64,000 nt of DNA, taken from NCBI GenBank assembly GCA_019686135.1, contig JADGHL010000001.1:1-64000 (forward strand), read 5' to 3'. The position numbers were made by a program, and so were the translations under genes. The stretch is from Myxococcaceae bacterium. Lineage in GTDB: Bacteria > Myxococcota > Myxococcia > Myxococcales > Myxococcaceae. This document shows, piece after piece, positions 1 to 64,000 of the stretch. Each line of letters opens with the position of its first letter. The stretch's first letter is position 1. A model generated the notes under the pieces. That model ran no database searches. It saw only the letters and a program-made list of their open reading frames with translations, and was not told where the DNA came from.

Positions 1-221
1 CCGTTGCCGCCCGCCCCGCGGCGGTCCCGCCGCGGCCTCCGCCGCCGCCCACGCGCATCGAGGCGAAGGGCAAGCCCGAGGGCAAGCCTCTGCCGCCTCC
101 GCCGCCGGCTGCGAAGCAGGCGGCCGAGAAGAAGCCGGAGCCTCCTGCTCCGCCCGCAGTGGCCGTGGCCGCTGTCGGCGGAAAGAAGAAGGTGATCGTC
201 CGCAAGAAGGGCGGAAAGTAG
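1..221 (+). CDS. C-terminal end of a Pro/Ala/Lys-rich protein (partial)
   Basis: Reading from base 3 gives an open frame that ends at a TAG at 219-221. The visible 72 residues are low complexity: runs of proline (PPPPP), alternating Ala/Lys/Glu, and a basic tail KKKVIVRKKGGK. No domain can be recognised in this fragment, and the start lies upstream of the window. Pro/Ala/Lys-rich linkers or tails of this kind are common in Myxococcota proteins, so the tail says nothing firm about function. A 61-base gap separates it from the next gene on the same strand. Confidence 0.55.
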   Translation, partial: VAARPAAVPPRPPPPPTRIEAKGKPEGKPLPPPPPAAKQAAEKKPEPPAPPAVAVAAVGGKKKVIVRKKGGK

Positions 222-282
222 TTCACGCGCGGGTCCGTCGGCTCTTCAACCGCGCGGTTCGATCGGGCAGGCTAGGAGCCGC

Positions 283-1167
283 ATGAACCTCGAAGAGAAC
301 AACGGGGTACCGGGTTCCCCCGAGCACGTCGAGGCGGCCAGTGGCGACGGCGCCGCGCCGGTCCCTGCCGAGCCGGAGACACCCGCAGCGCCGGTGGAGG
401 CGCCTTCGGCCGAACCGCCGGCGCCGGAGCCCTGGCCCATCGTCGCCGCCGCGAGCGCGCCGGGGGCTCCTATGTCCCCGGACGCGACGGAGGCGACGGC
501 CACCGACGAGGATGACGAGGACCTCGAGCAGGAACACCAGCGCCTCAAGCGCCACCACGTGGCGCCGGCGATGATCGCCATCGACCGGATCGACGACGAC
601 CGCACCTTCCAGATCCGCCCCGAGGGCGACATCTCCCAACTGGCCACGGACATCGCGCGGCTGGGCCAGCTCTTCCCCATCGACATCCGCCTCAAGCCGC
701 CAGATCGGTTCCAGATCATCTGCGGGTTCCGCCGCGTCGCCGCGCTCAAGTTCCTCCAGCGCGACCGCGTGCTGGCGCGGCTGCACACCGATCTGTCCGA
801 CGAGGACGCGCTCCTCATGGCCCTGGTCTCGGCGATCCACGCGCGGCCGGTGGCCCCGGAGGAGCTGGAGCGCATCAAGGTTCGGTTCGAGAACGAAGGC
901 CGGCTCACCCCGTCGATCCGCAGCATGATCGACAAGGCGCTGTCGCCGGAGGACGACCTCGCGCCGGAGCTGGTGGGCGAGGAGGAGGAGGAGGTCGAGG
1001 CCGAGGCGCTGGCCGAGGACGTGACCTTGCGCCTCGGGGCGATCAACCAGGACCTCTCGCTCTTGGCGGACGTGTTCGATGCGCTGGACAGCGTCAAACA
1101 GGAGCAGCTCCTCGAACAGCTGCGCTACTCCTCCGAGCTGGTGGCGTACCTGGAGGCGCGGAAATGA
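283..1167 (+). CDS. ParB/Srx-like N-terminal domain protein
   Basis: 294 residues. The first 90 or so are an acidic Ala/Pro/Glu-rich linker. From about residue 95 there is a ParB-like nuclease/CTPase fold: IRPEGDISQLATDIARLGQLFPIDIR, then a GFRRVAALKFL segment that resembles the ParB G-(E/F)-RR-(Y/V)-AA box. A helical acidic C-terminus follows. The classical ParB helix-turn-helix is not obvious, and no parA lies next to it, so this is unlikely to be the chromosome-partition ParB. It overlaps pyrE by four bases (ATGA), which implies translational coupling. Its role is unknown; a DNA- or nucleotide-binding regulator is an inference from the fold. Confidence 0.7.
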   Translation: MNLEENNGVPGSPEHVEAASGDGAAPVPAEPETPAAPVEAPSAEPPAPEPWPIVAAASAPGAPMSPDATEATATDEDDEDLEQEHQRLKRHHVAPAMIAIDRIDDDRTFQIRPEGDISQLATDIARLGQLFPIDIRLKPPDRFQIICGFRRVAALKFLQRDRVLARLHTDLSDEDALLMALVSAIHARPVAPEELERIKVRFENEGRLTPSIRSMIDKALSPEDDLAPELVGEEEEEVEAEALAEDVTLRLGAINQDLSLLADVFDALDSVKQEQLLEQLRYSSELVAYLEARK

Positions 1168-1730
1168 CGGAGGCCCTCGCGCGAGACCGCGCGCGGCTTT
1201 TGGAGCTCCTCACCCAGCTGTCGTTCGAACGCAGGAAGGTGAAGCTGGCGTCGGGTCTGGAGTCGGACTTCTACATCGACTGCAAGCGGACCGTGCTCGG
1301 CGCGGAAGGGCACTGGCTCATCGGCCGGCTGTTCCTCGACGCGATCCGGACGCACGCCCCGGAGGCGAAGGGCGTCGGCGGGTTGACCCTGGGCGCGGAT
1401 CCGCTGGCATCGGCGGTGTCCACCGTGAGCTGGCTCGCGGCGTGGCCGCTGCCCGCGTTCATCGTCCGCAAGGAGCCGAAGGGACACGGCACCGGTCAGT
1501 GGATCGAAGGGCTCTCGTTGATCCCGCAGGGCTCGCCGGTGGCGATCGTCGAGGACGTGGTGACGACCGGTGGCTCGTCGCTCAAGGCGTGCGAACGCGC
1601 GGAGCTGGAAGGGCTGAAGGTGGCGGGCGTGTTCGGTGTGGTGGACCGGCTCGAGGGCGGGCGCGACGCGATCGAGGCGAAAGGCTACCGGCTGTGGACG
1701 CTCTTCACGCGGAAGGACTTCCTGCCGTGA
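1164..1730 (+). CDS. pyrE: Orotate phosphoribosyltransferase
   Basis: 188 residues, normal length for PyrE. It transfers the phosphoribosyl group of PRPP to orotate to give OMP, the penultimate step of de novo UMP synthesis in the cytosol. The PRPP-binding loop VAIVEDVVTTGGS lies at residues 126-138, and the substrate segment GLESDFYIDCK lies near residue 31, as in the PyrE family. The upstream gene overlaps by ATGA and the downstream lipoprotein by GTGA, so the three are probably co-translated. No attenuator-like structure was noticed upstream because the gene sits inside an operon. Confidence 0.93.
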   Translation: MTEALARDRARLLELLTQLSFERRKVKLASGLESDFYIDCKRTVLGAEGHWLIGRLFLDAIRTHAPEAKGVGGLTLGADPLASAVSTVSWLAAWPLPAFIVRKEPKGHGTGQWIEGLSLIPQGSPVAIVEDVVTTGGSSLKACERAELEGLKVAGVFGVVDRLEGGRDAIEAKGYRLWTLFTRKDFLP

Positions 1731-2362
1731 AGCGCCCGGTCCTCGCTCCGGTGGCGGCGGTGCTCGTCGCGCTGTGCGGCTGCAAGGCCGGCCCGCCCAC
1801 CATCGGCGATCCGCCGCCCACTCTGGCCGACGCCGAGGCCGAGCGCGCGTACCAGGCCCTGCTCCAGAAGTACACGGGCACGGGCGAGGTGTACCAGGAA
1901 CTCGACACGCACCTGTTCGCCGGCGCCACCTTCCAGGCGTGGCCGTTCCGCGAAGCGCGCGTCCAGCGGATGGCGAAGTTCCAGGTGATGACGTCGGAAG
2001 AGGTGCAGGCACGCCTCGGCCGGGAGCGCGAGGAGTGGGAGAAGTTCCACGTCTTCGAGCTCGGCACCTGGACCCAGAATCCGAAGTTCGACGACTTCGA
2101 CAGCCCGAAGAGCATCTGGCGGATCGCCCTGGTGACCGGGCGTGGCGAGCTGTTGCCCGTATCGGTGGAACGGGTGGAGCGGGTCGACCAGAACGTCCGC
2201 GCCCTCTACCCGTACATGGGGATGTTCTGGGTGCACTACCGGGTGAAGTTCCCCCGGACGTTCCCCGACGGTAGCCCGGCCATCCCGCCGGGGACCGACC
2301 ACGTCACCCTGCGGATCGCCTCCACCCTCGGCCGGACCGATCTCCGCACGGGCGCGGAGTAG
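1727..2362 (+). CDS. Predicted lipoprotein of unknown function
   Basis: 211 residues, starting at the GTG at 1727 that overlaps the pyrE stop (GTGA). A short basic N-terminus and hydrophobic core end in a lipobox-like LCGC at about residues 17-20, so the mature protein should be lipid-anchored after Cys20. The rest is soluble and aromatic-rich (TWTQNPKFDDFDSPKSIWRIAL, YPYMGMFWVHYRVKFPR), suggesting a compact beta-rich domain. I do not recognise the family. The GTG start is chosen because an upstream start would read through pyrE in another frame. Confidence 0.7.
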   Translation: MKRPVLAPVAAVLVALCGCKAGPPTIGDPPPTLADAEAERAYQALLQKYTGTGEVYQELDTHLFAGATFQAWPFREARVQRMAKFQVMTSEEVQARLGREREEWEKFHVFELGTWTQNPKFDDFDSPKSIWRIALVTGRGELLPVSVERVERVDQNVRALYPYMGMFWVHYRVKFPRTFPDGSPAIPPGTDHVTLRIASTLGRTDLRTGAE

Positions 2363-2381
2363 CGCGCAGAGACGAGACGCC

Positions 2382-5300
2382 ATGTCCGGCGACGATCCCG
2401 GCATCGCTGTCCGCGCGCCGACGCGCGCTGGCCCATCCTCTCCCGAAGCGCCGCGCCCCGAGGGATCGTGGGCGCGCCGGGTGGTGCCGGCGGCGTTGTA
2501 CCAGTGCGCCTTCCTCGCCGCGGTGGCCCTGTTCAAGAGCGCCGCCAACGCCACCGTGGTGGCGCGCTTCCACGCGGGATCGCTTCCGTACCTCTACGTC
2601 GCCGCCGCCGGGCTCACCGGGGTGGTGACCGCCGCCGCGGCGGTGGTGGGCCGGCGCCGTGGCCGCGACCCGCTGGTGATGGCCGTCATCGGCACCCTCA
2701 CCGCGGCGGCGGTGGTGGCCGCCCTGTGGGCCGGGCTGTCGTCCAGCGCGCTCCTTCTGTATCTGTTCGCCGAGACCTTCACGTCCTTCACGTCGATCGT
2801 CTTCTGGAGCGCGATGTCGGACGCCTTCGACGCGCGGGAGTCGCGCCGGGCGTTCACCATCATCGCCGGGGTGGGGATGTCGGGGTCCATCCTCGGCGGG
2901 TTGCTCGCGCAGCTTCTGGCGCGGCCGTTCGGTGCCGCCGGGCTGGTGGCGGCGGCCGGCGGGATGCTGGTGCTGGCGGCGGTGGCGTTCACCTTCCACG
3001 CGCCCGAGGCGCATCACGCCGCGCCAGCCCGCGCGCGGCACGGCACGCAGGCGGACCTCTGGGACTTCCTCCGCCGCGACGCGTACCCCTGGGCCATCGG
3101 CGGGCTGGTGCTGGCGTTCGCCGTCATCTCCCCGTTCGCCGACTTCGTGTTCCGCCAGCGCGCCGCGCAGTTTCTCGGCGAGAACGAGCTGGCCGCCCTG
3201 TTCGGGAACCAGCAGCTGTGGATTGGCGTGTCCTGCGCGCTTTTCCAGCTCGTGCTCGCCCAGCGGTTGCTTGGGTGGCTGGGCGTGGTCCGCTACCTGG
3301 GGGTGGTGCCCGGGATCCTCGCCGGCTTCGCGGTGGTGGCGCTCGTCTGGCCCGGGCTGTGGCCGGCGTACGCGCTCAAGCTGGCGGAGAGCGCCGCGTC
3401 CCTGTCCATCCTCCCGGTGGGGATCCAGCTGCTCTACGCGCCCGTGGCGGACGAGCTGCGCGACCGGGTGCGGGCCCTGATGGACGGGCTGGTGAAGAAG
3501 GGCGGGCTGGCTCTGGGCGGCGTGATGCTGGTGGGCGCCGGCCCGTGGCTGGACGGCCCGGCGCCGGTTGCGGCGCTGGTGGTGGTGTGCCTCGGCGCCG
3601 CCGTGGTGCTGTGGCGGCTCAAGCCGGCGTACGTCTCCGCGCTGCAGGCGCAGGTGGGTGACGGCGCGGAGGACGAACCCGAGCCGCTCGACTCCTCCAG
3701 CGAGAAGCTGCTCGCCAGCGCGCTCCGGTCGCCGGATCCGGACCGCGTGCTGCACGCGCTCGACCTCTTCGAAGCGGGACGGGGCGATCTTCGGCCGCAC
3801 CTGGCGGAGCTACTGAACCACGAGTCTGAGCGCGTGGTGGCTCGCGGGGTGGCGCTCGCCGCCGAGCACGACGCCGTCGAGTTGGCGCCGAGGCTGGAGT
3901 GGCTGCTCCGTTCGGAGCGGCTCCGCCGGCCGCGCATCGAGTCGGCGTGGGCGCTGGCGAAGCTGTCGCCTGCGCGCGCGGCGCGGGTGCTCCCCGCGTT
4001 CCTCGTGGAGGGCGAGCCGGGGGTCAAGGCGGCGGCGATCGGCGCGTTGCTGAAGCTCGACGCCGGGCCGGAGGAGCCGGAGTTGTTGCGGATCAAAGAC
4101 CGCGCCCGCGCCGCGCTGGAGGCGATGACCGCCCGCGGCGAGCGCGCCCCGCTGGCCGAACGGCGCGAGCTGGCGAAGCTGCTCGGAAAGCTGGCCGACG
4201 AGGCGTGGGCACCGGTCCTGGCGCGCTACCTCCAGGATCAGGACGGGTCGGTCCGCGCGCTGGCGATCCGCGCGGTGGGCGAGGGGCGGTACCGCTCGCT
4301 GGTGGACGCGCTGTTGCCGTGCCTGATGTGGCGCGACGACCGCGTCGCCGCGCGCGAGGCGCTGGCCGCCTTCGGTGATGCGATCGTCCCCACGCTGGAA
4401 GAGGCGCTCAACGATCGCAGCCGGCCCGCGTCGCTCCGCTACGAGCTGCCGCGCGTGCTGCGGCAGATCGGCTCGCAGGCGGCGCTGGATGTGCTGTTGT
4501 TCTCCAACATCCGGGACGACGCTTTTCTGCACTACCGGATCGGCGTGTCGCTCTCGCTGCTCAAGGAGGAGCACCCCGAGCTGACCGCCGATGTGGACCG
4601 GGTGCGGGAGGCCATTTTGCGCCGGCGGGACACATACCGGCGCTACGTGCAGCCGTTCCGGGATCTGCGCGCCGCGCTCGGGGAGGACGCGCTGCTCACC
4701 CGCGCGGTGGGGGACCGGCTGGACCAGGCGCTCGAGCTGTCCTTCTGGCTTCTGGGGCTGATGTACCCGCCCCGCACGCTGCGCCGGGTGCACGAGCACC
4801 TCGTCGGCCCGGACCCGCGCCGGCGGGCGTACGCGCTCGAGTTGTTCGAGAACCTGGTGAGCGAGGAGGACCGGGAGCTGGTCAACGAGCAGGTGTACGC
4901 GCACCACCGGGAGCTGCCTCTGGGCGCGCCGGGGCGGCTGGCGGATCACCTAGGATTTCTGTGCCACAGCGACGACCACGTCCTTCGGGCGTGCGCGCGC
5001 GAGGTGGCGCGGCGGCTGGGGCTGTGGACCCTGCCGCCGCAGGAGGGCGACATGAGCGACACCAGGGTGAAGCGGCTCTTCGCGCTGGAGGGCGTGGAGA
5101 TCTTCGCGCAGAGCGACGTGGACGAGATCGCCGCGGTGGCGCAGGTGGCGCGCGAGCACCGCTTCCGCCGGGGTGAGCGGATCTACAGCGAGGGCGATCC
5201 GGGGGATGCGCTGTACGTCATCATCTCCGGCGGCGTGGACGCGTTCCGCCGCGGCGAGAAGGTGCTGTCGCTGGATGCGAAGCAGGCCTTTGGGGAGGTG

Positions 5301-5528
5301 AGCCTCCTCGACGGATCTCCCCGGCCGACCGAGATGATCGCCCGCGAGGACACCGAGGTGCTGGTGATCGACCGGCGCGACTTCCTCGACCTTTTGGCGG
5401 ATCGCCCGGAGCTGCTCAAAGGCATCTTCCGGGTGGTCAGCCGCCAGTTGCGCGAGGTGGTGGATCTCGCCGCCAACGCGCGCAAGCTCACCGGCGAGGT
5501 GCCCGCGGCGGCGCTGCGCAAGCCCTGA
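2382..5528 (+). CDS. Transporter-like membrane domain fused to HEAT repeats and a cNMP-binding domain
   Basis: 1048 residues. Residues ~32-420 hold about 10-12 hydrophobic segments with short loops, like the MFS/Npt1-type ATP:ADP translocase superfamily. Residues ~440-850 are helical repeats rich in Arg/Leu/Ala with HEAT-like periodicity. Residues ~900-1025 form a cyclic-nucleotide-binding domain: FRRGERIYSEGDPGDALYVI and the phosphate cassette FGEVSLLDGSPRPTEM, in which Arg is kept but the canonical Arg-Ser/Ala is Arg-Pro-Thr. A cyclic-nucleotide-gated or -tuned inner-membrane transporter is an inference; the substrate is unknown. It converges with the rhomboid gene, the two stop codons being only three bases apart. 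Confidence 0.75.
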   Translation: MSGDDPGIAVRAPTRAGPSSPEAPRPEGSWARRVVPAALYQCAFLAAVALFKSAANATVVARFHAGSLPYLYVAAAGLTGVVTAAAAVVGRRRGRDPLVMAVIGTLTAAAVVAALWAGLSSSALLLYLFAETFTSFTSIVFWSAMSDAFDARESRRAFTIIAGVGMSGSILGGLLAQLLARPFGAAGLVAAAGGMLVLAAVAFTFHAPEAHHAAPARARHGTQADLWDFLRRDAYPWAIGGLVLAFAVISPFADFVFRQRAAQFLGENELAALFGNQQLWIGVSCALFQLVLAQRLLGWLGVVRYLGVVPGILAGFAVVALVWPGLWPAYALKLAESAASLSILPVGIQLLYAPVADELRDRVRALMDGLVKKGGLALGGVMLVGAGPWLDGPAPVAALVVVCLGAAVVLWRLKPAYVSALQAQVGDGAEDEPEPLDSSSEKLLASALRSPDPDRVLHALDLFEAGRGDLRPHLAELLNHESERVVARGVALAAEHDAVELAPRLEWLLRSERLRRPRIESAWALAKLSPARAARVLPAFLVEGEPGVKAAAIGALLKLDAGPEEPELLRIKDRARAALEAMTARGERAPLAERRELAKLLGKLADEAWAPVLARYLQDQDGSVRALAIRAVGEGRYRSLVDALLPCLMWRDDRVAAREALAAFGDAIVPTLEEALNDRSRPASLRYELPRVLRQIGSQAALDVLLFSNIRDDAFLHYRIGVSLSLLKEEHPELTADVDRVREAILRRRDTYRRYVQPFRDLRAALGEDALLTRAVGDRLDQALELSFWLLGLMYPPRTLRRVHEHLVGPDPRRRAYALELFENLVSEEDRELVNEQVYAHHRELPLGAPGRLADHLGFLCHSDDHVLRACAREVARRLGLWTLPPQEGDMSDTRVKRLFALEGVEIFAQSDVDEIAAVAQVAREHRFRRGERIYSEGDPGDALYVIISGGVDAFRRGEKVLSLDAKQAFGEVSLLDGSPRPTEMIAREDTEVLVIDRRDFLDLLADRPELLKGIFRVVSRQLREVVDLAANARKLTGEVPAAALRKP

Positions 5529-5538
5529 GCCTCAGGGC
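5522..5538. terminator. Hairpin across two convergent stop codons
   Basis: The palindrome GCCCTGA-GCC-TCAGGGC forms a 7-bp stem with a 3-base loop. Both the TGA of the transporter fusion and the TGA of the rhomboid gene sit inside the stem. There is no T-run on either side, so bidirectional terminator function is only a suggestion. Confidence 0.35.
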
Positions 5539-6218
5539 CCGGGCGCTCCGGAAACGAGGAGCGGCCCCACCCGCGCCGCCACGACCAGCGCCACCGCCGC
5601 GGCGAACACCACGAAGGGGATGCCCGCATTGAAGCGGCGCGCCTGGTGGCGCAAGAGAACTCCGCACGGAAGCCCGAACAAAAAACCTCCCAGGTGTCCC
5701 TGCCAGCTCACGTTGGGCAGCAGGCTGATGAGGGCGATCTGCACGAGCCAGGTCCCGAGCGCACGGCGCCCCTGTGCGGTGGCGATGGGGAGCATCGCGC
5801 CGGCGTAGCCGAGGATCATCCCGGACGCGCCGATGGTGGGGACGTCGGGCGACCACAGCAGCACGAAGGTGGAGGACCCGAGCGCAGTGACCAGGGAGAT
5901 CGCCATGAAGCGCCAGCTGCCGATGGCGCGTTCGAGCGCGAAGCCCAGGGTCCACACCACCGACATGTTCATGATGAGGTGGAGCGGCCCGGCGTGGACG
6001 AAGATGCAGGCGAGCGCGCGCCACCACTGGCCGTGGCGCACCAGCGAGGGCAACAGCGCGCCAAGTTGGAACGCTGCCCCGCGCGTGAGCCAGTCCACCG
6101 CGAACGTCAGCACGCACAGCGCGATGAGCGCCGCACAGGCTCGGGGGACGGCGATCTGGCGGAAGCCGCGCGGACCCGGAGGGGACGGATCCAGCGGGCG
6201 GCGGTCTCCGATCGCCAC
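5532..6218 (-). CDS. Rhomboid-family intramembrane serine protease
   Basis: 228 residues from the GTG at 6218, which lies two bases after the nadB stop codon on the same strand. Six or seven hydrophobic helices are visible. The rhomboid signature is complete: HLIMN (His80, Asn84) in the second helix, GASG at 130-133 with Ser132 as nucleophile, and WQGHLGG with His175 as the partner of the dyad. Rhomboids cleave transmembrane helices of inner-membrane substrates; the substrate here cannot be told. The longer upstream reading of this frame is a shadow of nadB and was discarded. Confidence 0.85.
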   Translation of the reverse strand: MAIGDRRPLDPSPPGPRGFRQIAVPRACAALIALCVLTFAVDWLTRGAAFQLGALLPSLVRHGQWWRALACIFVHAGPLHLIMNMSVVWTLGFALERAIGSWRFMAISLVTALGSSTFVLLWSPDVPTIGASGMILGYAGAMLPIATAQGRRALGTWLVQIALISLLPNVSWQGHLGGFLFGLPCGVLLRHQARRFNAGIPFVVFAAAVALVVAARVGPLLVSGAPGP

Positions 6219-6220
6219 GT

Positions 6221-7801
6221 TCAGGGCTCCCGCGACACGATCGTGTCGTGCAGCCAGTTGTGGTCGTCCTTCGACGGGTAGTCGATGGTGTAGTGCAGCC
6301 CGCGGCTCTCCTTGCGGCGGGACGCGCACTCGACGATCAGGTGGGCCACGTCCGCGATGTTGCGGAGCTCCACCACATCGCGGGTGACCTGGAAGCGCCA
6401 GTAGTACTCGCGGATCTCCTCGCGCAGCATGTCCAGGCGGCGGTGGGCGCGCATCAGCCGCTTCGACGACCGGACGATCCCCACGAAGTTCCACATCAGG
6501 CGGCGGATCTCGTCCCAGTTCTGCGTCACCACCACCGCCTCGTCCGAGGCGACCGCGCTGCCCACGTCCCAGGGCGGCGGGTCCTCCCTCGGGAATGCGA
6601 AGGAGCGCAGCTCGGGCGCGATGGCGTTGGCGGCGCGGTGGCCGAACACCAGGCCCTCCAGCAGCGAGTTCGACGCGAGCCGGTTGGCGCCGTGCAGCCC
6701 GGTGCAGGCGACCTCGCCGATCGCGTAGAGGCCTGGCAGTGAGGTACGGCCGAACAGATCCGTCACCACGCCGCCGCACTGGAAGTGAGCGGCCGGCACC
6801 ACGGGGATCGGCTGCACCGCCATGTCGATCCCGAAGGCGCGGCAGGTGGAATAAATGTTGGGGAACCGCTCCGCGAGGAAGGCGCGCCCCAGGTGCGTCA
6901 TGTCCAGGTAGACGAACTCGTCGCCGGTGCGCTTCATCTCCGCGTCGATCGCGCGGGCCACCACGTCGCGCGGGCCCAGCTCGGCCAGCGGGTGGTAGCG
7001 ATCCATGAAGCGCTCGCCGGACTTCAGCCGCAGCTTGCCGCCCTCGCCCCGCAGCGCTTCGGAGATGAGGAAGTTCTTCGCCTCCGGGTGGAACAGGGCG
7101 GTGGGGTGGAACTGGTAGAACTCCATGTTGGCGATCTGCGCGCCCGCCCGGTACGCCATCGCCACGCCGTCGCCGGTCGCCACGTCCGGATTGGTCGTGT
7201 ACAGGTACACCTTCCCCGCGCCGCCGGTGGCGAGGATTGTGACGCGGCCGACGAAGGTCTCGATCGTCCCGTTCGCCCGGAGCGCGTAGACGCCGTGCAC
7301 CGTGGGCGTGCGCGCGTTGCGATCGCGGATGAGGTCGATCGCCGTGGTGTCCGGGAAAAAGACGATGTTCGGCTGTTCGTCGCACGCGGCGAGCAGCGCG
7401 CGTTCCACCTCGCGTCCGGTCATGTCGCCGGCGTGGACCACGCGGCGCTTGCGGTGGGCGCCCTCGCGGGTCAAATCCAGCTCGCCGTCGGCGGCGCGGG
7501 TGAACTCGGCGCCCCGGGCAATCAGCTCCTTCACGCGCGCCGGGCCCTCCCGGATGGTGACCTCCACCGCGTCGCGGTGGCACAGCCCGGCGCCGGCGAT
7601 CAGCGTGTCCTCGATGTGCTCTTCGAAGGAGTCCGCCGGGGAGATGACGGCGGCCACGCCTCCCTGGGCATACTGGGTGTTGCCTTCGTGTCTTGCCCGC
7701 TTGGTCAGGACGGCGACCGAGCCATGCCGTGCCGCCTCCAGCGCGAAGGAGAGCCCCGCAACGCCACCGCCGAGCACCAGGAAGTCGAACCTGTGCGACA
7801 T
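6221..7801 (-). CDS. nadB: L-aspartate oxidase
   Basis: 526 residues, usual family length. NadB oxidises L-aspartate to iminoaspartate with FAD in the first step of bacterial NAD synthesis. The N-terminal dinucleotide fold VLGGGVAGLSFALEAA is at residues 10-25. It is followed by the NTQYAQGGVAAV segment typical of the succinate dehydrogenase/fumarate reductase flavoprotein family, then HxTxxxF-like FHPTALFHPEA and the substrate/FAD segment GLHGANRLASNSLLEGLVFG. The C-terminal helical domain is complete. No nadA or nadC is adjacent. The rhomboid gene follows directly and may be co-transcribed. Confidence 0.92.
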   Translation of the reverse strand: MSHRFDFLVLGGGVAGLSFALEAARHGSVAVLTKRARHEGNTQYAQGGVAAVISPADSFEEHIEDTLIAGAGLCHRDAVEVTIREGPARVKELIARGAEFTRAADGELDLTREGAHRKRRVVHAGDMTGREVERALLAACDEQPNIVFFPDTTAIDLIRDRNARTPTVHGVYALRANGTIETFVGRVTILATGGAGKVYLYTTNPDVATGDGVAMAYRAGAQIANMEFYQFHPTALFHPEAKNFLISEALRGEGGKLRLKSGERFMDRYHPLAELGPRDVVARAIDAEMKRTGDEFVYLDMTHLGRAFLAERFPNIYSTCRAFGIDMAVQPIPVVPAAHFQCGGVVTDLFGRTSLPGLYAIGEVACTGLHGANRLASNSLLEGLVFGHRAANAIAPELRSFAFPREDPPPWDVGSAVASDEAVVVTQNWDEIRRLMWNFVGIVRSSKRLMRAHRRLDMLREEIREYYWRFQVTRDVVELRNIADVAHLIVECASRRKESRGLHYTIDYPSKDDHNWLHDTIVSREP

Positions 7802-7912
7802 AGGACGACCGGAGCCTTAACCGCGGGAAGTCTGCGGAACAAGGCGCAATTCCGCAGGGCCGATTCCTTGAGGACGAAACAGGCTGTGTATAGCGTTCTC
7901 GCCGGTTGCCCG

Positions 7913-8557
7913 ATGAAGCACCCTGCCGCCAGCCTGCTGTGCGCCCTGGCCCTCGCCCTGGGAGGCGTGGGCCCGTCTGCGCACGCAGGGGAGATCTACA
8001 AGTACGTCGAAGCGGACGGCACCATCGTCTACACGAACGTCAAGCCACAGGGCGTGAAGAAGGCGCAGACGCTCAAGGGCAGCTTCAAGCCTGCGCCCCG
8101 GCCCACCGACGCGCCCGCCTCCACCCGGTTGGTGCGGGTCAGCCGCGAGCAGTACGACGAGCTCATCCACTCCGCCGCCACCCGGTACCGGATCCCCGAG
8201 GCGCTGGTGTGGGCAGTGATGCACGCCGAATCCAACTTCGATCCGCACGCGGTGTCGCCGGTGGGGGCCTCCGGGCTGATGCAGCTGATGCCGGCCACGG
8301 CCTCGGAGATGTACGTGAAGGACATCTTCGACGTGAAGGAGAACATCGAAGGCGGGACGCGGTACCTCCGCGTGCTGGCCAACATGTTCGACGGCGACAT
8401 GGTGAAGATGGTGGCGGCGTATAACGCCGGGCCGGACGCGGTGAAGAAGTACGGCGGGAAGGTGCCGCCCTACGCGGAGACGCGGGCGTACGTGGCGAAG
8501 GTGATCAAGCTCTACTTCCAGTACAAGAAGCAGCGCGCGGAGGACGGCGCGAACTGA
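7913..8557 (+). CDS. Secreted Slt-type lytic transglycosylase with DUF4124 domain
   Basis: 214 residues. A signal peptide (residues ~1-25, ending SAHA) is followed by a short DUF4124-like stretch GEIYKYVEADGTIVYTN. From residue ~78 comes a Slt/MltE-like catalytic domain. The catalytic Glu is Glu106 in HAESNFDP, followed by SPVGASGLMQLMPATA and the AAYNAGPDAV motif that line the glycan groove. It cleaves peptidoglycan between MurNAc and GlcNAc to leave 1,6-anhydroMurNAc. The ATG start is the only one that leaves a signal peptide at the N-terminus. Its TGA overlaps the ATG of the TPR gene by one base, so the pair is likely coupled. Confidence 0.88.
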   Translation: MKHPAASLLCALALALGGVGPSAHAGEIYKYVEADGTIVYTNVKPQGVKKAQTLKGSFKPAPRPTDAPASTRLVRVSREQYDELIHSAATRYRIPEALVWAVMHAESNFDPHAVSPVGASGLMQLMPATASEMYVKDIFDVKENIEGGTRYLRVLANMFDGDMVKMVAAYNAGPDAVKKYGGKVPPYAETRAYVAKVIKLYFQYKKQRAEDGAN

Positions 8558-10185
8558 TGGCGACGCGGGCCCGAGGGGAGAAGGCGGCGGTAGACGACGA
8601 GTTCCTCCACAACCTCTACAAGGGCGGGGAGCTCCTCGCGGCGGGGAAGGTGATCGAGGCGAAGGACTACCTCGAGAAGGCCTTCAAGCTGCAGCCGAAG
8701 AACGAGAAGGGGCAGAACCTGCTCGGGCTGACGTACTTCAAGCTCGGGCTGTTCGACCGCGCGGCGGAGATCTACGAGGCGCTGGTCCGGGACAACCCGG
8801 TGGACGCGACGCTGCGGGTGAACCTGGGGCTGGTGTACCTGAAAACCAATCAGCTCCAGCGGGCGATTCGCGAGTTCGAGACCGCCGTGGACCTCGCGCC
8901 GGATCACAAGAAGGCGCACAACTATCTCGGGCTGGCGCTGGCTCAGGTCGGCAACTACGCCGAGGCGAAGGAGCACTTCATCCAGGCGGGCAGCGAGGCG
9001 ATGGCGCTGAAGATGGAGCGCGCCATGGCCGGGGAGGCCACCGGGCTGCACCGGATCCCCGCGCCGCTCGAGCAGCAGCGGTCGCAGAAGTTCGCGGAGA
9101 TCGAGGGCAGCGAGGTGGTGGCCGAGCGCGGCGGTCAGCAGGTGACCGAGGTGAGCCCGCCGCGCCCTGCACCCGCGGCGCCCGCGCCCGAAGCGAAGCC
9201 CCGGAAGATCGACGAGAGCTGGGGCGCGCAGTTCGGCGAGGAGCCGGAGAGCGCCGCCTCCGCGCCGCCGCCGGAGGAGGAGATGCGGCTGGCGGAGGAC
9301 GAGGGGCCTCCCGCGCTCAACAGCCCACGCGGCCAGACCGCATCCTTCCCGTCCGGGCCCGTGGAGGAGGTCGTCATCGAGGAGTCCGGCACGGTGATGA
9401 CCCCGGAGGACCTGGGGGCGAAGGCCCAGGCGTTCGCCGAGCGCGCGCCCGTCGAGCACGCGCCGGCGGCTTTGGCCGAGGTTCCGCCTGCGCCGCCCGA
9501 GCAGTGGGAGGCAGCGCCGCTGGGAGCGATGAAGCCCGAGACCGCGCTGGGGCTGCCGATCGCCGAGCTGGCGCCGACACTGGAGGTGCTCCACGGGGCG
9601 GTGGCGGCGCCCTTCGAGGTGCGCCCCGAGGGCGTGGCGATCGCCGTCGACGGAGAGCTGCTGACGCGGCTGGAGAACCTGCTGTTCGTCTCCGGCGCGG
9701 TGCGCTTCGAGCCCGAGCTCAAGCGCTTCCGTGGGCGCACGACGGATCAGGGCTTCGGCGAGGGCGATGCGCGGATGACCCGGGCCAAAGGCCGCGGGGT
9801 GATGCTGGTGGCCGCGCCGAAGCAGCAGCGGTTCGTCACCGTCGACCTTTCGGACGAGAGCGCTTACTTCCGCGAGGAGGTGGTGTTCGCGTTCGAAGAG
9901 GCGGTGATGTTCGAGAACGGGCGGGTGCCTTCGGAGGCGACGGGCGACCTCGACCTCGTGCACCTGCGCGGCAAAGGGAAGGTGCTGCTGCGCCTGGACG
10001 GCAATTTGCGCGCGCGGCAGGTGCGGATGGACGAGCCGGTGACCGTGCCCAGAGCGCGGCTGGTGGGCTGGTTCGGGAACCTCACCCCGCGGCTGGTGAC
10101 CCTGGCGCAGGAGGAGGGCGGACGGCTGGTCAACGGCGGCGCGGAGCTCTCCGGAGAAGGCTGGGTGCTGTTCTCGCTCCCGTAG
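8557..10185 (+). CDS. TPR protein with C-terminal AIM24-like domain
   Basis: 542 residues. Residues ~15-150 hold four tetratricopeptide repeats (for example AKDYLEKAFKLQPKNEKGQN and AIREFETAVDLAPDHKKAHN). A long Ala/Pro/Glu-rich disordered linker follows (~150-345). From ~350 to the end is a beta-rich domain with EVRPEGVAIAVDGELLTR, GRGVMLVAA, VVFAFEEAVMFENGR and GKGKVLLRL, which resembles the AIM24 (DUF124) fold found in bacterial and mitochondrial proteins. No catalytic residues are expected. The one-base overlap with the transglycosylase suggests a role at the envelope or in assembling a complex there, but that is inference. Confidence 0.75.
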   Translation: MATRARGEKAAVDDEFLHNLYKGGELLAAGKVIEAKDYLEKAFKLQPKNEKGQNLLGLTYFKLGLFDRAAEIYEALVRDNPVDATLRVNLGLVYLKTNQLQRAIREFETAVDLAPDHKKAHNYLGLALAQVGNYAEAKEHFIQAGSEAMALKMERAMAGEATGLHRIPAPLEQQRSQKFAEIEGSEVVAERGGQQVTEVSPPRPAPAAPAPEAKPRKIDESWGAQFGEEPESAASAPPPEEEMRLAEDEGPPALNSPRGQTASFPSGPVEEVVIEESGTVMTPEDLGAKAQAFAERAPVEHAPAALAEVPPAPPEQWEAAPLGAMKPETALGLPIAELAPTLEVLHGAVAAPFEVRPEGVAIAVDGELLTRLENLLFVSGAVRFEPELKRFRGRTTDQGFGEGDARMTRAKGRGVMLVAAPKQQRFVTVDLSDESAYFREEVVFAFEEAVMFENGRVPSEATGDLDLVHLRGKGKVLLRLDGNLRARQVRMDEPVTVPRARLVGWFGNLTPRLVTLAQEEGGRLVNGGAELSGEGWVLFSLP

Positions 10186-10202
10186 CCTGTTAGAAGCGTT
10201 CC

Positions 10203-10886
10203 GTGTCCGTGGATCGAGCCGCCAGGCGCAAGGCCAAGAAGGAAGAACGCGCGCGCAGGCGCGCCGAGCGCCGCCGGCGCCCGAGCATCCTCGTCGAGCA
10301 GTTCTGGAACGTCCCGAACCTGCTCACGCTGCTCCGGATCCTCGCGATCCCGCTCTTCGTCTGGTTCACCTACGACGCCGACCCTTGGTACAGCGTGTGG
10401 GCGGCGGCGATCTTCGCGCTCGCGTCGATCACCGACGTCATCGACGGCTACCTGGCGCGGAAGTGGAACCAGATGACCGTCGTGGGGAAGCTGCTCGATC
10501 CGCTCGCGGACAAGCTGATCGTCACCGCCGCGTTCGTGATGATGGTCCGGCTGGGGCGGATCGCGGCGTGGGTGGTGATCGTCCTGTTGGCGCGGGAGTT
10601 CATCATCACCGGCCTGCGGTCGATCGCCGCGAGCGAGGGCATCATCATCTCCGCCGGGCAGGAGGGGAAGTGGAAGACCAGCTTCCAGCTCACCGGGATC
10701 ATCGCGCTGTGCATCCACTACACGCACCCGTTGTGGCTCGTCTTCTGGACGTTCGACGTCGACTACAACCTGGTGGGCAAGACGCTCATCTACGTGGCGA
10801 CCGCGCTCTCGGTCTGGTCGGCCGGCGTGTACTTCCGCGACTTCCTCACGACCCTGGCGAAGCGTGGGAGCTCGCCGGCGTCCTGA
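10203..10886 (+). CDS. pgsA: CDP-diacylglycerol--glycerol-3-phosphate 3-phosphatidyltransferase
   Basis: 227 residues from a GTG start. The enzyme makes phosphatidylglycerophosphate at the inner membrane, the committed step to phosphatidylglycerol and cardiolipin. The CDP-alcohol phosphotransferase signature D-x2-DG-x2-AR-x8-G-x3-D-x3-D is fully present at residues 78-103 (DVIDGYLAR...GKLLDPLAD). About five hydrophobic helices follow a very basic N-terminus of ~25 residues (KAKKEERARRRAERRRRP), longer than usual and probably facing the cytosol. A related CDP-alcohol enzyme such as cardiolipin or phosphatidylcholine synthase is less likely given the length and motif context. Confidence 0.88.
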   Translation: MSVDRAARRKAKKEERARRRAERRRRPSILVEQFWNVPNLLTLLRILAIPLFVWFTYDADPWYSVWAAAIFALASITDVIDGYLARKWNQMTVVGKLLDPLADKLIVTAAFVMMVRLGRIAAWVVIVLLAREFIITGLRSIAASEGIIISAGQEGKWKTSFQLTGIIALCIHYTHPLWLVFWTFDVDYNLVGKTLIYVATALSVWSAGVYFRDFLTTLAKRGSSPAS

Positions 10887-10944
10887 GCGGTCGTCCGGGG
10901 CGGGGCGTGGCAGAGCTGTCCGAAAGGTTGCTCGCAGCGAGTGC

Positions 10945-10973
10945 TTGACGGTGCGGATCGCGGTGGCTATATG
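10945..10973 (+). promoter_or_regulatory. Sigma-70-type promoter for tRNA-Gly
   Basis: TTGACG (10945-10950), a 17-base spacer and TATATG (10968-10973) match the housekeeping -35/-10 layout closely. The expected start is near 10980, about 38 bases before the mature tRNA-Gly, leaving a leader for RNase P to remove. It lies in the otherwise non-coding gap after pgsA. Confidence 0.7.
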
Positions 10974-11017
10974 ACCGCGCACATCGCGGCACCCGAGAGG
11001 GAACGCGGGCTGAATAT

Positions 11018-11092
11018 GCGGGAATAGCTCAGTGGTAGAGCATCGCCTTGCCAAGGCGGGGGTCGAGGGTTCAAATCCCTTTTCCCGCTCCA
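11018..11092 (+). tRNA. tRNA-Gly (anticodon GCC), CCA encoded
   Basis: A complete cloverleaf: 7-bp acceptor GCGGGAA/TTCCCGC, D arm with AGCTCAGTGGTAGAGC, anticodon stem with loop TTGCCAA (anticodon GCC, reads GGC/GGU), and T arm GAGGGTTCAAATCCCTT. The discriminator base T is followed by an encoded CCA at 11090-11092. It has its own promoter upstream and a strong terminator downstream, so it is a single-gene transcription unit. Confidence 0.96.
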
Positions 11093-11104
11093 ACCTCAGC
11101 GACG

Positions 11105-11132
11105 AAAAGCCCCGGTGACCCCGGGGCTTTTT
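11105..11132 (+). terminator. Rho-independent terminator after tRNA-Gly
   Basis: AAAAGCCCCGG and CCGGGGCTTTTT form a stem of ten or more pairs around a 5-base loop, ending in a T-run. It sits 13 bases after the tRNA 3' end and before the GTG of the next gene, so it isolates the tRNA unit. Confidence 0.9.
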
Positions 11133-11188
11133 GTTTCTGGCGCCATCTCCTTGACCGGATCCGGGCTGCGGCGCAGCTTCGGAGTGCC

Positions 11189-12499
11189 GTGGGCACCGAA
11201 TCGAAACCCGGGGAAGGGGAGACGGCCACGCCGTGGAGCGAGGTCTCCGAATCGGAGCTCCACGCCCTGGTGGACGAGGTCCTCCGCTCGGGGAAGCACC
11301 TGACGCTGCCCACCCGCGACGAGGCGTCCCGGACGCCGGCTTCGGAGCGCCTGCACGCGCGGGCCATCGCCGAACAGATGCGGCGGCTCGCCCACCGGAT
11401 CCGCAGCGAACCGCCGCCGCCGCAGGACGACGGCCCCGACGACGTCGACGAGTGGTGGTTCGAGATCGACGGCAGGCGCATCGGGCCCATCAGCCTGCGC
11501 AAGGTCCGCTACCTGTGGGAGGACGGCGAGCTCACGCCGGACTCGCTCTGCTGGCACGAGGGCTTCTCCACCTGGGTGTCGCTGTTCCGCGTGTCCGAGC
11601 TCGCGGAGGCGCTGGCGCCGCGGCCTCGCACGAACGCGGCGGAGCTGCTCGCGGAGGCGTCGCGCGTTCCGAAGCTGGACCGCACCACCGCGTCCGGGAA
11701 CTGGATGCCGTCCGCGGCGGAAGAGCTCCACGCGGCCAACCGGCTGCGGCTCGAGGCCGCCCAGAAGCCCGCCGCCCCGCTGGAGGAGGCGCCTTTGGCG
11801 GTCTCTCTGGCGCCGCCTCCGCCGCTGGACATCGCCGGGACGTTCGCCACGCTCCCCGCGGAGCAGCCCGCGCCCGAACCGAAGCGGCGCGGTGCGCTCT
11901 CGCATGCGCTCGTCACCGGGTTGGTGGCGGGGCTTCTCATCTCCGGCGCGGTCGTGGCCACGCGGTTCCTCGCGCCGCCGGCACAGACCCAGCCGCTCGT
12001 GGTGGTGGTGCACGACGCCCGGGAGCCGGACGCGAAAGGCCCGCGTGAGAACCCGGCCGAGCAGAAGCCCGCGCGCCCGGCGGCTCCCATCCGCCGCGTC
12101 AAGCCGGCGGCTGCACCGCCGAAGCCGGCGCGCATCGACCCAGCGCCCGCCGAGGCCCGTGCGCCGGCACAGCCTTCGGTGGACGAGGCGTTCGCCGAGC
12201 AGTTCGGCTCATCTCCGGATGAGCTTGAGTCCTCCGAGATCGCCGAAGTGGTGGCGCAGCACCGCGCCGAAATCGACGCCTGCATCCGGGCTCAGCGCGC
12301 CGCGGCGCCGGAGCTGTCCGGACGCCTGGTGATGCAGTGGAGCGTCTCGCTGGACGGCCGCGTCTCCGACATCCGGGCGCAGTCGGCGGGCCGCACCACC
12401 GCGGCACTGGCGGACTGCCTGAAGCAGGCGATCGCCGGGTGGCGGTTCCCGAAGCACGAGGTCCCTCACGGGCCGGTGGAGTTCCCCTTCGCCTTTTGA
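11189..12499 (+). CDS. GYF_2-domain protein with AgmX/PglI-type C-terminus
   Basis: 436 residues from the GTG at 11189, preceded by GGAG at a 4-base spacing; earlier in-frame ATGs lie inside the tRNA or terminator and were rejected. Residues ~90-145 match the GYF_2 (DUF4339) domain: WWFEIDGRRIGPISLRKV...GELTPDSLCWHEGFSTWV. A single transmembrane helix (ALVTGLVAGLLISGAVVATRFL) lies near residue 285, then a Pro/Ala/Lys-rich periplasmic linker. The C-terminus (IDACIRAQRAAAPELSGRLVMQW...IAGWRFP) resembles the TonB-C-like domain of AgmX/PglI. In Myxococcus that family is linked to gliding motility and surface organisation; the exact role of this copy is unknown. Confidence 0.75.
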   Translation: MGTESKPGEGETATPWSEVSESELHALVDEVLRSGKHLTLPTRDEASRTPASERLHARAIAEQMRRLAHRIRSEPPPPQDDGPDDVDEWWFEIDGRRIGPISLRKVRYLWEDGELTPDSLCWHEGFSTWVSLFRVSELAEALAPRPRTNAAELLAEASRVPKLDRTTASGNWMPSAAEELHAANRLRLEAAQKPAAPLEEAPLAVSLAPPPPLDIAGTFATLPAEQPAPEPKRRGALSHALVTGLVAGLLISGAVVATRFLAPPAQTQPLVVVVHDAREPDAKGPRENPAEQKPARPAAPIRRVKPAAAPPKPARIDPAPAEARAPAQPSVDEAFAEQFGSSPDELESSEIAEVVAQHRAEIDACIRAQRAAAPELSGRLVMQWSVSLDGRVSDIRAQSAGRTTAALADCLKQAIAGWRFPKHEVPHGPVEFPFAF

Positions 12500-12511
12500 G
12501 CGGGGCGCGTC

Positions 12512-13882
12512 TCACTCCGGCGCCAGGGCGTCCTCGCCTTCGGAGGCCACGGGTTCGGAGATCGTCCGGCCCAGGTGCTCGCTGAACCACGCCCCTGCGA
12601 GGCTGCCCACCATCTCCAACGCTCCGGGCTCCTCGAACAGGTGCGTGGCGTTGGGGACGAGCACGATGCGGTGCCGGGCGGACATCTGCCGCGCGGCGCG
12701 GTGGTTGAGCTCGATGACGGGCTCGTCCGCGCCGCCGACGATCAGCAGCGTCGGCGCGCGCACCTGAGAGAGCGATCCGGCCGCGAGATCCGGCCGCCCG
12801 CCACGCGAGACCACGGCGCCGATGACGGAGGGACGGGCCGCCGCGGCCATCAGCGCGGCTGCCGCGCCGGTGCTCGACCCGAAGTAGCCGATGCGCCCTC
12901 CGCCCGCGTCGGGCAGATGGCCCATGGTCCAGTCGGTGACCTCCACCAGGCGCCTCGCCAACAACGGGATGTCGAAGCGCAGCTCCGCAGTGAGGGCGTC
13001 GATCTCCTCCTCGCGCTCGGTGAGCAGATCGAAGAGGAGCGTGGAGAGCCCGTGCCCGTGGAGCATCGACGCGACCTGACGGTTGCGGGGGCTGAAGCGG
13101 CTGCTGCCGCTCCCGTGCGCGAAGATGACGAGGCCGCGGGCGCCGGGGACGGTGGAGAGCGTGCCGTACAGCTCGCCGCCCCGGACGGGCAGCACCAGCT
13201 CGCGGACCCCCATCTGTCCCGGCGGGTCGGCCTGTGCGGACGCTTCTCCGGCATGTGCGGCGTCGAGGAGCGCTTGCACCTCCTCGTTGTCGAGCTGGCG
13301 GAAGTCGTCGTACCACGCGCCGATCGCGCCGAGCGCAGGCGTGATGTGGAGGCAGAGGACGGCGTCTGCCAGCGTCTGCAGCTGGCTGACGGCGTCCGTC
13401 GACGCCACTGGCACGGCGAGCACGATCTTCTTCGCGCCCGCCGCACGGAGTGACTGCACCGCCGCCGTCGCCGTCCCGCCGGTGGCGATCCCATCGTCGA
13501 CGAGGATGACCGTGCGGCCGCGCATGTCGGGCGGTCTGCCCTGTGGGCGGAAGCGCCGCGCCCGGCGGATCACCTCCGCGGACTCCCGCGCGGCCACCTC
13601 GGCCACGTCCTCGGCGGACGCGCCCACTGCGCGGACGATCTCGTCGTTGACGTAGACCACGCCGCCTTCGGCGACCGCGCCCATGCCCAGCTCCGGGTTC
13701 CAGGGCGCGCCCAGCTTGCGGACGATCCACACGTCCAGCGGCGCGTGGAGCGCCCGCGCGATCTCCGCAGCGACCGGCACGCCTCCGCGCGGCAGAGCGA
13801 GGACGATCGGCGACTCGCGCTGGTAGGCGCCCAACAGGCCGGCCAGCTTCCGGCCAGCCTCCTCACGGTCTCGAAAGCGCAT
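12512..13882 (-). CDS. Phosphoribosyltransferase fused to an alpha/beta hydrolase
   Basis: 456 residues. The ATG at 13882 is used because a strong GGGAGG lies just upstream and the earlier part of the frame is not protein-like. Residues 1-215 are a type I phosphoribosyltransferase with the PRPP loop VILVDDGIATGGT at 125-137. Residues ~235-450 are a dienelactone-hydrolase-like alpha/beta hydrolase: HGSGSSRFSPRN oxyanion segment, nucleophile in GSSTG, acid in GGADEPV and catalytic His in NATHLFEEPG. The same two-domain order is known in actinobacterial proteins such as M. tuberculosis Rv0571c. The substrate is unknown. It converges with the GYF gene 12 bases away. Confidence 0.82.
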   Translation of the reverse strand: MRFRDREEAGRKLAGLLGAYQRESPIVLALPRGGVPVAAEIARALHAPLDVWIVRKLGAPWNPELGMGAVAEGGVVYVNDEIVRAVGASAEDVAEVAARESAEVIRRARRFRPQGRPPDMRGRTVILVDDGIATGGTATAAVQSLRAAGAKKIVLAVPVASTDAVSQLQTLADAVLCLHITPALGAIGAWYDDFRQLDNEEVQALLDAAHAGEASAQADPPGQMGVRELVLPVRGGELYGTLSTVPGARGLVIFAHGSGSSRFSPRNRQVASMLHGHGLSTLLFDLLTEREEEIDALTAELRFDIPLLARRLVEVTDWTMGHLPDAGGGRIGYFGSSTGAAAALMAAAARPSVIGAVVSRGGRPDLAAGSLSQVRAPTLLIVGGADEPVIELNHRAARQMSARHRIVLVPNATHLFEEPGALEMVGSLAGAWFSEHLGRTISEPVASEGEDALAPE

Positions 13883-13973
13883 CGGAGTCCTCCCGGGAAA
13901 AGCAACGCACGGCGAGCGCGGATCGCGAGAGGGACGCACGGAGGACGGCGGCCGTGTTAGGGGATGGCAACCC

Positions 13974-15065
13974 ATGCCGATGCCGCCGCGCCCGATGCTC
14001 AACGCCCTGACCGTGCCGGAGCTCGCCCAGCTCCTCGACGGACGGGCGCGTGCGATCGAGGCGCTCCACTGGCTCTATGCCCAGCCGCCCACCTCGAACG
14101 AGATCCCGGACGCGATCCCCGGCGTGAGCTGGAAGGTGTGGCGGCGCGTGAAGGAGCTCTGCGGGCTGCCGAAGGTGGCGGTCGTCGAGCGCACGGGATC
14201 GCCGGATGGGACGACGAAGTACCTGCTCGATCTCGATGGGGCGACCGCCGAGACCGTGCTGATCCCCGCGCGGGGGCGCAGCACGGTGTGCGTCTCCAGC
14301 CAGGCCGGCTGCACGCGGAACTGCGCCTTCTGCGCGACCGCCACGCTGGGGTTCCGCCGGTCGCTGACGGCGGCGGAGATGATCGCCCAGTACCGCCTGG
14401 CCCGGGCGGACGCGGCGAAGGACGCGCCCGCGCGCAACGTCGTCTTCATGGGCATGGGCGAGCCGATGGACAACCTCGACGAGGTGCTGCGCGCCATCGA
14501 GGTCCTCACCCAGGCGCCCGAGCCGATGTTGGCGGCGAAGCAGGTCACCGTCTCTACCTCGGGCGTGCTGCCGGGGATGCGGCGCTTTCTGCGCGAGTCC
14601 CGCGCCTCGCTCGCGCTGTCGCTCAACGCCAGCACCGACGAGCAGCGCGATCGGCTCATGCCGCAGAATCGGACGTGGCCCATCGCCTCGCTGCTCGATG
14701 CGCTGAGGGAGGACCGCGCCCGGAACCCGAAGCGGGTGCACTTCATCGAGTACGTGCTCTTTTCGGGGATCAACGACGCGGACGAGGACGCGGCGCGGCT
14801 TCCGGTTCTTCTTGAGGGGATCAACGCGCGCGTGAACCTGATCCCGCACAACCCCGTGCCGGGCAACCCGCTGCGCCCGCCCAGTGACGAGCGGGTCCTG
14901 GCCTTCCAGAAGCGCGTGGCCGACAGCGGGATCCGCTGTCTCATCCGCTGGCCGCGCGGCCGGGAGGTGGCGGCAGCGTGCGGGCAGCTCGCGGCGACGA
15001 AGTGGAGCGAGCCGGAGACGGTGGGCGCGCCGCGCGAGCGGTGGCGGCCGATCCGGGACCGCTGA
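13974..15065 (+). CDS. rlmN: 23S rRNA (adenine-2503-C2)-methyltransferase
   Basis: 363 residues, family length. A radical-SAM enzyme that methylates C2 of A2503 in 23S rRNA and A37 of some tRNAs. The [4Fe-4S] motif is CTRNCAFC (Cys113, Cys117, Cys120). The glycine-rich SAM segment FMGMGEPMDN and the C-terminal catalytic cysteine in AACGQLAAT are present. The start chosen is ATG 13974; a second ATG six bases later is equally plausible. The promoter is shared with, or lies in, the 91-base gap to the divergent fusion gene. Its last 85 bases have a degenerate second copy about 176-184 bases downstream. Confidence 0.93.
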   Translation: MPMPPRPMLNALTVPELAQLLDGRARAIEALHWLYAQPPTSNEIPDAIPGVSWKVWRRVKELCGLPKVAVVERTGSPDGTTKYLLDLDGATAETVLIPARGRSTVCVSSQAGCTRNCAFCATATLGFRRSLTAAEMIAQYRLARADAAKDAPARNVVFMGMGEPMDNLDEVLRAIEVLTQAPEPMLAAKQVTVSTSGVLPGMRRFLRESRASLALSLNASTDEQRDRLMPQNRTWPIASLLDALREDRARNPKRVHFIEYVLFSGINDADEDAARLPVLLEGINARVNLIPHNPVPGNPLRPPSDERVLAFQKRVADSGIRCLIRWPRGREVAAACGQLAATKWSEPETVGAPRERWRPIRDR

Positions 15066-15423
15066 CGCCGGAGGACGGCGGAGGGGGTATAGCCGCAAGT
15101 GGCATGTGGGCTGCCCGTGCCGCGCTGTTGAATGCGCAGGCCGGTGCCGCACGTCGGGCGGGGGCGGGCAGCTCGCGGCGACGACGCGGATCGAGCCGGA
15201 GAACGTGCTCCGCGCAGTGGCGGCCGGTCCGGGACCGCTGATGGCTGAGGAACCGACGCCGGACGTCTCGTCGGTGTCGATCACCGCCTCGTTGTGCGTC
15301 AGCACGCGGATCGGCGCGGGGGCTCGCCGGGCGTGGCGCCGATCGCGGTGCCAGCTGGCGTTGTGCGCACTGCTTGTGCCGCACGGGTGGAGCGGCGCCG
15401 ATCGACGCGGACGCCGTGTGAGC
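15066..15423. other. 358-base gene-free stretch after rlmN
   Basis: No convincing gene on either strand. It contains the degenerate copy of the rlmN 3' end (15165-15241) and GC-rich sequence with many short direct echoes. Frames that cross it from the flanks show no recognisable protein. No promoter of good quality was seen. Confidence 0.6.
15165..15241 (+). repeat. Degenerate duplicate of the rlmN 3' end
   Basis: Begins with the same CGGGCAGCTCGCGGCGACGA found at 14981-15000 in rlmN and ends with GTGGCGGCC-TCCGGGACCGCTGA as at 15041-15065. In between, GAGCCGGAGA is shared but single-base changes and an 8-base length difference break the frame. It is therefore a decayed tandem copy of the final ~28 codons, including the stop. 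The rlmN gene itself is intact. Confidence 0.85.
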
Positions 15424-16209
15424 TCAGCGCGAGGCCATCCGGCGCTCGAAGCCGGCGACGTCCTGGAAATAGTCCGCGACCAGCCTGGCTTGCTGCGGGT
15501 TCGTGTACACCTCGGGCACCGGGTTTGCGATGGCGGCGGCGATCGCGGCGGCGACCTCTTCGGCGGACTGCGCCGCGGGGACACCCGGTGGAGGACTGCG
15601 GCCGGGCGCGAGCTCGGGCGTCCCTCCGAGAGCGTTCTGGGCGAACGCGGTCCTCACCATCCCGGGCATGACGAGCGTCACGTGGATGTTCGGGTGGGTG
15701 GCCATCAGCTCCAGCCGGAGCGTGGTGGTGATCGAGTTGAGCGCCGCCTTCGCCGCGCTGTACGCAGAGCGGATCGTCGCCATCGGGATGCGGCCGAGGA
15801 ACGAGGAGACGTTGATGAGCTGCCCCTCGCCGCGCTGCTGGAAGTAGGGCACCGCCACCTGCATCCCGTAGAGCGCGGACTTGAGGTTCACGGCCATCAT
15901 CTCGTCGACCTCCGCGTCCGAGAGCTCGAGCACCTTGCGGCTGATGCCTCGGCCGGCGTTGTTCACCCAGACGTCAATGCGGCCGAAGCGGCGCAGCGCC
16001 TCGTCGCGGATGGCCTCCACGTCCGCGCGCCGCGTGACGTCGGCCACGACGGCGATGGCCTTCTGGCCGCAGGTGGCCGCCACCGCCTCGAGCTTCTCCT
16101 TCCGGCGCGCGGCGAGGACGAGCCTGTGTCCCTCCGCCGCGAGCGTCTTTGCCAGCGCCGCGCCGATCCCCTCCGACGCACCGGTGATGACCACCACCTT
16201 TTCAGCCAT
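15424..16209 (-). CDS. Short-chain dehydrogenase/reductase
   Basis: 261 residues, classical SDR length. NAD(P) motif TGASEGIG at residues 9-16, NNAG in the fourth strand, and catalytic Ser...Tyr-x3-Lys in SSFLGR...SAYSAAK. An Arg/Lys-rich turn after the second strand (AARRKEKLEA) suggests NADPH preference. The C-terminal ~60 residues (PELAPGRSPPPGVPAAQSAEEVAAAI) match SDRs of broad substrate range, so the substrate is open. It is a lone gene, convergent with the rlmN side and with no operon partner. Confidence 0.85.
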   Translation of the reverse strand: MAEKVVVITGASEGIGAALAKTLAAEGHRLVLAARRKEKLEAVAATCGQKAIAVVADVTRRADVEAIRDEALRRFGRIDVWVNNAGRGISRKVLELSDAEVDEMMAVNLKSALYGMQVAVPYFQQRGEGQLINVSSFLGRIPMATIRSAYSAAKAALNSITTTLRLELMATHPNIHVTLVMPGMVRTAFAQNALGGTPELAPGRSPPPGVPAAQSAEEVAAAIAAAIANPVPEVYTNPQQARLVADYFQDVAGFERRMASR

Positions 16210-16358
16210 CTGACTCCTCCCTAAGAACGCCGACCGTGCTCCTGCGCGCCGGTGGCGTCAACCGCGACCGCATGGGGCAGAGCACAGGACGCGCAGCCCG
16301 GCCCGGTTCAGGTGCGAAGCCGGATGGCTCGCTCCTCGCAGCCCAATGCGAATGCAAT

Positions 16359-16390
16359 GCGCCCCGTCGACCGGTGAGTCCACGGGGCGC
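16359..16390. terminator. Inverted repeat downstream of the AT-hook-like gene
   Basis: GCGCCCCGT (16359-16367) and ACGGGGCGC (16382-16390) are perfect 9-base arms around a 14-base loop. It lies about 30 bases past the stop of the minus-strand gene that ends at 16421. There is no T-run, so it may end transcription only with Rho, or may be an unrelated hairpin. Confidence 0.35.
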
Positions 16391-16420
16391 GGGAATGCGG
16401 TGTGTCCGCGTGCCATCAGA

Positions 16421-17134
16421 TCAACCGGCGCGCTCGTCGGACCCATCGAGCGCCGGCGGCGCGTTACCGTTGTCTGGCGCGGCGACCACAGGTGGCTCGG
16501 CCGCAAAAGGCGGCTCACCCGTCGCGCCCGCTTCGGCCGCGGAAGCGAGCGAAGCGGTCACCGCGTCGCTACCCGTGGAGGACCCGCTCGATGCTTGGGC
16601 GGTGTTCTCGCCGGAGCTCCCGCCCCCCGAATCGGCGACCGGGACCAGCACGGGCGCCGGGACCGGATTGCGCCGCTTGCGCACGGTCACCGGAGCGCCT
16701 CGCGCCACGCGAACCTGGGACGGTCGCCGGCGGACCTCCTCGTCGGTGCCGAGGTCCTTGATCAACAGCTCGCCCGCGAGCGCGTCCACGCCGATGACCT
16801 CCCCGCTGGCGGTGCGATCGCCGTTGGTGAAGCTGACGAGATCGCCCTGTTTGAAGCCGTCGACCGATTCGCGCGCGAGCCGGGGAAGACCGACGGGTCG
16901 CTTCGCCGCCGCTCCCTGAGCCTTGTTCTTCGAGCCGGGCGGGCGGCCGCGGCGGCGTGGCGCGGTCGTGGGAACGGTCGTGGCAGGCGATGGCGACGAC
17001 GGCATCTTGAGCGCGATGGACGATGCGACGAGCCGCGCGACCTGCCCGCGAATCTGATGGGCGATTCCCCGGCCGATGGCCTCACCGAGCGCTTCGGCCC
17101 AGGCGATCACTCTCTGTGATGGAACGGCGTTCAT
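16421..17134 (-). CDS. AT-hook-like protein with a small SH3/KOW-like core
   Basis: 237 residues from ATG 17134; a GTG at 17152 is an alternative. Residues ~20-45 are hydrophobic or amphipathic (ARLVASSIALKM). At ~63-73 is RRRGRPPGSKNK, a textbook AT-hook core (GRP flanked by basic residues). Residues ~88-145 (GFKQGDLVSFTNGDRTASGEVIGVD...ELLIKDLGTDEEVRRRPSQVRVA) look like a small beta-barrel. The tail is low-complexity Ser/Gly/Ala/Pro. AT-hooks bind the minor groove of AT-rich DNA; in a GC-rich genome such a protein could mark AT-rich or regulatory DNA. Myxobacteria have known AT-hook regulators such as CarD, to which this is not clearly related. Confidence 0.6.
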   Translation of the reverse strand: MNAVPSQRVIAWAEALGEAIGRGIAHQIRGQVARLVASSIALKMPSSPSPATTVPTTAPRRRGRPPGSKNKAQGAAAKRPVGLPRLARESVDGFKQGDLVSFTNGDRTASGEVIGVDALAGELLIKDLGTDEEVRRRPSQVRVARGAPVTVRKRRNPVPAPVLVPVADSGGGSSGENTAQASSGSSTGSDAVTASLASAAEAGATGEPPFAAEPPVVAAPDNGNAPPALDGSDERAG

Positions 17135-17420
17135 GGGGGGCGCATCCTCCACAGAATGGCGCGATCCTCAACACCCCTCGCTGTGTCAAAGTTCAGCGCC
17201 ATGCCGCCTTGCCGTCGGGTACTCGCTGCGGATCGGTCTGATTTCAAACAGGTGCAAAAGTTCGCGCGACCGTTGCAGCAGCACGCGACGATTCTTCCCC
17301 GGGTGGCCAGCGAGGGTGCAGCGCCCGCGTGAAATGACAGTCGAGGCCGCCCGCGGACCACTACCCACCACGGTCGGGCACCCCCACAGTCCGAGCCCAC
17401 CCAAAGGAGGGTGCAGACAC

Positions 17421-18056
17421 ATGAACAAACTCTCCATTCTGACCGCGGCGTTGGTCCTCTCCGGTGCCGCGTTCGCCGCGGATCCGGCACAGGGCACCTC
17501 GCGCTCGCTCACCGACCTGGCTCCCAAAGACGAGAAGGCGATGGCCGAAGCGCTCCACCACGCGAACCAGTCGGAGATCCGGCTCGGCAAGCTCGCGCAG
17601 CAGAAGGGGCAGTCCCAGGCGGTGAAGCGGTTCGGGCAGATGATGGTCACGGACCACCAGAAGGCCGATCAGGAGCTGCTCTCGCTTGCCCGGACCAAAG
17701 GCTGGAAGCTCGCCGACGAGCCGACCGCGACGAATCAGACCGAGCGCGTGATGATGGCGGCGGACAAAGCGAACGAGGCCAGGCTCAACGCGCTGGATGG
17801 GCCGCTCTTCGATTCAGCGTACCTGTCGATGATGGTGGACGATCACGACGTCGATATCATGAAGGTCGCGCTCGGCGCGAAGCAGTTCGAGGGTTCCGAG
17901 CTCGGCAAGCAGCTCACCCGGCTTCTGCCCACGCTCGAGCAGCACCGGCAGCACGCGTACCAGGCGCTCGGCGAGGTGAAGCCCAATCCCGAAGCGCTCG
18001 GGATGGGCGGAGCCGGGAGCGCCGGGCAGCGGCGCGAGCTGAAGCAGCCGCGCTGA
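17421..18056 (+). CDS. Secreted DUF4142 protein
   Basis: 211 residues, preceded by AAAGGAGG at a good spacing. Signal peptide residues 1-20 (MNKLSILTAALVLSGAAFAA). The mature protein is a helical bundle in which HHANQSEIRLGKLAQQKGQSQAVKRFGQMMVTDHQKADQ matches the DUF4142 pattern, a ferritin-like fold of unknown function. The repeated His (HH, DH, DDHDVD, EQHRQHA) are at spacings compatible with metal binding, but this is not shown. It is preceded by a 286-base gap in which no clear promoter could be picked. Confidence 0.75.
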   Translation: MNKLSILTAALVLSGAAFAADPAQGTSRSLTDLAPKDEKAMAEALHHANQSEIRLGKLAQQKGQSQAVKRFGQMMVTDHQKADQELLSLARTKGWKLADEPTATNQTERVMMAADKANEARLNALDGPLFDSAYLSMMVDDHDVDIMKVALGAKQFEGSELGKQLTRLLPTLEQHRQHAYQALGEVKPNPEALGMGGAGSAGQRRELKQPR

Positions 18057-18118
18057 CGATCGCCTCAGGAGGCAAGCGCGCGCTCGACAAGCTCCGGTCG
18101 ATCGCTATTTTCCACCCC

Positions 18119-18649
18119 ATGGCGAAGGACATCGTCATCTGGCCGGAGAAGGTCCTCAACGCGCCCGCCCGGCCGGTCACCGAGTTCGGTGAGCCGCTGG
18201 ATGCGCTCCTCAAGGACATGGACGAGGCGGTGCGCGCCGCGGAGGGCGTGGGCATCGCCGCCAATCAGATCGGCGTGCCGTTGCGTGTGGCGCTCGTGGC
18301 GCGCGGCGACGGCACGTTCTTCGAGATCATCAACCCGCAGATCCTCGAGAAGTCGGAGAAGGTGACGTTGCGCGAAGGCTGCCTCTCCGTCCCGGAAGAA
18401 TGGGAGCAGGTGGAGCGGTACAAGCGGGTGAAGGTCCGCTACCAGGATCGCGCGCAGCAGTGGCACGAAGTGGAGGCCGAAGGGCAGCTCGCGCACATCT
18501 TCCAGCACGAGATCGACCACCTCGACGGCACCGTCTACGTGATGCACCTCTCCAGCCTCAAGCGCGGCCTCATCCGCGAGCGGATGGAAAAGCTCAAGCG
18601 TCTGCTCAAACAGCGCGCGCGGAACGCCGAGGGCAGCGCGGCCGGCTAG
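18119..18649 (+). CDS. def: Peptide deformylase
   Basis: 176 residues. Removes the N-formyl group from nascent proteins. All three PDF motifs are present: GVGIAANQ (43-50, with Ile for the usual Leu), EGCLS (86-90, Cys metal ligand) and HEIDH (130-134, two His metal ligands and the catalytic Glu). A basic helical C-terminal tail (KRLLKQRARNAEGS) is typical of type 1 PDFs. No fmt gene adjoins it. Its TAG shares the palindrome CTAG with the stop of the convergent gene, so the two coding regions overlap by four bases. Confidence 0.93.
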   Translation: MAKDIVIWPEKVLNAPARPVTEFGEPLDALLKDMDEAVRAAEGVGIAANQIGVPLRVALVARGDGTFFEIINPQILEKSEKVTLREGCLSVPEEWEQVERYKRVKVRYQDRAQQWHEVEAEGQLAHIFQHEIDHLDGTVYVMHLSSLKRGLIRERMEKLKRLLKQRARNAEGSAAG

Positions 18650-18936
18650 CGGTCCCGATCCGGAACCGGCTGCGGCGGGGCCGGCGAGACCTCGGTGCCG
18701 GTGATCACCCGCACCCAGCCCACGCTGGAGTGGCGCTCCATCAGCCGGAACTCCTCCAGCGCCTGGGCGATCGCGCGATCTTCGGTCTCGGCGGTGATCC
18801 GGTAGGTCCAGCAGTACGGCTCGCGCCGGGGGCCGCTGTTCAACTCGTAGGTGGGCTCCCGGTAGAGGATGCGCACGAGCCAGGCACGCTTGCGCGCGGG
18901 GAAGGCGATGACGTTGGTCGCGCGGCTGATCGACAT
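18646..18936 (-). CDS. Small conserved-looking hypothetical protein
   Basis: 96 residues from ATG 18936. The sequence (RKRAWLVRILYREPTYEL...CWTYRITAETEDRAIAQALEEFR) has alternating strand and helix propensity, like a small ferredoxin-like alpha/beta domain, and a Pro-rich C-terminus. No signal peptide and no known motif were recognised. The ORF is supported by codon quality and by abutting def tail to tail. A TATAGT hexamer 15-20 bases upstream could be a -10, without a good -35. Confidence 0.5.
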   Translation of the reverse strand: MSISRATNVIAFPARKRAWLVRILYREPTYELNSGPRREPYCWTYRITAETEDRAIAQALEEFRLMERHSSVGWVRVITGTEVSPAPPQPVPDRDR

Positions 18937-19096
18937 GCGGGCGAGACTATAACCAGCACGCGCCTTGCGTGCCCACCGCACCCGCCGCCGGTGGAAGTGT
19001 TCTGCCCCCGGGTCGCCGGCACTCCTGAGTCGGCACGCGCGCGCCGCGTCGGCGAACAGTGGATGCGCGCGGCAGCGCCGCTATAGAAGGCGCAGC

Positions 19097-19462
19097 GTGG
19101 AGATCTTCAAGGAGTTCACCTTCGAGGCGGCGCACCGGCTGCCGAACGTCCCCAGCGGGCACAAGTGCGCCCGTCTGCACGGCCACTCCTATCGCGTCGC
19201 CCTGCATGTGCGCGGGCCGATCGGCGAGACGTCCGGATGGATCATGGACTTCGCCGATCTGAAGGCCGCGTGGGAGCCGCTCCATGCGGTGCTCGACCAC
19301 TACTACCTGAACGAGGTGGAGGGGCTGGAGAACCCCACCAGCGAAGTGCTCGCGCGGTGGATCTGGCGGCGGCTCAAGCCGTCACTGCCGGCGCTCAGCC
19401 GCGTGGTGGTGCGCGAGACCTGCACCTCCGGCTGCAGTTACGAAGGCGAAGACGAGCGCTGA
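19097..19462 (+). CDS. queD: 6-carboxy-5,6,7,8-tetrahydropterin synthase family protein
   Basis: 121 residues from GTG 19097. QueD converts 7,8-dihydroneopterin triphosphate to 6-carboxytetrahydropterin in queuosine/preQ0 synthesis. Zinc ligands are His13 (FEAAHRL) and His28/His30 (HGHSY). Cys24 (CARLHGH) is the catalytic Cys of the QueD/PTPS family, and Asp67-His68 and Glu107 complete the site. The length fits QueD rather than eukaryotic PTPS. It overlaps the convergent queuosine-precursor transporter gene by 25 bases, which supports the queuosine assignment over a biopterin role. Confidence 0.85.
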
Positions 19463-20226
19463 TCGACCGTGTCGGGCGCGCTGGCCACCGCGGGCGTGAG
19501 CGCCGTGCCCGGGCGGGAGGGTTCGACGATCACCTCGCCCCGGTTGTCCAGCTTCACCGGCTGGATGCCCAGCGCGCGTTCGACGATCGCGTGCCCCGCA
19601 TAGATCAACGGGGTGAGCCCGATCGCGATGAGCAGCTTCATCGCGTAGGAGGTCGCGATCATCGACGGCATCCGCGCGTGGTTGTCGGTGCCCCACCAGG
19701 CCACCAGCGTCACCACCAGCGTGTCGATGAGCTGGGACACCACGGTGGATCCGGTGGCGCGCAGCCACAGGTAGCGGTTTCTGGCGATGCGCTTGAGCAG
19801 GCGGAAGGTGGCGATGTCGGCGAACTGGCCGATGAGGTACGCGCACATCGAGGCCACGAGGATCCGGCGCGAGCTCGCGAAGACGAGATCGAACGCGGAC
19901 TCGGTCACGCCGCCGTAGCCCGGCGACCGCGTGAACTCGGGCCAGGGCAGCGCCACGGTCACGGCGATGATGCTGAAGGACAGGATCGCCATCCCGAAGC
20001 CGACCCAGGTGACGAAGCGCGCCGCCTTGTGCCCGTAGAACTCGTTGAGCAGGTCGGTGATCAGGAAGGTGACCGGGAACGCCACCATCCCCGCGGAGAG
20101 GACGAAGGAGACGTTCCAGTTCACGTACTCGAGCAGCTTGCCGCCGATGATGTCGCCCACCACGAAGCAGGCGACGAACGTGGCGGCCAGGACCACGAAG
20201 AGCTGGGTGCGGCGATCGAAGTGCAC
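19438..20226 (-). CDS. Queuosine precursor transporter (YhhQ/DUF165 family)
   Basis: 262 residues with six or so hydrophobic helices. The N-terminal [18 protein letters not shown], the charged [21 protein letters not shown] loop and the [10 protein letters not shown]...[20 protein letters not shown] segment are characteristic of the DUF165/YhhQ family, which imports preQ0/preQ1. The C-terminal ~40 residues are polar and overlap queD on the other strand. It follows the SDR gene by 13 bases and is the last gene of a long minus-strand run. Import and de novo synthesis of the same tRNA base are thus encoded back to back. Confidence 0.85.
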
Positions 20227-20239
20227 GATGGTTCCGTCC

Positions 20240-20965
20240 TCACTCCCGAAGGAGCAGTCCTCCGTCCACCACCAGCTCCGTGCCGGTGGTCCAGGAGGCC
20301 GTGAGCAGGTGGGCGATCGCTTCCGCGATCTCCTCGGGGCGGCCGATCCGCCCCAACGGGTGCAGCGCGTCCAGCGCGGTCCGATCGCGCCCCGAAATCA
20401 TCTCGGTGTCCACCAGCCCGGGCGTGACCGCGTTGCAGCGGATCCGGCGCCCGGCGCCCGCGAGCGCGAAGCTCTTCATCACCGCCAGAAGGCCCGCCTT
20501 GCTCGCGCTGTAGACGGCGCTGGTGGGCAGCGGGCGGTGGGCGAGGGTGCTGGACACGAACACCAGCGCGCCGCCGGGGTCGAGGTGCTCGAGCGCCTGT
20601 TCGCCGATCCTCAGCGCGGCGACCAGGTTGATCTGAAGCTGCGCGTTCAGCGCGTTCTCGTCGAGCGCTCCCGGCAGCTGGTGGTGGACCAAGCCCGCGC
20701 TGAACACCACGCCGTCGAGCCCGCCCAACGCCGCTTTTGCCCGCGCCACGAGAGCGCGCCGCTGGGCCGGGTCGGCAAGGTCGCACGAAATCGCCACCGC
20801 GCGGCCTTCGGGCGCCGAGCGCACCACCGCCTCCAGCCGCTCCGCGCGCCGTCCGGACACCACCACCTGCCCGCCCTCGGCGAGCACGCGCTCGGCGACC
20901 GCGCGGCCGATGCCGCTCCCGCCGCCGGTGATGAGGACGCGCTGCATGCCGGGTTTCGGTGTCAT
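20240..20965 (-). CDS. Short-chain dehydrogenase/reductase in the folB-cupin operon
   Basis: 241 residues. ATG 20965 is chosen because it overlaps the stop of the preceding gene in an ATGA arrangement. TGGGSGIG at residues ~13-20, SGRRAERLE (likely NADPH), an NAG-equivalent FSAGLVHH and catalytic SS...VYSASK are present. The C-terminal GLVDTEMI and LGRIGRPEEIAEAIAHLL with GTELVVDGG are typical of FabG-like SDRs. Coupling to a dihydroneopterin-aldolase fusion suggests it could reduce a pterin-derived or folate-like product, in the way that FolM-type SDRs do; that is inference. Confidence 0.82.
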   Translation of the reverse strand: MTPKPGMQRVLITGGGSGIGRAVAERVLAEGGQVVVSGRRAERLEAVVRSAPEGRAVAISCDLADPAQRRALVARAKAALGGLDGVVFSAGLVHHQLPGALDENALNAQLQINLVAALRIGEQALEHLDPGGALVFVSSTLAHRPLPTSAVYSASKAGLLAVMKSFALAGAGRRIRCNAVTPGLVDTEMISGRDRTALDALHPLGRIGRPEEIAEAIAHLLTASWTTGTELVVDGGLLLRE

Positions 20966-21762
20966 CCGTGCGCACCTTCCGATGCGCCGGGCGGGTAGTA
21001 GGTGACACCTTCCGGCCGGGTGAGCCCGCCCTCCGGGAGCGGGACTTCGATCTCGTCGTGAGGAAGGAACGCCGGGCGGTCGACGCACAGCACCGTCTGC
21101 TCGTGCGCCGACGGATTGTCGTACCGGTGGGGAAAGCCCTTCGGCCACCGGAAACCCGTGCCCGCGGCCACCGGCGCGCCCTGGAGCCACAGCCCGCTGC
21201 CGAGCACCAGCTCGGACTCCTCCATCTCCCGGTGCTCGTGGGTGGCGATGGCGCCGCCGGGCTTGAGCCGGAGGCGATAGATGCCGGCGCCCCCGTCCTC
21301 GTAGATGACGTCCACCCGTCCGAAGGACTTCTCCTCCACCGCATAGCGGTACTCGTCGGCGCGGCGGTGGACGGCCAGCGCGGCCACGGTGCCGCCACTG
21401 AGCGCTTCGGGCTTGGCGAGGCGAAGCGTGACTGCCTGCACCTGCGCGCGGTGGAGGTCGGGCGTGGGCGGGGCGAGGATGTAGCGGCACAGCGCGTCGG
21501 CGGCGGCCTCGAGCAGCCGGAACGACGCGTTCTCGAGGAGGAAGCGGAGCTCGCCGGAGAGGCGCGCGTAGTCCACCGTGGCCTTGAGCCCGCCCCGGTT
21601 CGCCGCATCACGGGTGTCGAGATAGAGCGAGACGTCCAGCCGCAAGGGCTGCGGCGTGTGGCGTTCGGCGCGGTAGACGCCGACGATGCAACAGACCTGC
21701 ATCCCCTCCAGGGCGATCTCGTCGAGCGGACGGCCGTTGGCGTCGAGCGGGTGGAACGTCAT
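20962..21762 (-). CDS. Dihydroneopterin aldolase (FolB-like) fused to a cupin domain
   Basis: 266 residues. Residues ~10-125 follow the FolB/FolX fold: IALEGMQVCCIVGVYRAERHTPQPLRL, TVDYARLS, FRLLEAAADAL (Glu) and the catalytic Lys in RLAKPEAL, then AALAVHR. From ~135 a cupin follows: AGIYRLRLKPGGAIATHEHREMEESELVLG holds the H-x-H-x6-E metal motif and PHRYDNP the second-motif His. A FolB-cupin fusion is unusual. The cupin could act on an aldehyde or glycolaldehyde-type product or bind a pterin. It overlaps xthA by one base (TGATG) and the SDR by four (ATGA). Confidence 0.78.
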   Translation of the reverse strand: MTFHPLDANGRPLDEIALEGMQVCCIVGVYRAERHTPQPLRLDVSLYLDTRDAANRGGLKATVDYARLSGELRFLLENASFRLLEAAADALCRYILAPPTPDLHRAQVQAVTLRLAKPEALSGGTVAALAVHRRADEYRYAVEEKSFGRVDVIYEDGGAGIYRLRLKPGGAIATHEHREMEESELVLGSGLWLQGAPVAAGTGFRWPKGFPHRYDNPSAHEQTVLCVDRPAFLPHDEIEVPLPEGGLTRPEGVTYYPPGASEGAHG

Positions 21763-22544
21763 CACAGGACCCGCTCGTCGATCTCCACGCTGACCGGGCA
21801 GTGATCGCTGCCGTGGACCTCGGGGTGGATGGCGGCGTTCTTCACGTACGGCAGGGCCCCGGGCGAGGCGAGCACGTAGTCGAGCCGCCACCCGATGTTC
21901 TTCTCGCGCACGCCGAAGCGCTGGCTCCACCAGGTGTAGTGGCCGCCCTCCTTGCGGAAGTGGCGGAAGGTGTCGGTCCAGCCAGCCGTGATCCACCGCG
22001 AGAACGCGCGGCGCTCCTCCGGCCGGAAGCCCGAGTTCTCGCGGTTGTCGCGTGGACGGGCCAGGTCGATCTCCTCGTGCGCCGTGTTGAAGTCGCCCAT
22101 CACAAGGATCGGCTCGCCGGCCTCCATGGCCGGCTTCAGGCGCTCGAAGAGCCGCTGATAGAAGCGGAGCTTGAACGGGATGCGGGAGAGGTCGCGGTTC
22201 ACCCCGTTGCCGTTGGGGAAGTACGCGTTGACGATCCGGAGCCGCCCGAAGCGGGCGATCTGCACGCGGCCCTCGTCGTCGAACGCGCGGATGCCCATTC
22301 CCGGCTGAAGCTCGTTGGGGGCCTCGCGGGAGAACAGCCCCACGCCCGAATAGCCGGGGCGCACCGCGGGGGTGAAGTGCGCTCGCCAGCCCTTCGGTTC
22401 GCGCAGGCGATCCGGGATCTGCTCCACCGCCGCGCGGATCTCCTGGACGGCGATGATGTCCGCGCCGCAGCGTCCGAGCCAGCGCGCAAACCCCTTCCGA
22501 TGGGCTGCCCGGATTCCGTTCACGTTCCAGGACACGATCCGCAC
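21762..22544 (-). CDS. xthA: Exodeoxyribonuclease III / AP endonuclease
   Basis: 260 residues from GTG 22544. Repairs abasic sites and removes 3' blocks. EEP fold residues are all visible: Asn7 in SWNVNG, Glu35 in VQEIRA, the Tyr of VNAYFPNGNG, MGDFNTAHEEIDL, and the C-terminal GSDHCPV. The DNA-binding KFLR-like segment (PFKLRFYQRLFE) is as in ExoA/XthA. It directly precedes the FolB-cupin gene with a TGATG overlap. It could be an ordinary repair gene carried along in a long operon; its position downstream of a secreted nuclease cluster may be chance. Confidence 0.92.
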   Translation of the reverse strand: MRIVSWNVNGIRAAHRKGFARWLGRCGADIIAVQEIRAAVEQIPDRLREPKGWRAHFTPAVRPGYSGVGLFSREAPNELQPGMGIRAFDDEGRVQIARFGRLRIVNAYFPNGNGVNRDLSRIPFKLRFYQRLFERLKPAMEAGEPILVMGDFNTAHEEIDLARPRDNRENSGFRPEERRAFSRWITAGWTDTFRHFRKEGGHYTWWSQRFGVREKNIGWRLDYVLASPGALPYVKNAAIHPEVHGSDHCPVSVEIDERVL

Positions 22545-22621
22545 GTTGGGGAGGATACCCGCCGGGTGCGGATCCGGCGATGGCTTCCGCCGGTCAGAAG
22601 GGCGCCCGCCCCGCAGGTGGC

Positions 22622-23929
22622 TCAGCGCTCGTCCCGGGAGACCTTTTTGTGTTTCTTCGGCGGCGGCGGGAGCGCATCCAGCTCCGGGCGGACGTCCTCT
22701 TCGAGGTCGGGGTCGAGCGCCAGCGCCTTCTCGAAGTCCGCGCGCGCCTCCTCGAAGTGGCCCAGCTCCTTGTGGGCGAAGCCGCGGAACGCATAGGACT
22801 CGCCGTCCCGGTCGAAGCCCGCCTCGAAGGACGCGGTGAGTTCGGCGATCGCCTCCTCGTTCCAGTCCCTCTGGTACAGCCAGATCCCGTAGCCCGCGCG
22901 CAGGGATGGGTCGCCGTCGGCCTCCACCCAGGCCTTGTAGGCCTGCTTCGCCTCCTCGACGCGGCCCTGATCGAGCAGAAGGCGCAGCAGGAGGTTCTGG
23001 CCTTCTTCGTCCTTCGGGTTCTTCGCCACGCGCGCGCGGATGGCGGCTTCGCGCTGTTTCTCGCGCTCGGCGTATGCGGCCTCGTAGCGGGTCCAGACGT
23101 CGCGCTCCCTCTCCGCATCGCCGATCGCCCGGTACGCCATGGCCAGGTCGGAGGCGAGCTGCCGGTCATCGGGTGAGCGGGCGAACTGCGCCTCCGGACG
23201 TTCGCGCTTGAGGCGTTCGGCCCAGGCGCCGGTTCCACCGCCGGAGGTCCGCCGGGTCATCAGCCACGGCAGCCCGGCGGCGAAGAGCACCATGATCAAC
23301 TCAGCGACCACCAGCGTGCGGAAGCGGCCGCGCCGCGCCTTGAGCGCGTCGACGCGCTCGTCCGGATCGTCGGGGAGCGGCGGGGGAGGCTGCCTCGGCA
23401 CCATGTACGAGCGGGCCACCATGTCCGCGAGCGAGCGCCGGTCGGGCCGGGTCAGCATCAGGAACTGACCCAGCACGGCGGCGGCGAGCAGCATCCACGA
23501 GAGGTGGAACAGCAGAAAGCCGATCCCCGTGGGCATCATGAAGCCCAGAAGGCCCAGCCAGCTCATCACCAGGCCGAACACCAGCGTGGCGAGGTAGGTG
23601 ATGGGAAAGAACCCCCGACCGACGAGCTCGCGGAAGAGCAGGTCCGTGACCGGGACGTTCCGGCCCTTCCGGGTGACCAGCTCGATCCCGAACAGCCGCA
23701 TGCCGATTGTGGCGCGGAAGAGCGAAAGCGGCACCACCGAGTAGCCGACGAGGATGGCGAACACGCCCCACATCGGCGCGGCGAGGCCATACAGCCAGAG
23801 CCCGCCGAAGAAGTAGCCCGCCATGAGGGTGACCAGGATGAACAGGTCGAACGCGCCGGCCTTGAGACGCGCTTCGATCGGCGCCGGCTTCAGGTCCGGC
23901 AGTTGCTCCTCGTCATCGAAGGGTGCCAT
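22622..23929 (-). CDS. RDD-family membrane protein with C-terminal TPR-like repeats
   Basis: 435 residues. Residues ~18-180 form an RDD domain with three or four membrane helices: the first helix begins EARLKAGAFDLFILVTL (Arg, Asp), and the domain ends TRPDRRSLADMVARSYMV (the DxxSxxD element). A further single helix (LVVAELIMVLFAAGLPWLM) precedes a soluble domain from ~240 with TPR-like helices (RVEEAKQAYKAWVEADGD, HFEEARADFEKALALDPDLE). The C-terminus is Lys/Arg-rich. RDD proteins include ion antiporters, but most are of unknown function. It follows the small secreted nuclease gene by 46 bases in the same direction. Confidence 0.75.
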   Translation of the reverse strand: MAPFDDEEQLPDLKPAPIEARLKAGAFDLFILVTLMAGYFFGGLWLYGLAAPMWGVFAILVGYSVVPLSLFRATIGMRLFGIELVTRKGRNVPVTDLLFRELVGRGFFPITYLATLVFGLVMSWLGLLGFMMPTGIGFLLFHLSWMLLAAAVLGQFLMLTRPDRRSLADMVARSYMVPRQPPPPLPDDPDERVDALKARRGRFRTLVVAELIMVLFAAGLPWLMTRRTSGGGTGAWAERLKRERPEAQFARSPDDRQLASDLAMAYRAIGDAERERDVWTRYEAAYAEREKQREAAIRARVAKNPKDEEGQNLLLRLLLDQGRVEEAKQAYKAWVEADGDPSLRAGYGIWLYQRDWNEEAIAELTASFEAGFDRDGESYAFRGFAHKELGHFEEARADFEKALALDPDLEEDVRPELDALPPPPKKHKKVSRDER

Positions 23930-23975
23930 GCGCGCTGCTTAGTCGAAGCGGCCCGCGCGCCGGAAGGGCACCCCG

Positions 23976-24500
23976 TCAGCAGGGCGTGACCGAACAGAAA
24001 CCCCATAGGCCCTTTCCCTCCGAAGAGGCCTGGTCCTCGAGCGTTTCGAACTCCTGCGCCCGGTCGTCCCCGTTGGGCGGGATGTGGAGGACGCACGCGT
24101 AGCCGCGTTCCACCATCAAGGTGTTGACCTCGCGGCCATCGAGAAAAACGTAGGCCAGAAGCCGTCCAAACCGGTCGGTGCACGTCTGGTCGTAGCGGAG
24201 CGTCACCGTCTGCGCGAGCACCAGCGACGCATTGAAGTCCCGGGCCTCGTTCCCGTAGCACTCCGCGTCCGACCCGACCTCCGGTGCGTCGATCATGAGG
24301 TAGCGGATCTTCTCTCCACTCTCGAGCGTGATGGTGTCCCCATCATGAACATCCGCCACCACGCCCGAAGAAGGCCCGCACTCCGATCCCCCGCAGCCAG
24401 CGAAAAAGGCCACCACACCCGCAACGACCACGCCGACCACCCACGCACGCAAGGACGTCCCATCCGGAGGCCCGAAGGGCCGGAGGATCACCCTACTCAC
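23976..24500 (-). CDS. Lipoprotein with staphylococcal-nuclease-like domain (small)
   Basis: 174 residues from GTG 24500. The N-terminus (WVVGVVVAGVVAFFAGC) gives a lipobox at Cys36, so the nuclease should be anchored outside the cytosol. The SNase core follows: DGDT (53-56, metal ligands), Arg66, Asp71-Ala-Pro-Glu74 (the usual DTPE with Thr replaced by Ala), and Arg113 in DRFGRLLAYVF. All catalytic Arg/Glu/Asp are kept. Four Cys in the mature part could form disulfides (CYGNEA, CTDRFG, YACVL, GFCSVTPC). SNases cut DNA and RNA with Ca2+. It is the last nuclease of a four-gene secreted set. Confidence 0.85.
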   Translation of the reverse strand: MSRVILRPFGPPDGTSLRAWVVGVVVAGVVAFFAGCGGSECGPSSGVVADVHDGDTITLESGEKIRYLMIDAPEVGSDAECYGNEARDFNASLVLAQTVTLRYDQTCTDRFGRLLAYVFLDGREVNTLMVERGYACVLHIPPNGDDRAQEFETLEDQASSEGKGLWGFCSVTPC

Positions 24501-24554
24501 TGCTCACCACCTGCCACGAACGACGTCCGCGCCGGCACTGCCCACCTCGAAGCC

Positions 24555-26789
24555 TCAGCTGCATGCGGCGTTCGCTTCACCCGGCGTTCCGAGATCGCCC
24601 GCGCCGTAGGATTTCGTGGAGGCGCAGAAGTTCGCCGGGTCGTCGTTGCTGACGGTGTCGAGCTTGTTCACGTCGAGTTGGGCGGAGGCGCCGGGGGTGG
24701 AGGTGCTGTAGGTGATGCGGTCCAGCTCGCCGCCCCCGCTGCGGAGGATGATGCTGCGCGCGCCGGAGTTGGAGAGCGCGAAGTTGAAGGTGCCGAACAC
24801 CGGCGGGAGCCCGCCGTTGGCGCCGCTGTCGGCGTTGCGTGCCAGCACCGCGTATTCGCCCGCGCGGAGGTGGAGGCAGTCCGGCGAGGAGAGCGTGGAG
24901 TTGCCGGTGCCCTCGTTGGCGACCTGCACGCCGTTGAGGTCCACGTCCGCGGTGGCCATCACTTCGATCCACTCGCCCGCGGTGTCGCTGACCGCCTCCG
25001 GGTTGGCCATGAATTCGGTGATGACGAGCTGGCCGGCGGTGGGGACGATGACGTCGCGCATGTTGCCGGTCGACGTGTCGTGGCACTGCGCGGGCGCGCC
25101 GCAGGCGGTGTTGGGGCCGCCCGGAGTGCCCTTGTCACCCTTTCCGTAGGACTGCGTGGCGTCGCAGCGGTTGGCGTCGTCGTCGTTGGCGACCGGATCG
25201 AGCGCGCCCGGATCCACTTGCACCGCCACACCCTGCGGGGAGGCGGTCCAGGAGACGCGATCCAGCTCGGTGGTGCCGTCGAGCAGGGCGATCGATCCGT
25301 TGTTGTCGACCAGGCCGCTCTTGAGCTCCGCGGTGACGAACGGCAGCCCGCCGTTGACGGAGGCGTCGCTGGAGCGCGCGAAGATGCCCTGCTGTCCAGG
25401 CTCGAAGTGCAGGCAGGTGGAGGAGGTGATCGCCGCGGGGGTGCCGGTGCCGACCTGCACGGACAGGTCGTTCAAATCGAACGGCGCCATCGCCGTGATC
25501 TCGAACCACTCGCCCACGGTGGCGCTCACCGCCGAAGGCCGCGCCATCCACTCGCTGATCACCACCGCGCCGGCGGCGGGCTTTTGGATCGGCCTGGGCA
25601 GGCCGCTGTCCGGGTCGCTGCACTGGCCCGGCGGTGGCGTGACGGGGCACGGGGAGTTCGCCGCCCTCGGGGTGCCCTTGTCCATGCCGGATCCATAGAC
25701 CTGCGAGGCGGCGCAGAAGTTGAGCGGGTCGTCGTTGGCGTCGGCGTTGAGCGCGTCCGGCGACAGCTGGGTGGCGGCGCCCGCGACGGTGCTGGTCCAC
25801 GAGACTTCGTCGATCAGCGTCTCGCCGGCGTAGATCGCCAGCGTTCCGTTGGAGTTGGCGAGCGTGGGGGAGATCGTCGCGAGGACATTGTCCAGCCCGC
25901 CGTTGGTGTCCGGGTTGTTGTTTCGCGCCAGCACGCCGTAGGTGCCCACGCCGATGGTGAGGCACCCTTCGGCGTTCAACGTCATCCGGTTGGAGCCGGA
26001 ATGCAGCGTGAGCCCGTTGAGGTCCACCGTGCGCGAGGGCGCATACAGCTCCACCCACTCACCCTGGTCGTCGCTCACCGCCTCGGGGTTGGCCATGAAC
26101 TCGGAGATGACCAGCTCACCGGGAGCCGGCGATTCGATGGTGCGCGCTTCGCTCGAGATCGCGTCGATGCAGGTGCCGCCGCCCACCACGCCGCATTTGG
26201 AGTTCTGCGCGCCCGGAGTGCCGAAGTTGATCCCGTCGAAGCTGGTCGTGGCGGAGCAGAAGTTCGTCGCCACGTCGTTCACGGCGGAGTCCGGCACGAG
26301 CGCCCCGTCGAGCTCCTGGCTGTGGCCGTCCTTGCCGCCGTCGACGTACTTGACCTCGTCCAGCACCTTCGTTCCGCACCGCACGGTCAGCGTCCCGCCG
26401 CTGTTGCGCAGCGCGCCCAAATCCGACCCGTAGCTGTAGCCCATCCACTCCGGCTTCGGCTCCTCGCGCGCGTCTCCCACCGCGAGGTACCCGCCGGCCG
26501 GGATCGTCACGCTGCGGAAGGTGTGCTTCTTCTCCGAGGCGCCCGCCGCGTCGGAGTGGGCGATTGAGATCCCCTTGAGGTCGATGTCCTTGCCGGACGC
26601 GTTGTACAGCTCGATGTACTCCTTCCCGGTGTCCGTCCCGGCCGGGTTGGCCATGAACTCGCTGATCACCAGATCGCCGGGGAGGCGGGCCTTGCACAGC
26701 TCGTCGATCGACGGCTCTTCGGGGCCACAGGAACTGAAGACGGCGCCGGCGGCGAGCGCGAGCGCGGCGTAGAGCGGTTGACGGTTCAT
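24555..26789 (-). CDS. Lipoprotein with four lamin-tail (LTD) domains
   Basis: 744 residues from ATG 26789, preceded by GAGGA. The lipobox is FSSC near residue 20. Four homologous units of ~170-185 residues each begin with a motif like LVISEFMANP-x-G-(E/K)-(W/Y)-(I/V)-E and end with a YG-x-D-x-GTPG-x-N-x-x-C motif: at about residues 33, 224, 403 and 587. These are lamin-tail domains, an Ig-like fold that in bacteria is found beside secreted nucleases and phosphatases and is thought to bind surfaces or nucleic acid. There is no catalytic domain. It lies between two SNase-like lipoprotein genes on the same strand. Confidence 0.85.
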   Translation of the reverse strand: MNRQPLYAALALAAGAVFSSCGPEEPSIDELCKARLPGDLVISEFMANPAGTDTGKEYIELYNASGKDIDLKGISIAHSDAAGASEKKHTFRSVTIPAGGYLAVGDAREEPKPEWMGYSYGSDLGALRNSGGTLTVRCGTKVLDEVKYVDGGKDGHSQELDGALVPDSAVNDVATNFCSATTSFDGINFGTPGAQNSKCGVVGGGTCIDAISSEARTIESPAPGELVISEFMANPEAVSDDQGEWVELYAPSRTVDLNGLTLHSGSNRMTLNAEGCLTIGVGTYGVLARNNNPDTNGGLDNVLATISPTLANSNGTLAIYAGETLIDEVSWTSTVAGAATQLSPDALNADANDDPLNFCAASQVYGSGMDKGTPRAANSPCPVTPPPGQCSDPDSGLPRPIQKPAAGAVVISEWMARPSAVSATVGEWFEITAMAPFDLNDLSVQVGTGTPAAITSSTCLHFEPGQQGIFARSSDASVNGGLPFVTAELKSGLVDNNGSIALLDGTTELDRVSWTASPQGVAVQVDPGALDPVANDDDANRCDATQSYGKGDKGTPGGPNTACGAPAQCHDTSTGNMRDVIVPTAGQLVITEFMANPEAVSDTAGEWIEVMATADVDLNGVQVANEGTGNSTLSSPDCLHLRAGEYAVLARNADSGANGGLPPVFGTFNFALSNSGARSIILRSGGGELDRITYSTSTPGASAQLDVNKLDTVSNDDPANFCASTKSYGAGDLGTPGEANAACS

Positions 26790-26845
26790 CCGGGTCCTCG
26801 TGCGCAGTCCGGCCATGGCTGCGCGTGGTGCAGAAGGGGGGAAGG

Positions 26846-28027
26846 TCACTCCTCGTCGTCCTCGAGCGGCGGCGGTGTCGAGAAGCTGGAGACGGTGCCG
26901 TCGCTGTCCGGCGTGGCGGTGATCTCCGTGCCGGAGGTGCCGGTGTCTTCGGTGAGCAGTCGGTCCAGCTCGGGCGAAGTCGCGAGCACCTGGCCGGGCA
27001 GGGTCACCTGCAGCTGCAGCTTCTCGGTGTGGTCGTAGCGGTTGACGTACTTGTGCACCGTGCCGCGGATCCGCACGTACTCGCCCTTTGCCATAAGCAC
27101 GCCGGACGCGAGCGCCACGTCCTTGTCGAAGAACACGACGTCGAAGTCGTGGCCGCGGCTTCGGCCGAGCTTCACCACCGTGGGACCACGATCACCCAGC
27201 TTGATCTCGTTGACGGCTCCGAGCACCACCACCTCCTCGCCGAGGTGCTGTTCGAGCTGGAGCAGCGCGTTCCACCGGGTGAGCGTGATGTAGTTCGGGT
27301 TGTCCTCCGCCTCCTTCTCGAAGCGGGCGATCACGTCCGCGCGGCCGTTCCACCAGCGCAGGCGTTCCTCGTAGTCGTCGTAGTGGAGCCGGTTGGGATC
27401 CCAGATCCCGATCTTCTGCGCCATCGCCTGCGCCTGGGCCTCGCGGAACTCCTTGTCGAAGCGCCGCGAGCGTCCGTACTTGGTGAAGTACGGCGCCATC
27501 CCGGCCCGCACGCATTCGATGTTGTAGTTCACCCACTCGCCGTTCTTCTTCGCGAACACGTAGGCGAGATAGCGGCCGTAGTAGTCGCGGATCTCGCCGG
27601 GGTGATCGCGCTCGAGGCGCACCGTGGTCACGCCTTCGAAGAAGGCCTGGGCCCAGTGTTTGGCGTCCTCGCCGAGCGGCGTGGCCATCTTCACCGGCCG
27701 GGTGGCGTCCCCCTTCATCTCCTTCTTGTACTGCTCCCAGCCGCGGGCGAAGGCCTCGCGCTCGAACGGCTTCTTGAAGGTCTCCTCGGTGTCGATCCCG
27801 AGCAGGCGCATGGAGCTGTCCAGGCCCTTGACCCGGATGGTGTCCCCGTCGATCACCGCGTTGGCGCCGTCGATCGGAAACTCCCCGATGACCAGGCCGA
27901 CCCGCTCGAGCTTCGAGAGGGTCTTGTTGGCCTCGCTCCGCGTGTAGCGGCGCTGCGCCCTGGTGGGGACGCACCCGGAGACGGCGACCACCGCGACGAG
28001 GATCAGGCTGAGGCTTCGCCGCTGCAT
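26846..28027 (-). CDS. Lipoprotein with staphylococcal-nuclease-like domain (large)
   Basis: 393 residues. Lipobox VSGC, Cys19. Residues ~52-220 are an SNase core with an insertion: DGDT (60-63), Arg74 and IDTEE (78-82) in RLLGIDTEE, and Arg in DYYGRYLAYVF. The insert (KMATPLGEDAKHWAQAF) corresponds to the variable loop. Residues ~260-345 (EEVVVLGAVNEIKLGDRGPTVVKLG...GEYVRIRGTVHKYVNRYDHTEKLQLQV) look like a second OB-fold, typically nucleic-acid binding. The acidic Ser/Thr tail may be disordered. It follows the HhH-barrel gene by 15 bases with a GGAGATGGG ribosome site, so the two are almost certainly co-transcribed. Confidence 0.85.
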   Translation of the reverse strand: MQRRSLSLILVAVVAVSGCVPTRAQRRYTRSEANKTLSKLERVGLVIGEFPIDGANAVIDGDTIRVKGLDSSMRLLGIDTEETFKKPFEREAFARGWEQYKKEMKGDATRPVKMATPLGEDAKHWAQAFFEGVTTVRLERDHPGEIRDYYGRYLAYVFAKKNGEWVNYNIECVRAGMAPYFTKYGRSRRFDKEFREAQAQAMAQKIGIWDPNRLHYDDYEERLRWWNGRADVIARFEKEAEDNPNYITLTRWNALLQLEQHLGEEVVVLGAVNEIKLGDRGPTVVKLGRSRGHDFDVVFFDKDVALASGVLMAKGEYVRIRGTVHKYVNRYDHTEKLQLQVTLPGQVLATSPELDRLLTEDTGTSGTEITATPDSDGTVSSFSTPPPLEDDEE

Positions 28028-28042
28028 CCCATCTCCCGCCTT

Positions 28043-30232
28043 CTAGAACTTCGACTCCAGAAGCACCTGGAGCCGGTGCTCGGGGTTCGGCCGCCGCGTC
28101 TGGGTGCTCTCGCGGTGGTCGACATAGACCAGCGCATCGTACCGCAGCCGACCGAGGAGCTGCCGCCCCGGAGACCAGGTGAGATCCACCCAGGTCCAGG
28201 AGGTCCGCTCGGTGTTCTCGTCGTTCGACAGGTCGAAGTCCTCGTACCGGGTCTTCGCGCGGATCTTGAACCCGGGGACGGGCCGCACCGCGACCTCGAA
28301 CCACACCGACGCGTCCCGCCGCGCGCCGCTGAGCAGCGTCTTGTAGGAGGGCTGGACGGCGAAGGTGACGAGGTCCCCGAACGGCGCCAGCTGCGCGCGC
28401 GCCGAGGTCCGCACGTACTTCGGATCGCAGTAATCGCCCGCAAGATCGGTGCTGCTGCCCAGCTCGCCGCTGGCGCCGATCTCGGGGTCTTCTCCGCTCA
28501 AGACGAGGAGCGGATCGATCTCGTCCGTGCACGGGTTGATCTGCTTGTACGCGAGCTTCGCCCACGCCGCCGCCTGGAAGAAGCGCCAGCCCTTGAAGTC
28601 GGCGCGGACGGACGCCTCGGTGTTGAGGGTGCCGGCGCTGTCCTGGACCTTGCCGTCGTACGGGAGCGTCCAGGTGTTGAGCGTGGCGCGCACGCGCCAG
28701 TCCTCGCTGAACGCCTGCAGGTACCGAATCCGCGCGCCCAGCTCGTTGCGGACGCGCTGCCCGTCGAGCTCGTCGGAGCCGGAGGGCGCGTGTGCGTACG
28801 GGTTGAGGAAGTGGCGGTCGTAGTAGCGCAGGGACAGTTCGAGCTCCTGCTTCTTCTGGCTGTACACGGTGCGCTGCTCCACCGCGTAGCCGCCGCCGGC
28901 GTTGCCCGGTTCGTGATCGAAGCTGCGGGCCGCCTCCGCGTAGAAATTGATGGGGCCTACCTTCGTCGCGCCGTTGATGCCGATCGCCCCGAAGGCGCCG
29001 CCGTAGGGCCAGGAGGCGTAGTCCTGGAAGTCGAGCGCGATCCCGGGGACGTTCCAGATCGGCAGCGCGTAGTAACCGGTGAGGCCTGCGCGGGTGCGCT
29101 CGTCGACCTTAATCGTGACATTGCCGCCGCCGGTCAGCTCGTTCATTACGTCCGGCAGCGTGACGTAGTTGAACCGCCGCACGCCGTCCGGCGCCTCGTA
29201 GACAGGCGGGGCGGAGCAGGTGTCCGAGTCGTCGTGCGGGTCCTCGCACCGGCTGCGGTCGAAGACCTGATACTGGTAGATGGACCGCGACTGGAACGAC
29301 CCGAAGCCGGTGAGGTCCAGCCGCGCGGTGCCGAACGAGAGGTCCTGGATGCTGGCGGCGACGCCGCGGAAAGAATCCGGCCACGCATAATCCGGCGTGG
29401 CGCGAAGCTCCTCGAGCTCTTCGCACGCTCCGCCCGAGTACCGGCAGAAGGTCACCAGGTCGGATCGGTTGTAGACGATGTCGTCGCCGTAGATCCCGTT
29501 GGGCTGCGTGCGCCGCGCGTTGTCCAGGGTGAGGCGTTCGGCGAACCCCAGCCGGAACGTGCCGGCGAGGATCGTCCGGCCGGTGGACTTCCACTGCACG
29601 AACAGCTTCGGCAGATACACGCCGTAGCGGGCTGGTTGCGCCATCAGCGCGTCGCCGATCGGGTCGTAGCGGACGCTGCCCAGCCGGTACCGCGTGGTCG
29701 TGAGCGCCACTCCGGCCGACAGGTCGAACGGGAGCTTGAGGCGGCTCTTGAGCATGAGCGGCGGCGACACCGGGTCGGAGAGGGCGTAGCGCGAACGCAG
29801 GCTGACCTTTCCGGAGACGGGGATGCGGGCGGCGCGTTCGGAGATCACCAGGAAGGGGGCGATCTGCGCGAGCTGCTCCTGGGTGATGGCCCCTGCCTCC
29901 ACCAGCGCCTTCGGATCCTCGATGTACCCGTCGAGCTTGCGGTACTGGAGGATGGCGTCCACCTGCGCGCGGGTGAGCGTCGGCAGCGCGTAGAGCTCGT
30001 CCGCGTCGGCGGTGTTGAGGTCCACTCCGGTGTCGAGCAGATCGACCAGCGTCTCGAGCTGATCGTCGTCGATGACGCCCTGCTGGTGGAGGTCGTAGAG
30101 GTCGTCCTCGGTGTCGATGCGGATATCCGCTCCGTAGTCTTCGGCGAGCGCGCGTGGCGCGGCGCAGCACAAAAGGGCGAGGGCGAGGCGAACGGCGGCG
30201 CTGGATCGTGCGGACGTCAGGAGTGCACCCAC
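28043..30232 (-). CDS. Outer-membrane beta-barrel protein with N-terminal ComEA-like helix-hairpin-helix
   Basis: 729 residues. Signal peptide 1-30 (ending RALA). Residues ~34-70 are very acidic and helical. Residues 71-127 match a ComEA-type HhH pair: DLNTADADELYALPTLTRAQVDAILQYR...DGYIEDPKAL...AITQEQLAQIAPF. From ~135 to the C-terminus the sequence is amphipathic strands with aromatic girdles (LRSRYALSDP, ELSLRYYDRHF, KIRAKTRYEDFDL, RLRYDALVYVDHRES) ending in a terminal Phe (LLESKF), which is typical of BAM-assembled barrels. HhH domains bind DNA without sequence specificity. A DNA-binding plug on an outer-membrane barrel is a strong hint for extracellular-DNA handling, but transport is inferred. 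Confidence 0.8.
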   Translation of the reverse strand: MGALLTSARSSAAVRLALALLCCAAPRALAEDYGADIRIDTEDDLYDLHQQGVIDDDQLETLVDLLDTGVDLNTADADELYALPTLTRAQVDAILQYRKLDGYIEDPKALVEAGAITQEQLAQIAPFLVISERAARIPVSGKVSLRSRYALSDPVSPPLMLKSRLKLPFDLSAGVALTTTRYRLGSVRYDPIGDALMAQPARYGVYLPKLFVQWKSTGRTILAGTFRLGFAERLTLDNARRTQPNGIYGDDIVYNRSDLVTFCRYSGGACEELEELRATPDYAWPDSFRGVAASIQDLSFGTARLDLTGFGSFQSRSIYQYQVFDRSRCEDPHDDSDTCSAPPVYEAPDGVRRFNYVTLPDVMNELTGGGNVTIKVDERTRAGLTGYYALPIWNVPGIALDFQDYASWPYGGAFGAIGINGATKVGPINFYAEAARSFDHEPGNAGGGYAVEQRTVYSQKKQELELSLRYYDRHFLNPYAHAPSGSDELDGQRVRNELGARIRYLQAFSEDWRVRATLNTWTLPYDGKVQDSAGTLNTEASVRADFKGWRFFQAAAWAKLAYKQINPCTDEIDPLLVLSGEDPEIGASGELGSSTDLAGDYCDPKYVRTSARAQLAPFGDLVTFAVQPSYKTLLSGARRDASVWFEVAVRPVPGFKIRAKTRYEDFDLSNDENTERTSWTWVDLTWSPGRQLLGRLRYDALVYVDHRESTQTRRPNPEHRLQVLLESKF

Positions 30233-30290
30233 GGGGAGAATGAAGTTATCGCACGCCAGCGGCCGGAAGGTTCGTAAACCGGCCTGACAA

Positions 30291-30851
30291 TCAGCCGGAG
30301 TGGCTGCGCAGCTTCACCGCGCCGCTGCCGGCCTTGAGGCGTTCGAAGAGGGTCCGCGCCAGCAGGTACCAGAAGGAGACCTCGCCGAAGCTGAGGATGT
30401 CGCCGTCGCGCAAGAGCACCGCTCTGCGGATCCGGATCGACCCGTTGAGCATGGTGCCGTTGGTGGAGCCCTTGTCCTCGAGCGTGCACACTTTCCGGGT
30501 GTCGTTCCACCGCACCACGGCGTGGAGCTTGGACACCGACGGTTCGTCGATCACCACGTCGCAGTCCGGCGCCCGGCCGACGGTGAGCTCCGCGCTGCCC
30601 GACATGGGCGGGAGGGTGGCGATGATGAGGTCATCGAACTGAAAGAGCATCGCCAGGACGTCGGCGGTGAGCTTCTCCGGCCGGGCGATCATGGTGGCGC
30701 GCGCGTTCACCGGCAGTCCCATCACCTGGGTGCCGGCGGGCGCCATCATCGACGCGGGTTTCTGGATCAGGGCGAACGGCCCGAGCTCGCGCTCGAACTG
30801 GGCCATCGTCAGGTTCGAGACGAGGCCACGCACTTCACGGATGGTCAGCAC
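30291..30851 (-). CDS. FHA-domain protein
   Basis: 186 residues. The N-terminal ~85 residues are a hydrophobic/helical segment of unknown type. From ~88 the forkhead-associated domain is complete: TVGRAPDCDVVIDEPSVSKLHAVVRW (Gly-Arg, Ser, His) and EDKGSTNGTMLNG (Asn-Gly). FHA domains bind phosphothreonine peptides, so a Ser/Thr kinase partner is expected; Myxococcota have many, but none is in this window. It lies 58 bases upstream of the HhH-barrel gene and 11 bases downstream of the acyltransferase gene, on the same strand. Confidence 0.85.
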   Translation of the reverse strand: MLTIREVRGLVSNLTMAQFERELGPFALIQKPASMMAPAGTQVMGLPVNARATMIARPEKLTADVLAMLFQFDDLIIATLPPMSGSAELTVGRAPDCDVVIDEPSVSKLHAVVRWNDTRKVCTLEDKGSTNGTMLNGSIRIRRAVLLRDGDILSFGEVSFWYLLARTLFERLKAGSGAVKLRSHSG

Positions 30852-30862
30852 GGCCCAGGAGT

Positions 30863-31357
30863 CTATCCGCGGCGGCCGCTCACGCGTGCGTGAACTCCGA
30901 CCACGATGGCGTACTCCGGCACGTCATGTGTGACCACCGCGCCCATCGCCACGACCGCATGGTCGCCAATCGTGACGTCGTCGGTGACGCCGGCGTTGGC
31001 GCCGATCCACACGTCCTTGCCGATCACGATCCCCTTCGACCGTACCGGCTGCACGCGGATGGGACGGTCCGGGGGCAGGTCGTGGACGAACGCATGCGCC
31101 GCGATGCCGCAGCGGTCGCCGATCAGCAGGGTCCGATTCGGCTCTGCGAACAACGCCGCCTCCGGCGCGATGAAGCATCCTTCGCCGATGGTGATCGTCT
31201 CCGCCGCGCGCAAGAAGTCCTGCACCTCCACCTCCTTCTGCCAGGCCTCCGCCCACGCGGGGTGCCGTTCCTTGAGGGAGAAGTAGAGCCACGGCATCCA
31301 GGAGAGGCGCTTTTTGTGCTGTTCGCGCAACCGCTCGTCGGGAAGCGGATGGGTCAC
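30863..31357 (-). CDS. Hexapeptide-repeat (LbH) acyltransferase
   Basis: 164 residues. After a ~50-residue helical N-terminus ([20 protein letters not shown]) come left-handed parallel beta-helix hexapeptides: [33 protein letters not shown] and [16 protein letters not shown] likely catalytic His is in [10 protein letters not shown]. The closest families are maltose/galactoside O-acetyltransferases and the serine acetyltransferase-like LbH enzymes. The acceptor (sugar, lipid or peptide) is unknown. Its ATG overlaps the stop of the upstream membrane-protein gene (ATGA). Confidence 0.8.
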
Positions 31358-32028
31358 GTTCGTGCCTTCGCCCGAAGCGTCTCGAGCGTCGTGCGGAAGG
31401 GGATGAGCTCGGCGTTGAAGTGGAGCTCGAAGAACGACTCGGCGTCATCGACCGCGAGCGTGGCGGACGGCGTCAGCAACGGGCCGCTGCGCTCGAGCGT
31501 CCGCGCGGACTGCACGGGCAGCTCGACCCGAACGCGCGCTGGGACACGGCCATCCGACGGCAGATGCTCCGCTCCGGACCGCCGCAGCCAGACCCATTCG
31601 TCCGCGGTGACGCGGTACACGTCCGCGCACCGGCCGTCGGGTTCGTCCACGCCCACCACCTCGTCCGCTTCGAGCTCCACCACCGCCACGGTGCCCGACC
31701 GCAGCGCTTCGTCCACGCGCCCAAGCTCCGCTTCGGCCGGGTGCGGCGCCACCATCCTCGCGCGGTAGAACCACAGCGCCGCCACCGCGAAGGCGATCGC
31801 GCCCAGCGTGGAGATCCACCCGGTGGGCAACCGGCCGGTCAGCGCGCAGAAGAGCGCAAAGGCGCCGAAGAACACGCCGGCCAGCGCCAGCCATCTGAAG
31901 GTGCCGAGCTCCCGCGACCGGCGGGTGGGGTTCGGCGGCCGATGGATCATCGCTTCGAGCTCGGCCCGTCGGGCCCAGAGCGTCGCGCGCTCGTCCCGGG
32001 TCAGCGGTCGCGTCGATCTCTGGAACAT
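31354..32028 (-). CDS. Two-helix membrane protein of unknown function
   Basis: 224 residues from ATG 32028. A basic N-terminus ([23 protein letters not shown]) is followed by two adjacent transmembrane helices ([18 protein letters not shown] and [17 protein letters not shown]), then a ~130-residue cytosolic domain with [16 protein letters not shown], which may be a small beta-barrel. No catalytic motif was found. It is coupled to the acyltransferase gene by an ATGA overlap and is the first gene of the minus-strand run; the 58-base divergent gap to the next plus-strand gene should hold promoters for both. Confidence 0.6.
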
Positions 32029-32086
32029 GGCGGCGCCTTCACATCTTGCCTCTGCGATCGCCCGGCGGCCGCATAGATTCGCTCGG

Positions 32087-32869
32087 GTGAAGCTCAACGC
32101 CTTCGTGGTGGGCCAGGGGACGCGTGGCACCGTGCTTTTGCACGGCTTTCTCGGCAGCGGCAGGAACCTGCGCACGCTCGCCACCCGCTGGGCCGAACGC
32201 GATCCCTCCCGCATCTTCCTCCTGCCGGATCTGGCGGGTCACGGCGCCTCGCCCAACGTCGATGACACGACAGACCTGCGGTCGATGGGCCGGGACGTGA
32301 TCGAGACCGCGCGCGCGGCCGGGTTCGAAGGCCCCCTGGACCTGGTGGGCCACTCGCTCGGCGGGCGGGTGGCGCTGGCCGCGGCGCTCGCCGCACCGGA
32401 GGAGGTCGCGCAGGTTGTGTTGCTCGACATTGGCCCGGGGCCGATCGACGGGGACACCAGCGAGAGCGGCCGGGTGCTGGACGTGCTGATTCAGGCGCCG
32501 GCGTTGGCCGCCGAGCGCCGGACGCTTCGCCAGTTCCTCATGGACCATGGCCTGAGCGGTGCTCTGGCCGACTGGCTGATGATGAACGTGGAACCCAAAG
32601 ACGGCGGCTATGGCTGGCGGTTCGACCGCGCCGCGCTCCGTACGCTGCACGCGCGCGTCAACCGCGAGGACCTCTGGCCGGCGCTTCGGTCCCGGCCGTC
32701 CACTCTCTCCGTGTCCGTCATCCGCGGCGGGCGATCGCCCTACGTCAGCCACGCCGAGGCGAAGCGGATGGAGCAGGCGGGCTGGCGGGTGTTCACGCTT
32801 CCCGAGGCCGGGCACTACGTGCACGTCGACGCGCTCGAGGCGCTCCTCGATCGGCTGGCCGCCATCTGA
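32087..32869 (+). CDS. Alpha/beta hydrolase
   Basis: 260 residues from GTG 32087. Oxyanion segment LLHGFLGSGRNL, DLAGHGAS, nucleophile elbow GHSLGG (about residue 90) and catalytic His in PEAGHYVHVDA near the C-terminus. The pattern fits the YbfF/esterase-like clade of the fold (PDLxGHGxS, then VGHSLGG). The substrate is unknown. It precedes fumC by 81 bases on the same strand but may be a separate unit, since fumC has its own strong ribosome site. Confidence 0.85.
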   Translation: MKLNAFVVGQGTRGTVLLHGFLGSGRNLRTLATRWAERDPSRIFLLPDLAGHGASPNVDDTTDLRSMGRDVIETARAAGFEGPLDLVGHSLGGRVALAAALAAPEEVAQVVLLDIGPGPIDGDTSESGRVLDVLIQAPALAAERRTLRQFLMDHGLSGALADWLMMNVEPKDGGYGWRFDRAALRTLHARVNREDLWPALRSRPSTLSVSVIRGGRSPYVSHAEAKRMEQAGWRVFTLPEAGHYVHVDALEALLDRLAAI

Positions 32870-32950
32870 CGGCAGGACCACCTTGCACGCGCGCGGCCGC
32901 GTGGTATCGCGGCGCTCGTTCCCAGACTCTTCCGAAAAGGAGCCGCCGTC

Positions 32951-34351
<1,401 letters not shown>

Positions 34352-34362
34352 GGGACGAGGCG

Positions 34363-35187
34363 ATGGCCACGCTCGCAGGGAAGACGCTGTTCATCACCGG
34401 CGCCAGCCGCGGGATCGGGCTGGCCATCGCGCTCCGGGCGGCGAGGGACGGCGCGAACGTGATCATCGCCGCCAAGACCGCGGAGCCGCACCCGAAGCTG
34501 CCCGGCACCATCTACACCGCGGCCGAGGAGATCGAACGGGCGGGCGGCAAGGCGCTCCCGCTCGTGGTCGACGTCCGCGACGAGGCGCAGATCGCCCACG
34601 CGGTGGAGGAGGGCGCCAAAAAGTTCGGCGGGATCGACATCTGCGTGAACAACGCCAGCGCGATTTCCCTCACCGGCACGCTGCAGACGCCGATGAAGCG
34701 GTTCGACCTGATGCACCAGGTCAACGTCCGCGGCACCTTCGCCACCTCGCAGGCGTGTCTGCCGTACCTGCTCGAGGCGCCGAACCCGCACATCCTCAAC
34801 CTCTCGCCGCCTCTGTCGCTGAACCCGCGCTGGTTCGGCCCGCATGTGGCCTACACGATCTCCAAGTACGGGATGAGCATGTGCGTGCTGGGGATGGCGG
34901 AGGAGTTCCGGGACGAAGGCGTGGCGGTGAACGCGCTGTGGCCGCGCACCGCCATCGCCACCGCGGCGGTGATGAACCTTTTGGGCGGCGACGAGATGAT
35001 GCGCGCCAGCCGCAAGCCGGAGATCATGGCCGACGCCGCGCACGCGATCCTCGTCCGCGACTCGAGGACCTGCACCGGGAACTTCTTCATCGACGAGGAC
35101 GTGCTGCGCCAGGAGGGCGTGACCGACTTCGATCAATACGCGGTCACGCCGGGCGCCGAGCTCGTGCCCGACTTCTTCGTGGACTGA
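34363..35187 (+). CDS. HSDL2-like short-chain dehydrogenase
   Basis: 274 residues. ITGASRGIG at ~11-19, AAKTAEPHPKLPGTIYTAAEEIE (the extended loop that marks the HSDL2 group), NNASAISLTGTLQTPMKRFDLM, LNLSPPLSLNP...HVAYTISKYGMS (Tyr-x3-Lys) and ALWPRTAIATAAV are close to the dehydrogenase half of human HSDL2, without the C-terminal sterol-carrier domain. The group is linked to fatty-acid metabolism; the substrate is not established. Its end is three bases from the stop of the convergent receiver-like gene. Confidence 0.85.
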   Translation: MATLAGKTLFITGASRGIGLAIALRAARDGANVIIAAKTAEPHPKLPGTIYTAAEEIERAGGKALPLVVDVRDEAQIAHAVEEGAKKFGGIDICVNNASAISLTGTLQTPMKRFDLMHQVNVRGTFATSQACLPYLLEAPNPHILNLSPPLSLNPRWFGPHVAYTISKYGMSMCVLGMAEEFRDEGVAVNALWPRTAIATAAVMNLLGGDEMMRASRKPEIMADAAHAILVRDSRTCTGNFFIDEDVLRQEGVTDFDQYAVTPGAELVPDFFVD

Positions 35188-35190
35188 CCG

Positions 35191-35619
35191 CTACGCGGTC
35201 CCGGTGGCCGGCTTGAAGGTCGCCAGGTGCGTCTGCGTGGCGATCCAGTCGATCGCGTTGCGCAGCTGCTCCATCGACGGGAGGTCCGGCAGCTCCTGCA
35301 CCGGATCGTGGTCGATCACGTGCTCGGTGCGGCCGTGCACCACCATCGCCTTGCCGGGCAGAAGGATGATCGCCCCGAGCGAAGGGTGCCGCTTGCGCAG
35401 AAGGCCCAGAAAGAGCAGGTCGTCGTCCCCGCCGCGGCGCATGTCCAGCAGGGCGACCAGCGGCCGGCCCCGGGCGATCTCCTCGAAAGCCTCGTCGCCG
35501 TCGCTCACCGCGGCGCACGCGTAGCCCTCCTGCCGGAGCAGGTGACCGAGCAGCTGCCGCACCGCGCGTTCGGCGCTCATCACCAGCACGGGGCGGGGGA
35601 GGGCGAGGAAAGACGACAT
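35191..35619 (-). CDS. Divergent receiver-domain protein
   Basis: 142 residues from ATG 35619 (ATG 35631 is an alternative). The fold of a CheY-like receiver is visible: VLVMSAER first strand, acceptor-position Asp in ALLDMRRGG, and fourth strand GAIILLPGKA. The acidic pair after the first strand is replaced by Ser-Ala-Glu, and the conserved Thr/Ser after the fourth strand by Pro. Phosphorylation is therefore doubtful. A C-terminal helix and tail (SMEQLRNAIDWIATQTHLATF) follow. It may act by protein contact instead of phosphotransfer. Confidence 0.65.
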   Translation of the reverse strand: MSSFLALPRPVLVMSAERAVRQLLGHLLRQEGYACAAVSDGDEAFEEIARGRPLVALLDMRRGGDDDLLFLGLLRKRHPSLGAIILLPGKAMVVHGRTEHVIDHDPVQELPDLPSMEQLRNAIDWIATQTHLATFKPATGTA

Positions 35620-35658
35620 CCTGTTCCCCATTGTAACAGCGCGACCTGTGCCGGGCCG

Positions 35659-36561
35659 TCAGGGGGTCGCGCGCGCCGCTGCCGGAGTGGACGCGCCGCC
35701 GCCCGTGGCCACGACCGTCCGGGGCGCAGGCGGGAGCCCGAAGTCCACCACCACCGGGTAGTGATCCGACGCGAGCTGTCGCACCACGAACGCGCGCCGG
35801 GGCTGAAGCTCGCGTGAGGCGAGCACGTAGTCCAACCTCAGGTCCGCGAGCGGGAAGGGGAGCGGGTACGTCGATGGGCTGCCCTCGCCCGCGAGCGCGA
35901 AGGCGTCCGCGAACCGCCGCTTCAGCAGGAGGAGCGCCGGGGACTCGGCCTCGTCGTTGAAGTCTCCCATCAGCATCCGGGGAAACGGATCGCCGTGCAT
36001 CAGCCGGGCGATGAACCGCGCCTGCAGCGTGCGCACCGCCGAGCGCGCCGGAGCGTTGGACAGGTGCGTGACGTAGACGCTGAACGGCCGCCCGTCGATC
36101 GCCAGCACCACCCGGCCGACGGTCCGAGGTTCGGCGCCGCGCGGCGTGGGCAGCCGGAACTGCGCCCGGTCTAGGATCTCGTATCGCGACAGCAGGGCGA
36201 CGCCGTAGTCCCCGCCGAAGAGCGATGTGGCGCGGAAGAACACGAAGTGGTCGTACCCGGCGCGCCGGGCGAGCTCTTCGGCCTGGTTCAACCCATGGGC
36301 CCGCGTGGTGCCGCGGTCGACCTCGTTGAGCGCGACCACGTCCGCGTCTTGCGCGCGGATCAGCGCGGCCACCGCGTCCAGGCCCGCGCGGGCGCTCTGG
36401 ATGTTGAAGGTCATCACCCGGAGTGGCCGGCTCAGCGCGGCAGCGCGCACGACGTTTCCGGGAAGTGGATCGGCGGCCGCGCGCGCAGGCCGCGGGCCGG
36501 TGGCGCAGGCGGAGGCGAGGAGGACGACGAATGCGGCAGTATTGATGCGGGTTCGGGTCAT
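35659..36561 (-). CDS. Secreted endonuclease/exonuclease/phosphatase-family lipoprotein
   Basis: 300 residues from ATG 36561. Lipobox LASAC near residue 20. The EEP fold is complete: VMTFNIQSARAG (Asn), ALNEVDRGTTRAHG (Glu), VTHLSNAPARSAVRTLQA, MGDFNDEAESPAL (Asp/Asn), LRLDYVLAS and SDHYPVVVDF (Asp-His). This clade includes secreted DNases, sphingomyelinase-like and inositol phosphatase-like hydrolases, so the substrate cannot be fixed from motifs. The low-complexity Thr/Ala C-terminus is probably disordered. It is divergent from the giant surface protein gene, with 234 bases between. Confidence 0.82.
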   Translation of the reverse strand: MTRTRINTAAFVVLLASACATGPRPARAAADPLPGNVVRAAALSRPLRVMTFNIQSARAGLDAVAALIRAQDADVVALNEVDRGTTRAHGLNQAEELARRAGYDHFVFFRATSLFGGDYGVALLSRYEILDRAQFRLPTPRGAEPRTVGRVVLAIDGRPFSVYVTHLSNAPARSAVRTLQARFIARLMHGDPFPRMLMGDFNDEAESPALLLLKRRFADAFALAGEGSPSTYPLPFPLADLRLDYVLASRELQPRRAFVVRQLASDHYPVVVDFGLPPAPRTVVATGGGASTPAAARATP

Positions 36562-36795
36562 CTGGATCCGGCCCTCGCGCCCTCCCGCGCGGGGCCGCAG
36601 GATACGCGCCCCTTTCCCCGCTTCTCCAGCACGGGATGAACCGTCCGCTGACGCCCGGCCGGACAGGGAGCAAACCCTTTGAGCCAAAACCGATGCGGCT
36701 ACGAGGGGTTATGCCGTCCGGCCTCGTGCAATTCCGACGGAAACCTGCGAGAGTCCCGCGCCGCTTCCCTTCCGCCCCGTGCGAGGCAGCACGCC

Positions 36796-39700
36796 ATGAC
36801 TCAAATTTTCCGCTGCGCCGATTCCAGGCGCTCGCTCGTTCTCCCCCTGCTCGCGGCGTTGGCCGCGGCGCCCGCATTCGCCGCGCCACCCACCAACGAC
36901 GTCTGCGCCGGCGCCGAGGTGATTCCCCCGACGGGCCCGTTCCCGTATCTGACGGCGATCACCGATCTCACCAGCGCCACCGACGCGAACGATCCGATCT
37001 CCTCCTGCCAGAGCAACGCCCACCTCGGCATCTGGTACACGTTCACCCCGACGGTCTCGGGCGTCTATTCCTTCTCCACCTGCAATGGGAACGGCGGCGG
37101 GACCACGGTGTCAGACACCGTGATCGGCATCTACACGTCGGCCGCGGGCTGCGCGGGGCCGTTCACCCAGGTGCCCGGGGGCAGCGGCGTGGGCTGTGAC
37201 GACGACGGGTGCTTCTTGAACGGCACCCAGTCGGTGGCCGGCGCTCCGTTGACGGCGGGGGTCACTTATTACGTGGTGGTCCAGAGGTTCGGCACCACCG
37301 CGGTCTCCGCCGGGGCAGGGCTGGTGCAGCTCAAAGTGGTCCAGGGCGCGGGGAACGACGCCTGCGCCGCCGCTGCGCCGCTTGTGCTGAACATGCCCCA
37401 GTCCGGCTCCAACCAGACCTTCACCAATGATCTCCAGCTGCCCTCCGTCAACGCCTGCTTCAGCGGCGTGGGCCAGGCCTCCAGCACCGGGCCGGGGATC
37501 GACTCGGTCTTCTCCTTCACCGCTGCGGCCGCCGGCAAATACTCGTTCCGCGTCTCGCGCTGGGACCGCGAGTCCATCAACCCGCTTCTGTACGTGTCCT
37601 CGGACTGCCCCACCGCCGCGGGGCTGAACACGGTGGCCGCGTGCCTCGGCGCCGCCAACCGGACCAGCTCGAGCGCCCTGGCCGGCGAGGAGGTGTGGTG
37701 CCTTCCGCTCGCCCAGGGCGACACCGTGTTCGCCACCGTCGACCTGACGGACCCCACCGCGAAGGGCACGCCGTTCTCGATCGAGGTGACCGCGTGCGAT
37801 CAGGAGACCGAACCGAACGATTCGGTGACGTCGGCCGCCCCCCTCGCGTGCGGGCTCGAGGGCGGGATCGCCCCGACGTCCTCCGACGTGGATTTCTTCG
37901 CGCTTGGAGCCAACGCCGCCGGAGAGCGCGTGTTCGCGATGATCGACGCCCTCTCCGCGAACTCCACCAACTTCGACCTCCGCGTCACCAGCGACACGCT
38001 GGTGATGGAGTACGACGACGCGGACGTCGACACGCCGTTCGGCGGGACCGCGCCGGTGATCGCCGGTAGTCCGCTCACCGGCGCACCGGCGTACCTCCGG
38101 GTCAGCGCCTCGTCCGCGAGCGAGCCCTACCGCCTCTACTCGGTGATCCAGCCCGCTCTCGGGGTCGCCACGAGTGAGATGGAGCCGAACGACACTCTCC
38201 TGCAGCCGCAGATGGCGAACTACGTCCGCGGGGCGCTCTCGAGCTCGAGCGACGTGGACGTCTACGCCTTCGCCGCGAACGCGGGCGAGCAGGTGTTCAT
38301 CGCGCTGGACGCGGATCCGCTGCGCAACAACACGCCCTTCAACGGCGCGCTGGAGCTCCTCGATCCGGACGGGAACCTCGTCGTGCGCGCCAACGACTCC
38401 AACTCCTCCTCGAGCAACACCGCGCCCACCGGACTGACGTCCACCACGCCGAACAGCCCCGCCGAGGGCATCGTGTGGCGGCTCCCGCGCACCGGCACCT
38501 GGTTCGTCCGCGTGTCCTCCGGATCCACCTCCGCGGGCGACTACCTCCTGTCGATCAGCCGGGACTGCGCGCCGTCGCTGGCCGTCACCGGTGCCACGCC
38601 CTCGGTGGGTTCGCGCAATGGCGGTGACACCATCACCGTGAGCGGCGCGAATTTCCAGCCCGGATTCACCGCCACCATCGACGGCGTGGCCATCACGCCG
38701 GACAGCGTCAGCGCCACCGGCTTCACGTTCACGACCCCGCCGCACGCCTCCGGGCAAGTGTTGATCGTCGTCACCAACCCGGACGGATCCGCGGGGTCGA
38801 CGACGTTCACCTACGCTCCTCCGCCAACGATCACCAACCTGAGCCGGACCTCCGGCAGCACCCTGGGCGGAGACACGGTGGTCATCACCGGGACATTCTT
38901 CCTGCAGGGCGCCTCGGTGTTCTTCGGCTCGAACGCCGCCACCGTGACCGACATCAACGGGGACGGCACGCAGATCACGGCGATCACGCCGCCCGGCATC
39001 GCGGGCCCCGTCGATGTCACCGTCACCAACCACGACGGACAGACGGTCACCGTCACCGGCCTCTTCCTCTACGTTCCGCCGCCGGTGGTGACCTCCGTCG
39101 CCCCCAACCCGGCGCTCGGAGGGGACACCGTGGTGATCACCGGCACCGACTTCCAGAATGGCGCCACCGTGCTTCTGGACGGCGTGCCGGCACAAGTCAC
39201 GTTCGATGACCCGACGCAGCTGACCGTGGTGATCCCTGGCCACCTTCCCGGCGCGGTGGACCTGACGGTGACCAACCCCGACGGCCAGTCCCACACCGTG
39301 CCGGGCGGCTTCACCTACGACAGCCAGGGGCCGGCACCCACCGTGGTGACGCTCTCCCCCAGTTCCGGGTCCGACCTCGGTGGAGAGGCGGTGGTCATCA
39401 CCGGAACCGGCTTCTTCCCCGGCGCCACGGTGCTGTTCGACAACGTGCCGGTGCCTGCGTCCGACGTCACGGTGGATGGCCCCACGCAGATCACGGTCGT
39501 GACGCCCGCCCACGCGTTCGGGACGGTGGACGTGACGGTGCGCAACCGCGACTACCAGTCCGCCACGGTCTCTCCGGGCTTCACGTTCGTCCACGCCGCG
39601 CCCACCGTGACGGCGATTACGCCTTCGGGCGGGAACATCGCCGGCGGCACCAAGGTCACCGTCACCGGGACCGAGTTCATGAACGGCGCCACCTTCAGCG

Positions 39701-41580
39701 TCGGTGGCGTCCCGGCGACCAACGTGGTGGTCGTCGACTCGACCACGATGACCGGCACGACCGGGCCGCACGCGCCAGGGACCGTGGACGTGGTCGTCAT
39801 CAACGCGGACCTGCAGACCGCGACGCTGCCGGCGGCGTTCACCTACGCTTTGGCGCCGACGGCCACCTCGCTCTCGCCCAACCAGGGCTCCACCCTCGGT
39901 GGCACGGCCTTCACGCTCACCGGGAGCGACTTCCAGCCCGGCGCCACCGTCAGCTTCGGCGGCGTGGCGGCGACCAACCTCACCGTCACCGCAACGGAGA
40001 TCACCGGGACGACCCCGGCGCATGGCCCGGGCAAGGTGAATGTGGTGGTCACCAACCCGGACGGCCAGAGCGCGACGATCGCCAATGCGTTCACCTTCGT
40101 CGTGCCGCCGATCGCCACGAGTCTGTCGCCGGTCAATGGACCGGCATCGGGCGGCACGCGGATCACCATCTCCGGCCTCAACTTCGCCTCCGGAGCCACC
40201 GTCACCGTGGGCGGCTCCCCGGCGACGAGCGTCAACGTGGTCAACGCCAACACCATCACCGCCGTCACCCCACCGGGCACGCCGGGTACCGTGGACGTTA
40301 CGGTCACCAACCCGGACGGCCAGTTCTCCACGCTCACGAACGCGTTCACCTGGGTGGCGCCGCCGGTCCTGACGGCCATCAGTCCGGTCAGCGGTCCGGC
40401 CGCGGGCGGGACGCAGGTCACGCTGAACGGCCAGGGGTTCCTCCCCGGAGCGGCGGTGTTCTTCGGGAACACGCCGGTCAGTGCGACCTTCGTCAGCCCG
40501 ACGCAACTCACCACCACCACGCCCGCGGGCACCGCCGGGATGGTGGACGTCACAGTGAAGAACCCGGACGACCAGACCAGCACCCTGGCGAACGCGTTCA
40601 CCTTCGTCGCGGCGCCGGCCGTGAGCACGCTGTCGCCCCACATCGGCGCGAGCGCCGGCGGGACGCAGGTGACGATCACCGGAACCGGCTTCGTCGACGG
40701 ATTGACCGTCTCCTTCGACGGGGTGGAGGCGACGAGCGTGACCGTGCTGAACAGCCAGACCCTCACCGCGGTGACCCCCGCTCACCCGGAGGGTTGGGTG
40801 AGCGTCACCGTCAGCAACCCGGACGGTCAGACCAGCACCCTCGCGCAGGGGTTCGACTTCATCGCCGCGCCGGCGATGAGCGGGATTACCCCCGTCGAGG
40901 GCAGCGCGTCCGGTGGCACGGACGTGACGATCTCCGGTGACAACTTCGCGCCCGGGGCCACGGTCACCTTCGGCGGCGCGCCCGCGACCGCGGTCGTCTT
41001 CCAGAGCAGCACCACGCTGGTGGCGACCACGCCCTCGCACGCGGCCGGTACGGTCGACGTCGTGGTCACCAACCCCGACGGCCAGTCCGCCACGCTAAAG
41101 AATGCGTTCACCTTCCAGCCGGCCCAGCCGGCGATCTCGGTGATCACCCCCGCCGCGGGCCCCGGAGACGGCAACACGCCGGTGCTCATCGGCGGCTCCG
41201 GATTCGTGGCCGGCGCGATCGTCACTTTCGGCGGCGTCGAGGCGACGCAGGTCGAAGTGGTCAACAGCCACACGATCACCCTGCGCACACCCGCCCACGA
41301 CGCCGGCGCGGTGGATGTGGTCGTGACCAACCCCGGCGGGACGTCGGCCGCCAAAGCCAAAGGCTACCGCTACGTCAGCTCGCCGACGGACGCGGGCATG
41401 GACGCGGGTGTCGACGCGGGCGTCGAGGACGCCGGCGTTTCGGACGGCGGTCAGCTCGACTACCAGGGCGGCTCCAGCGGGTGCGGCTGCACCTCGGCGG
41501 ACGGCGCGTCGCTCGCCGGCTTCGCGCTGCTGGGCCTGGTGGCGATGGTCTCGCGCCGTCGCCGCCCGATGTCGCGGTAA
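36796..41580 (+). CDS. Giant surface protein: two PPC-like domains, eleven IPT/TIG repeats, MYXO-CTERM tail
   Basis: 1594 residues from ATG 36796 (GAGG upstream). Signal peptide ~1-30. An N-terminal beta domain with paired Cys, then two pre-peptidase-C-like units beginning ETEPNDSVTSAAP (~335) and EMEPNDTLLQPQ (~461). From ~593 to ~1520 are eleven IPT/TIG (Ig-like) repeats of ~85 residues, each with a P-x-(S/T)-G-x2-GGT core and TVTNPDGQS-like end. Then an Asp-Ala-Gly linker (DAGMDAGVDAGVEDAG) and a C-terminal GCGCTS - hydrophobic helix - RRRRP tail that fits the MYXO-CTERM sorting signal. A cell-surface adhesin or structural protein is likely; no enzyme domain is seen. Confidence 0.87.
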   Translation: MTQIFRCADSRRSLVLPLLAALAAAPAFAAPPTNDVCAGAEVIPPTGPFPYLTAITDLTSATDANDPISSCQSNAHLGIWYTFTPTVSGVYSFSTCNGNGGGTTVSDTVIGIYTSAAGCAGPFTQVPGGSGVGCDDDGCFLNGTQSVAGAPLTAGVTYYVVVQRFGTTAVSAGAGLVQLKVVQGAGNDACAAAAPLVLNMPQSGSNQTFTNDLQLPSVNACFSGVGQASSTGPGIDSVFSFTAAAAGKYSFRVSRWDRESINPLLYVSSDCPTAAGLNTVAACLGAANRTSSSALAGEEVWCLPLAQGDTVFATVDLTDPTAKGTPFSIEVTACDQETEPNDSVTSAAPLACGLEGGIAPTSSDVDFFALGANAAGERVFAMIDALSANSTNFDLRVTSDTLVMEYDDADVDTPFGGTAPVIAGSPLTGAPAYLRVSASSASEPYRLYSVIQPALGVATSEMEPNDTLLQPQMANYVRGALSSSSDVDVYAFAANAGEQVFIALDADPLRNNTPFNGALELLDPDGNLVVRANDSNSSSSNTAPTGLTSTTPNSPAEGIVWRLPRTGTWFVRVSSGSTSAGDYLLSISRDCAPSLAVTGATPSVGSRNGGDTITVSGANFQPGFTATIDGVAITPDSVSATGFTFTTPPHASGQVLIVVTNPDGSAGSTTFTYAPPPTITNLSRTSGSTLGGDTVVITGTFFLQGASVFFGSNAATVTDINGDGTQITAITPPGIAGPVDVTVTNHDGQTVTVTGLFLYVPPPVVTSVAPNPALGGDTVVITGTDFQNGATVLLDGVPAQVTFDDPTQLTVVIPGHLPGAVDLTVTNPDGQSHTVPGGFTYDSQGPAPTVVTLSPSSGSDLGGEAVVITGTGFFPGATVLFDNVPVPASDVTVDGPTQITVVTPAHAFGTVDVTVRNRDYQSATVSPGFTFVHAAPTVTAITPSGGNIAGGTKVTVTGTEFMNGATFSVGGVPATNVVVVDSTTMTGTTGPHAPGTVDVVVINADLQTATLPAAFTYALAPTATSLSPNQGSTLGGTAFTLTGSDFQPGATVSFGGVAATNLTVTATEITGTTPAHGPGKVNVVVTNPDGQSATIANAFTFVVPPIATSLSPVNGPASGGTRITISGLNFASGATVTVGGSPATSVNVVNANTITAVTPPGTPGTVDVTVTNPDGQFSTLTNAFTWVAPPVLTAISPVSGPAAGGTQVTLNGQGFLPGAAVFFGNTPVSATFVSPTQLTTTTPAGTAGMVDVTVKNPDDQTSTLANAFTFVAAPAVSTLSPHIGASAGGTQVTITGTGFVDGLTVSFDGVEATSVTVLNSQTLTAVTPAHPEGWVSVTVSNPDGQTSTLAQGFDFIAAPAMSGITPVEGSASGGTDVTISGDNFAPGATVTFGGAPATAVVFQSSTTLVATTPSHAAGTVDVVVTNPDGQSATLKNAFTFQPAQPAISVITPAAGPGDGNTPVLIGGSGFVAGAIVTFGGVEATQVEVVNSHTITLRTPAHDAGAVDVVVTNPGGTSAAKAKGYRYVSSPTDAGMDAGVDAGVEDAGVSDGGQLDYQGGSSGCGCTSADGASLAGFALLGLVAMVSRRRRPMSR
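38572..41367 (+). repeat. Eleven tandem ~254-bp IPT/TIG coding repeats
   Basis: The repeats of the surface protein are visible in the DNA as recurring GGCGG(C/G)AC(G/C)...GTCACC and GTCACCAACCCGGACGG(C/A)CAG blocks with a mean period of about 254 bases. They have diverged, so recombination between neighbours would be rare but possible. Long open frames on the opposite strand across this region come from this regular codon pattern and are not genes. Confidence 0.8.
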
Positions 41581-41627
41581 CACCCGACGGGCGCGCCGCA
41601 CCGGAGGGGTGTGGCGCGCCCGGCCCG

Positions 41628-42764
41628 TCATCGCCGGCGCACGATGGGTTCGAGCGCGTAGAGCCGGGTGGTCTCTCTCGACCTTACCCGGTGCAGCGGA
41701 TCGGTCGGGTCCTTCGCTCTGGGGTGCTGCGGCGCCACGGACCTTCTCCACACCGTGCGAAGGCCTGCGGCGTCGAGCTGCTCGTTCAGCCACCCCGCCT
41801 CGCGCAGGCCGATGAGCTCGGGGAGATCCGAGAGGATCAACCAGCCCTGACCTCCCGGAGCGAGGTGATCGGCGAGCCCGGCGAAAAAGCCGCGGAGGAC
41901 GGCACTGTCCTCGTCGTAGATCGCCCGGTCGATGCGGGTCTTCGGCCGCTCGGGGATCCACGGCGGGTTGCAGACCACGAGGTCCGCCTGGCCGTCCGGG
42001 AAGAGCGGACGCTCGAGGACGCGGAACCGATCCGGGCCGAACCCGAGCCGTTCGGCGTTCTCGGCCGCGCAGGCCACCGCGCGCGGGTCGATGTCCGTGG
42101 CGACGACCTCGCTCGCCCCGCGCGCCAGAAGCAGGAACGACAGCACGCCGGTGCCGGTGCCGATCTCGAAGACCCGCTTGCCGGTGGGGGCGGGCGCGGC
42201 ACGGATGAGCCCGGTGTACTCGGGCCGCGTGGGGGAGAAGACGCCGTAGTGCGGGTGGATCGGCCCGGGCAGCCCCTCCACCCGGACGCCCTTCTTCCGC
42301 CACTCGGCCGCGCCCACCATCCCGAGCAGCTCGCGCAGCGCGACGACGGTGAAGGTTCCCGGTGCAGGCGGGCCCCACACAGGCTCGCAGGCGTCCCGGA
42401 GCTTCGGGCCGCGGCGGAGCGCGACGGTGTACGTGTCATCGAGCGGGACCAGAAGCCGCGACAGCAGGGCGTGCTCCTCGCCGCGCCGCTGGCGCTCCTG
42501 ACGGAAAGCCTCCAATGCGGTGCGCGGAACCGGCCATCGTCGTGACTTCTCCAGCCGCCGCCCGAGCGAGGCGAGTAGCTGCCGAGCGTTCTGGAAGTCG
42601 CCCACATAGAGGAGCTGCTCGCCGCGGCGGATCCGTCGCAGCGCTTCGTCCGCCCTCGTGCGGTCGTCGACGAGCGCCACGTGGGTGGGCGCTGGCACAC
42701 CCGCCTCCGAACGCCACGTCGCGACGTGCGCCAGCCCCCCATGCGTCCAGCGGACCTCGGCCAT
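41628..42764 (-). CDS. Class I SAM-dependent methyltransferase (NPPW type)
   Basis: 378 residues from ATG 42764. The N-terminal ~190 residues are a helical substrate-recognition part. The Rossmann core follows: FEIGTGTGVLSFLLLARGA (motif I), ATDIDPRAVACAAEN, and VVCNPPWIPE, the (N/D/S)PP(F/Y/W) motif of enzymes that methylate planar amide or exocyclic nitrogens (HemK/PrmC, PrmB, RlmG, TrmN6). Release-factor, ribosomal protein or RNA bases are therefore all possible targets. It is divergent from the DTW-domain gene, with only 55-79 bases between, so the two may share control. Confidence 0.82.
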   Translation of the reverse strand: MAEVRWTHGGLAHVATWRSEAGVPAPTHVALVDDRTRADEALRRIRRGEQLLYVGDFQNARQLLASLGRRLEKSRRWPVPRTALEAFRQERQRRGEEHALLSRLLVPLDDTYTVALRRGPKLRDACEPVWGPPAPGTFTVVALRELLGMVGAAEWRKKGVRVEGLPGPIHPHYGVFSPTRPEYTGLIRAAPAPTGKRVFEIGTGTGVLSFLLLARGASEVVATDIDPRAVACAAENAERLGFGPDRFRVLERPLFPDGQADLVVCNPPWIPERPKTRIDRAIYDEDSAVLRGFFAGLADHLAPGGQGWLILSDLPELIGLREAGWLNEQLDAAGLRTVWRRSVAPQHPRAKDPTDPLHRVRSRETTRLYALEPIVRRR

Positions 42765-42843
42765 GCCGGGCGCAATAGCCGAAGGCGTCCGGGCGCGCAC
42801 CCGGTACATTGCCGCCGACGTGCGTTCACGGACCGAAGCCGAC

Positions 42844-43413
42844 ATGCCGGGCCGCTGTCGCCGCTGCTGGGTGATGGAGCGGTGGTGCATCTGCGCGGAC
42901 ATCCCAAAGATCGACAACCGGACCGAGGTGCTGGTGCTCAGGCACCTGCTCGAGTCCCGTAAGAGCACCAACACCGCCCGCATCGCCGCGCTGGCGCTTC
43001 GCCGGATGGAGATCGTCGACGTCGACGCACGGCGGCCGCCGGACATCGCCGGGTGGTTGGCCTCGAAGGGGAAGGTGTGGCTGGTGTTCCCGGGCGGCAC
43101 GACGGCGGATGTCGAACACGAACGGCCGGACGCGGTGCTGCTCGTCGATGGAACGTGGAAGCAGGCGCGGAAGATGGTGCGGTCGCACGGGGCGCTGCTG
43201 GCGCTGCCGCGGCTCTCGTTGCCCGGAGGCGACCCGGCGGTGTGGCGGCTGCGCACGACGAAGCTGCGCGACGCACAGTCGTCGATGGAGGCGATCGCCG
43301 AAGCGCTGCGGATCGTCGAGTCCAGCGCGCACGCGGAGGCGCTCCACCGGCTCCATCAGCTCCATGTCGCGCGCGTCCTCCTCGCGCGGGGCGCCATCCC
43401 CACGCGGGACTAG
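42844..43413 (+). CDS. DTW-domain protein (tRNA-uridine aminocarboxypropyltransferase-like)
   Basis: 189 residues from ATG 42844; an in-frame GTG at 42820 is an alternative. Zinc-ligand-like Cys pairs C-x2-C and C-x-C in RCRRCWVMERWCICADIP, then VLRHLLESRKSTNTARIA (the HPxE-K-TNTA region) and VLLVDGTWKQARKM, the DTW signature. Bacterial DTW proteins (TapT and relatives) transfer the 3-amino-3-carboxypropyl group from SAM to uridine 47 in tRNA variable loops. Its TAG shares CTAG with the stop of the convergent tfuA-like gene. Confidence 0.82.
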   Translation: MPGRCRRCWVMERWCICADIPKIDNRTEVLVLRHLLESRKSTNTARIAALALRRMEIVDVDARRPPDIAGWLASKGKVWLVFPGGTTADVEHERPDAVLLVDGTWKQARKMVRSHGALLALPRLSLPGGDPAVWRLRTTKLRDAQSSMEAIAEALRIVESSAHAEALHRLHQLHVARVLLARGAIPTRD

Positions 43414-44483
43414 CCCGCCTGCTTCCGCACGAGCCGACCCCGGAGGTGCGCCTCGCTCGCCAGAGCCTCGGTCTCGTTCGGACCGTCGGGGAGCCAGCGT
43501 TCGGCGTGGTCCAGCACGAAGCGCTCGAGGACCACGTCCTCCATCAGCGCGGCGATCTGTCCTTCGTCCAGGCCGAGATCGTCCGGCGTCCGCGGGGCGA
43601 TGGCCCGGAGCCATTCCGCCCGCGCCTGCGCGAGCGCTCTCGCCTCCGCGCGCACCCCACGCGAACGCGCCCAGCCCGCGAGCAGCGCACGCCGAAGGCC
43701 CGCGTCGATCCACTCGCGCGCGTCCGACCGCCGCGCCAGCGCCTCCAGGTGCGCGGATGAGGACGCAAGGCGGCGGCGCCGGACCAGCGCCGACGGTGTC
43801 CGCACGGGGAGCTTCGGGACCGGCGACGCACGGGCATGCCGCTTCCACCAGGCCACCGCGGCTTTGATGCACGCGCGTGCATCCTCCGCCTTGAGGTCCG
43901 GTCTGCGCCGCTCGAGAAACCGCTCGAACCGCGCGCGCTGCGCCGCCTTCCGCCAAGAGACGTTGCGCAGGATCGCCGGCCAGGTGCGCTCCTGGTAGTG
44001 GAGCGCGCGAGCCGCACGGAGGACCGCGCGTGCCTCGGCGGGCGAGAGCACCTTCGCGCGCCGCGCCAGCTCCACGGCGTGCTCCGCGTTCACCAGCGGA
44101 ACGGTGAGGGGGCGAAAGCCGTGCTCGGCGTCGGCGTGCAGAAGCGCCACGTCACCGTCGTCGGCCGCGCCTCTGGCATAGCGCTCGAAGATGCGGCCGA
44201 TGCCCACCATCCCGTGATCGCGCAGCTCCGCCGCGCGCAGGGCGCCCATGCTGCTCGCTCCGAACACCGCCACCCCGGCGTCCAGCGCCGCGAGCAGCTC
44301 GTGATGCCAGACCGAAGGCTGCGCCTCGAAGACGCCGTCGATCAACGCGATCGCCCGCGGCCGCATCTTGAGCGCGCGCCAGATGTCGCCCTGCCGCGCC
44401 GGAGGCCAGAACGTCGCCCGGGGCGCGAGGCGCCGCGCTTCGGCGGCCGGCAGTGACGGGCCGAGAAAGACGATGAGGCTCAT
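43410..44483 (-). CDS. TfuA-like protein
   Basis: 357 residues. The N-terminal ~160 residues match the TfuA core: VFLGPSLPAAEAR, GDIWRAL...AIALIDGVFEAQPSVWHHELLAAL, GASSMGALRAAEL and ADDGDVALLHA, then PLTVPLVNAEHAV. The C-terminal ~190 residues are Arg/Ala-rich and helical and are specific to this protein. TfuA partners a YcaO enzyme in peptide-backbone thioamidation (thioviridamide-type RiPPs; McrA thioglycine in methanogens), probably supplying sulfide. Here it overlaps the ycaO-like gene by ATGA, so they must be co-translated. A scan of the intergenic sequences for a short RiPP precursor found none. Confidence 0.85.
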   Translation of the reverse strand: MSLIVFLGPSLPAAEARRLAPRATFWPPARQGDIWRALKMRPRAIALIDGVFEAQPSVWHHELLAALDAGVAVFGASSMGALRAAELRDHGMVGIGRIFERYARGAADDGDVALLHADAEHGFRPLTVPLVNAEHAVELARRAKVLSPAEARAVLRAARALHYQERTWPAILRNVSWRKAAQRARFERFLERRRPDLKAEDARACIKAAVAWWKRHARASPVPKLPVRTPSALVRRRRLASSSAHLEALARRSDAREWIDAGLRRALLAGWARSRGVRAEARALAQARAEWLRAIAPRTPDDLGLDEGQIAALMEDVVLERFVLDHAERWLPDGPNETEALASEAHLRGRLVRKQAG

Positions 44484-45601
44484 ACCAGGAGCTCCGAGAT
44501 CCGGAAGCCGGGGACGATCACCCGTATGACGCGCACCGGCAGACCGGGCGCGGTGAGGTCGTACGCGGCCGCGCGCGACACGCCGTGCGCCCGGAGGATC
44601 GCGAATACCTCGTCCGCGGTCCGCGCCCGTGGCGACGGCATCTCGGTCACCTCGCGGATGGCGCCGGCGGACCGCAGCGCTCCGCGCAACAGCTGCACCG
44701 ACAGGGTCGCCATCGGCGCCACGTCCTCGCGGGCGCCGTGGATGTCGGTCAGCCGGGACTGGGCCGCCTCCAGAAGCGCCGCCATCAACGCCTCAGCGGG
44801 CGACGTCCGGCAGGCGTAGCCGGCGGCGATGGGCACCGGGCCCTCCTCGCGATCGACCAGCAGCGCGCCCGCAAGCGGCAGGCCCAGCCCGTCGTCCAAA
44901 GTCAGGTCGAACAGGGCCACGTCGAACCCGCGCTGTGAGAGCCTCTCCACCTGTTCGGCCACCGCGGGGGCATGTTTCGCCAGGCTCCCATGGGTGAGCC
45001 TTCGCGACAGCAGGACCGGCGGCGTCCATCCGGAAGGAAGCGCGCGGACGAGCAGCTCCCGCTCGCAGGCCTCGAGCAACGCGTGGCGGAGCGCTTCATC
45101 CGGATCCGGGTGTGCGCCGGTGCCGTTGGAGGCCCAAGCCACCGCGATGGGGCCGAGGTCCGCGCTGGACTGCGGCGGGCAGAACAGGACCTGTGCCGGA
45201 ACCCATACGGGCGCGCCGCTGCCGAGCTCCCTCGCCACCGCCCACGCGGAGCGGATCGACTCGCCGGCCAATTCTGGCACGACCAGCCATCCCGCGGATC
45301 CGCAACAGACCCCGTGCGGCCAGAAGGGAAGGCCCGCGCGCCGCAGCTCCAGAGGGCTCCCAAAGCGCTCGACCCGCGCCCCGACCGTCTCCGCCGACAC
45401 CAGCTCCGCCGTCTCGCACAGGGCGCTCAGCTCGGCGTCCGCGCGGCTGAGGCCCTTGCCGTTGCACACCTGCAGGATGTGGCCGCGGGGCCGGATGGCG
45501 CTGTGGACTTCGATGCCGGCGCGGTCGAGCGACGTGAGGCGGGCGATGCGCGTGACGCCGAGAGCACGGCGCAGCCGCCCAATGAGCGGAGGGACGGGCA
45601 C
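44480..45601 (-). CDS. YcaO-domain cyclodehydratase/thioamidation enzyme
   Basis: 373 residues from GTG 45601, 13 bases after the LysM gene, with GAAGAAG upstream. The YcaO ATP site can be followed: QVCNGKGLSRADAELSALCETAELVSAE (Lys and the A-x2-SA-x2-E helix), the ASNGTGAHPDPDEALRHALLEACERE segment (Asn-Gly-x-Gly and E-x2-E-R) and a late ALLEAAQSRLTDIHGARED segment. YcaO proteins phosphorylate a backbone amide to make azolines, amidines or thioamides; the TfuA partner points to thioamidation. The C-terminus lacks the Pro-rich tail of azoline-forming members. The substrate is unknown. Confidence 0.85.
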   Translation of the reverse strand: MPVPPLIGRLRRALGVTRIARLTSLDRAGIEVHSAIRPRGHILQVCNGKGLSRADAELSALCETAELVSAETVGARVERFGSPLELRRAGLPFWPHGVCCGSAGWLVVPELAGESIRSAWAVARELGSGAPVWVPAQVLFCPPQSSADLGPIAVAWASNGTGAHPDPDEALRHALLEACERELLVRALPSGWTPPVLLSRRLTHGSLAKHAPAVAEQVERLSQRGFDVALFDLTLDDGLGLPLAGALLVDREEGPVPIAAGYACRTSPAEALMAALLEAAQSRLTDIHGAREDVAPMATLSVQLLRGALRSAGAIREVTEMPSPRARTADEVFAILRAHGVSRAAAYDLTAPGLPVRVIRVIVPGFRISELLV

Positions 45602-45614
45602 GCTTCTTCGTACC

Positions 45615-45908
45615 CTATCGGCGCGAGAAGGGCGGTCGTTTCCCCGAGCGGGCGACCGCGCGCAGCCGCCGGGTCCGCCGCCCATCCGATGAGCCGGCGC
45701 CGGCGGTCGAGGCGCCCGGGCGCGTGGTGGGTGTCGGGACCGCCGCGCCGGGCGGAAGCCGGAGGACCATGCCCGCGCACAGTCGCGCCGGATCCACCAG
45801 CAGCGCCTGGTTGTAGAGCTGGAGCTCGCGCCACCGTCCCGGATCCCCCAGGAAGGTCTTCGCGATGCCCGGGAGCGTGTCACCCGGCTGGACGGTGTAC
45901 GACGCCAT
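45615..45908 (-). CDS. Small LysM-domain protein
   Basis: 97 residues from ATG 45908. Residues ~3-52 are one LysM domain: YTVQPGDTLPGIAKTFLGDPGRWRELQLYNQ...LCAGMVLRLPPG. The rest is Pro/Thr/Gly and then Arg-rich. There is no signal peptide, so it may act in the cytosol like other small LysM proteins of the tail-spike/BON-LysM type, or be exported by another route. It is the first gene of an operon with ycaO and tfuA. It contains a single Cys (ARLCAG) and does not look like a RiPP leader-core peptide, though its coupling to a YcaO makes it a candidate partner. Confidence 0.75.
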   Translation of the reverse strand: MASYTVQPGDTLPGIAKTFLGDPGRWRELQLYNQALLVDPARLCAGMVLRLPPGAAVPTPTTRPGASTAGAGSSDGRRTRRLRAVARSGKRPPFSRR

Positions 45909-46071
45909 GCGAGCTCCTGACACGATGTTAGCGGGCACGCGGGTCGGTACAAGCGACCCGGCAGCGGGCCCCCACTCCGGGTGACGGCCGGGCATGCCGC
46001 GATGCGGCGAGCTTCCGGCTGGCTCTGGGCGTGTCCACCTGTTACGGGAGGACTCTACCCAGGGAGCCAGG

Positions 46072-46467
46072 ATGGCCGCGCCGATCGAACTGACCGCCGG
46101 AAACTTCAAAGAGACCATCGACAGACCCGGAGTGGTCTTCATCGACTGGTGGGCGCCGTGGTGCGGCCCGTGCCGGGCGTTCGCGCCGATCTACGACGCC
46201 GCCGCGCGACAGCACGAGGACGTCGTCTTCACGAAGATCAACACCGAGGACCAGCCCGACCTCGCGGGGGCCTTCCACATCCAGGCGATCCCCACGCTGA
46301 TGGTGTTCCGCGACGGGATCCTCCTCTTCTCGCAGGCGGGAGCGCTCCCGGCGGCGGCGCTGGAGGAGCTCATCCGTCAGGTGAAAGCGCTGGACATGGA
46401 CGAGGTCCGAAAGAAGGTCGAGGAGCTGCGGCAGAAGAAGCCGTCCGCGCCCGAAGGCAGCGCCTGA
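46072..46467 (+). CDS. Thioredoxin with C-terminal extension
   Basis: 131 residues. The active site WCGPC is at residues 30-34 in the thioredoxin fold (VVFIDWWAPWCGPCRAFAPI), with cis-Pro in QAIPTLMVF. A ~20-residue Lys/Glu coiled extension (VRKKVEELRQKKPSAPEGSA) follows the usual fold. A cytosolic dithiol reductase is expected. It is divergent from the LysM gene across 163 bases. The ribosome site AGGGAGCCAGG is strong. Confidence 0.88.
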   Translation: MAAPIELTAGNFKETIDRPGVVFIDWWAPWCGPCRAFAPIYDAAARQHEDVVFTKINTEDQPDLAGAFHIQAIPTLMVFRDGILLFSQAGALPAAALEELIRQVKALDMDEVRKKVEELRQKKPSAPEGSA

Positions 46468-46483
46468 GCCTGCGGGCGCGACG

Positions 46484-46738
46484 TCACCGACGCCGGTTGA
46501 CGAGCTCGCCGACCACCAGGAGGACGATCGCGCCCACCACCGAGCCGATGAACCCGCTCGGCCGCAGGTCGAACGGCGAGTAATGGTGGAACAGGTTCCA
46601 GAAGAACCCGCCCACAAACGACCCCGCGATGCCCAGCAGGGTGGTGGCGATGAGGCCCATCTTCTGCGTCCCCGGCATCAGCGCCCGGGCGATCAGCCCC
46701 GCCAGGAACCCGAAGACGATCCAGCCGCACAGTCCCAT
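46484..46738 (-). CDS. GlsB/YeaQ/YmgE-family membrane protein
   Basis: 84 residues. Three hydrophobic, Gly-rich helices (GWIVFGFLAGLIARALMPG, MGLIATTLLGIAGSFVGGFF, GFIGSVVGAIVLLVVGEL) with the Met-Gly-rich pattern of the family once called transglycosylase-associated proteins. These small inner-membrane proteins are general-stress linked; no enzyme activity is proven. It is convergent with thioredoxin (16 bases) and divergent from the helicase gene. Confidence 0.85.
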   Translation of the reverse strand: MGLCGWIVFGFLAGLIARALMPGTQKMGLIATTLLGIAGSFVGGFFWNLFHHYSPFDLRPSGFIGSVVGAIVLLVVGELVNRRR

Positions 46739-46824
46739 GTTCAATCCTCCGGCCCACCATACGACATGGGCGGCGTTTCGATTGCCAGGCCACGACGGGA
46801 GATCGGTGATAGGCGTCTCGAACG

Positions 46825-49368
46825 ATGACCGCGCCGCTCGCCGCGCTTCTGCCTGCACCGGGGCAGACGCTTCAGACCGACGAGATCCTCAACCGCTTCG
46901 TGGGGTGGGTCGCCTCCACCGGGCTGTCGCTGTACCCCGCGCAGGAGGAGGCGGTGCTGGAGCTTTTCGGCGGCAACCACCTGGTGCTGGGCACGCCCAC
47001 CGGGTCCGGCAAGTCGCTCGTCGCCACCGCGCTGCACTTCAAGGCGATGTGCGAGGGCAAGACGTCCTTCTACACGTGCCCGATCAAGGCGCTGGTGAAC
47101 GAGAAGTTCTTCGCGCTGTGCGAGGCGTTCGGCCCGGACAACGTGGGGATGCTCACCGGCGACGCGTCGATCAACCGGGACGCGAAGATCGTCTGCTGCA
47201 CGGCGGAGATCCTCTCCAACTACACGCTCCGCGAGCTCGCCGCGAAGATCGACTACGTCATCATGGACGAGTTCCACTACTACGCCGACAGAGAGCGCGG
47301 CGTGGCGTGGCAGGTCCCGCTGCTGACACTCAAGGACACGACGTTCCTGTTGATGTCGGCGACGCTGGGCGACACCACGGCGATCGAAGCGAACATCGAA
47401 GAGCTGACCGGCCGCCGGGTGGCGAAGGTGAAGAGCGGCCAGCGCCCGGTCCCGCTGGACTTCGCGTACGCCGAGACGCCGCTCCACGAGACGATCGAAG
47501 CGCTCGTCACCGGGAACAAGGCGCCGGTGTACCTCGTGAACTTCACCCAGCGGGCGGCGGCGGAGCAGGCCCAGAACCTGATGTCGGTGAACTTCTGCAC
47601 GAAGGAGGAGAAGGAGGCAATCCGCGTCGCGCTGCACGGCGTCCGCTTCGACACGCCATTCGGCAAGGAGATGGAGAAGTTCCTCAAGCACGGCATCGGC
47701 CTGCACCACGCGGGGCTTCTGCCCAGATACCGCCTGCTGGTGGAGAAGCTGGCGCAGGCCGGGCACCTCAAGGTGATCAGCGGGACCGACACGCTCGGGG
47801 TGGGCGTGAACATCCCCATCCGCACCGTGCTCTTCACTCAGCTGTGCAAGTTCGACGGGGAGAAGGTCGGCATCCTCTCCGTGCGCGACTTTCTGCAGAT
47901 CGCCGGCCGCGCGGGGCGTAAGGGGTTCGACGAGGCCGGCAGCGTGGTGGTGCAGGCGCCGGAGCATGTGATCGAAAACCTCCGGCTCGAGGCGAAGGCC
48001 GCGGCGGGGAAGAAGGTCGTCAAGCGCCAGCCGCCGCAGAAGGGCTACGCGCACTGGGACCGCAGCACCTTCGAGCGGCTGGTGAACGGCACGCCCGAAC
48101 CGCTGCAGTCGCGCTTCGAGGTCACGTTCGGGATGTTGCTCAACCTGCTGCAGTCGGACCCGTTCGAGATGGGCGACGGCTACCGGCGGCTGGTCGAGCT
48201 GGTGAAGCGCTCGCACGAGCGCGACTACGTGAAGCGGCAGAACCTCAAGCTGGGGGCGCAGTACTTCCGCACCCTGCGCCAGGCGGGGATCGTGGAGGTC
48301 TTCCGCAAAGGCGCGCCCGAGGGCGTGCGGGTGCGCGTCGCCCCGGATCTGCAGCGCGAGTTCTCCCTGCACCACACCCTGTCGCTGTACCTGGTGGAGA
48401 CGCTGGGCCGGCTCGATCCCACTTCGCCCACGTACGCGCTGGACGTGGTGACCCTGGTCGAGTCGATCCTCGAGAACCCGGACGTGGTGCTCTACGCGCA
48501 GCTCAACAAGCTCAAGGGCGAGAAGCTGGCGGAGCTGAAGGCGCAGGGGATGGAGTACGAGGACCGGATGGCCGAGCTGGAGAAGCTCGAGTGGCCGAAG
48601 CCGAACCGCGACTTCATCTACGGCACCTTCAACGACTTCGAGGCGCGGCACCCGTGGGTGGGGCACGAGAACATCCGGCCCAAGTCGATCGCCCGCGACA
48701 TGCTCGAGCGCTTCACCACCTTCAACGACTACGTCCGCGAGCTCGGGCTGCAGCGCAGCGAGGGCGTGCTGTTGCGGTACCTGTCGGAGGTCTACAAGAC
48801 GCTCGTGCAGACCGTGCCCGAGACGCTGCGCACCGACGAGGTGGAGGACATCATCCAGCAGCTCCGGGTGATGCTGCGCGCCGTCGACTCCAGCCTGCTC
48901 GACGAGTGGGAGCGGATGCGGCACCCCGAACAGCTCCGGGTCGTCGCGCCGGAAGAGGTGCGCCTGGGCGGTCCGGCGACGTTCGATCCGAAGAAGGACC
49001 TCAAGCGCTTCACCGCGAGGGTCCGCGCGGAGCTGCACCGCCTGCTCAAGGCGGTGGGGACGAAGGACTGGGAGGAGGCTGCGCTCAGCGTCTTCAACCT
49101 CCCCGGCGAGGAGGCGTGGAGCCCCGAACGGATCGCGAAGGAGGCCGAGCCGTACTTCGCGACCCACGCCGGCGTGGATCTGACGCCCCGGGCGCGCCTT
49201 GCCGAGCACACGCTCGTCCGGGAGGAGAACGCCCGACGGTGGAGCGCGCAGCAGAAGATCCTCGACCCCGAAGGCGAAGCCGACTGGGTCATCGATTGTG
49301 TCGTCGATCTGACCTGTGACCGCCCACCGGACGCGCCGCTGATTTCGCTGCGGCGCATCGGCACGTAA
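46825..49368 (+). CDS. DEAD/DEAH-box (Ski2-like) helicase with DUF3516
   Basis: 847 residues. Helicase motifs: Q-like YPAQEEAVLEL, Walker A GTPTGSGKS (56-64), PIKALVNEK (Ia), motif II DEFH (148-151), SATLGD (III), LHHAGLLPRYR and SGTDTLGVGVNIPI (IV-V), QIAGRAGRKG (VI). The C-terminal ~430 residues match DUF3516, which occurs with this helicase in actinobacteria and Myxococcota. RNA unwinding and degradation or ribosome-related work is likely by analogy with Ski2/Mtr4; the true substrate is unknown. It starts 86 bases after the divergent GlsB gene. Confidence 0.88.
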   Translation: MTAPLAALLPAPGQTLQTDEILNRFVGWVASTGLSLYPAQEEAVLELFGGNHLVLGTPTGSGKSLVATALHFKAMCEGKTSFYTCPIKALVNEKFFALCEAFGPDNVGMLTGDASINRDAKIVCCTAEILSNYTLRELAAKIDYVIMDEFHYYADRERGVAWQVPLLTLKDTTFLLMSATLGDTTAIEANIEELTGRRVAKVKSGQRPVPLDFAYAETPLHETIEALVTGNKAPVYLVNFTQRAAAEQAQNLMSVNFCTKEEKEAIRVALHGVRFDTPFGKEMEKFLKHGIGLHHAGLLPRYRLLVEKLAQAGHLKVISGTDTLGVGVNIPIRTVLFTQLCKFDGEKVGILSVRDFLQIAGRAGRKGFDEAGSVVVQAPEHVIENLRLEAKAAAGKKVVKRQPPQKGYAHWDRSTFERLVNGTPEPLQSRFEVTFGMLLNLLQSDPFEMGDGYRRLVELVKRSHERDYVKRQNLKLGAQYFRTLRQAGIVEVFRKGAPEGVRVRVAPDLQREFSLHHTLSLYLVETLGRLDPTSPTYALDVVTLVESILENPDVVLYAQLNKLKGEKLAELKAQGMEYEDRMAELEKLEWPKPNRDFIYGTFNDFEARHPWVGHENIRPKSIARDMLERFTTFNDYVRELGLQRSEGVLLRYLSEVYKTLVQTVPETLRTDEVEDIIQQLRVMLRAVDSSLLDEWERMRHPEQLRVVAPEEVRLGGPATFDPKKDLKRFTARVRAELHRLLKAVGTKDWEEAALSVFNLPGEEAWSPERIAKEAEPYFATHAGVDLTPRARLAEHTLVREENARRWSAQQKILDPEGEADWVIDCVVDLTCDRPPDAPLISLRRIGT

Positions 49369-49465
49369 GCGGCCAAGCAGGACGCAGGGAGCATCCGGGC
49401 GGGCGCTGCCTGCTCGCAAAACGTCCCATCCTTGCGCCGGCCGAATGGTGCGTTACGCAAGGGTC

Positions 49466-49678
49466 ATGACCGAGCTCAACATCAGAAAGACCGGCGAGGA
49501 CACCGCCGACTTCGATCTGCCCCAGGGCTGCCCGGTCTGCGGCGGCACCGTGTCCATCCGCCTCACCCCGCGCGACGCACACAGCTACTGCGCGGCCTGT
49601 AAGTGGATTGCGCGGCCGCAGGTGCAGTTCAACCAGGGCGGCCTGCAGATCGCCTACCCGACGGTGGCCCAGGCGTAG
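49466..49678 (+). CDS. Small zinc-ribbon protein
   Basis: 70 residues from ATG 49466. Two Cys pairs, CPVCGG and CAACKW, lie about 22 residues apart, a standard zinc ribbon. The frame around them (GCPVCGGTVSIRLTPRDAHSYCAACKWIARPQVQF) reads as a compact beta structure. No further domain. It might bind nucleic acid or act as an adapter. The 97-base gap after the helicase gene holds no obvious terminator. Confidence 0.7.
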   Translation: MTELNIRKTGEDTADFDLPQGCPVCGGTVSIRLTPRDAHSYCAACKWIARPQVQFNQGGLQIAYPTVAQA

Positions 49679-49751
49679 CCGGCGTCCACCAACCGACGCA
49701 TCGTCACCGCACGCATGGTCGCTCCTCCGCCGAGGAACTATCCCCGGCGGC

Positions 49752-52187
49752 ATGGATCCGTCTCTTCGCCGGGAGGTCCGCGCGCTGACCACCCGGCTTG
49801 GATCGATCATCCGCGAACAGGCCGGCGCCCGGACCTTCCGGCACGTGGAAGGCATCCGGGTGCTGGCGCGCGCGATCCGTCACGGCGACGAAGGCGCTCA
49901 GAAGAAGCTCAACCGCCAGGTCGCTTCGCTCACCATCGACGAGGCGTGGTCGGTCGCGCACGCGTTCAGCCTCTTTTTCCAGCTCGTAAACCTGGCCGAA
50001 GAGCGTGCGCGGATCCGTCACCTCGAAGCCTCCCCCAGCCACCCGCGTTCGCTCCGGGCGCTCTTCAAGGAGTTGAAGGCGCGGCGGATTCCGCCAGAGC
50101 GCGTCGCCCGGTGCCTCGCCCAGCTGCACGTCGAGCCCGTCCTCACCGCGCACCCCACCGAGGCGAGGCGCCGCACCAACCTCAACCACCTGCTCCGGCT
50201 GGCGAAGGATCCGGCGCACCCCGACCTGGTGCTGGAGACGCTCTGGCACACCGACGAGGTCCGCGAGCACACCCTCACGCCGCTCGACGAGGTGCGCAAC
50301 GCGCTCTTCTTCTTCGAGCACACGATTTTCGACGCGGTGGCCCGCTTCTACGCGGCCTTCGACGAGGAGCTGCGCCGCGCCTATCCCTCCGTCCGCCGCG
50401 AACGGGCGTTCCTGACCTTCGCTTCGTGGGTCGGCGGCGATCGCGACGGCAACCCCTTCGTCACGCCCGAGGTGAGCCGGGAGACGATGGCGCTCCACCG
50501 CGCCACGGTGGTCCGCTACTACGACGCGGAGCTCGCGCGGTTGTTGGATGAGCTCTCGCACGCCACGCCGGATCGGCCCTGCGCCGGCGCGGAGATCGAG
50601 GATCCGGAGCGCAGCCAGCCGTCCGAGCACCTCCGCCATTGTCTGACGCGGTTGCAGCGCGATCTGCGCGAGAACCGGATCACCGCGGCCGGGCTTCTGG
50701 AGGGGTTGACGGCGATCCGACAGACGCTCATCGACCTCGGCGCTCACCGCGCCGCGGACGGGCGGATTTTCCGGCTCATCGAACAGGTGCGCGCCTTCGG
50801 CCTACATCTCGCCGAGCTCGACTTCCGCGACCACAGCGAGAAGCTGACGACGGCGCCCGCCGAGCTGGATGCCGAGCTGCAGGCGCTGGCGGACCTGCAG
50901 CGGGGCTACGGGCCCGAGGCGGCGAACCGCTTCATCCTCTCGATGGCCCGAAGCGCCGACGACGTGCGCGCGGCGCTGGCGCGTGCCCGGGCCAACGGCG
51001 TCGAGGCGGTGGACGTGGTGCCGCTGTTCGAGACGATCGAGGACCTCGACGACTGCGTCGACGTGATGCGCGAGCTGTGGACGGACGCGGACTACCGCGC
51101 CCACCTGGCTGCGCGTGACGGCGTGCAGGAGGTGATGCTCGGGTACTCCGACTCCAACAAGGACGGCGGCTACCTCGCCGCGAACTGGTACCTGTACCGC
51201 GCGCAGAAGCGGCTGGCCCGGCTCGCGGACGAACTCGGGGTCGGGCTGCGGCTCTTCCACGGCAAGGGCGGGAGCATCGACCGCGGCGGGGGCCAGAGCT
51301 ACCGCTCACTCCGCGCGATGCCGGACGCCGCCCACGGCGCGCGGATCCGCATCACGGAGCAGGGCGAGGTGATCTCGCTCAAGTACTCCAACCCGGCGAT
51401 CGCCCAGCGCAACCTGGAACAGCTCACCTCGGCGGTGATCGCCTCGTACTGCCTCCCCGCCACCGAGGTGAAGCAGAAGACGCTCGCGCAGTGGGAGGCC
51501 TGCATGGCGGAGATGGCCGAGGTCTCCCGCGCCGCGTACATGAAGCTGGTCTATGGCACGCCCGAGCTTGTCACGTACTTCCGCCAGGCGACGCCGATCG
51601 ACCTCATCGAACACCTTCGCTACGGGTCGCGGCCCAGCCGCCGGAAGAAGAGCGCCGATCTGCGCCAGCTCCGCGCCATTCCGTGGGTGTTCTCATGGAC
51701 GCAGTCGCGCCACCTCATCTCCGCCTGGTACGGGCTGGGAACGGCGCTGGATGGCTACGCCCGCGAACGCGACGGGATGAAGCGCCTGCGGCAGATGTAC
51801 GCGCGCTGGCCGTTCTTCGCGCAGGCGATCGACAACGCCGAGATGTCGCTCGCGAAGACCGACCTGTACATCGCGCGCCAGTACGCGCAGCTCGTGGAGG
51901 ACGCGGCGGTGCGAAATGCGGTGTGGCCGCAGATCGAAGCCGAATACCGGCGGTCGGTGGACGCGGTGCTGGCGATCACCGGCCGGCGCACGCTGCTCGA
52001 GAACCAGCCGGTGCTCGCCGAATCGATCCGCCTGCGCAACCCGTACGTCGATCCGCTCAATTACCTCCAGTTGCGCTACCTGCCGCAGTGGCGCGCCGCA
52101 CCGGAGGACGAGAAGCCGCTTGAGCTGCGGCGACTTCTGGCGCTGACGGTGACCGGAATCGCGTTCGGGATGAAGAGCACCGGTTGA
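49752..52187 (+). CDS. ppc: Phosphoenolpyruvate carboxylase
   Basis: 811 residues from ATG 49752, somewhat shorter than the 883 of E. coli. Carboxylates PEP to oxaloacetate, an anaplerotic entry to the TCA cycle. The catalytic His134 is in VLTAHPTEARRRT, the second motif LGYSDSNKDGGYLAANW carries the active-site Lys, and FHGKGGSIDRGGG holds the mobile Arg loop. SWVGGDRDGNPFVT and the C-terminal FGMKSTG (in place of AAGMRNTG) are also typical. The Gly-less C-terminus suggests weak or altered allosteric control. Six bases separate its stop from the minus-strand remnant. Confidence 0.93.
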   Translation: MDPSLRREVRALTTRLGSIIREQAGARTFRHVEGIRVLARAIRHGDEGAQKKLNRQVASLTIDEAWSVAHAFSLFFQLVNLAEERARIRHLEASPSHPRSLRALFKELKARRIPPERVARCLAQLHVEPVLTAHPTEARRRTNLNHLLRLAKDPAHPDLVLETLWHTDEVREHTLTPLDEVRNALFFFEHTIFDAVARFYAAFDEELRRAYPSVRRERAFLTFASWVGGDRDGNPFVTPEVSRETMALHRATVVRYYDAELARLLDELSHATPDRPCAGAEIEDPERSQPSEHLRHCLTRLQRDLRENRITAAGLLEGLTAIRQTLIDLGAHRAADGRIFRLIEQVRAFGLHLAELDFRDHSEKLTTAPAELDAELQALADLQRGYGPEAANRFILSMARSADDVRAALARARANGVEAVDVVPLFETIEDLDDCVDVMRELWTDADYRAHLAARDGVQEVMLGYSDSNKDGGYLAANWYLYRAQKRLARLADELGVGLRLFHGKGGSIDRGGGQSYRSLRAMPDAAHGARIRITEQGEVISLKYSNPAIAQRNLEQLTSAVIASYCLPATEVKQKTLAQWEACMAEMAEVSRAAYMKLVYGTPELVTYFRQATPIDLIEHLRYGSRPSRRKKSADLRQLRAIPWVFSWTQSRHLISAWYGLGTALDGYARERDGMKRLRQMYARWPFFAQAIDNAEMSLAKTDLYIARQYAQLVEDAAVRNAVWPQIEAEYRRSVDAVLAITGRRTLLENQPVLAESIRLRNPYVDPLNYLQLRYLPQWRAAPEDEKPLELRRLLALTVTGIAFGMKSTG

Positions 52188-52192
52188 TACCT

Positions 52193-52760
52193 TCAGTCCG
52201 TGCCGAACAGATGGGAGACGCGCAGATCGACCCGGCGGTGGATCTGCTCGTACCGGTCGGGTGGTTCGTTCGCCGGAAAGACGGTCGCCGCATAGCGGCG
52301 CCGGGTCGGCTTGTCCGGCTCGATGACGGACGACGCGATGACCCGGAGCTCATCGCGTCCATAGGCCTTCATCGGTTCGGCGTCGAAATCGAGCGGGCGC
52401 CCTCGGTGAGAACGATCCAGGGGTACTCCACGCAGTCGATTCCAATGAGCCGCGTGGTTTCGGCGCCTGCATCGGCGGTCTGCCGCAGCGCCTCGTTGAC
52501 GGCCGCGGAGAGGGCCTCCCACCCGAACTGGGCCGCGAGGCCGGGAGGCGGGTTGACCTCCGAGGGTTCGCTTCGATCCGATGACGCCGTGCCCTCGCCG
52601 GACGTGCCCGCTTCGCCCTCAACCCGCGTGAGCTGGAAACGGTGAGGGTTGCCTTCTCTTGGATGATGGTCAGCGGCGATTCCGGATCCTGCTGGGGCGC
52701 AGGCTCTTCGGTGATGGGCGCCGCGGGGGTCGGGGACGATGCGCGCGCTGCTTCACCTGC
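52193..52760 (-). pseudogene. Frameshifted remnant of an unknown protein gene
   Basis: Three frames each hold a protein-like piece that would join into one chain: an upstream piece ending QEKATLTVS (to ~52650), a middle piece from FQLTRVEGEAG to CVEYPWIVLTEG (~52405), and a C-terminal piece RPLDFDAEPMKAYGRDELRVIASS...RVSHLFGTD ending at 52193. At least two single-base shifts are needed to link them; the middle frame otherwise hits TGA at 52371-52369. I do not recognise the family. Either a decaying gene or sequencing errors. The 5' end is not clear and may run into the DUF488 tail. Confidence 0.55.
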
Positions 52761-53479
52761 GCTTTGGGCGCCGAAGCAGTGCGCCTCCGACCGGAAGGAC
52801 CGTTACGAGGAGCCCCGTCCGATTCAGCAAGCGCTTCGGCAGCGGCGGTCTGCCGTCTACCGTCTGCCGTCGACCGTCGGTTTTGCTGTGCCGGCGGCGC
52901 ATCGCTTCGGCGCTCTGCGCGTGGGACCGGATAGGTGACCTTCAGCCCGCGGATCCGGGCGAACGGCGTGGGGGTGTGCGGACGGGCCCGGGTTGCGCTC
53001 TCGATGTGCTGGACCACCACGCCTCGCGCGTAGAGCGCGTCGGCCACCAGCGAGCGGTGGCAGCGCCACCGGTTTCCTTCGGCACACATGATGGCCACCG
53101 GCCCCTGCTTCGCCAGCTTCCTCAGCGCCTCCAGCCCTCGGGCGAAGCCTTCGCTCTGCACGTAGTCGGCGAAGCCGCGGAAGCTCGCGTTCCTCCAGCC
53201 GGCGTTCAGGTCCGAATCCCTGCGCGCCTTGCGCCGCCCTCCGAGTTCTGCGAGGTGGACGTGGCGAAGGCCCGCTTTCGCCAGCGCTCGTCCGAACGGC
53301 TCGAGGTTGAACTGGGGGTTGGTGCGCGAGCGCGGCACGGTCCGGATGTCCGCGAGCGTCGCCACCCCGTGCGCCCGGAGCAGCTCGATCAGCTCCTTCG
53401 CCGTCCGTGTGGAGTGGCCGACGGCGAAGATCTCCGCGCCGCTCCAGCCACGCGCCAACGGTCGCTGCTTCGCGGGCAT
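52670..53479 (-). CDS. DUF488-family protein with low-complexity tail
   Basis: 269 residues from ATG 53479 (GAGGCG upstream). Residues 1-165 match DUF488: FAVGHSTRTAKELIELLRAHGVATLADIRTVPRSRTNPQFN, RGFADYVQSEGFARGLEAL, and GPVAIMCAEGNRWRCHRSLVADAL with the C-x2-(D/E)-x4-CHR motif. Function is unknown; the Cys-Arg pattern hints at a small catalytic or metal site. The last ~90 residues are Arg/Ala/Pro-rich, cross a heptamer repeat, and probably result from read-through into decayed sequence, since family members usually end near residue 180. Confidence 0.75.
   Translation of the reverse strand: MPAKQRPLARGWSGAEIFAVGHSTRTAKELIELLRAHGVATLADIRTVPRSRTNPQFNLEPFGRALAKAGLRHVHLAELGGRRKARRDSDLNAGWRNASFRGFADYVQSEGFARGLEALRKLAKQGPVAIMCAEGNRWRCHRSLVADALYARGVVVQHIESATRARPHTPTPFARIRGLKVTYPVPRAERRSDAPPAQQNRRSTADGRRQTAAAEALAESDGAPRNGPSGRRRTASAPKAQVKQRAHRPRPPRRPSPKSLRPSRIRNRR
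52846..52880. repeat. Heptanucleotide tandem repeat
   Basis: Five 7-base units in a row: CGGTCTG, CCGTCTA, CCGTCTG, CCGTCGA, CCGTCGG. They lie inside the C-terminal tail of the DUF488 gene. As the unit length is not a multiple of three, gain or loss of a unit would shift the frame. Confidence 0.75.
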
Positions 53480-53501
53480 CGGGCGATCGCCTCGCGGGGC
53501 G

Positions 53502-54314
53502 CTACCGTCCATCCGCGCCGCGGTTGCCCCGGTCGCCGCCGCCCCGGCCGCCCCAGGGGCCGCCGAACCCGCGCATCGACTGGCGCTCCGTACGCCGTTC
53601 GTCCTGGAACTGCTTCCACTGATCCTCAGTGAGGGCAGCCTTCACCGTGCGCTCGGTCTCCTCCCGGAGCGATTGCAGCTGCGGGCGGAGGTCGCGGCGC
53701 GATGCTTCGCCGCTCTCGAGCTGCTTCAACAGCTCCTTGCGACGCTCCGCCTCCGCGTTCACCGCGCCAATCACCGTCTGCTCCTGCTGGTAGTTCAGCC
53801 CGGCGCGGCGCGCGAAGTCCCTCCAGCGCTGCTCGCGGTTGGCGTCGAGCTCGGCCATCGCCTGCGCCGCCTGCTGCTGCCAGCGCTGCCGTTGCTCCTG
53901 ACGCATCTCCTCCTGAACCGAACGGACCGCCTCCTTGAGGTGCTCTCGGCCGGACTCCGAGTTGATGACCTCGCCCACCATCAGGCTGTTGACGTCGTCG
54001 CGAAGCCGCGCGATCTCGGCGGCGATCGCAGAAGACACCGTCACGCTGCCGGCATCCTGCCCCGCGGCACCGGCCACGCCCATTCCCCGAAGGGTGGCCT
54101 CCAGCTGGTTGATCCGCCGCGCCTGGTACTGCAGCGAGTCCTCCACGGAGGCGATGCGATCGCGCAGCTCCTGAACGTCGGCAGCCAGCGCGTCGTCACC
54201 CGCCGCGGGTGCGCGCACCACGGGCGGAGGCTCGGAGCGGGAGGAGAAGAGCGTGACGACGAGGGCGATCGCGGCGAGCGCGACGGCGGCGATGTTGAAG
54301 AGCTTCTGGACCAT
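53502..54314 (-). CDS. Membrane-anchored coiled-coil protein
   Basis: 270 residues. An N-terminal uncleaved-type anchor (LFNIAAVALAAIALVVTLF) leads into a long predicted coiled coil: ADVQELRDRIASVEDSLQYQARRINQLEATLRG, then Glu/Gln/Arg-rich helices (EEMRQEQRQRWQQQAAQAMAEL) and a second helical part with a Spy/CpxP-like flavour (LTEDQWKQFQDERR). The C-terminus is Gly/Arg-rich (GGPWGGRGGGDRGNRG). Spy-like periplasmic helical proteins sense or chaperone; membership here is unproven. Its stop is 22 bases from the DUF488 start, so co-transcription is likely. Confidence 0.65.
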   Translation of the reverse strand: MVQKLFNIAAVALAAIALVVTLFSSRSEPPPVVRAPAAGDDALAADVQELRDRIASVEDSLQYQARRINQLEATLRGMGVAGAAGQDAGSVTVSSAIAAEIARLRDDVNSLMVGEVINSESGREHLKEAVRSVQEEMRQEQRQRWQQQAAQAMAELDANREQRWRDFARRAGLNYQQEQTVIGAVNAEAERRKELLKQLESGEASRRDLRPQLQSLREETERTVKAALTEDQWKQFQDERRTERQSMRGFGGPWGGRGGGDRGNRGADGR

Positions 54315-54376
54315 GGTGCTCTCGTGGACGGTGGTTCGCTGTGACGTATTCGCGCGCCCGTCCGGGCTTCACGTCT

Positions 54377-55240
54377 CTACATGTCGAGGCAGGCGCCCGC
54401 GTCGGAAACGCCGGGGATGGCGAGCGGCGTGCAGGTGCCCGATGCACATCCGGGTGTGCCGTCGGGGAATGCGCACAACGGCGCGCACTGCTGCTGGACG
54501 CACGCGGAGCCGGGCCGGCACTCGTCGCTGAACGTGCACGGCTCGCCGTCGGCGACGGTGCCTTCCGGATAGCAGCCGGGCGCGGTCGGACCCGGATAGC
54601 AGCCCCGGCCGGGCGGGCAGTCCTGGGCGAACAGGTCACAGGGGCGCGCGCAGACCAGCGGGCGTTCGGAGTTGCCGTTGGGCGCGACGGTGAGGAAGCA
54701 GGCCTCTCCGTTGGCGCAGTCCCCGTTCGAGTAGCAGAACCTCGCGCAGAAGGTGCCGGCGTCCCCATCCGGGAGCGTCTTCGGCAGGCACACCAGCCCC
54801 TTCTGGCAGGTGTTCGACGTCGCGGTGAGCGAGCACGGCGCGCCCTCGCCGTCGGTCCCGTCCGCGGTGCACGCACGCACCGACACGCCGCCGTCACTCA
54901 CGTACGTACACTTCTGTCCGGCCGGACAGTTCTGGGCGACCAGATCGCACTCGCCCGAAAAGCACGCGCTGCCGAAGTCCGACGAGGGCAGCTGGTAGAG
55001 CAGGCAGCTTTCGCCCGCATCGCACCCCATCTGGCCCGCCACATCGCACGTGTCGTTCGCATCGCCTGCGTCCACGAGGCCGGCGTCCACGCCCGCATCG
55101 CCCGGCGTGCCCGCGTCGCCGCCGCCGTCGAGCGCGCCGCCGTCCCGGCCGTTCGGGTTGTCGTTTCCGCAGCCCGTCACCGGCAGCGCCAGTGCGAACA
55201 CCGCACCGAGCACTGCCACTCCGACGCTCGAAGCACGCAT
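54377..55240 (-). CDS. Cys-rich secreted lipoprotein with Asp-Ala-Gly linker
   Basis: 287 residues. Lipobox VTGC near residue 23, then a linker GGALDGGGDAGTPGDAGVDAGLVDAGDAND of the kind common on Myxococcota surface proteins. The mature domain has about 26 Cys in short units (CDVAGQMGCDAGESCLLY, CDLVAQNCPAGQKC, CDLFAQDCPPGRGCY, CTFSDECRPGSACVQQQC), likely disulfide-linked EGF-like or Dickkopf-like modules. No enzyme motif. It is divergent from the next secreted repeat protein (151 bases), and both are probably cell-surface components. Confidence 0.75.
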   Translation of the reverse strand: MRASSVGVAVLGAVFALALPVTGCGNDNPNGRDGGALDGGGDAGTPGDAGVDAGLVDAGDANDTCDVAGQMGCDAGESCLLYQLPSSDFGSACFSGECDLVAQNCPAGQKCTYVSDGGVSVRACTADGTDGEGAPCSLTATSNTCQKGLVCLPKTLPDGDAGTFCARFCYSNGDCANGEACFLTVAPNGNSERPLVCARPCDLFAQDCPPGRGCYPGPTAPGCYPEGTVADGEPCTFSDECRPGSACVQQQCAPLCAFPDGTPGCASGTCTPLAIPGVSDAGACLDM

Positions 55241-55391
55241 GTGCCGATCTCGCGGGATGCGCATTGCGGCGTCAACGACTCCCGGCCGGAGAACGTGCGG
55301 CGCGACCGGGACCCGCGTCAGCGCCCGCGACGCCACCGGACCTTTCCGATAGGATCGCCTTCGAATCAGGCCGCTGCGCATCGGGGTCAAG

Positions 55392-57785
55392 GTGTTCCCG
55401 CACATCCGTTGGGTTGGGTTGGCAGTCGTGGTCGCTGCCGCGTCCGGGTGCCCGGACCGGAGAAGCGCCCGGCCCGGTTGTGCCGCCGAGTGTCCCTCGG
55501 GCCTCGTGTGTGACGAAGCGTCGGGGACCTGCATCGCGGTGGCGGTGGATGGAGGCAAGGAGGGGTGCTCCGCGGACGCCGACTGCGCCGCGCCCACCGC
55601 GCGTTGCGATGTCGCCTCCCACACCTGTGTGCAGTGCCTGGCCGACGCGGACTGCGAGAGCGGCGCGTGCGCCGCCGGTGCGTGCCTCCCGTTTCCGGAT
55701 CGCTGCGAGGTGGCCCAGACGCTCCAGCTGTCGGCCACCCCCACGGTGGTGGTCTCCAGCACCCGCAACCTCGGCGACGACATCCACCTCGCGTGCGCGG
55801 CCGGCGAGGGCGCGCCCGATCTCGTCTACGACGTGGTGGTCTCCGCGCCGTCGCGCATCCACGTCTCCGTCACGCCCACCCAAGGCAGTGCGCTCCGTCC
55901 CGTGCTGGGGCTCCAGTCCGAGTGCGGATCCGAGAGCGAATCCTTCGCCTGCAACTGGGCATCGGCGGAGGACGGCCAGGCGCACTTGTCAGTCGATGTC
56001 CCGGCCGGGCACTTCTATCTCTGGGTGGACGCGGACTACGGGACCTCGGGCGGGTTTCGGTTGGAGGCGTCCGCGGTTCCGGCGACGGACGGGGACTCCT
56101 GCGCCGCGCCGTTGCCCATCCCCTTCGTGGACGGTCACGCGTCGATCGACGGTCACACCGACGGGCTCTCCGACGACTACGACGCGCTCTGTGGCGTGAG
56201 CGGCGGGTTCGGTTCGCCGGACGTGGTCTACGCGCTCACGCTGGAGGCGCCCCAACGCGTGCAGCTTTCGGTGACCTCCAACTCCGAAGACTTCCGCCCG
56301 CTCGTGTACCTGCGACGGCCGGACGCCTGCGCCCGGAACGCGTCCACCACCGCCGAGCTGGACTGCGGCGAGGCGTTTCCGGTCTCCGGGGCGTCCATCG
56401 ACATTCCCAGCCTGGGGCCGGGCACCTACTGGTTGATCGTCGACGGCGATCTGAGCCCCGGCCACATCTCCGGCTCCTCGGGCGACTTCCACCTCGAGGT
56501 CGACCTCCTCCCGCCGCTGATGCTGGCGAGCAACGATCGCTGCGACGGGGCGCTGCCCCTTGCCCTGAAGGACTCCGGCACCGTCGAGTTGAGCGCCGAT
56601 ACGCTCTCCGCGTTCGACGACGCCGACAGCGCCTGCGGCGGCACCGGGCCGGATGTGGTCTACACCTTCACTCTCACCGAACCGCGCTACTTCGAAGCGC
56701 GTGTCACGCCCAGCGGGTCGGCCACTTTCATCCCCGTGCTCGCGCTGCGCTCGGCGTGCGAGGACGGAGCCCCCACGGCGCTCGTTGCCTGCAACGCCGC
56801 GCCAAAAAGCGGCAGCGCGGCGGTGATCACCCACGGCGCGCTCCCGGCCGGCACTTGGTACCTCTGGGTCGACGGCGACCACCAGACGCGCGGTGCGTTC
56901 AACCTGCAGGTCACCACCTGGGCACCCGTCTACCCTCCGCCCAATGACACCTGCCTATCGCCGGATCCGCTCCCGCTCAGCCAGGGCACTGCCTGGGTCA
57001 CCGGAACCACGCTCGGAGCGGGCGACGACAACTCGGCGTGCGAAATCCCCTCGGGTGCGGCGAGCCCGGACGTCGTCTACGCGATCTCGATTCAGTCGAA
57101 GAGCTCGATCTCGCTGGACGTGGAAGCGGTAGCGGGCTCCAACTTCCGGCCGGTCATCTACATGGAGAAGGGGCTGTGCGGCCAGGCCGGCGCCGACCGG
57201 CCGTTCTGCGTGTGGGGCGATCCGGCGAACCCCGGGCGCGTGGTGCACACCGAGGGCTCCCTGGCGCCGGGCTTGTGGCACGTGTGGGTGGACGGGGAGC
57301 TCACCACCTCCGGCGCCTTCACCCTCAAAGCGACGCTGGGACCGCCGGTGCCCGCGCCGAACAACGACGACTGCGCGACCGCCGTGGCGCTGCCGGAGAC
57401 GGGCACCACCGTCAGCGGCGACACCCGCAGCGCGAACGACTCCACCTTCGGCACCTGCGAGCTGTGGGAGACGGGTTCGGGCGAGCGGGCGGGCGATGTG
57501 GTCTACACGTTCACCACCTCCGCCACGCACGACGTGAGCATCGAGGTGAAGCCGGATCCGATCGACGGGACGCTCTACCGTCCAGTGGTCTACGTCCGGG
57601 GTAACGGCAGCGCGTCGTGCGGCGACGGCGATCCTGCGGTACAGGCTGGCTGCGCGGTGGCTTCCAGCCTGGGCGGTTCGGCGACGCTCTCTCTCACCGC
57701 GCTCCCCGCCGGAACCTGGAGCGTGTGGGTGGATGGAGCGGGTCAGACGACCGGGAAGTTCACTCTCTCCCTGTCGCTGCACTGA
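55392..57785 (+). CDS. Secreted lipoprotein with Cys-rich head and five ~130-residue beta repeats
   Basis: 797 residues from GTG 55392. Lipobox AASGC near residue 20. Residues ~28-100 are Cys-rich (GCSADADCAAPTARCDVASHTC, CLADADCESGACAAGAC), then five related units start with a short polar Cys motif (for example PNDTC, SNDRCDG, NNDDCAT) and hold (D/P)-x-VVY-x2-(T/V) and a PAG-x-(W/F)-Y-x-WVDG(D/A) end. The unit is like the pre-peptidase-C/PPC fold. The repeat coordinates fall at roughly 55700, 56092, 56530, 56940 and 57361. A cell-surface structural or binding role is inferred; there is no catalytic domain. Confidence 0.78.
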   Translation: MFPHIRWVGLAVVVAAASGCPDRRSARPGCAAECPSGLVCDEASGTCIAVAVDGGKEGCSADADCAAPTARCDVASHTCVQCLADADCESGACAAGACLPFPDRCEVAQTLQLSATPTVVVSSTRNLGDDIHLACAAGEGAPDLVYDVVVSAPSRIHVSVTPTQGSALRPVLGLQSECGSESESFACNWASAEDGQAHLSVDVPAGHFYLWVDADYGTSGGFRLEASAVPATDGDSCAAPLPIPFVDGHASIDGHTDGLSDDYDALCGVSGGFGSPDVVYALTLEAPQRVQLSVTSNSEDFRPLVYLRRPDACARNASTTAELDCGEAFPVSGASIDIPSLGPGTYWLIVDGDLSPGHISGSSGDFHLEVDLLPPLMLASNDRCDGALPLALKDSGTVELSADTLSAFDDADSACGGTGPDVVYTFTLTEPRYFEARVTPSGSATFIPVLALRSACEDGAPTALVACNAAPKSGSAAVITHGALPAGTWYLWVDGDHQTRGAFNLQVTTWAPVYPPPNDTCLSPDPLPLSQGTAWVTGTTLGAGDDNSACEIPSGAASPDVVYAISIQSKSSISLDVEAVAGSNFRPVIYMEKGLCGQAGADRPFCVWGDPANPGRVVHTEGSLAPGLWHVWVDGELTTSGAFTLKATLGPPVPAPNNDDCATAVALPETGTTVSGDTRSANDSTFGTCELWETGSGERAGDVVYTFTTSATHDVSIEVKPDPIDGTLYRPVVYVRGNGSASCGDGDPAVQAGCAVASSLGGSATLSLTALPAGTWSVWVDGAGQTTGKFTLSLSLH

Positions 57786-57813
57786 GGCTCCCTCTAAGCT
57801 GCGCGGCCATCGC

Positions 57814-58158
57814 ATGACCATCGACATCGTGGGGCAAGGGGAGGGGAGTGCCGATCGGCGACGTGACGAGCGCGTTCCGGCGCGTGTGGAGATCCGCTTC
57901 AGCGAACGCGACCAGGCGGCGCGGGCGCTGCGCGCGTACTCCCTCAACTTCTCGGTCGGTGGGGTATGCCTGCGCACCTCCCGCCGCTACGAGGTCGGCG
58001 CGACGTTGAGGCTCTCGCTGACGGTGGAGGGCGAGACGTTCCACCTGTTCGGCGCCGTGGCCTGGGTGCGCGATGGCGCGGTGGGCGTGCGCTTCGAGAA
58101 CGTCACCCCGAACGTCCGCGCGCGCCTCGAAGCGCTCGTCGCGTCGCTGCGGAAGTAG
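57814..58158 (+). CDS. PilZ-domain protein
   Basis: 114 residues. The c-di-GMP site is visible: RRRDERVPARVEIRF (RxxxR-like with a basic approach) and NFSVGGVCLRT, the (D/N)-x-S-x2-G motif. Here Asp is replaced by Asn, which other binding PilZ proteins tolerate. It is a stand-alone domain, so it should sense c-di-GMP and pass the signal by protein contact, for example to motility machinery. It ends four bases from the stop of the convergent GNAT gene. Confidence 0.85.
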   Translation: MTIDIVGQGEGSADRRRDERVPARVEIRFSERDQAARALRAYSLNFSVGGVCLRTSRRYEVGATLRLSLTVEGETFHLFGAVAWVRDGAVGVRFENVTPNVRARLEALVASLRK

Positions 58159-58162
58159 GCGG

Positions 58163-58645
58163 TTACTTCTTGAGCAACAGCTCGGAGTGGCGCAGCACCG
58201 CTGCGTCGCACTCCGTGAAGCCGCAGGCCTCGTAGAACTCTTTCGCGTAGGACTCGCGCCCGCGGTGCGTCACGAGCTCGAGCTGCTTCACCGACAGCGT
58301 GCGCACCCGCTCGAGCACCCGCTTCACCAGCTCGCGACCCACGCCCCGCCGGCGCCAGGATTCGGTGACGACCAGCTCTTCGATCGTCGCCACGCGGCCC
58401 TTCGCACGCAGCTGCGGCCGGTGGGAGAAGACGATCATCCCCACCGGCTTGTCTTGCGGATCTCCGGCGACGAAGACCTCGATTTCCGGGTGGCTGATGA
58501 CCCAGTGGACGGTGGCCTGATCGGCCGCGCCGGGATAGCCCAGCTCGGCCAGAAGCGCGGAGAGCGCCTCGGCGTCACCGCGCCGGGCGGGCCGCACGCG
58601 GAACGGCGGCCGGTTCGGATCGTTGCTGGCGCTCGGAACTCTCAC
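58163..58645 (-). CDS. GNAT-family N-acetyltransferase
   Basis: 160 residues from GTG 58645; a TTG at 58681 with GAAGGG upstream would add 12 residues. The acetyl-CoA site RRRGVGRELVKRVL is at ~98-111, followed by the C-terminal YEACGFTEC motif of the fold. The N-terminal FRVRPARRGDAEALSALL strand and helix are classical. Substrate unknown; the second strand LELVTHRGRESYAKEFYE fits small-molecule or protein N-acetyltransferases equally. Confidence 0.8.
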   Translation of the reverse strand: MRVPSASNDPNRPPFRVRPARRGDAEALSALLAELGYPGAADQATVHWVISHPEIEVFVAGDPQDKPVGMIVFSHRPQLRAKGRVATIEELVVTESWRRRGVGRELVKRVLERVRTLSVKQLELVTHRGRESYAKEFYEACGFTECDAAVLRHSELLLKK

Positions 58646-58686
58646 CGGCCCCGAGTGTACTTGCCCGAAGGTGACGCTCAAACCCT

Positions 58687-59355
58687 TCAGGGCCGGACGT
58701 CTGCCCGTTCGACGTGGTTGGTGATCGCCCTTTGGCGCCCGTTTTGCCAGGCCTCCACCCGGTACCCGCCGGGGCCGTCGGCCACGCCCGGGAACGTGTG
58801 GACGCCGTCACCACAGCGCGCGAGCGTGTGGACGCATTCGCCGTTCCGGAACACGCGCAGCTCGGTGTCCGGCTCGATCCGCGACGCGGTGACCCGGAGC
58901 TCGGCTGCGCCCGCTGTCCGCGGGGTCTCTCCGATCATCGCCTCTTCGCCGGTTTCGCTCCGCAGCCGCAGATCGAGGATCGGTCCGCCGCTCAGGATCG
59001 CCCGGCCGTGGCGCAGGCCGTCGAGGATCGCCGGGTTGCGATCCCACCGTCCGCGCCACAGGCCGTCCGGATCGATCAACACCACGTTCACAAGGTTGTG
59101 GAGTTCCCGGTAGAGCGCATGTGCGCCGATGCGCTGGCGTTGGTCCTCCAGCTTCGCCGGGTCCAGCTCGGCGCGGCGGCGTTCGTTGTGCCGGGCGAGC
59201 GCGGCCTCCACCAGCGCGGCGTTGACCTGCCGGTCGGACGAGCGCCGCGGCTGGTAGTCGAACCTCAACGCCAGAACGTCCACGCCCGGGGGCACGTCGA
59301 ACGGATGGACCTGCACCGTCTTCGAGTCGTTCGCGGTGGCGCGGCCCTGGGCCAC
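58687..59355 (-). pseudogene. CehA/McbA-like metallohydrolase remnant without PHP core
   Basis: About 222 codons from a possible GTG at 59355. The first ~95 residues (VHPFDVPPGVDVLALRFDYQPRR...NLVNVVLIDPDGLWRGRWDRNP) look like the N-terminal beta domain of CehA/McbA proteins. They run straight into what should be the C-terminal domain (AILDGLRHGRAILSGGPILDLRL...GGYRVEAW, NGRQRAITNHV). The catalytic PHP domain with its HxH and further metal ligands is missing, so an internal deletion is inferred. The 5' end lies at the junction with the iolD fragment, and the true start is probably lost. Confidence 0.5.
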
Positions 59356-60285
59356 GCCTTCCAGAACCCGGACGTCCGCTTCATCAACATCAACGTGGCG
59401 GAGCTCGACGCTCACAAGCACGCCGCGCTGCCGCTGGTCGGAGACGCGAAGGTCACGCTCGCGGAGCTGGCCCAGCGCGTGGGCGACTACCATGTGAGCG
59501 CGGACTACGCCGCGAAGGTCGAGCGCTGGCGCGCGGAGTGGGATCGCGAATCCGAGCGGATCTTCAACCTCCAGAACCAGCCGCTCATCAGCCAGGGCGA
59601 GGTGATCGGCCTGGTCCACGCCCACGCGCGTCCCGAGGACGTGGTGGTGTGCGCCGCCGGCAGCCTGCCCGGCGATCTGCACAAGCTCTGGCGCACGCGG
59701 CAGCCGTCCACCTACCACGTGGAATACGGCTACTCCTGCATGGGCTACGAGATCGCCGCCGGCCTCGGCGTGAAGCTCGCCGCGCCCGAGCGCGAGGTGT
59801 TCGTGATGGTGGGCGATGGCTCCTACCTGATGATGGCGCAGGAGATCATCACCGCGGTGCAGGAAGGGCTGAAGCTCATCATCGTGCTGCTCGACAACCA
59901 CGGGTTCGCCAGCATCGGCGGGCTCTCCGCGTCGCTGGGCAGCGTCGGCTTTGGCACCCGCTATCGCTTCCGCGGACTGGACGGGCAGCTCTCCGGCGAG
60001 GTGCTCCCCGTGGATCTGGCCGCCAACGCGGCGTCGATGGGGGCGCACGTCATCCGCGCGAACACCCGCGCCGAAATCGAAGCGGCGCTGAAAGAAGCGC
60101 GGAGCCAGTCGCGCGCCACGGTCATCGCCATCGAGACCAACCGCGAAGCGCGGGTGGGCAGCTACGAGTCCTCGTGGGACGTTCCGGTCGCGGAGGTCTC
60201 GACGCTCCCCGAGGTCCGGAACGCGCGCGCCGCCTGGGAGGAGCAGCGCCAGAAGGAGCGGCACTTCTTCCAGCCGCGCGGGTAG
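59336..60285 (+). pseudogene. iolD: 3' half of iolD (trihydroxycyclohexane-1,2-dione hydrolase)
   Basis: The frame from ~59350 reads HAFQNPDVRFININVAELDAHKHAALPLVGDAK, then VVCAAGSLPGDLHKLWRTRQ, VEYGYSCMGYEIAAGLGVKL, the TPP motif VMVGDGSYLMMAQEI and LLDNHGFASIGG, which together are specific for IolD of inositol catabolism. Only about 315 of the usual ~640 residues are present; the N-terminal half, including the first part of the TPP enzyme, is absent. The upstream part of the same open frame is antisense to the CehA-like remnant and is not protein. No natural start remains, so it is read as a broken gene or an assembly break. Confidence 0.8.
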
Positions 60286-60500
60286 CCCGCGGCGTCCCAG
60301 ACATTTTGCCTCGTCCGTCCAGCCTGCCCCGTCCCGTCCGCACGACACCGAATGCGCCCGTCGGGCCGTTGCACCGAGACGGCGTAACAGTTCAAAGTGC
60401 CTGAACGAGAGGTGCGCTGGTCGTTGGAGCCGATGCGCACCCGGGGGGATGGTCATGACGGTTCGAGGCGGGGCGCAAAGCCGCAGGGGGCGGAGTGGCC

Positions 60501-61895
<1,395 letters not shown>

Positions 61896-62221
61896 TCCCG
61901 GCGCGCTCTACGAAGCGGGTGCGAGTGGTTCCGTCCCCGGGGCCCAAAGGGCGGACCCTCGCCGGGATTCCTCCGTGGTCCTCACAGGATGGCCTCACTC
62001 GTCCCCAAGCGCTGTGGGCGCAGTTGGCACCCGGGCTTGATTCGCGGACGACGGGGTGGGGCGTTCTGACCGGCGTGTCATTCTGGGACAAGGGTTCGGG
62101 CAGCCCAACGTTGGCATTCCAGCGGAACTTCAACGCACGTCGCGCGATTGCACCGGCACGGTCCGTGCGAATGGCCTTCCGCCCGCGCGTTGGAGCGGGC
62201 CGATTCCTTCGGGGGGAACCG
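61896..62221. other. 326-base gene-free stretch before the pseudo-receiver
   Basis: No convincing gene. A TTGGCAC...TTGA string at 62024-62040 resembles a sigma-54 site but has a spacing one base too long and lacks the GC of the -12 element. The ribosome site GGGGGGAACC lies just before the next ATG. Confidence 0.55.
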
Positions 62222-62668
62222 ATGATGGCGAACCGTGGGGCGACCACGAACGAAGTGCTGTTTCGCGAGCTCCGCGCGCGACGGGAGCGGGGCCGGGTCT
62301 TCGTCGCGGTGGAGGACGACGATGCGCGGATCCTGATCGCGCAGATGCTGAAGCTGGAGGGATACGACGTCTTCGAAGCCCGGGACGGCGAGGCGCTGGT
62401 CGACGGGCTGATCCGATCGTTGACCGGGACACCGCCGCGCGCGCCCGACCTGGTGATCACCGCCGCACGCCTGGGGGGCGTCAGCGGGATCGACGTGCTG
62501 CGCCGCCTGCGCCGGTTCGACCACCTGACGCCGGTGATCGTCCTCGCCGGGGAGGGCGAGGCGGCGCTGGCGAGCGAGGCCGAAGCGCTGGGCGCGAACC
62601 AGGTGCTCCGGGCGCCCTACGACTACGCCGACCTCTGCTACGCGGCGCTCGAGCTGCTCATCCCGTGA
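62222..62668 (+). CDS. Pseudo-receiver protein
   Basis: 148 residues from the first of two adjacent ATGs (62222). A CheY-like fold is clear: VFVAVEDDDARILIAQML with the acidic cluster at 31-33, third strand DLVITAARLGGVSGIDVLRRLRR, fourth strand TPVIVLAG and fifth ANQVLRAPYD. The acceptor Asp is replaced by Ala81 and the conserved Lys by Ala. It cannot be phosphorylated in the normal way and probably signals by protein contact or ligand. It follows the NtrC-type gene, to which it may be linked functionally. Confidence 0.75.
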   Translation: MMANRGATTNEVLFRELRARRERGRVFVAVEDDDARILIAQMLKLEGYDVFEARDGEALVDGLIRSLTGTPPRAPDLVITAARLGGVSGIDVLRRLRRFDHLTPVIVLAGEGEAALASEAEALGANQVLRAPYDYADLCYAALELLIP

Positions 62669-62687
62669 CGCGCCAGCGTTGAACGAG

Positions 62688-62783
62688 CGGTAGAGCACAG
62701 GAATCGAACCTGCCACGGGCTGCTCTCGCAGTCCGTCACCGGTTTTGAAGACCGGGCCGACCACCAGATTCGGTCGCTCTACC
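62688..62783 (-). tRNA. selC: tRNA-Sec (selenocysteine, anticodon TCA)
   Basis: On the minus strand, an 8-bp acceptor GGTAGAGC/GCTCTACC (one pair longer than a normal tRNA), D-arm region CCGAATCTGGTGGTCGG, anticodon arm CCGGT-CTTCAAA-ACCGG with TCA anticodon, a long variable arm (about GACGGACTGC/GCAGCCCGTG), and a 5-bp T stem GCAGG-TTCGATT-CCTGT. Together these are specific for bacterial tRNA-Sec (8+5 form). Position 73 is G and CCA is not encoded. The organism therefore should make selenoproteins; no selA, selB or selD lies in the window. Confidence 0.93.
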
Positions 62784-62790
62784 GCTGGGG

Positions 62791-62819
62791 GTTTTCAGGC
62801 CTGATGGACCACAAGTCAA
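62791..62819 (-). promoter_or_regulatory. selC: Possible promoter of tRNA-Sec
   Basis: On the minus strand TTGACT (62819-62814), a 17-base spacer and GAAAAC (62796-62791). The -35 match is good, the -10 poor. If used, transcription would start at or within a base of the first tRNA nucleotide. Confidence 0.35.
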
Positions 62820-62891
62820 TCTCCCCGCCGTGGGGTCGGGCTTCCCGGATCGCCGCATCGTGCACACCTCCTCCGCCGTTCCGGAGGTGGC

Positions 62892-64000
62892 ATGGGGCGC
62901 GCAGTGACCGTGGCGGTGCTGGTGTGGTGTGGCGCCGCTTTTGCGCAGCGGGCCCCGCGGCCGCTCTCGGTGGAGGAGGCGCTCGAGCTGGCCTGTGCGC
63001 ACAGCGAGCTCGTGGCGATCGCCCGGGCCGGCGTGCAACGCGCGGACGCGGCGAAGCTGGGAGCGCAGTCGGAGTGGTTCCCACAGCTCGCCGCCTCCGC
63101 CTCGTACGACCGCACCATCAAGAGCCAGTTCGACGTCTTCCGCGACGTCCCTTCCGCCGGCGGGGACGGGTTCGGCTCGCAGATCGCCCAGTTCTTTGCC
63201 AGCGCCAACACCTGGCGTGCGGGCGCCTCGCTGTCGCAGAACCTCTTCGCCGGCGGACGCACCGTGGCGCGCAACGCCGCCGCCGCCGCCGGGCAGCGCA
63301 CCGCCGCCCTCACGCTCGTGTCCGCCCGGGCCAGCAGCGTGTTCGACGTGGCGCAGGCCTACTACGGTGCCGTGCTCGCGGATCGTCTGCTGGCGATCGC
63401 CGAGGCCACGCAGCGCCAGGCGGAGGAGACGCTGGCCCAGGTGGAGGTCGCCTTCCGCGAAGGGACCCGGCCCGAGTTCGATCTGTTGCGCGCCCGCGTC
63501 GCCGTGGAGAACCAGCGGCCGCAGGTGCTGCGCCAGCGGACCGAGCGGGATCTGTCGCACTTGCGCTTGAAGCAGCTCCTCCAGCTCCCGCTCGATCAAC
63601 CGCTCGAGCTCGACGGCGCGCTGGACGCCGAGACGCTTCCGGACGTGACGCGCATCGCGGTGGAGGCCGCCGGAGTATCGATGCCCGAACCACAGACGCC
63701 GCGGGTGCCGGTGCAGCAGGCCGCCGAGGCGGTGCACCTGCAGGACGCGTCGGTGCGGATCGCCCGGAGCCAGCACTTCCCGCAGCTGTTCCTCACGTCG
63801 AACTACGGGCTCGTGAACTTCTCCAACAGCCCGTTCACGCACACCGAGCGCTGGCTGACCAACTGGGACGTCGGCGTGAGCCTCACCGTGCCGCTGTTCA
63901 CCGGGTTCCGGATCCACAGCGACGTGCTCGCGGCCCAGGCCGATCTCGCCGAAGCCCGAGCGCGGGCGCGCCAGACCGGGGAGCTGGCGCAGCTGGACAC
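62892..64000 (+). CDS. TolC-like outer-membrane efflux protein (N-terminal part)
   Basis: The first 369 residues are visible; the gene runs past the window. GGAGG at a 4-base spacing precedes ATG 62892. Signal peptide ~1-19 (VLVWCGAAFAQ). Outer-membrane factor features: LSVEEALELACAHSELVAIARAGVQRADAAKLGAQSEWFPQLAASASYDR (helix then strand), Ala/Gln-rich helical stretches (AQAYYGAVLADRLLAIAEATQRQ...FREGTRPEFDLLRARVAVEN), and the second half beginning AVHLQDASVRIARSQHFPQLFLTSNYG with SLTVPLFTGFRI. It forms a trimeric channel-tunnel for a periplasmic adaptor and pump, which should lie downstream. Confidence 0.87.
   Translation, partial: MGRAVTVAVLVWCGAAFAQRAPRPLSVEEALELACAHSELVAIARAGVQRADAAKLGAQSEWFPQLAASASYDRTIKSQFDVFRDVPSAGGDGFGSQIAQFFASANTWRAGASLSQNLFAGGRTVARNAAAAAGQRTAALTLVSARASSVFDVAQAYYGAVLADRLLAIAEATQRQAEETLAQVEVAFREGTRPEFDLLRARVAVENQRPQVLRQRTERDLSHLRLKQLLQLPLDQPLELDGALDAETLPDVTRIAVEAAGVSMPEPQTPRVPVQQAAEAVHLQDASVRIARSQHFPQLFLTSNYGLVNFSNSPFTHTERWLTNWDVGVSLTVPLFTGFRIHSDVLAAQADLAEARARARQTGELAQLD

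Follow-up and report, generated by a model that had tools for sequence, protein, structure and literature searches.

A conserved myxococcal gene set that joins a predicted outer-membrane barrel to lamin-tail and nuclease lipoproteins, with a possible role in nucleic-acid scavenging

What might a myxobacterium do with four adjacent genes that combine an outer-membrane barrel, a lamin-tail lipoprotein, and two nucleases? Little is known of how predatory bacteria bring DNA-derived nutrients across their outer membrane. The window analyzed here is a stretch of 64,000 nucleotides (positions 1 to 64,000 of contig JADGHL010000001.1) from a Myxococcaceae bacterium; the contig belongs to a genome of 5.5 Mb that is 97% complete and has Myxococcus-type genomes among its relatives in the same family. 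A first-pass annotation had read the four genes as a secreted set that captures and processes extracellular DNA. The genes and their domains are as follows.

28043..30232, minus strand: BAR, predicted outer-membrane β-barrel with an N-terminal (HhH)2 domain, 729 aa (open reading frame, HHH_3 match, AlphaFold model, homologues)
29849..30031, minus strand: ComEA-like (HhH)2 domain of BAR, residues 68-128 (hairpins PTLT and AGAIT replacing PGIG and GIG)
28046..29815, minus strand: predicted transmembrane barrel of BAR, residues 140-729 (DSSP of the model)
26846..28027, minus strand: N1, lipoprotein SNase with a C-terminal OB-fold, 393 aa (PF00565, 1.7e-14; homologues)
27398..27811, minus strand: SNase domain of N1 (profile match and alignment to staphylococcal nuclease)
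26972..27316, minus strand: OB-fold domain of N1, residues 238-352 (PF01336, model, Foldseek)
24555..26789, minus strand: LTD, acidic lipoprotein with four lamin-tail domains, 744 aa (PF00932, 5.9e-44, 4 stretches)
26681-26379, 26132-25794, 25583-25245, and 25040-24705, minus strand: lamin-tail domains of LTD (PF00932 domain positions)
23976..24500, minus strand: N2, SNase lipoprotein, 174 aa (PF00565, 6.6e-21; lipobox FAGC)

The open reading frames lie head to tail at 30232-28043, 28027-26846, 26789-24555, and 24500-23976, as the annotation had placed them. With the ATG at 26789, which is preceded by a GAGGA motif, taken as the start of LTD, the annotation's distances of 15, 56, and 54 bases between the genes are reproduced. 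BAR and N2 both begin with GTG behind weak ribosome sites, so their starts are uncertain. We infer that the four genes are co-transcribed; a promoter scan of the locus returned no promoter-like site, and a terminator scan found terminators near chance level. Export sequences could be read on all four products, namely a signal peptide on BAR and the lipoboxes VSGC (N1), FSSC (LTD), and FAGC (N2). Among homologues, a simple lipobox pattern fitted 11 of 15 N1, 16 of 20 N2, and 15 of 23 LTD sequences, a count in which the pattern is too strict for several misses that have a cysteine after a hydrophobic stretch and in which some fits possibly fall on the wrong cysteine. The word "secreted" is better replaced by lipoprotein, with a probable anchorage in the outer membrane.

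We then assessed how far the set is conserved. Of 60 relatives, 32 carry a BAR homologue, and among 28 loci the order BAR-N1-LTD-N2 or BAR-LTD-N2 recurred wherever the contig was long enough, with the exception of L052 and L059, which carry BAR-LTD without N2. A scan of named genomes added Myxococcus, Corallococcus, Pyxidicoccus, Archangium, and Citreicoccus as carriers, and a BAR profile search placed the gene in 104 of about 195 sampled Myxococcota genomes. N2 was present in 93 of the 104 genomes with BAR compared with 2 of 92 without it. Wherever N2 and BAR shared a contig (79 of 79 cases), they lay close together on the same strand, within 4 kb, with N2 1.2-3.9 kb downstream of BAR in 67 and at most about 1 kb upstream in 12. 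The Fisher value for this co-occurrence is 2e-40 but ignores shared ancestry; therefore, the case for conservation rests instead on the permuted gene order. Myxococcaceae, Myxococcus included, have BAR-(N1)-LTD-N2, and most other families have LTD-(N1)-LTD-N2-BAR or LTD-N2-BAR, so that across a tree of 72 BAR sequences the clustering was kept while the order changed. LTD adjoins BAR, in either order, in nearly every locus where the contig reaches. N1 is absent throughout the Myxococcus/Archangium clade of this tree, which we read as a loss because branches outside the clade carry it.

These data clearly contradict the possibility, raised in the first-pass annotation, that the gene order is kept in no related genome. 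Because the set is kept together across much of the phylum, we conclude that it is a conserved functional unit and very probably a genuine apparatus that digests nucleic acids and perhaps imports them.

Gene clustering over the flanks revealed no further families conserved beside the set at that depth, and the recurrent neighbors look like genus-level synteny. A wider operon including the FHA, RDD-TPR, or hexapeptide neighbors was rejected, as these are not conserved in relatives. A TonB-like gene lies 0.5-4 kb upstream of BAR on the same strand in ten loci (L034-L036, L038, L041, L042, L044, L052, L072, and L097); it is absent from the window and from other clades, and its association is probably synteny. 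A search bearing on plasmid spread gave no plasmid match, and a motif scan tuned to the BAR family over broader genome contigs returned only myxococcal-type loci. Two records in the BAR tree are likely mislabeled: L089 (BNCN01000008.1), titled Comamonas sp., falls inside Myxococcus, and L087 (DYKK01000097.1), titled Anaeromyxobacter dehalogenans, is placed with another family of myxobacteria.

The 5.5-Mb genome has no SNase genes other than N1 and N2, and both exceed the PF00565 cut-off of 21 bits, with 54.6 and 75.2 bits, respectively. The annotation had reported catalytic residues in both, and alignment to the nuclease structures 1syg and 1f2y bore this out. In the numbering of staphylococcal nuclease, the equivalents of Asp19/21, Arg35, Asp40, Glu43, and Arg87 are present, and across 15 N1 and 20 N2 sequences these positions vary little or not at all. 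N2 matches the staphylococcal nuclease profile at 2e-29, whereas N1 aligns in two pieces around a long insert; its 14 homologues are 52-64% identical, with catalytic residues invariant but for one threonine. Judged by their sequences, N1 and N2 are thus two intact-looking nucleases. They share the fold and catalytic residues of the thermonuclease family and differ from staphylococcal nuclease in their lipoprotein anchors, in the OB-fold and insert of N1, and in several cysteines conserved among N2 homologues (window 23976-24500), which suggests disulfides. The OB-fold, overlooked in the first reading, was detected as PF01336 in 13 of 14 N1 sequences and modeled with a pLDDT of 86; its top Foldseek matches were the AsnRS/AspRS anticodon OB domain, SSB, and MCM. 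Two SNases and an OB-fold make nucleic acids the likely substrate, in agreement with the earlier proposal.

The third gene likewise matched its description, as Pfam finds four PF00932 stretches in LTD (149 bits against a cut-off of 34.3), and the domain occurs in 23 of 23 homologues. The protein carries a net charge of −52. Lamin-tail domains are also found in several other proteins of the same genome, and its contigs C120 and C200 each hold three large lamin-tail reading frames within about 7 kb, forming tandem arrays. What lamin-tail domains do in bacteria is still to be established (PMC6085458), and DNA-foraging marine bacteria have also been drawn with such proteins (PMC8289736). The ExeM-type nucleases of Shewanella and Vibrio likewise combine lamin-tail and OB-fold modules with a nuclease for extracellular DNA (PMC6085458). 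ExeM, however, is one polypeptide with an EEP nuclease; in the set studied here the functions are divided among separate lipoproteins, the nuclease is an SNase, a barrel is added, and Pfam found no EEP domain in any of the four genes.

The smallest form of the set is BAR with LTD. In genus g21, whose genomes measure 2.1-2.7 Mb, the two genes are adjacent, N2 is missing, and no SNase is encoded anywhere in the genome; L052 also carries BAR-LTD alone. LTD rather than a nuclease is therefore the most constant partner of BAR, and the retention of the pair in g21 indicates that nuclease activity is not essential to the core.

There is no close solved relative of BAR. The AlphaFold model, built with 28 homologues (pLDDT 84, pTM 0.82), shows helices at residues 42-127 followed by about 24 membrane strands, as counted by eye from the DSSP line, that end at residue 728 before a C-terminal Phe729. 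The nearest solved structures in Foldseek were the FimD/PapC usher, TonB-dependent receptors, and MtrB, with a query TM-score of at most 0.37. Pfam, searched at E up to 1, matched only HHH_3 and, below threshold, T2SSK; the usher, TonB-dependent receptor, MtrB, and Slam families and the TonB plug domain were all absent. The predicted barrel is usher-sized and unlike any solved family. FimD and PapC resemble it in having 24 strands and in giving the closest Foldseek matches, and differ in the low TM-score, the missing usher match, and the lack of conserved chaperone or pilin genes. The earlier description of BAR as an outer-membrane barrel is thus upheld by a confident model, which predicts a large structure of about 24 strands rather than a small solute porin.

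How might these parts work together? We propose that the four genes form an operon whose products exploit extracellular nucleic acids at the outer membrane, a scavenging unit that does not depend on TonB, and we consider the chances of this proposal to be about even. The two anchored SNases would cut DNA and/or RNA from prey, dead kin, or the surroundings, the OB-fold of N1 may hold the substrate, and uptake would take place at BAR and its constant partner LTD, the former serving as a wide non-TonB channel and the latter as its lid or docking platform. Fragments would then enter the periplasm through the BAR channel, presumably as nutrients. By analogy only, the arrangement recalls SusC/SusD nutrient pairs, in which a barrel, a co-encoded lipoprotein, and degradative lipoproteins share one operon. 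Here, by contrast, no TonB plug was found, the barrel has about 24 rather than 22 strands, and LTD stands in place of SusD.

The same barrel could instead face outward. The main rival to scavenging, which fits the gene set nearly as well, is that BAR works like Slam, as a translocator dedicated to flipping or secreting the lipoproteins encoded with it (LTD and the SNases) across the outer membrane to the cell surface; the nucleases displayed there would digest prey or matrix DNA, with no import. Every conserved partner of BAR is lipoprotein-like and co-encoded, even the smallest form comprises BAR and one lipoprotein, and the size of the barrel resembles that of protein-translocating ushers. 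BAR nevertheless lacks a match to the usher or Slam barrel families and an N-terminal TPR in Pfam (E up to 1). Slam barrels are smaller and carry TPR domains, and we know of no periplasmic HhH domain in Slam-like exporters; both points count against export, which we regard as rather unlikely.

The first-pass annotation had assigned the capture of DNA to the HhH domain, as a plug of the barrel. The fold is well supported: HHH_3 matches residues 68-128 at 1.9e-11 (44.4 bits against a cut-off of 27), the nearest relative by profile is ComEA (8dss, 1.6e-8), the (HhH)2 domain was found in 22 of 28 BAR sequences at E 0.01, and its helices are present in the predicted structure. The hairpin glycines, however, are lost. 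PTLT and AGAIT occupy the places of the canonical PGIG and GIG in the window; of 72 BAR sequences, 68 cover hairpin 1, and only 2 of these 68 have GxG there, most reading GxT or NxT. Corallococcus, Pyxidicoccus, Citreicoccus, and several Myxococcus have lost part of the second hairpin region. The net charge of the domain is −6 in the window and near zero or slightly positive in one homologue clade. By comparison, both hairpins are intact (PGVG and KGVG) in a ComEA-like protein that the genome encodes on another contig, and BAR itself scored 15 bits against 152 with NCBIfam comE, below threshold. The BAR domain also differs from ComEA, the periplasmic competence DNA receptor, in being acidic and fused to a barrel of about 24 strands in a 729-aa protein. 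Following the glycine count and the comparison with the genome's own ComEA-like protein, the DNA clamp was dropped as the default reading. The domain seems to have lost its grip on DNA, with the fold present and the DNA-contact signature absent, a loss that is still compatible with some DNA binding. If scavenging is correct, this periplasmic domain would more likely gate the barrel or dock a partner than bind DNA.

These findings also bear on natural transformation, in which BAR would admit DNA, the HhH domain would pass it to ComEA and ComEC, and the SNases would make ends or trim. The ComEA-like profile of the BAR domain and the existence of ComEC and a separate ComEA-like protein in the genome are consistent with such a route. 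Transformation in Riemerella depends on an outer-membrane barrel, a surface partner of that barrel, and an HhH protein (PMC8459023), a combination of parts tied to DNA that resembles ours at the level of description; there, the HhH protein is a separate polypeptide. Transformation fits worse than scavenging, however, because ComEC is near-universal in the phylum with or without BAR and because the BAR HhH is degenerate. The near-universality of ComEC also makes its co-occurrence uninformative as a link to competence. In addition, long DNA would not survive unspecific nucleases placed where it enters, and clustering of the flanking genes found no com genes conserved beside the operon. We consider this route improbable.

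Returning to scavenging, the proposal draws on the apparently complete catalytic sets of two SNases, on the OB-fold of N1, on the conserved linkage of BAR, N2, and LTD, on a confidently predicted barrel that has about 24 strands and ends in an aromatic residue, and, by analogy, on the co-occurrence of lamin-tail and OB domains in the extracellular nuclease ExeM (PMC6085458). Against it, the barrel could export or display its neighbors, the HhH domain is acidic and without glycines, LTD is strongly acidic, g21 retains BAR and LTD without an SNase, and no nucleoside or phosphate genes were found conserved beside the set by flank clustering. Of the original claim that the set captures and processes extracellular DNA, the conserved unit, the nucleases, the barrel, and the likely substrate stand, and DNA capture by the HhH domain does not.

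The nucleases might also serve without any uptake, by remodeling the eDNA of the cell's own biofilm matrix or removing foreign DNA. eDNA is structural in Myxococcus xanthus biofilms, and the secretion of many DNA hydrolases has been attributed to this species (PMC9073016). Such a role would leave unexplained the conserved large barrel, the occurrence of BAR and LTD without any SNase, and the retention of the set in small gut-type genomes, and we give it only a slight chance.

A side test concerned the need for purines. In family f3 (G037, G044, G049, G053, and G056), PurD and PurH are absent in 5 of 5 sampled genomes, 4 of which carry BAR; their absence suggests a need for purine salvage, a point in favor of scavenging, and f3 is a probable purine-auxotroph family of Myxococcales. 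The family includes genomes of 7.6 and 8.7 Mb, and at least one member comes from an animal gut. PurH is present in nearly all genomes with BAR. Purine need is thus not linked to BAR in general, and a connection with auxotrophy was rejected as confined to this one family, with no general enrichment.

In a bolder form of scavenging, nucleic acids would cross the outer membrane through a conduit dedicated to them and made of BAR and LTD, with no need of TonB or a pilus secretin; LTD would be its lamin-tail lid, anchored nucleases would feed it, and the modeled barrel is perhaps wide enough for DNA or long oligonucleotides. We regard this as possible, if on the unlikely side. If true, it would give bacterial multi-LTD lipoproteins a function. 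The parts are known already. For their fixed combination, in which a multi-LTD lipoprotein and an HhH-bearing barrel of about 24 strands make up the core pair, targeted literature searches of open-licence papers returned no description, and an earlier account may exist elsewhere. As the conserved set of three to four genes includes Myxococcus, both nutrient passage and the role of bacterial lamin-tail domains become testable in a genetically workable species.

Finally, the window holds further genes of note. Two of these are not kept next to the set in relatives: one, at 35659-36687 on the minus strand and ~5.4 kb upstream of the operon, encodes a probable lipoprotein of the endonuclease/exonuclease/phosphatase superfamily (7e-29), and the other, at 21762-22544, is exonuclease III-like. 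ARAGORN and Rfam agree on a selenocysteine tRNA gene at 62687-62783 on the minus strand, indicating that the organism probably makes selenoproteins.
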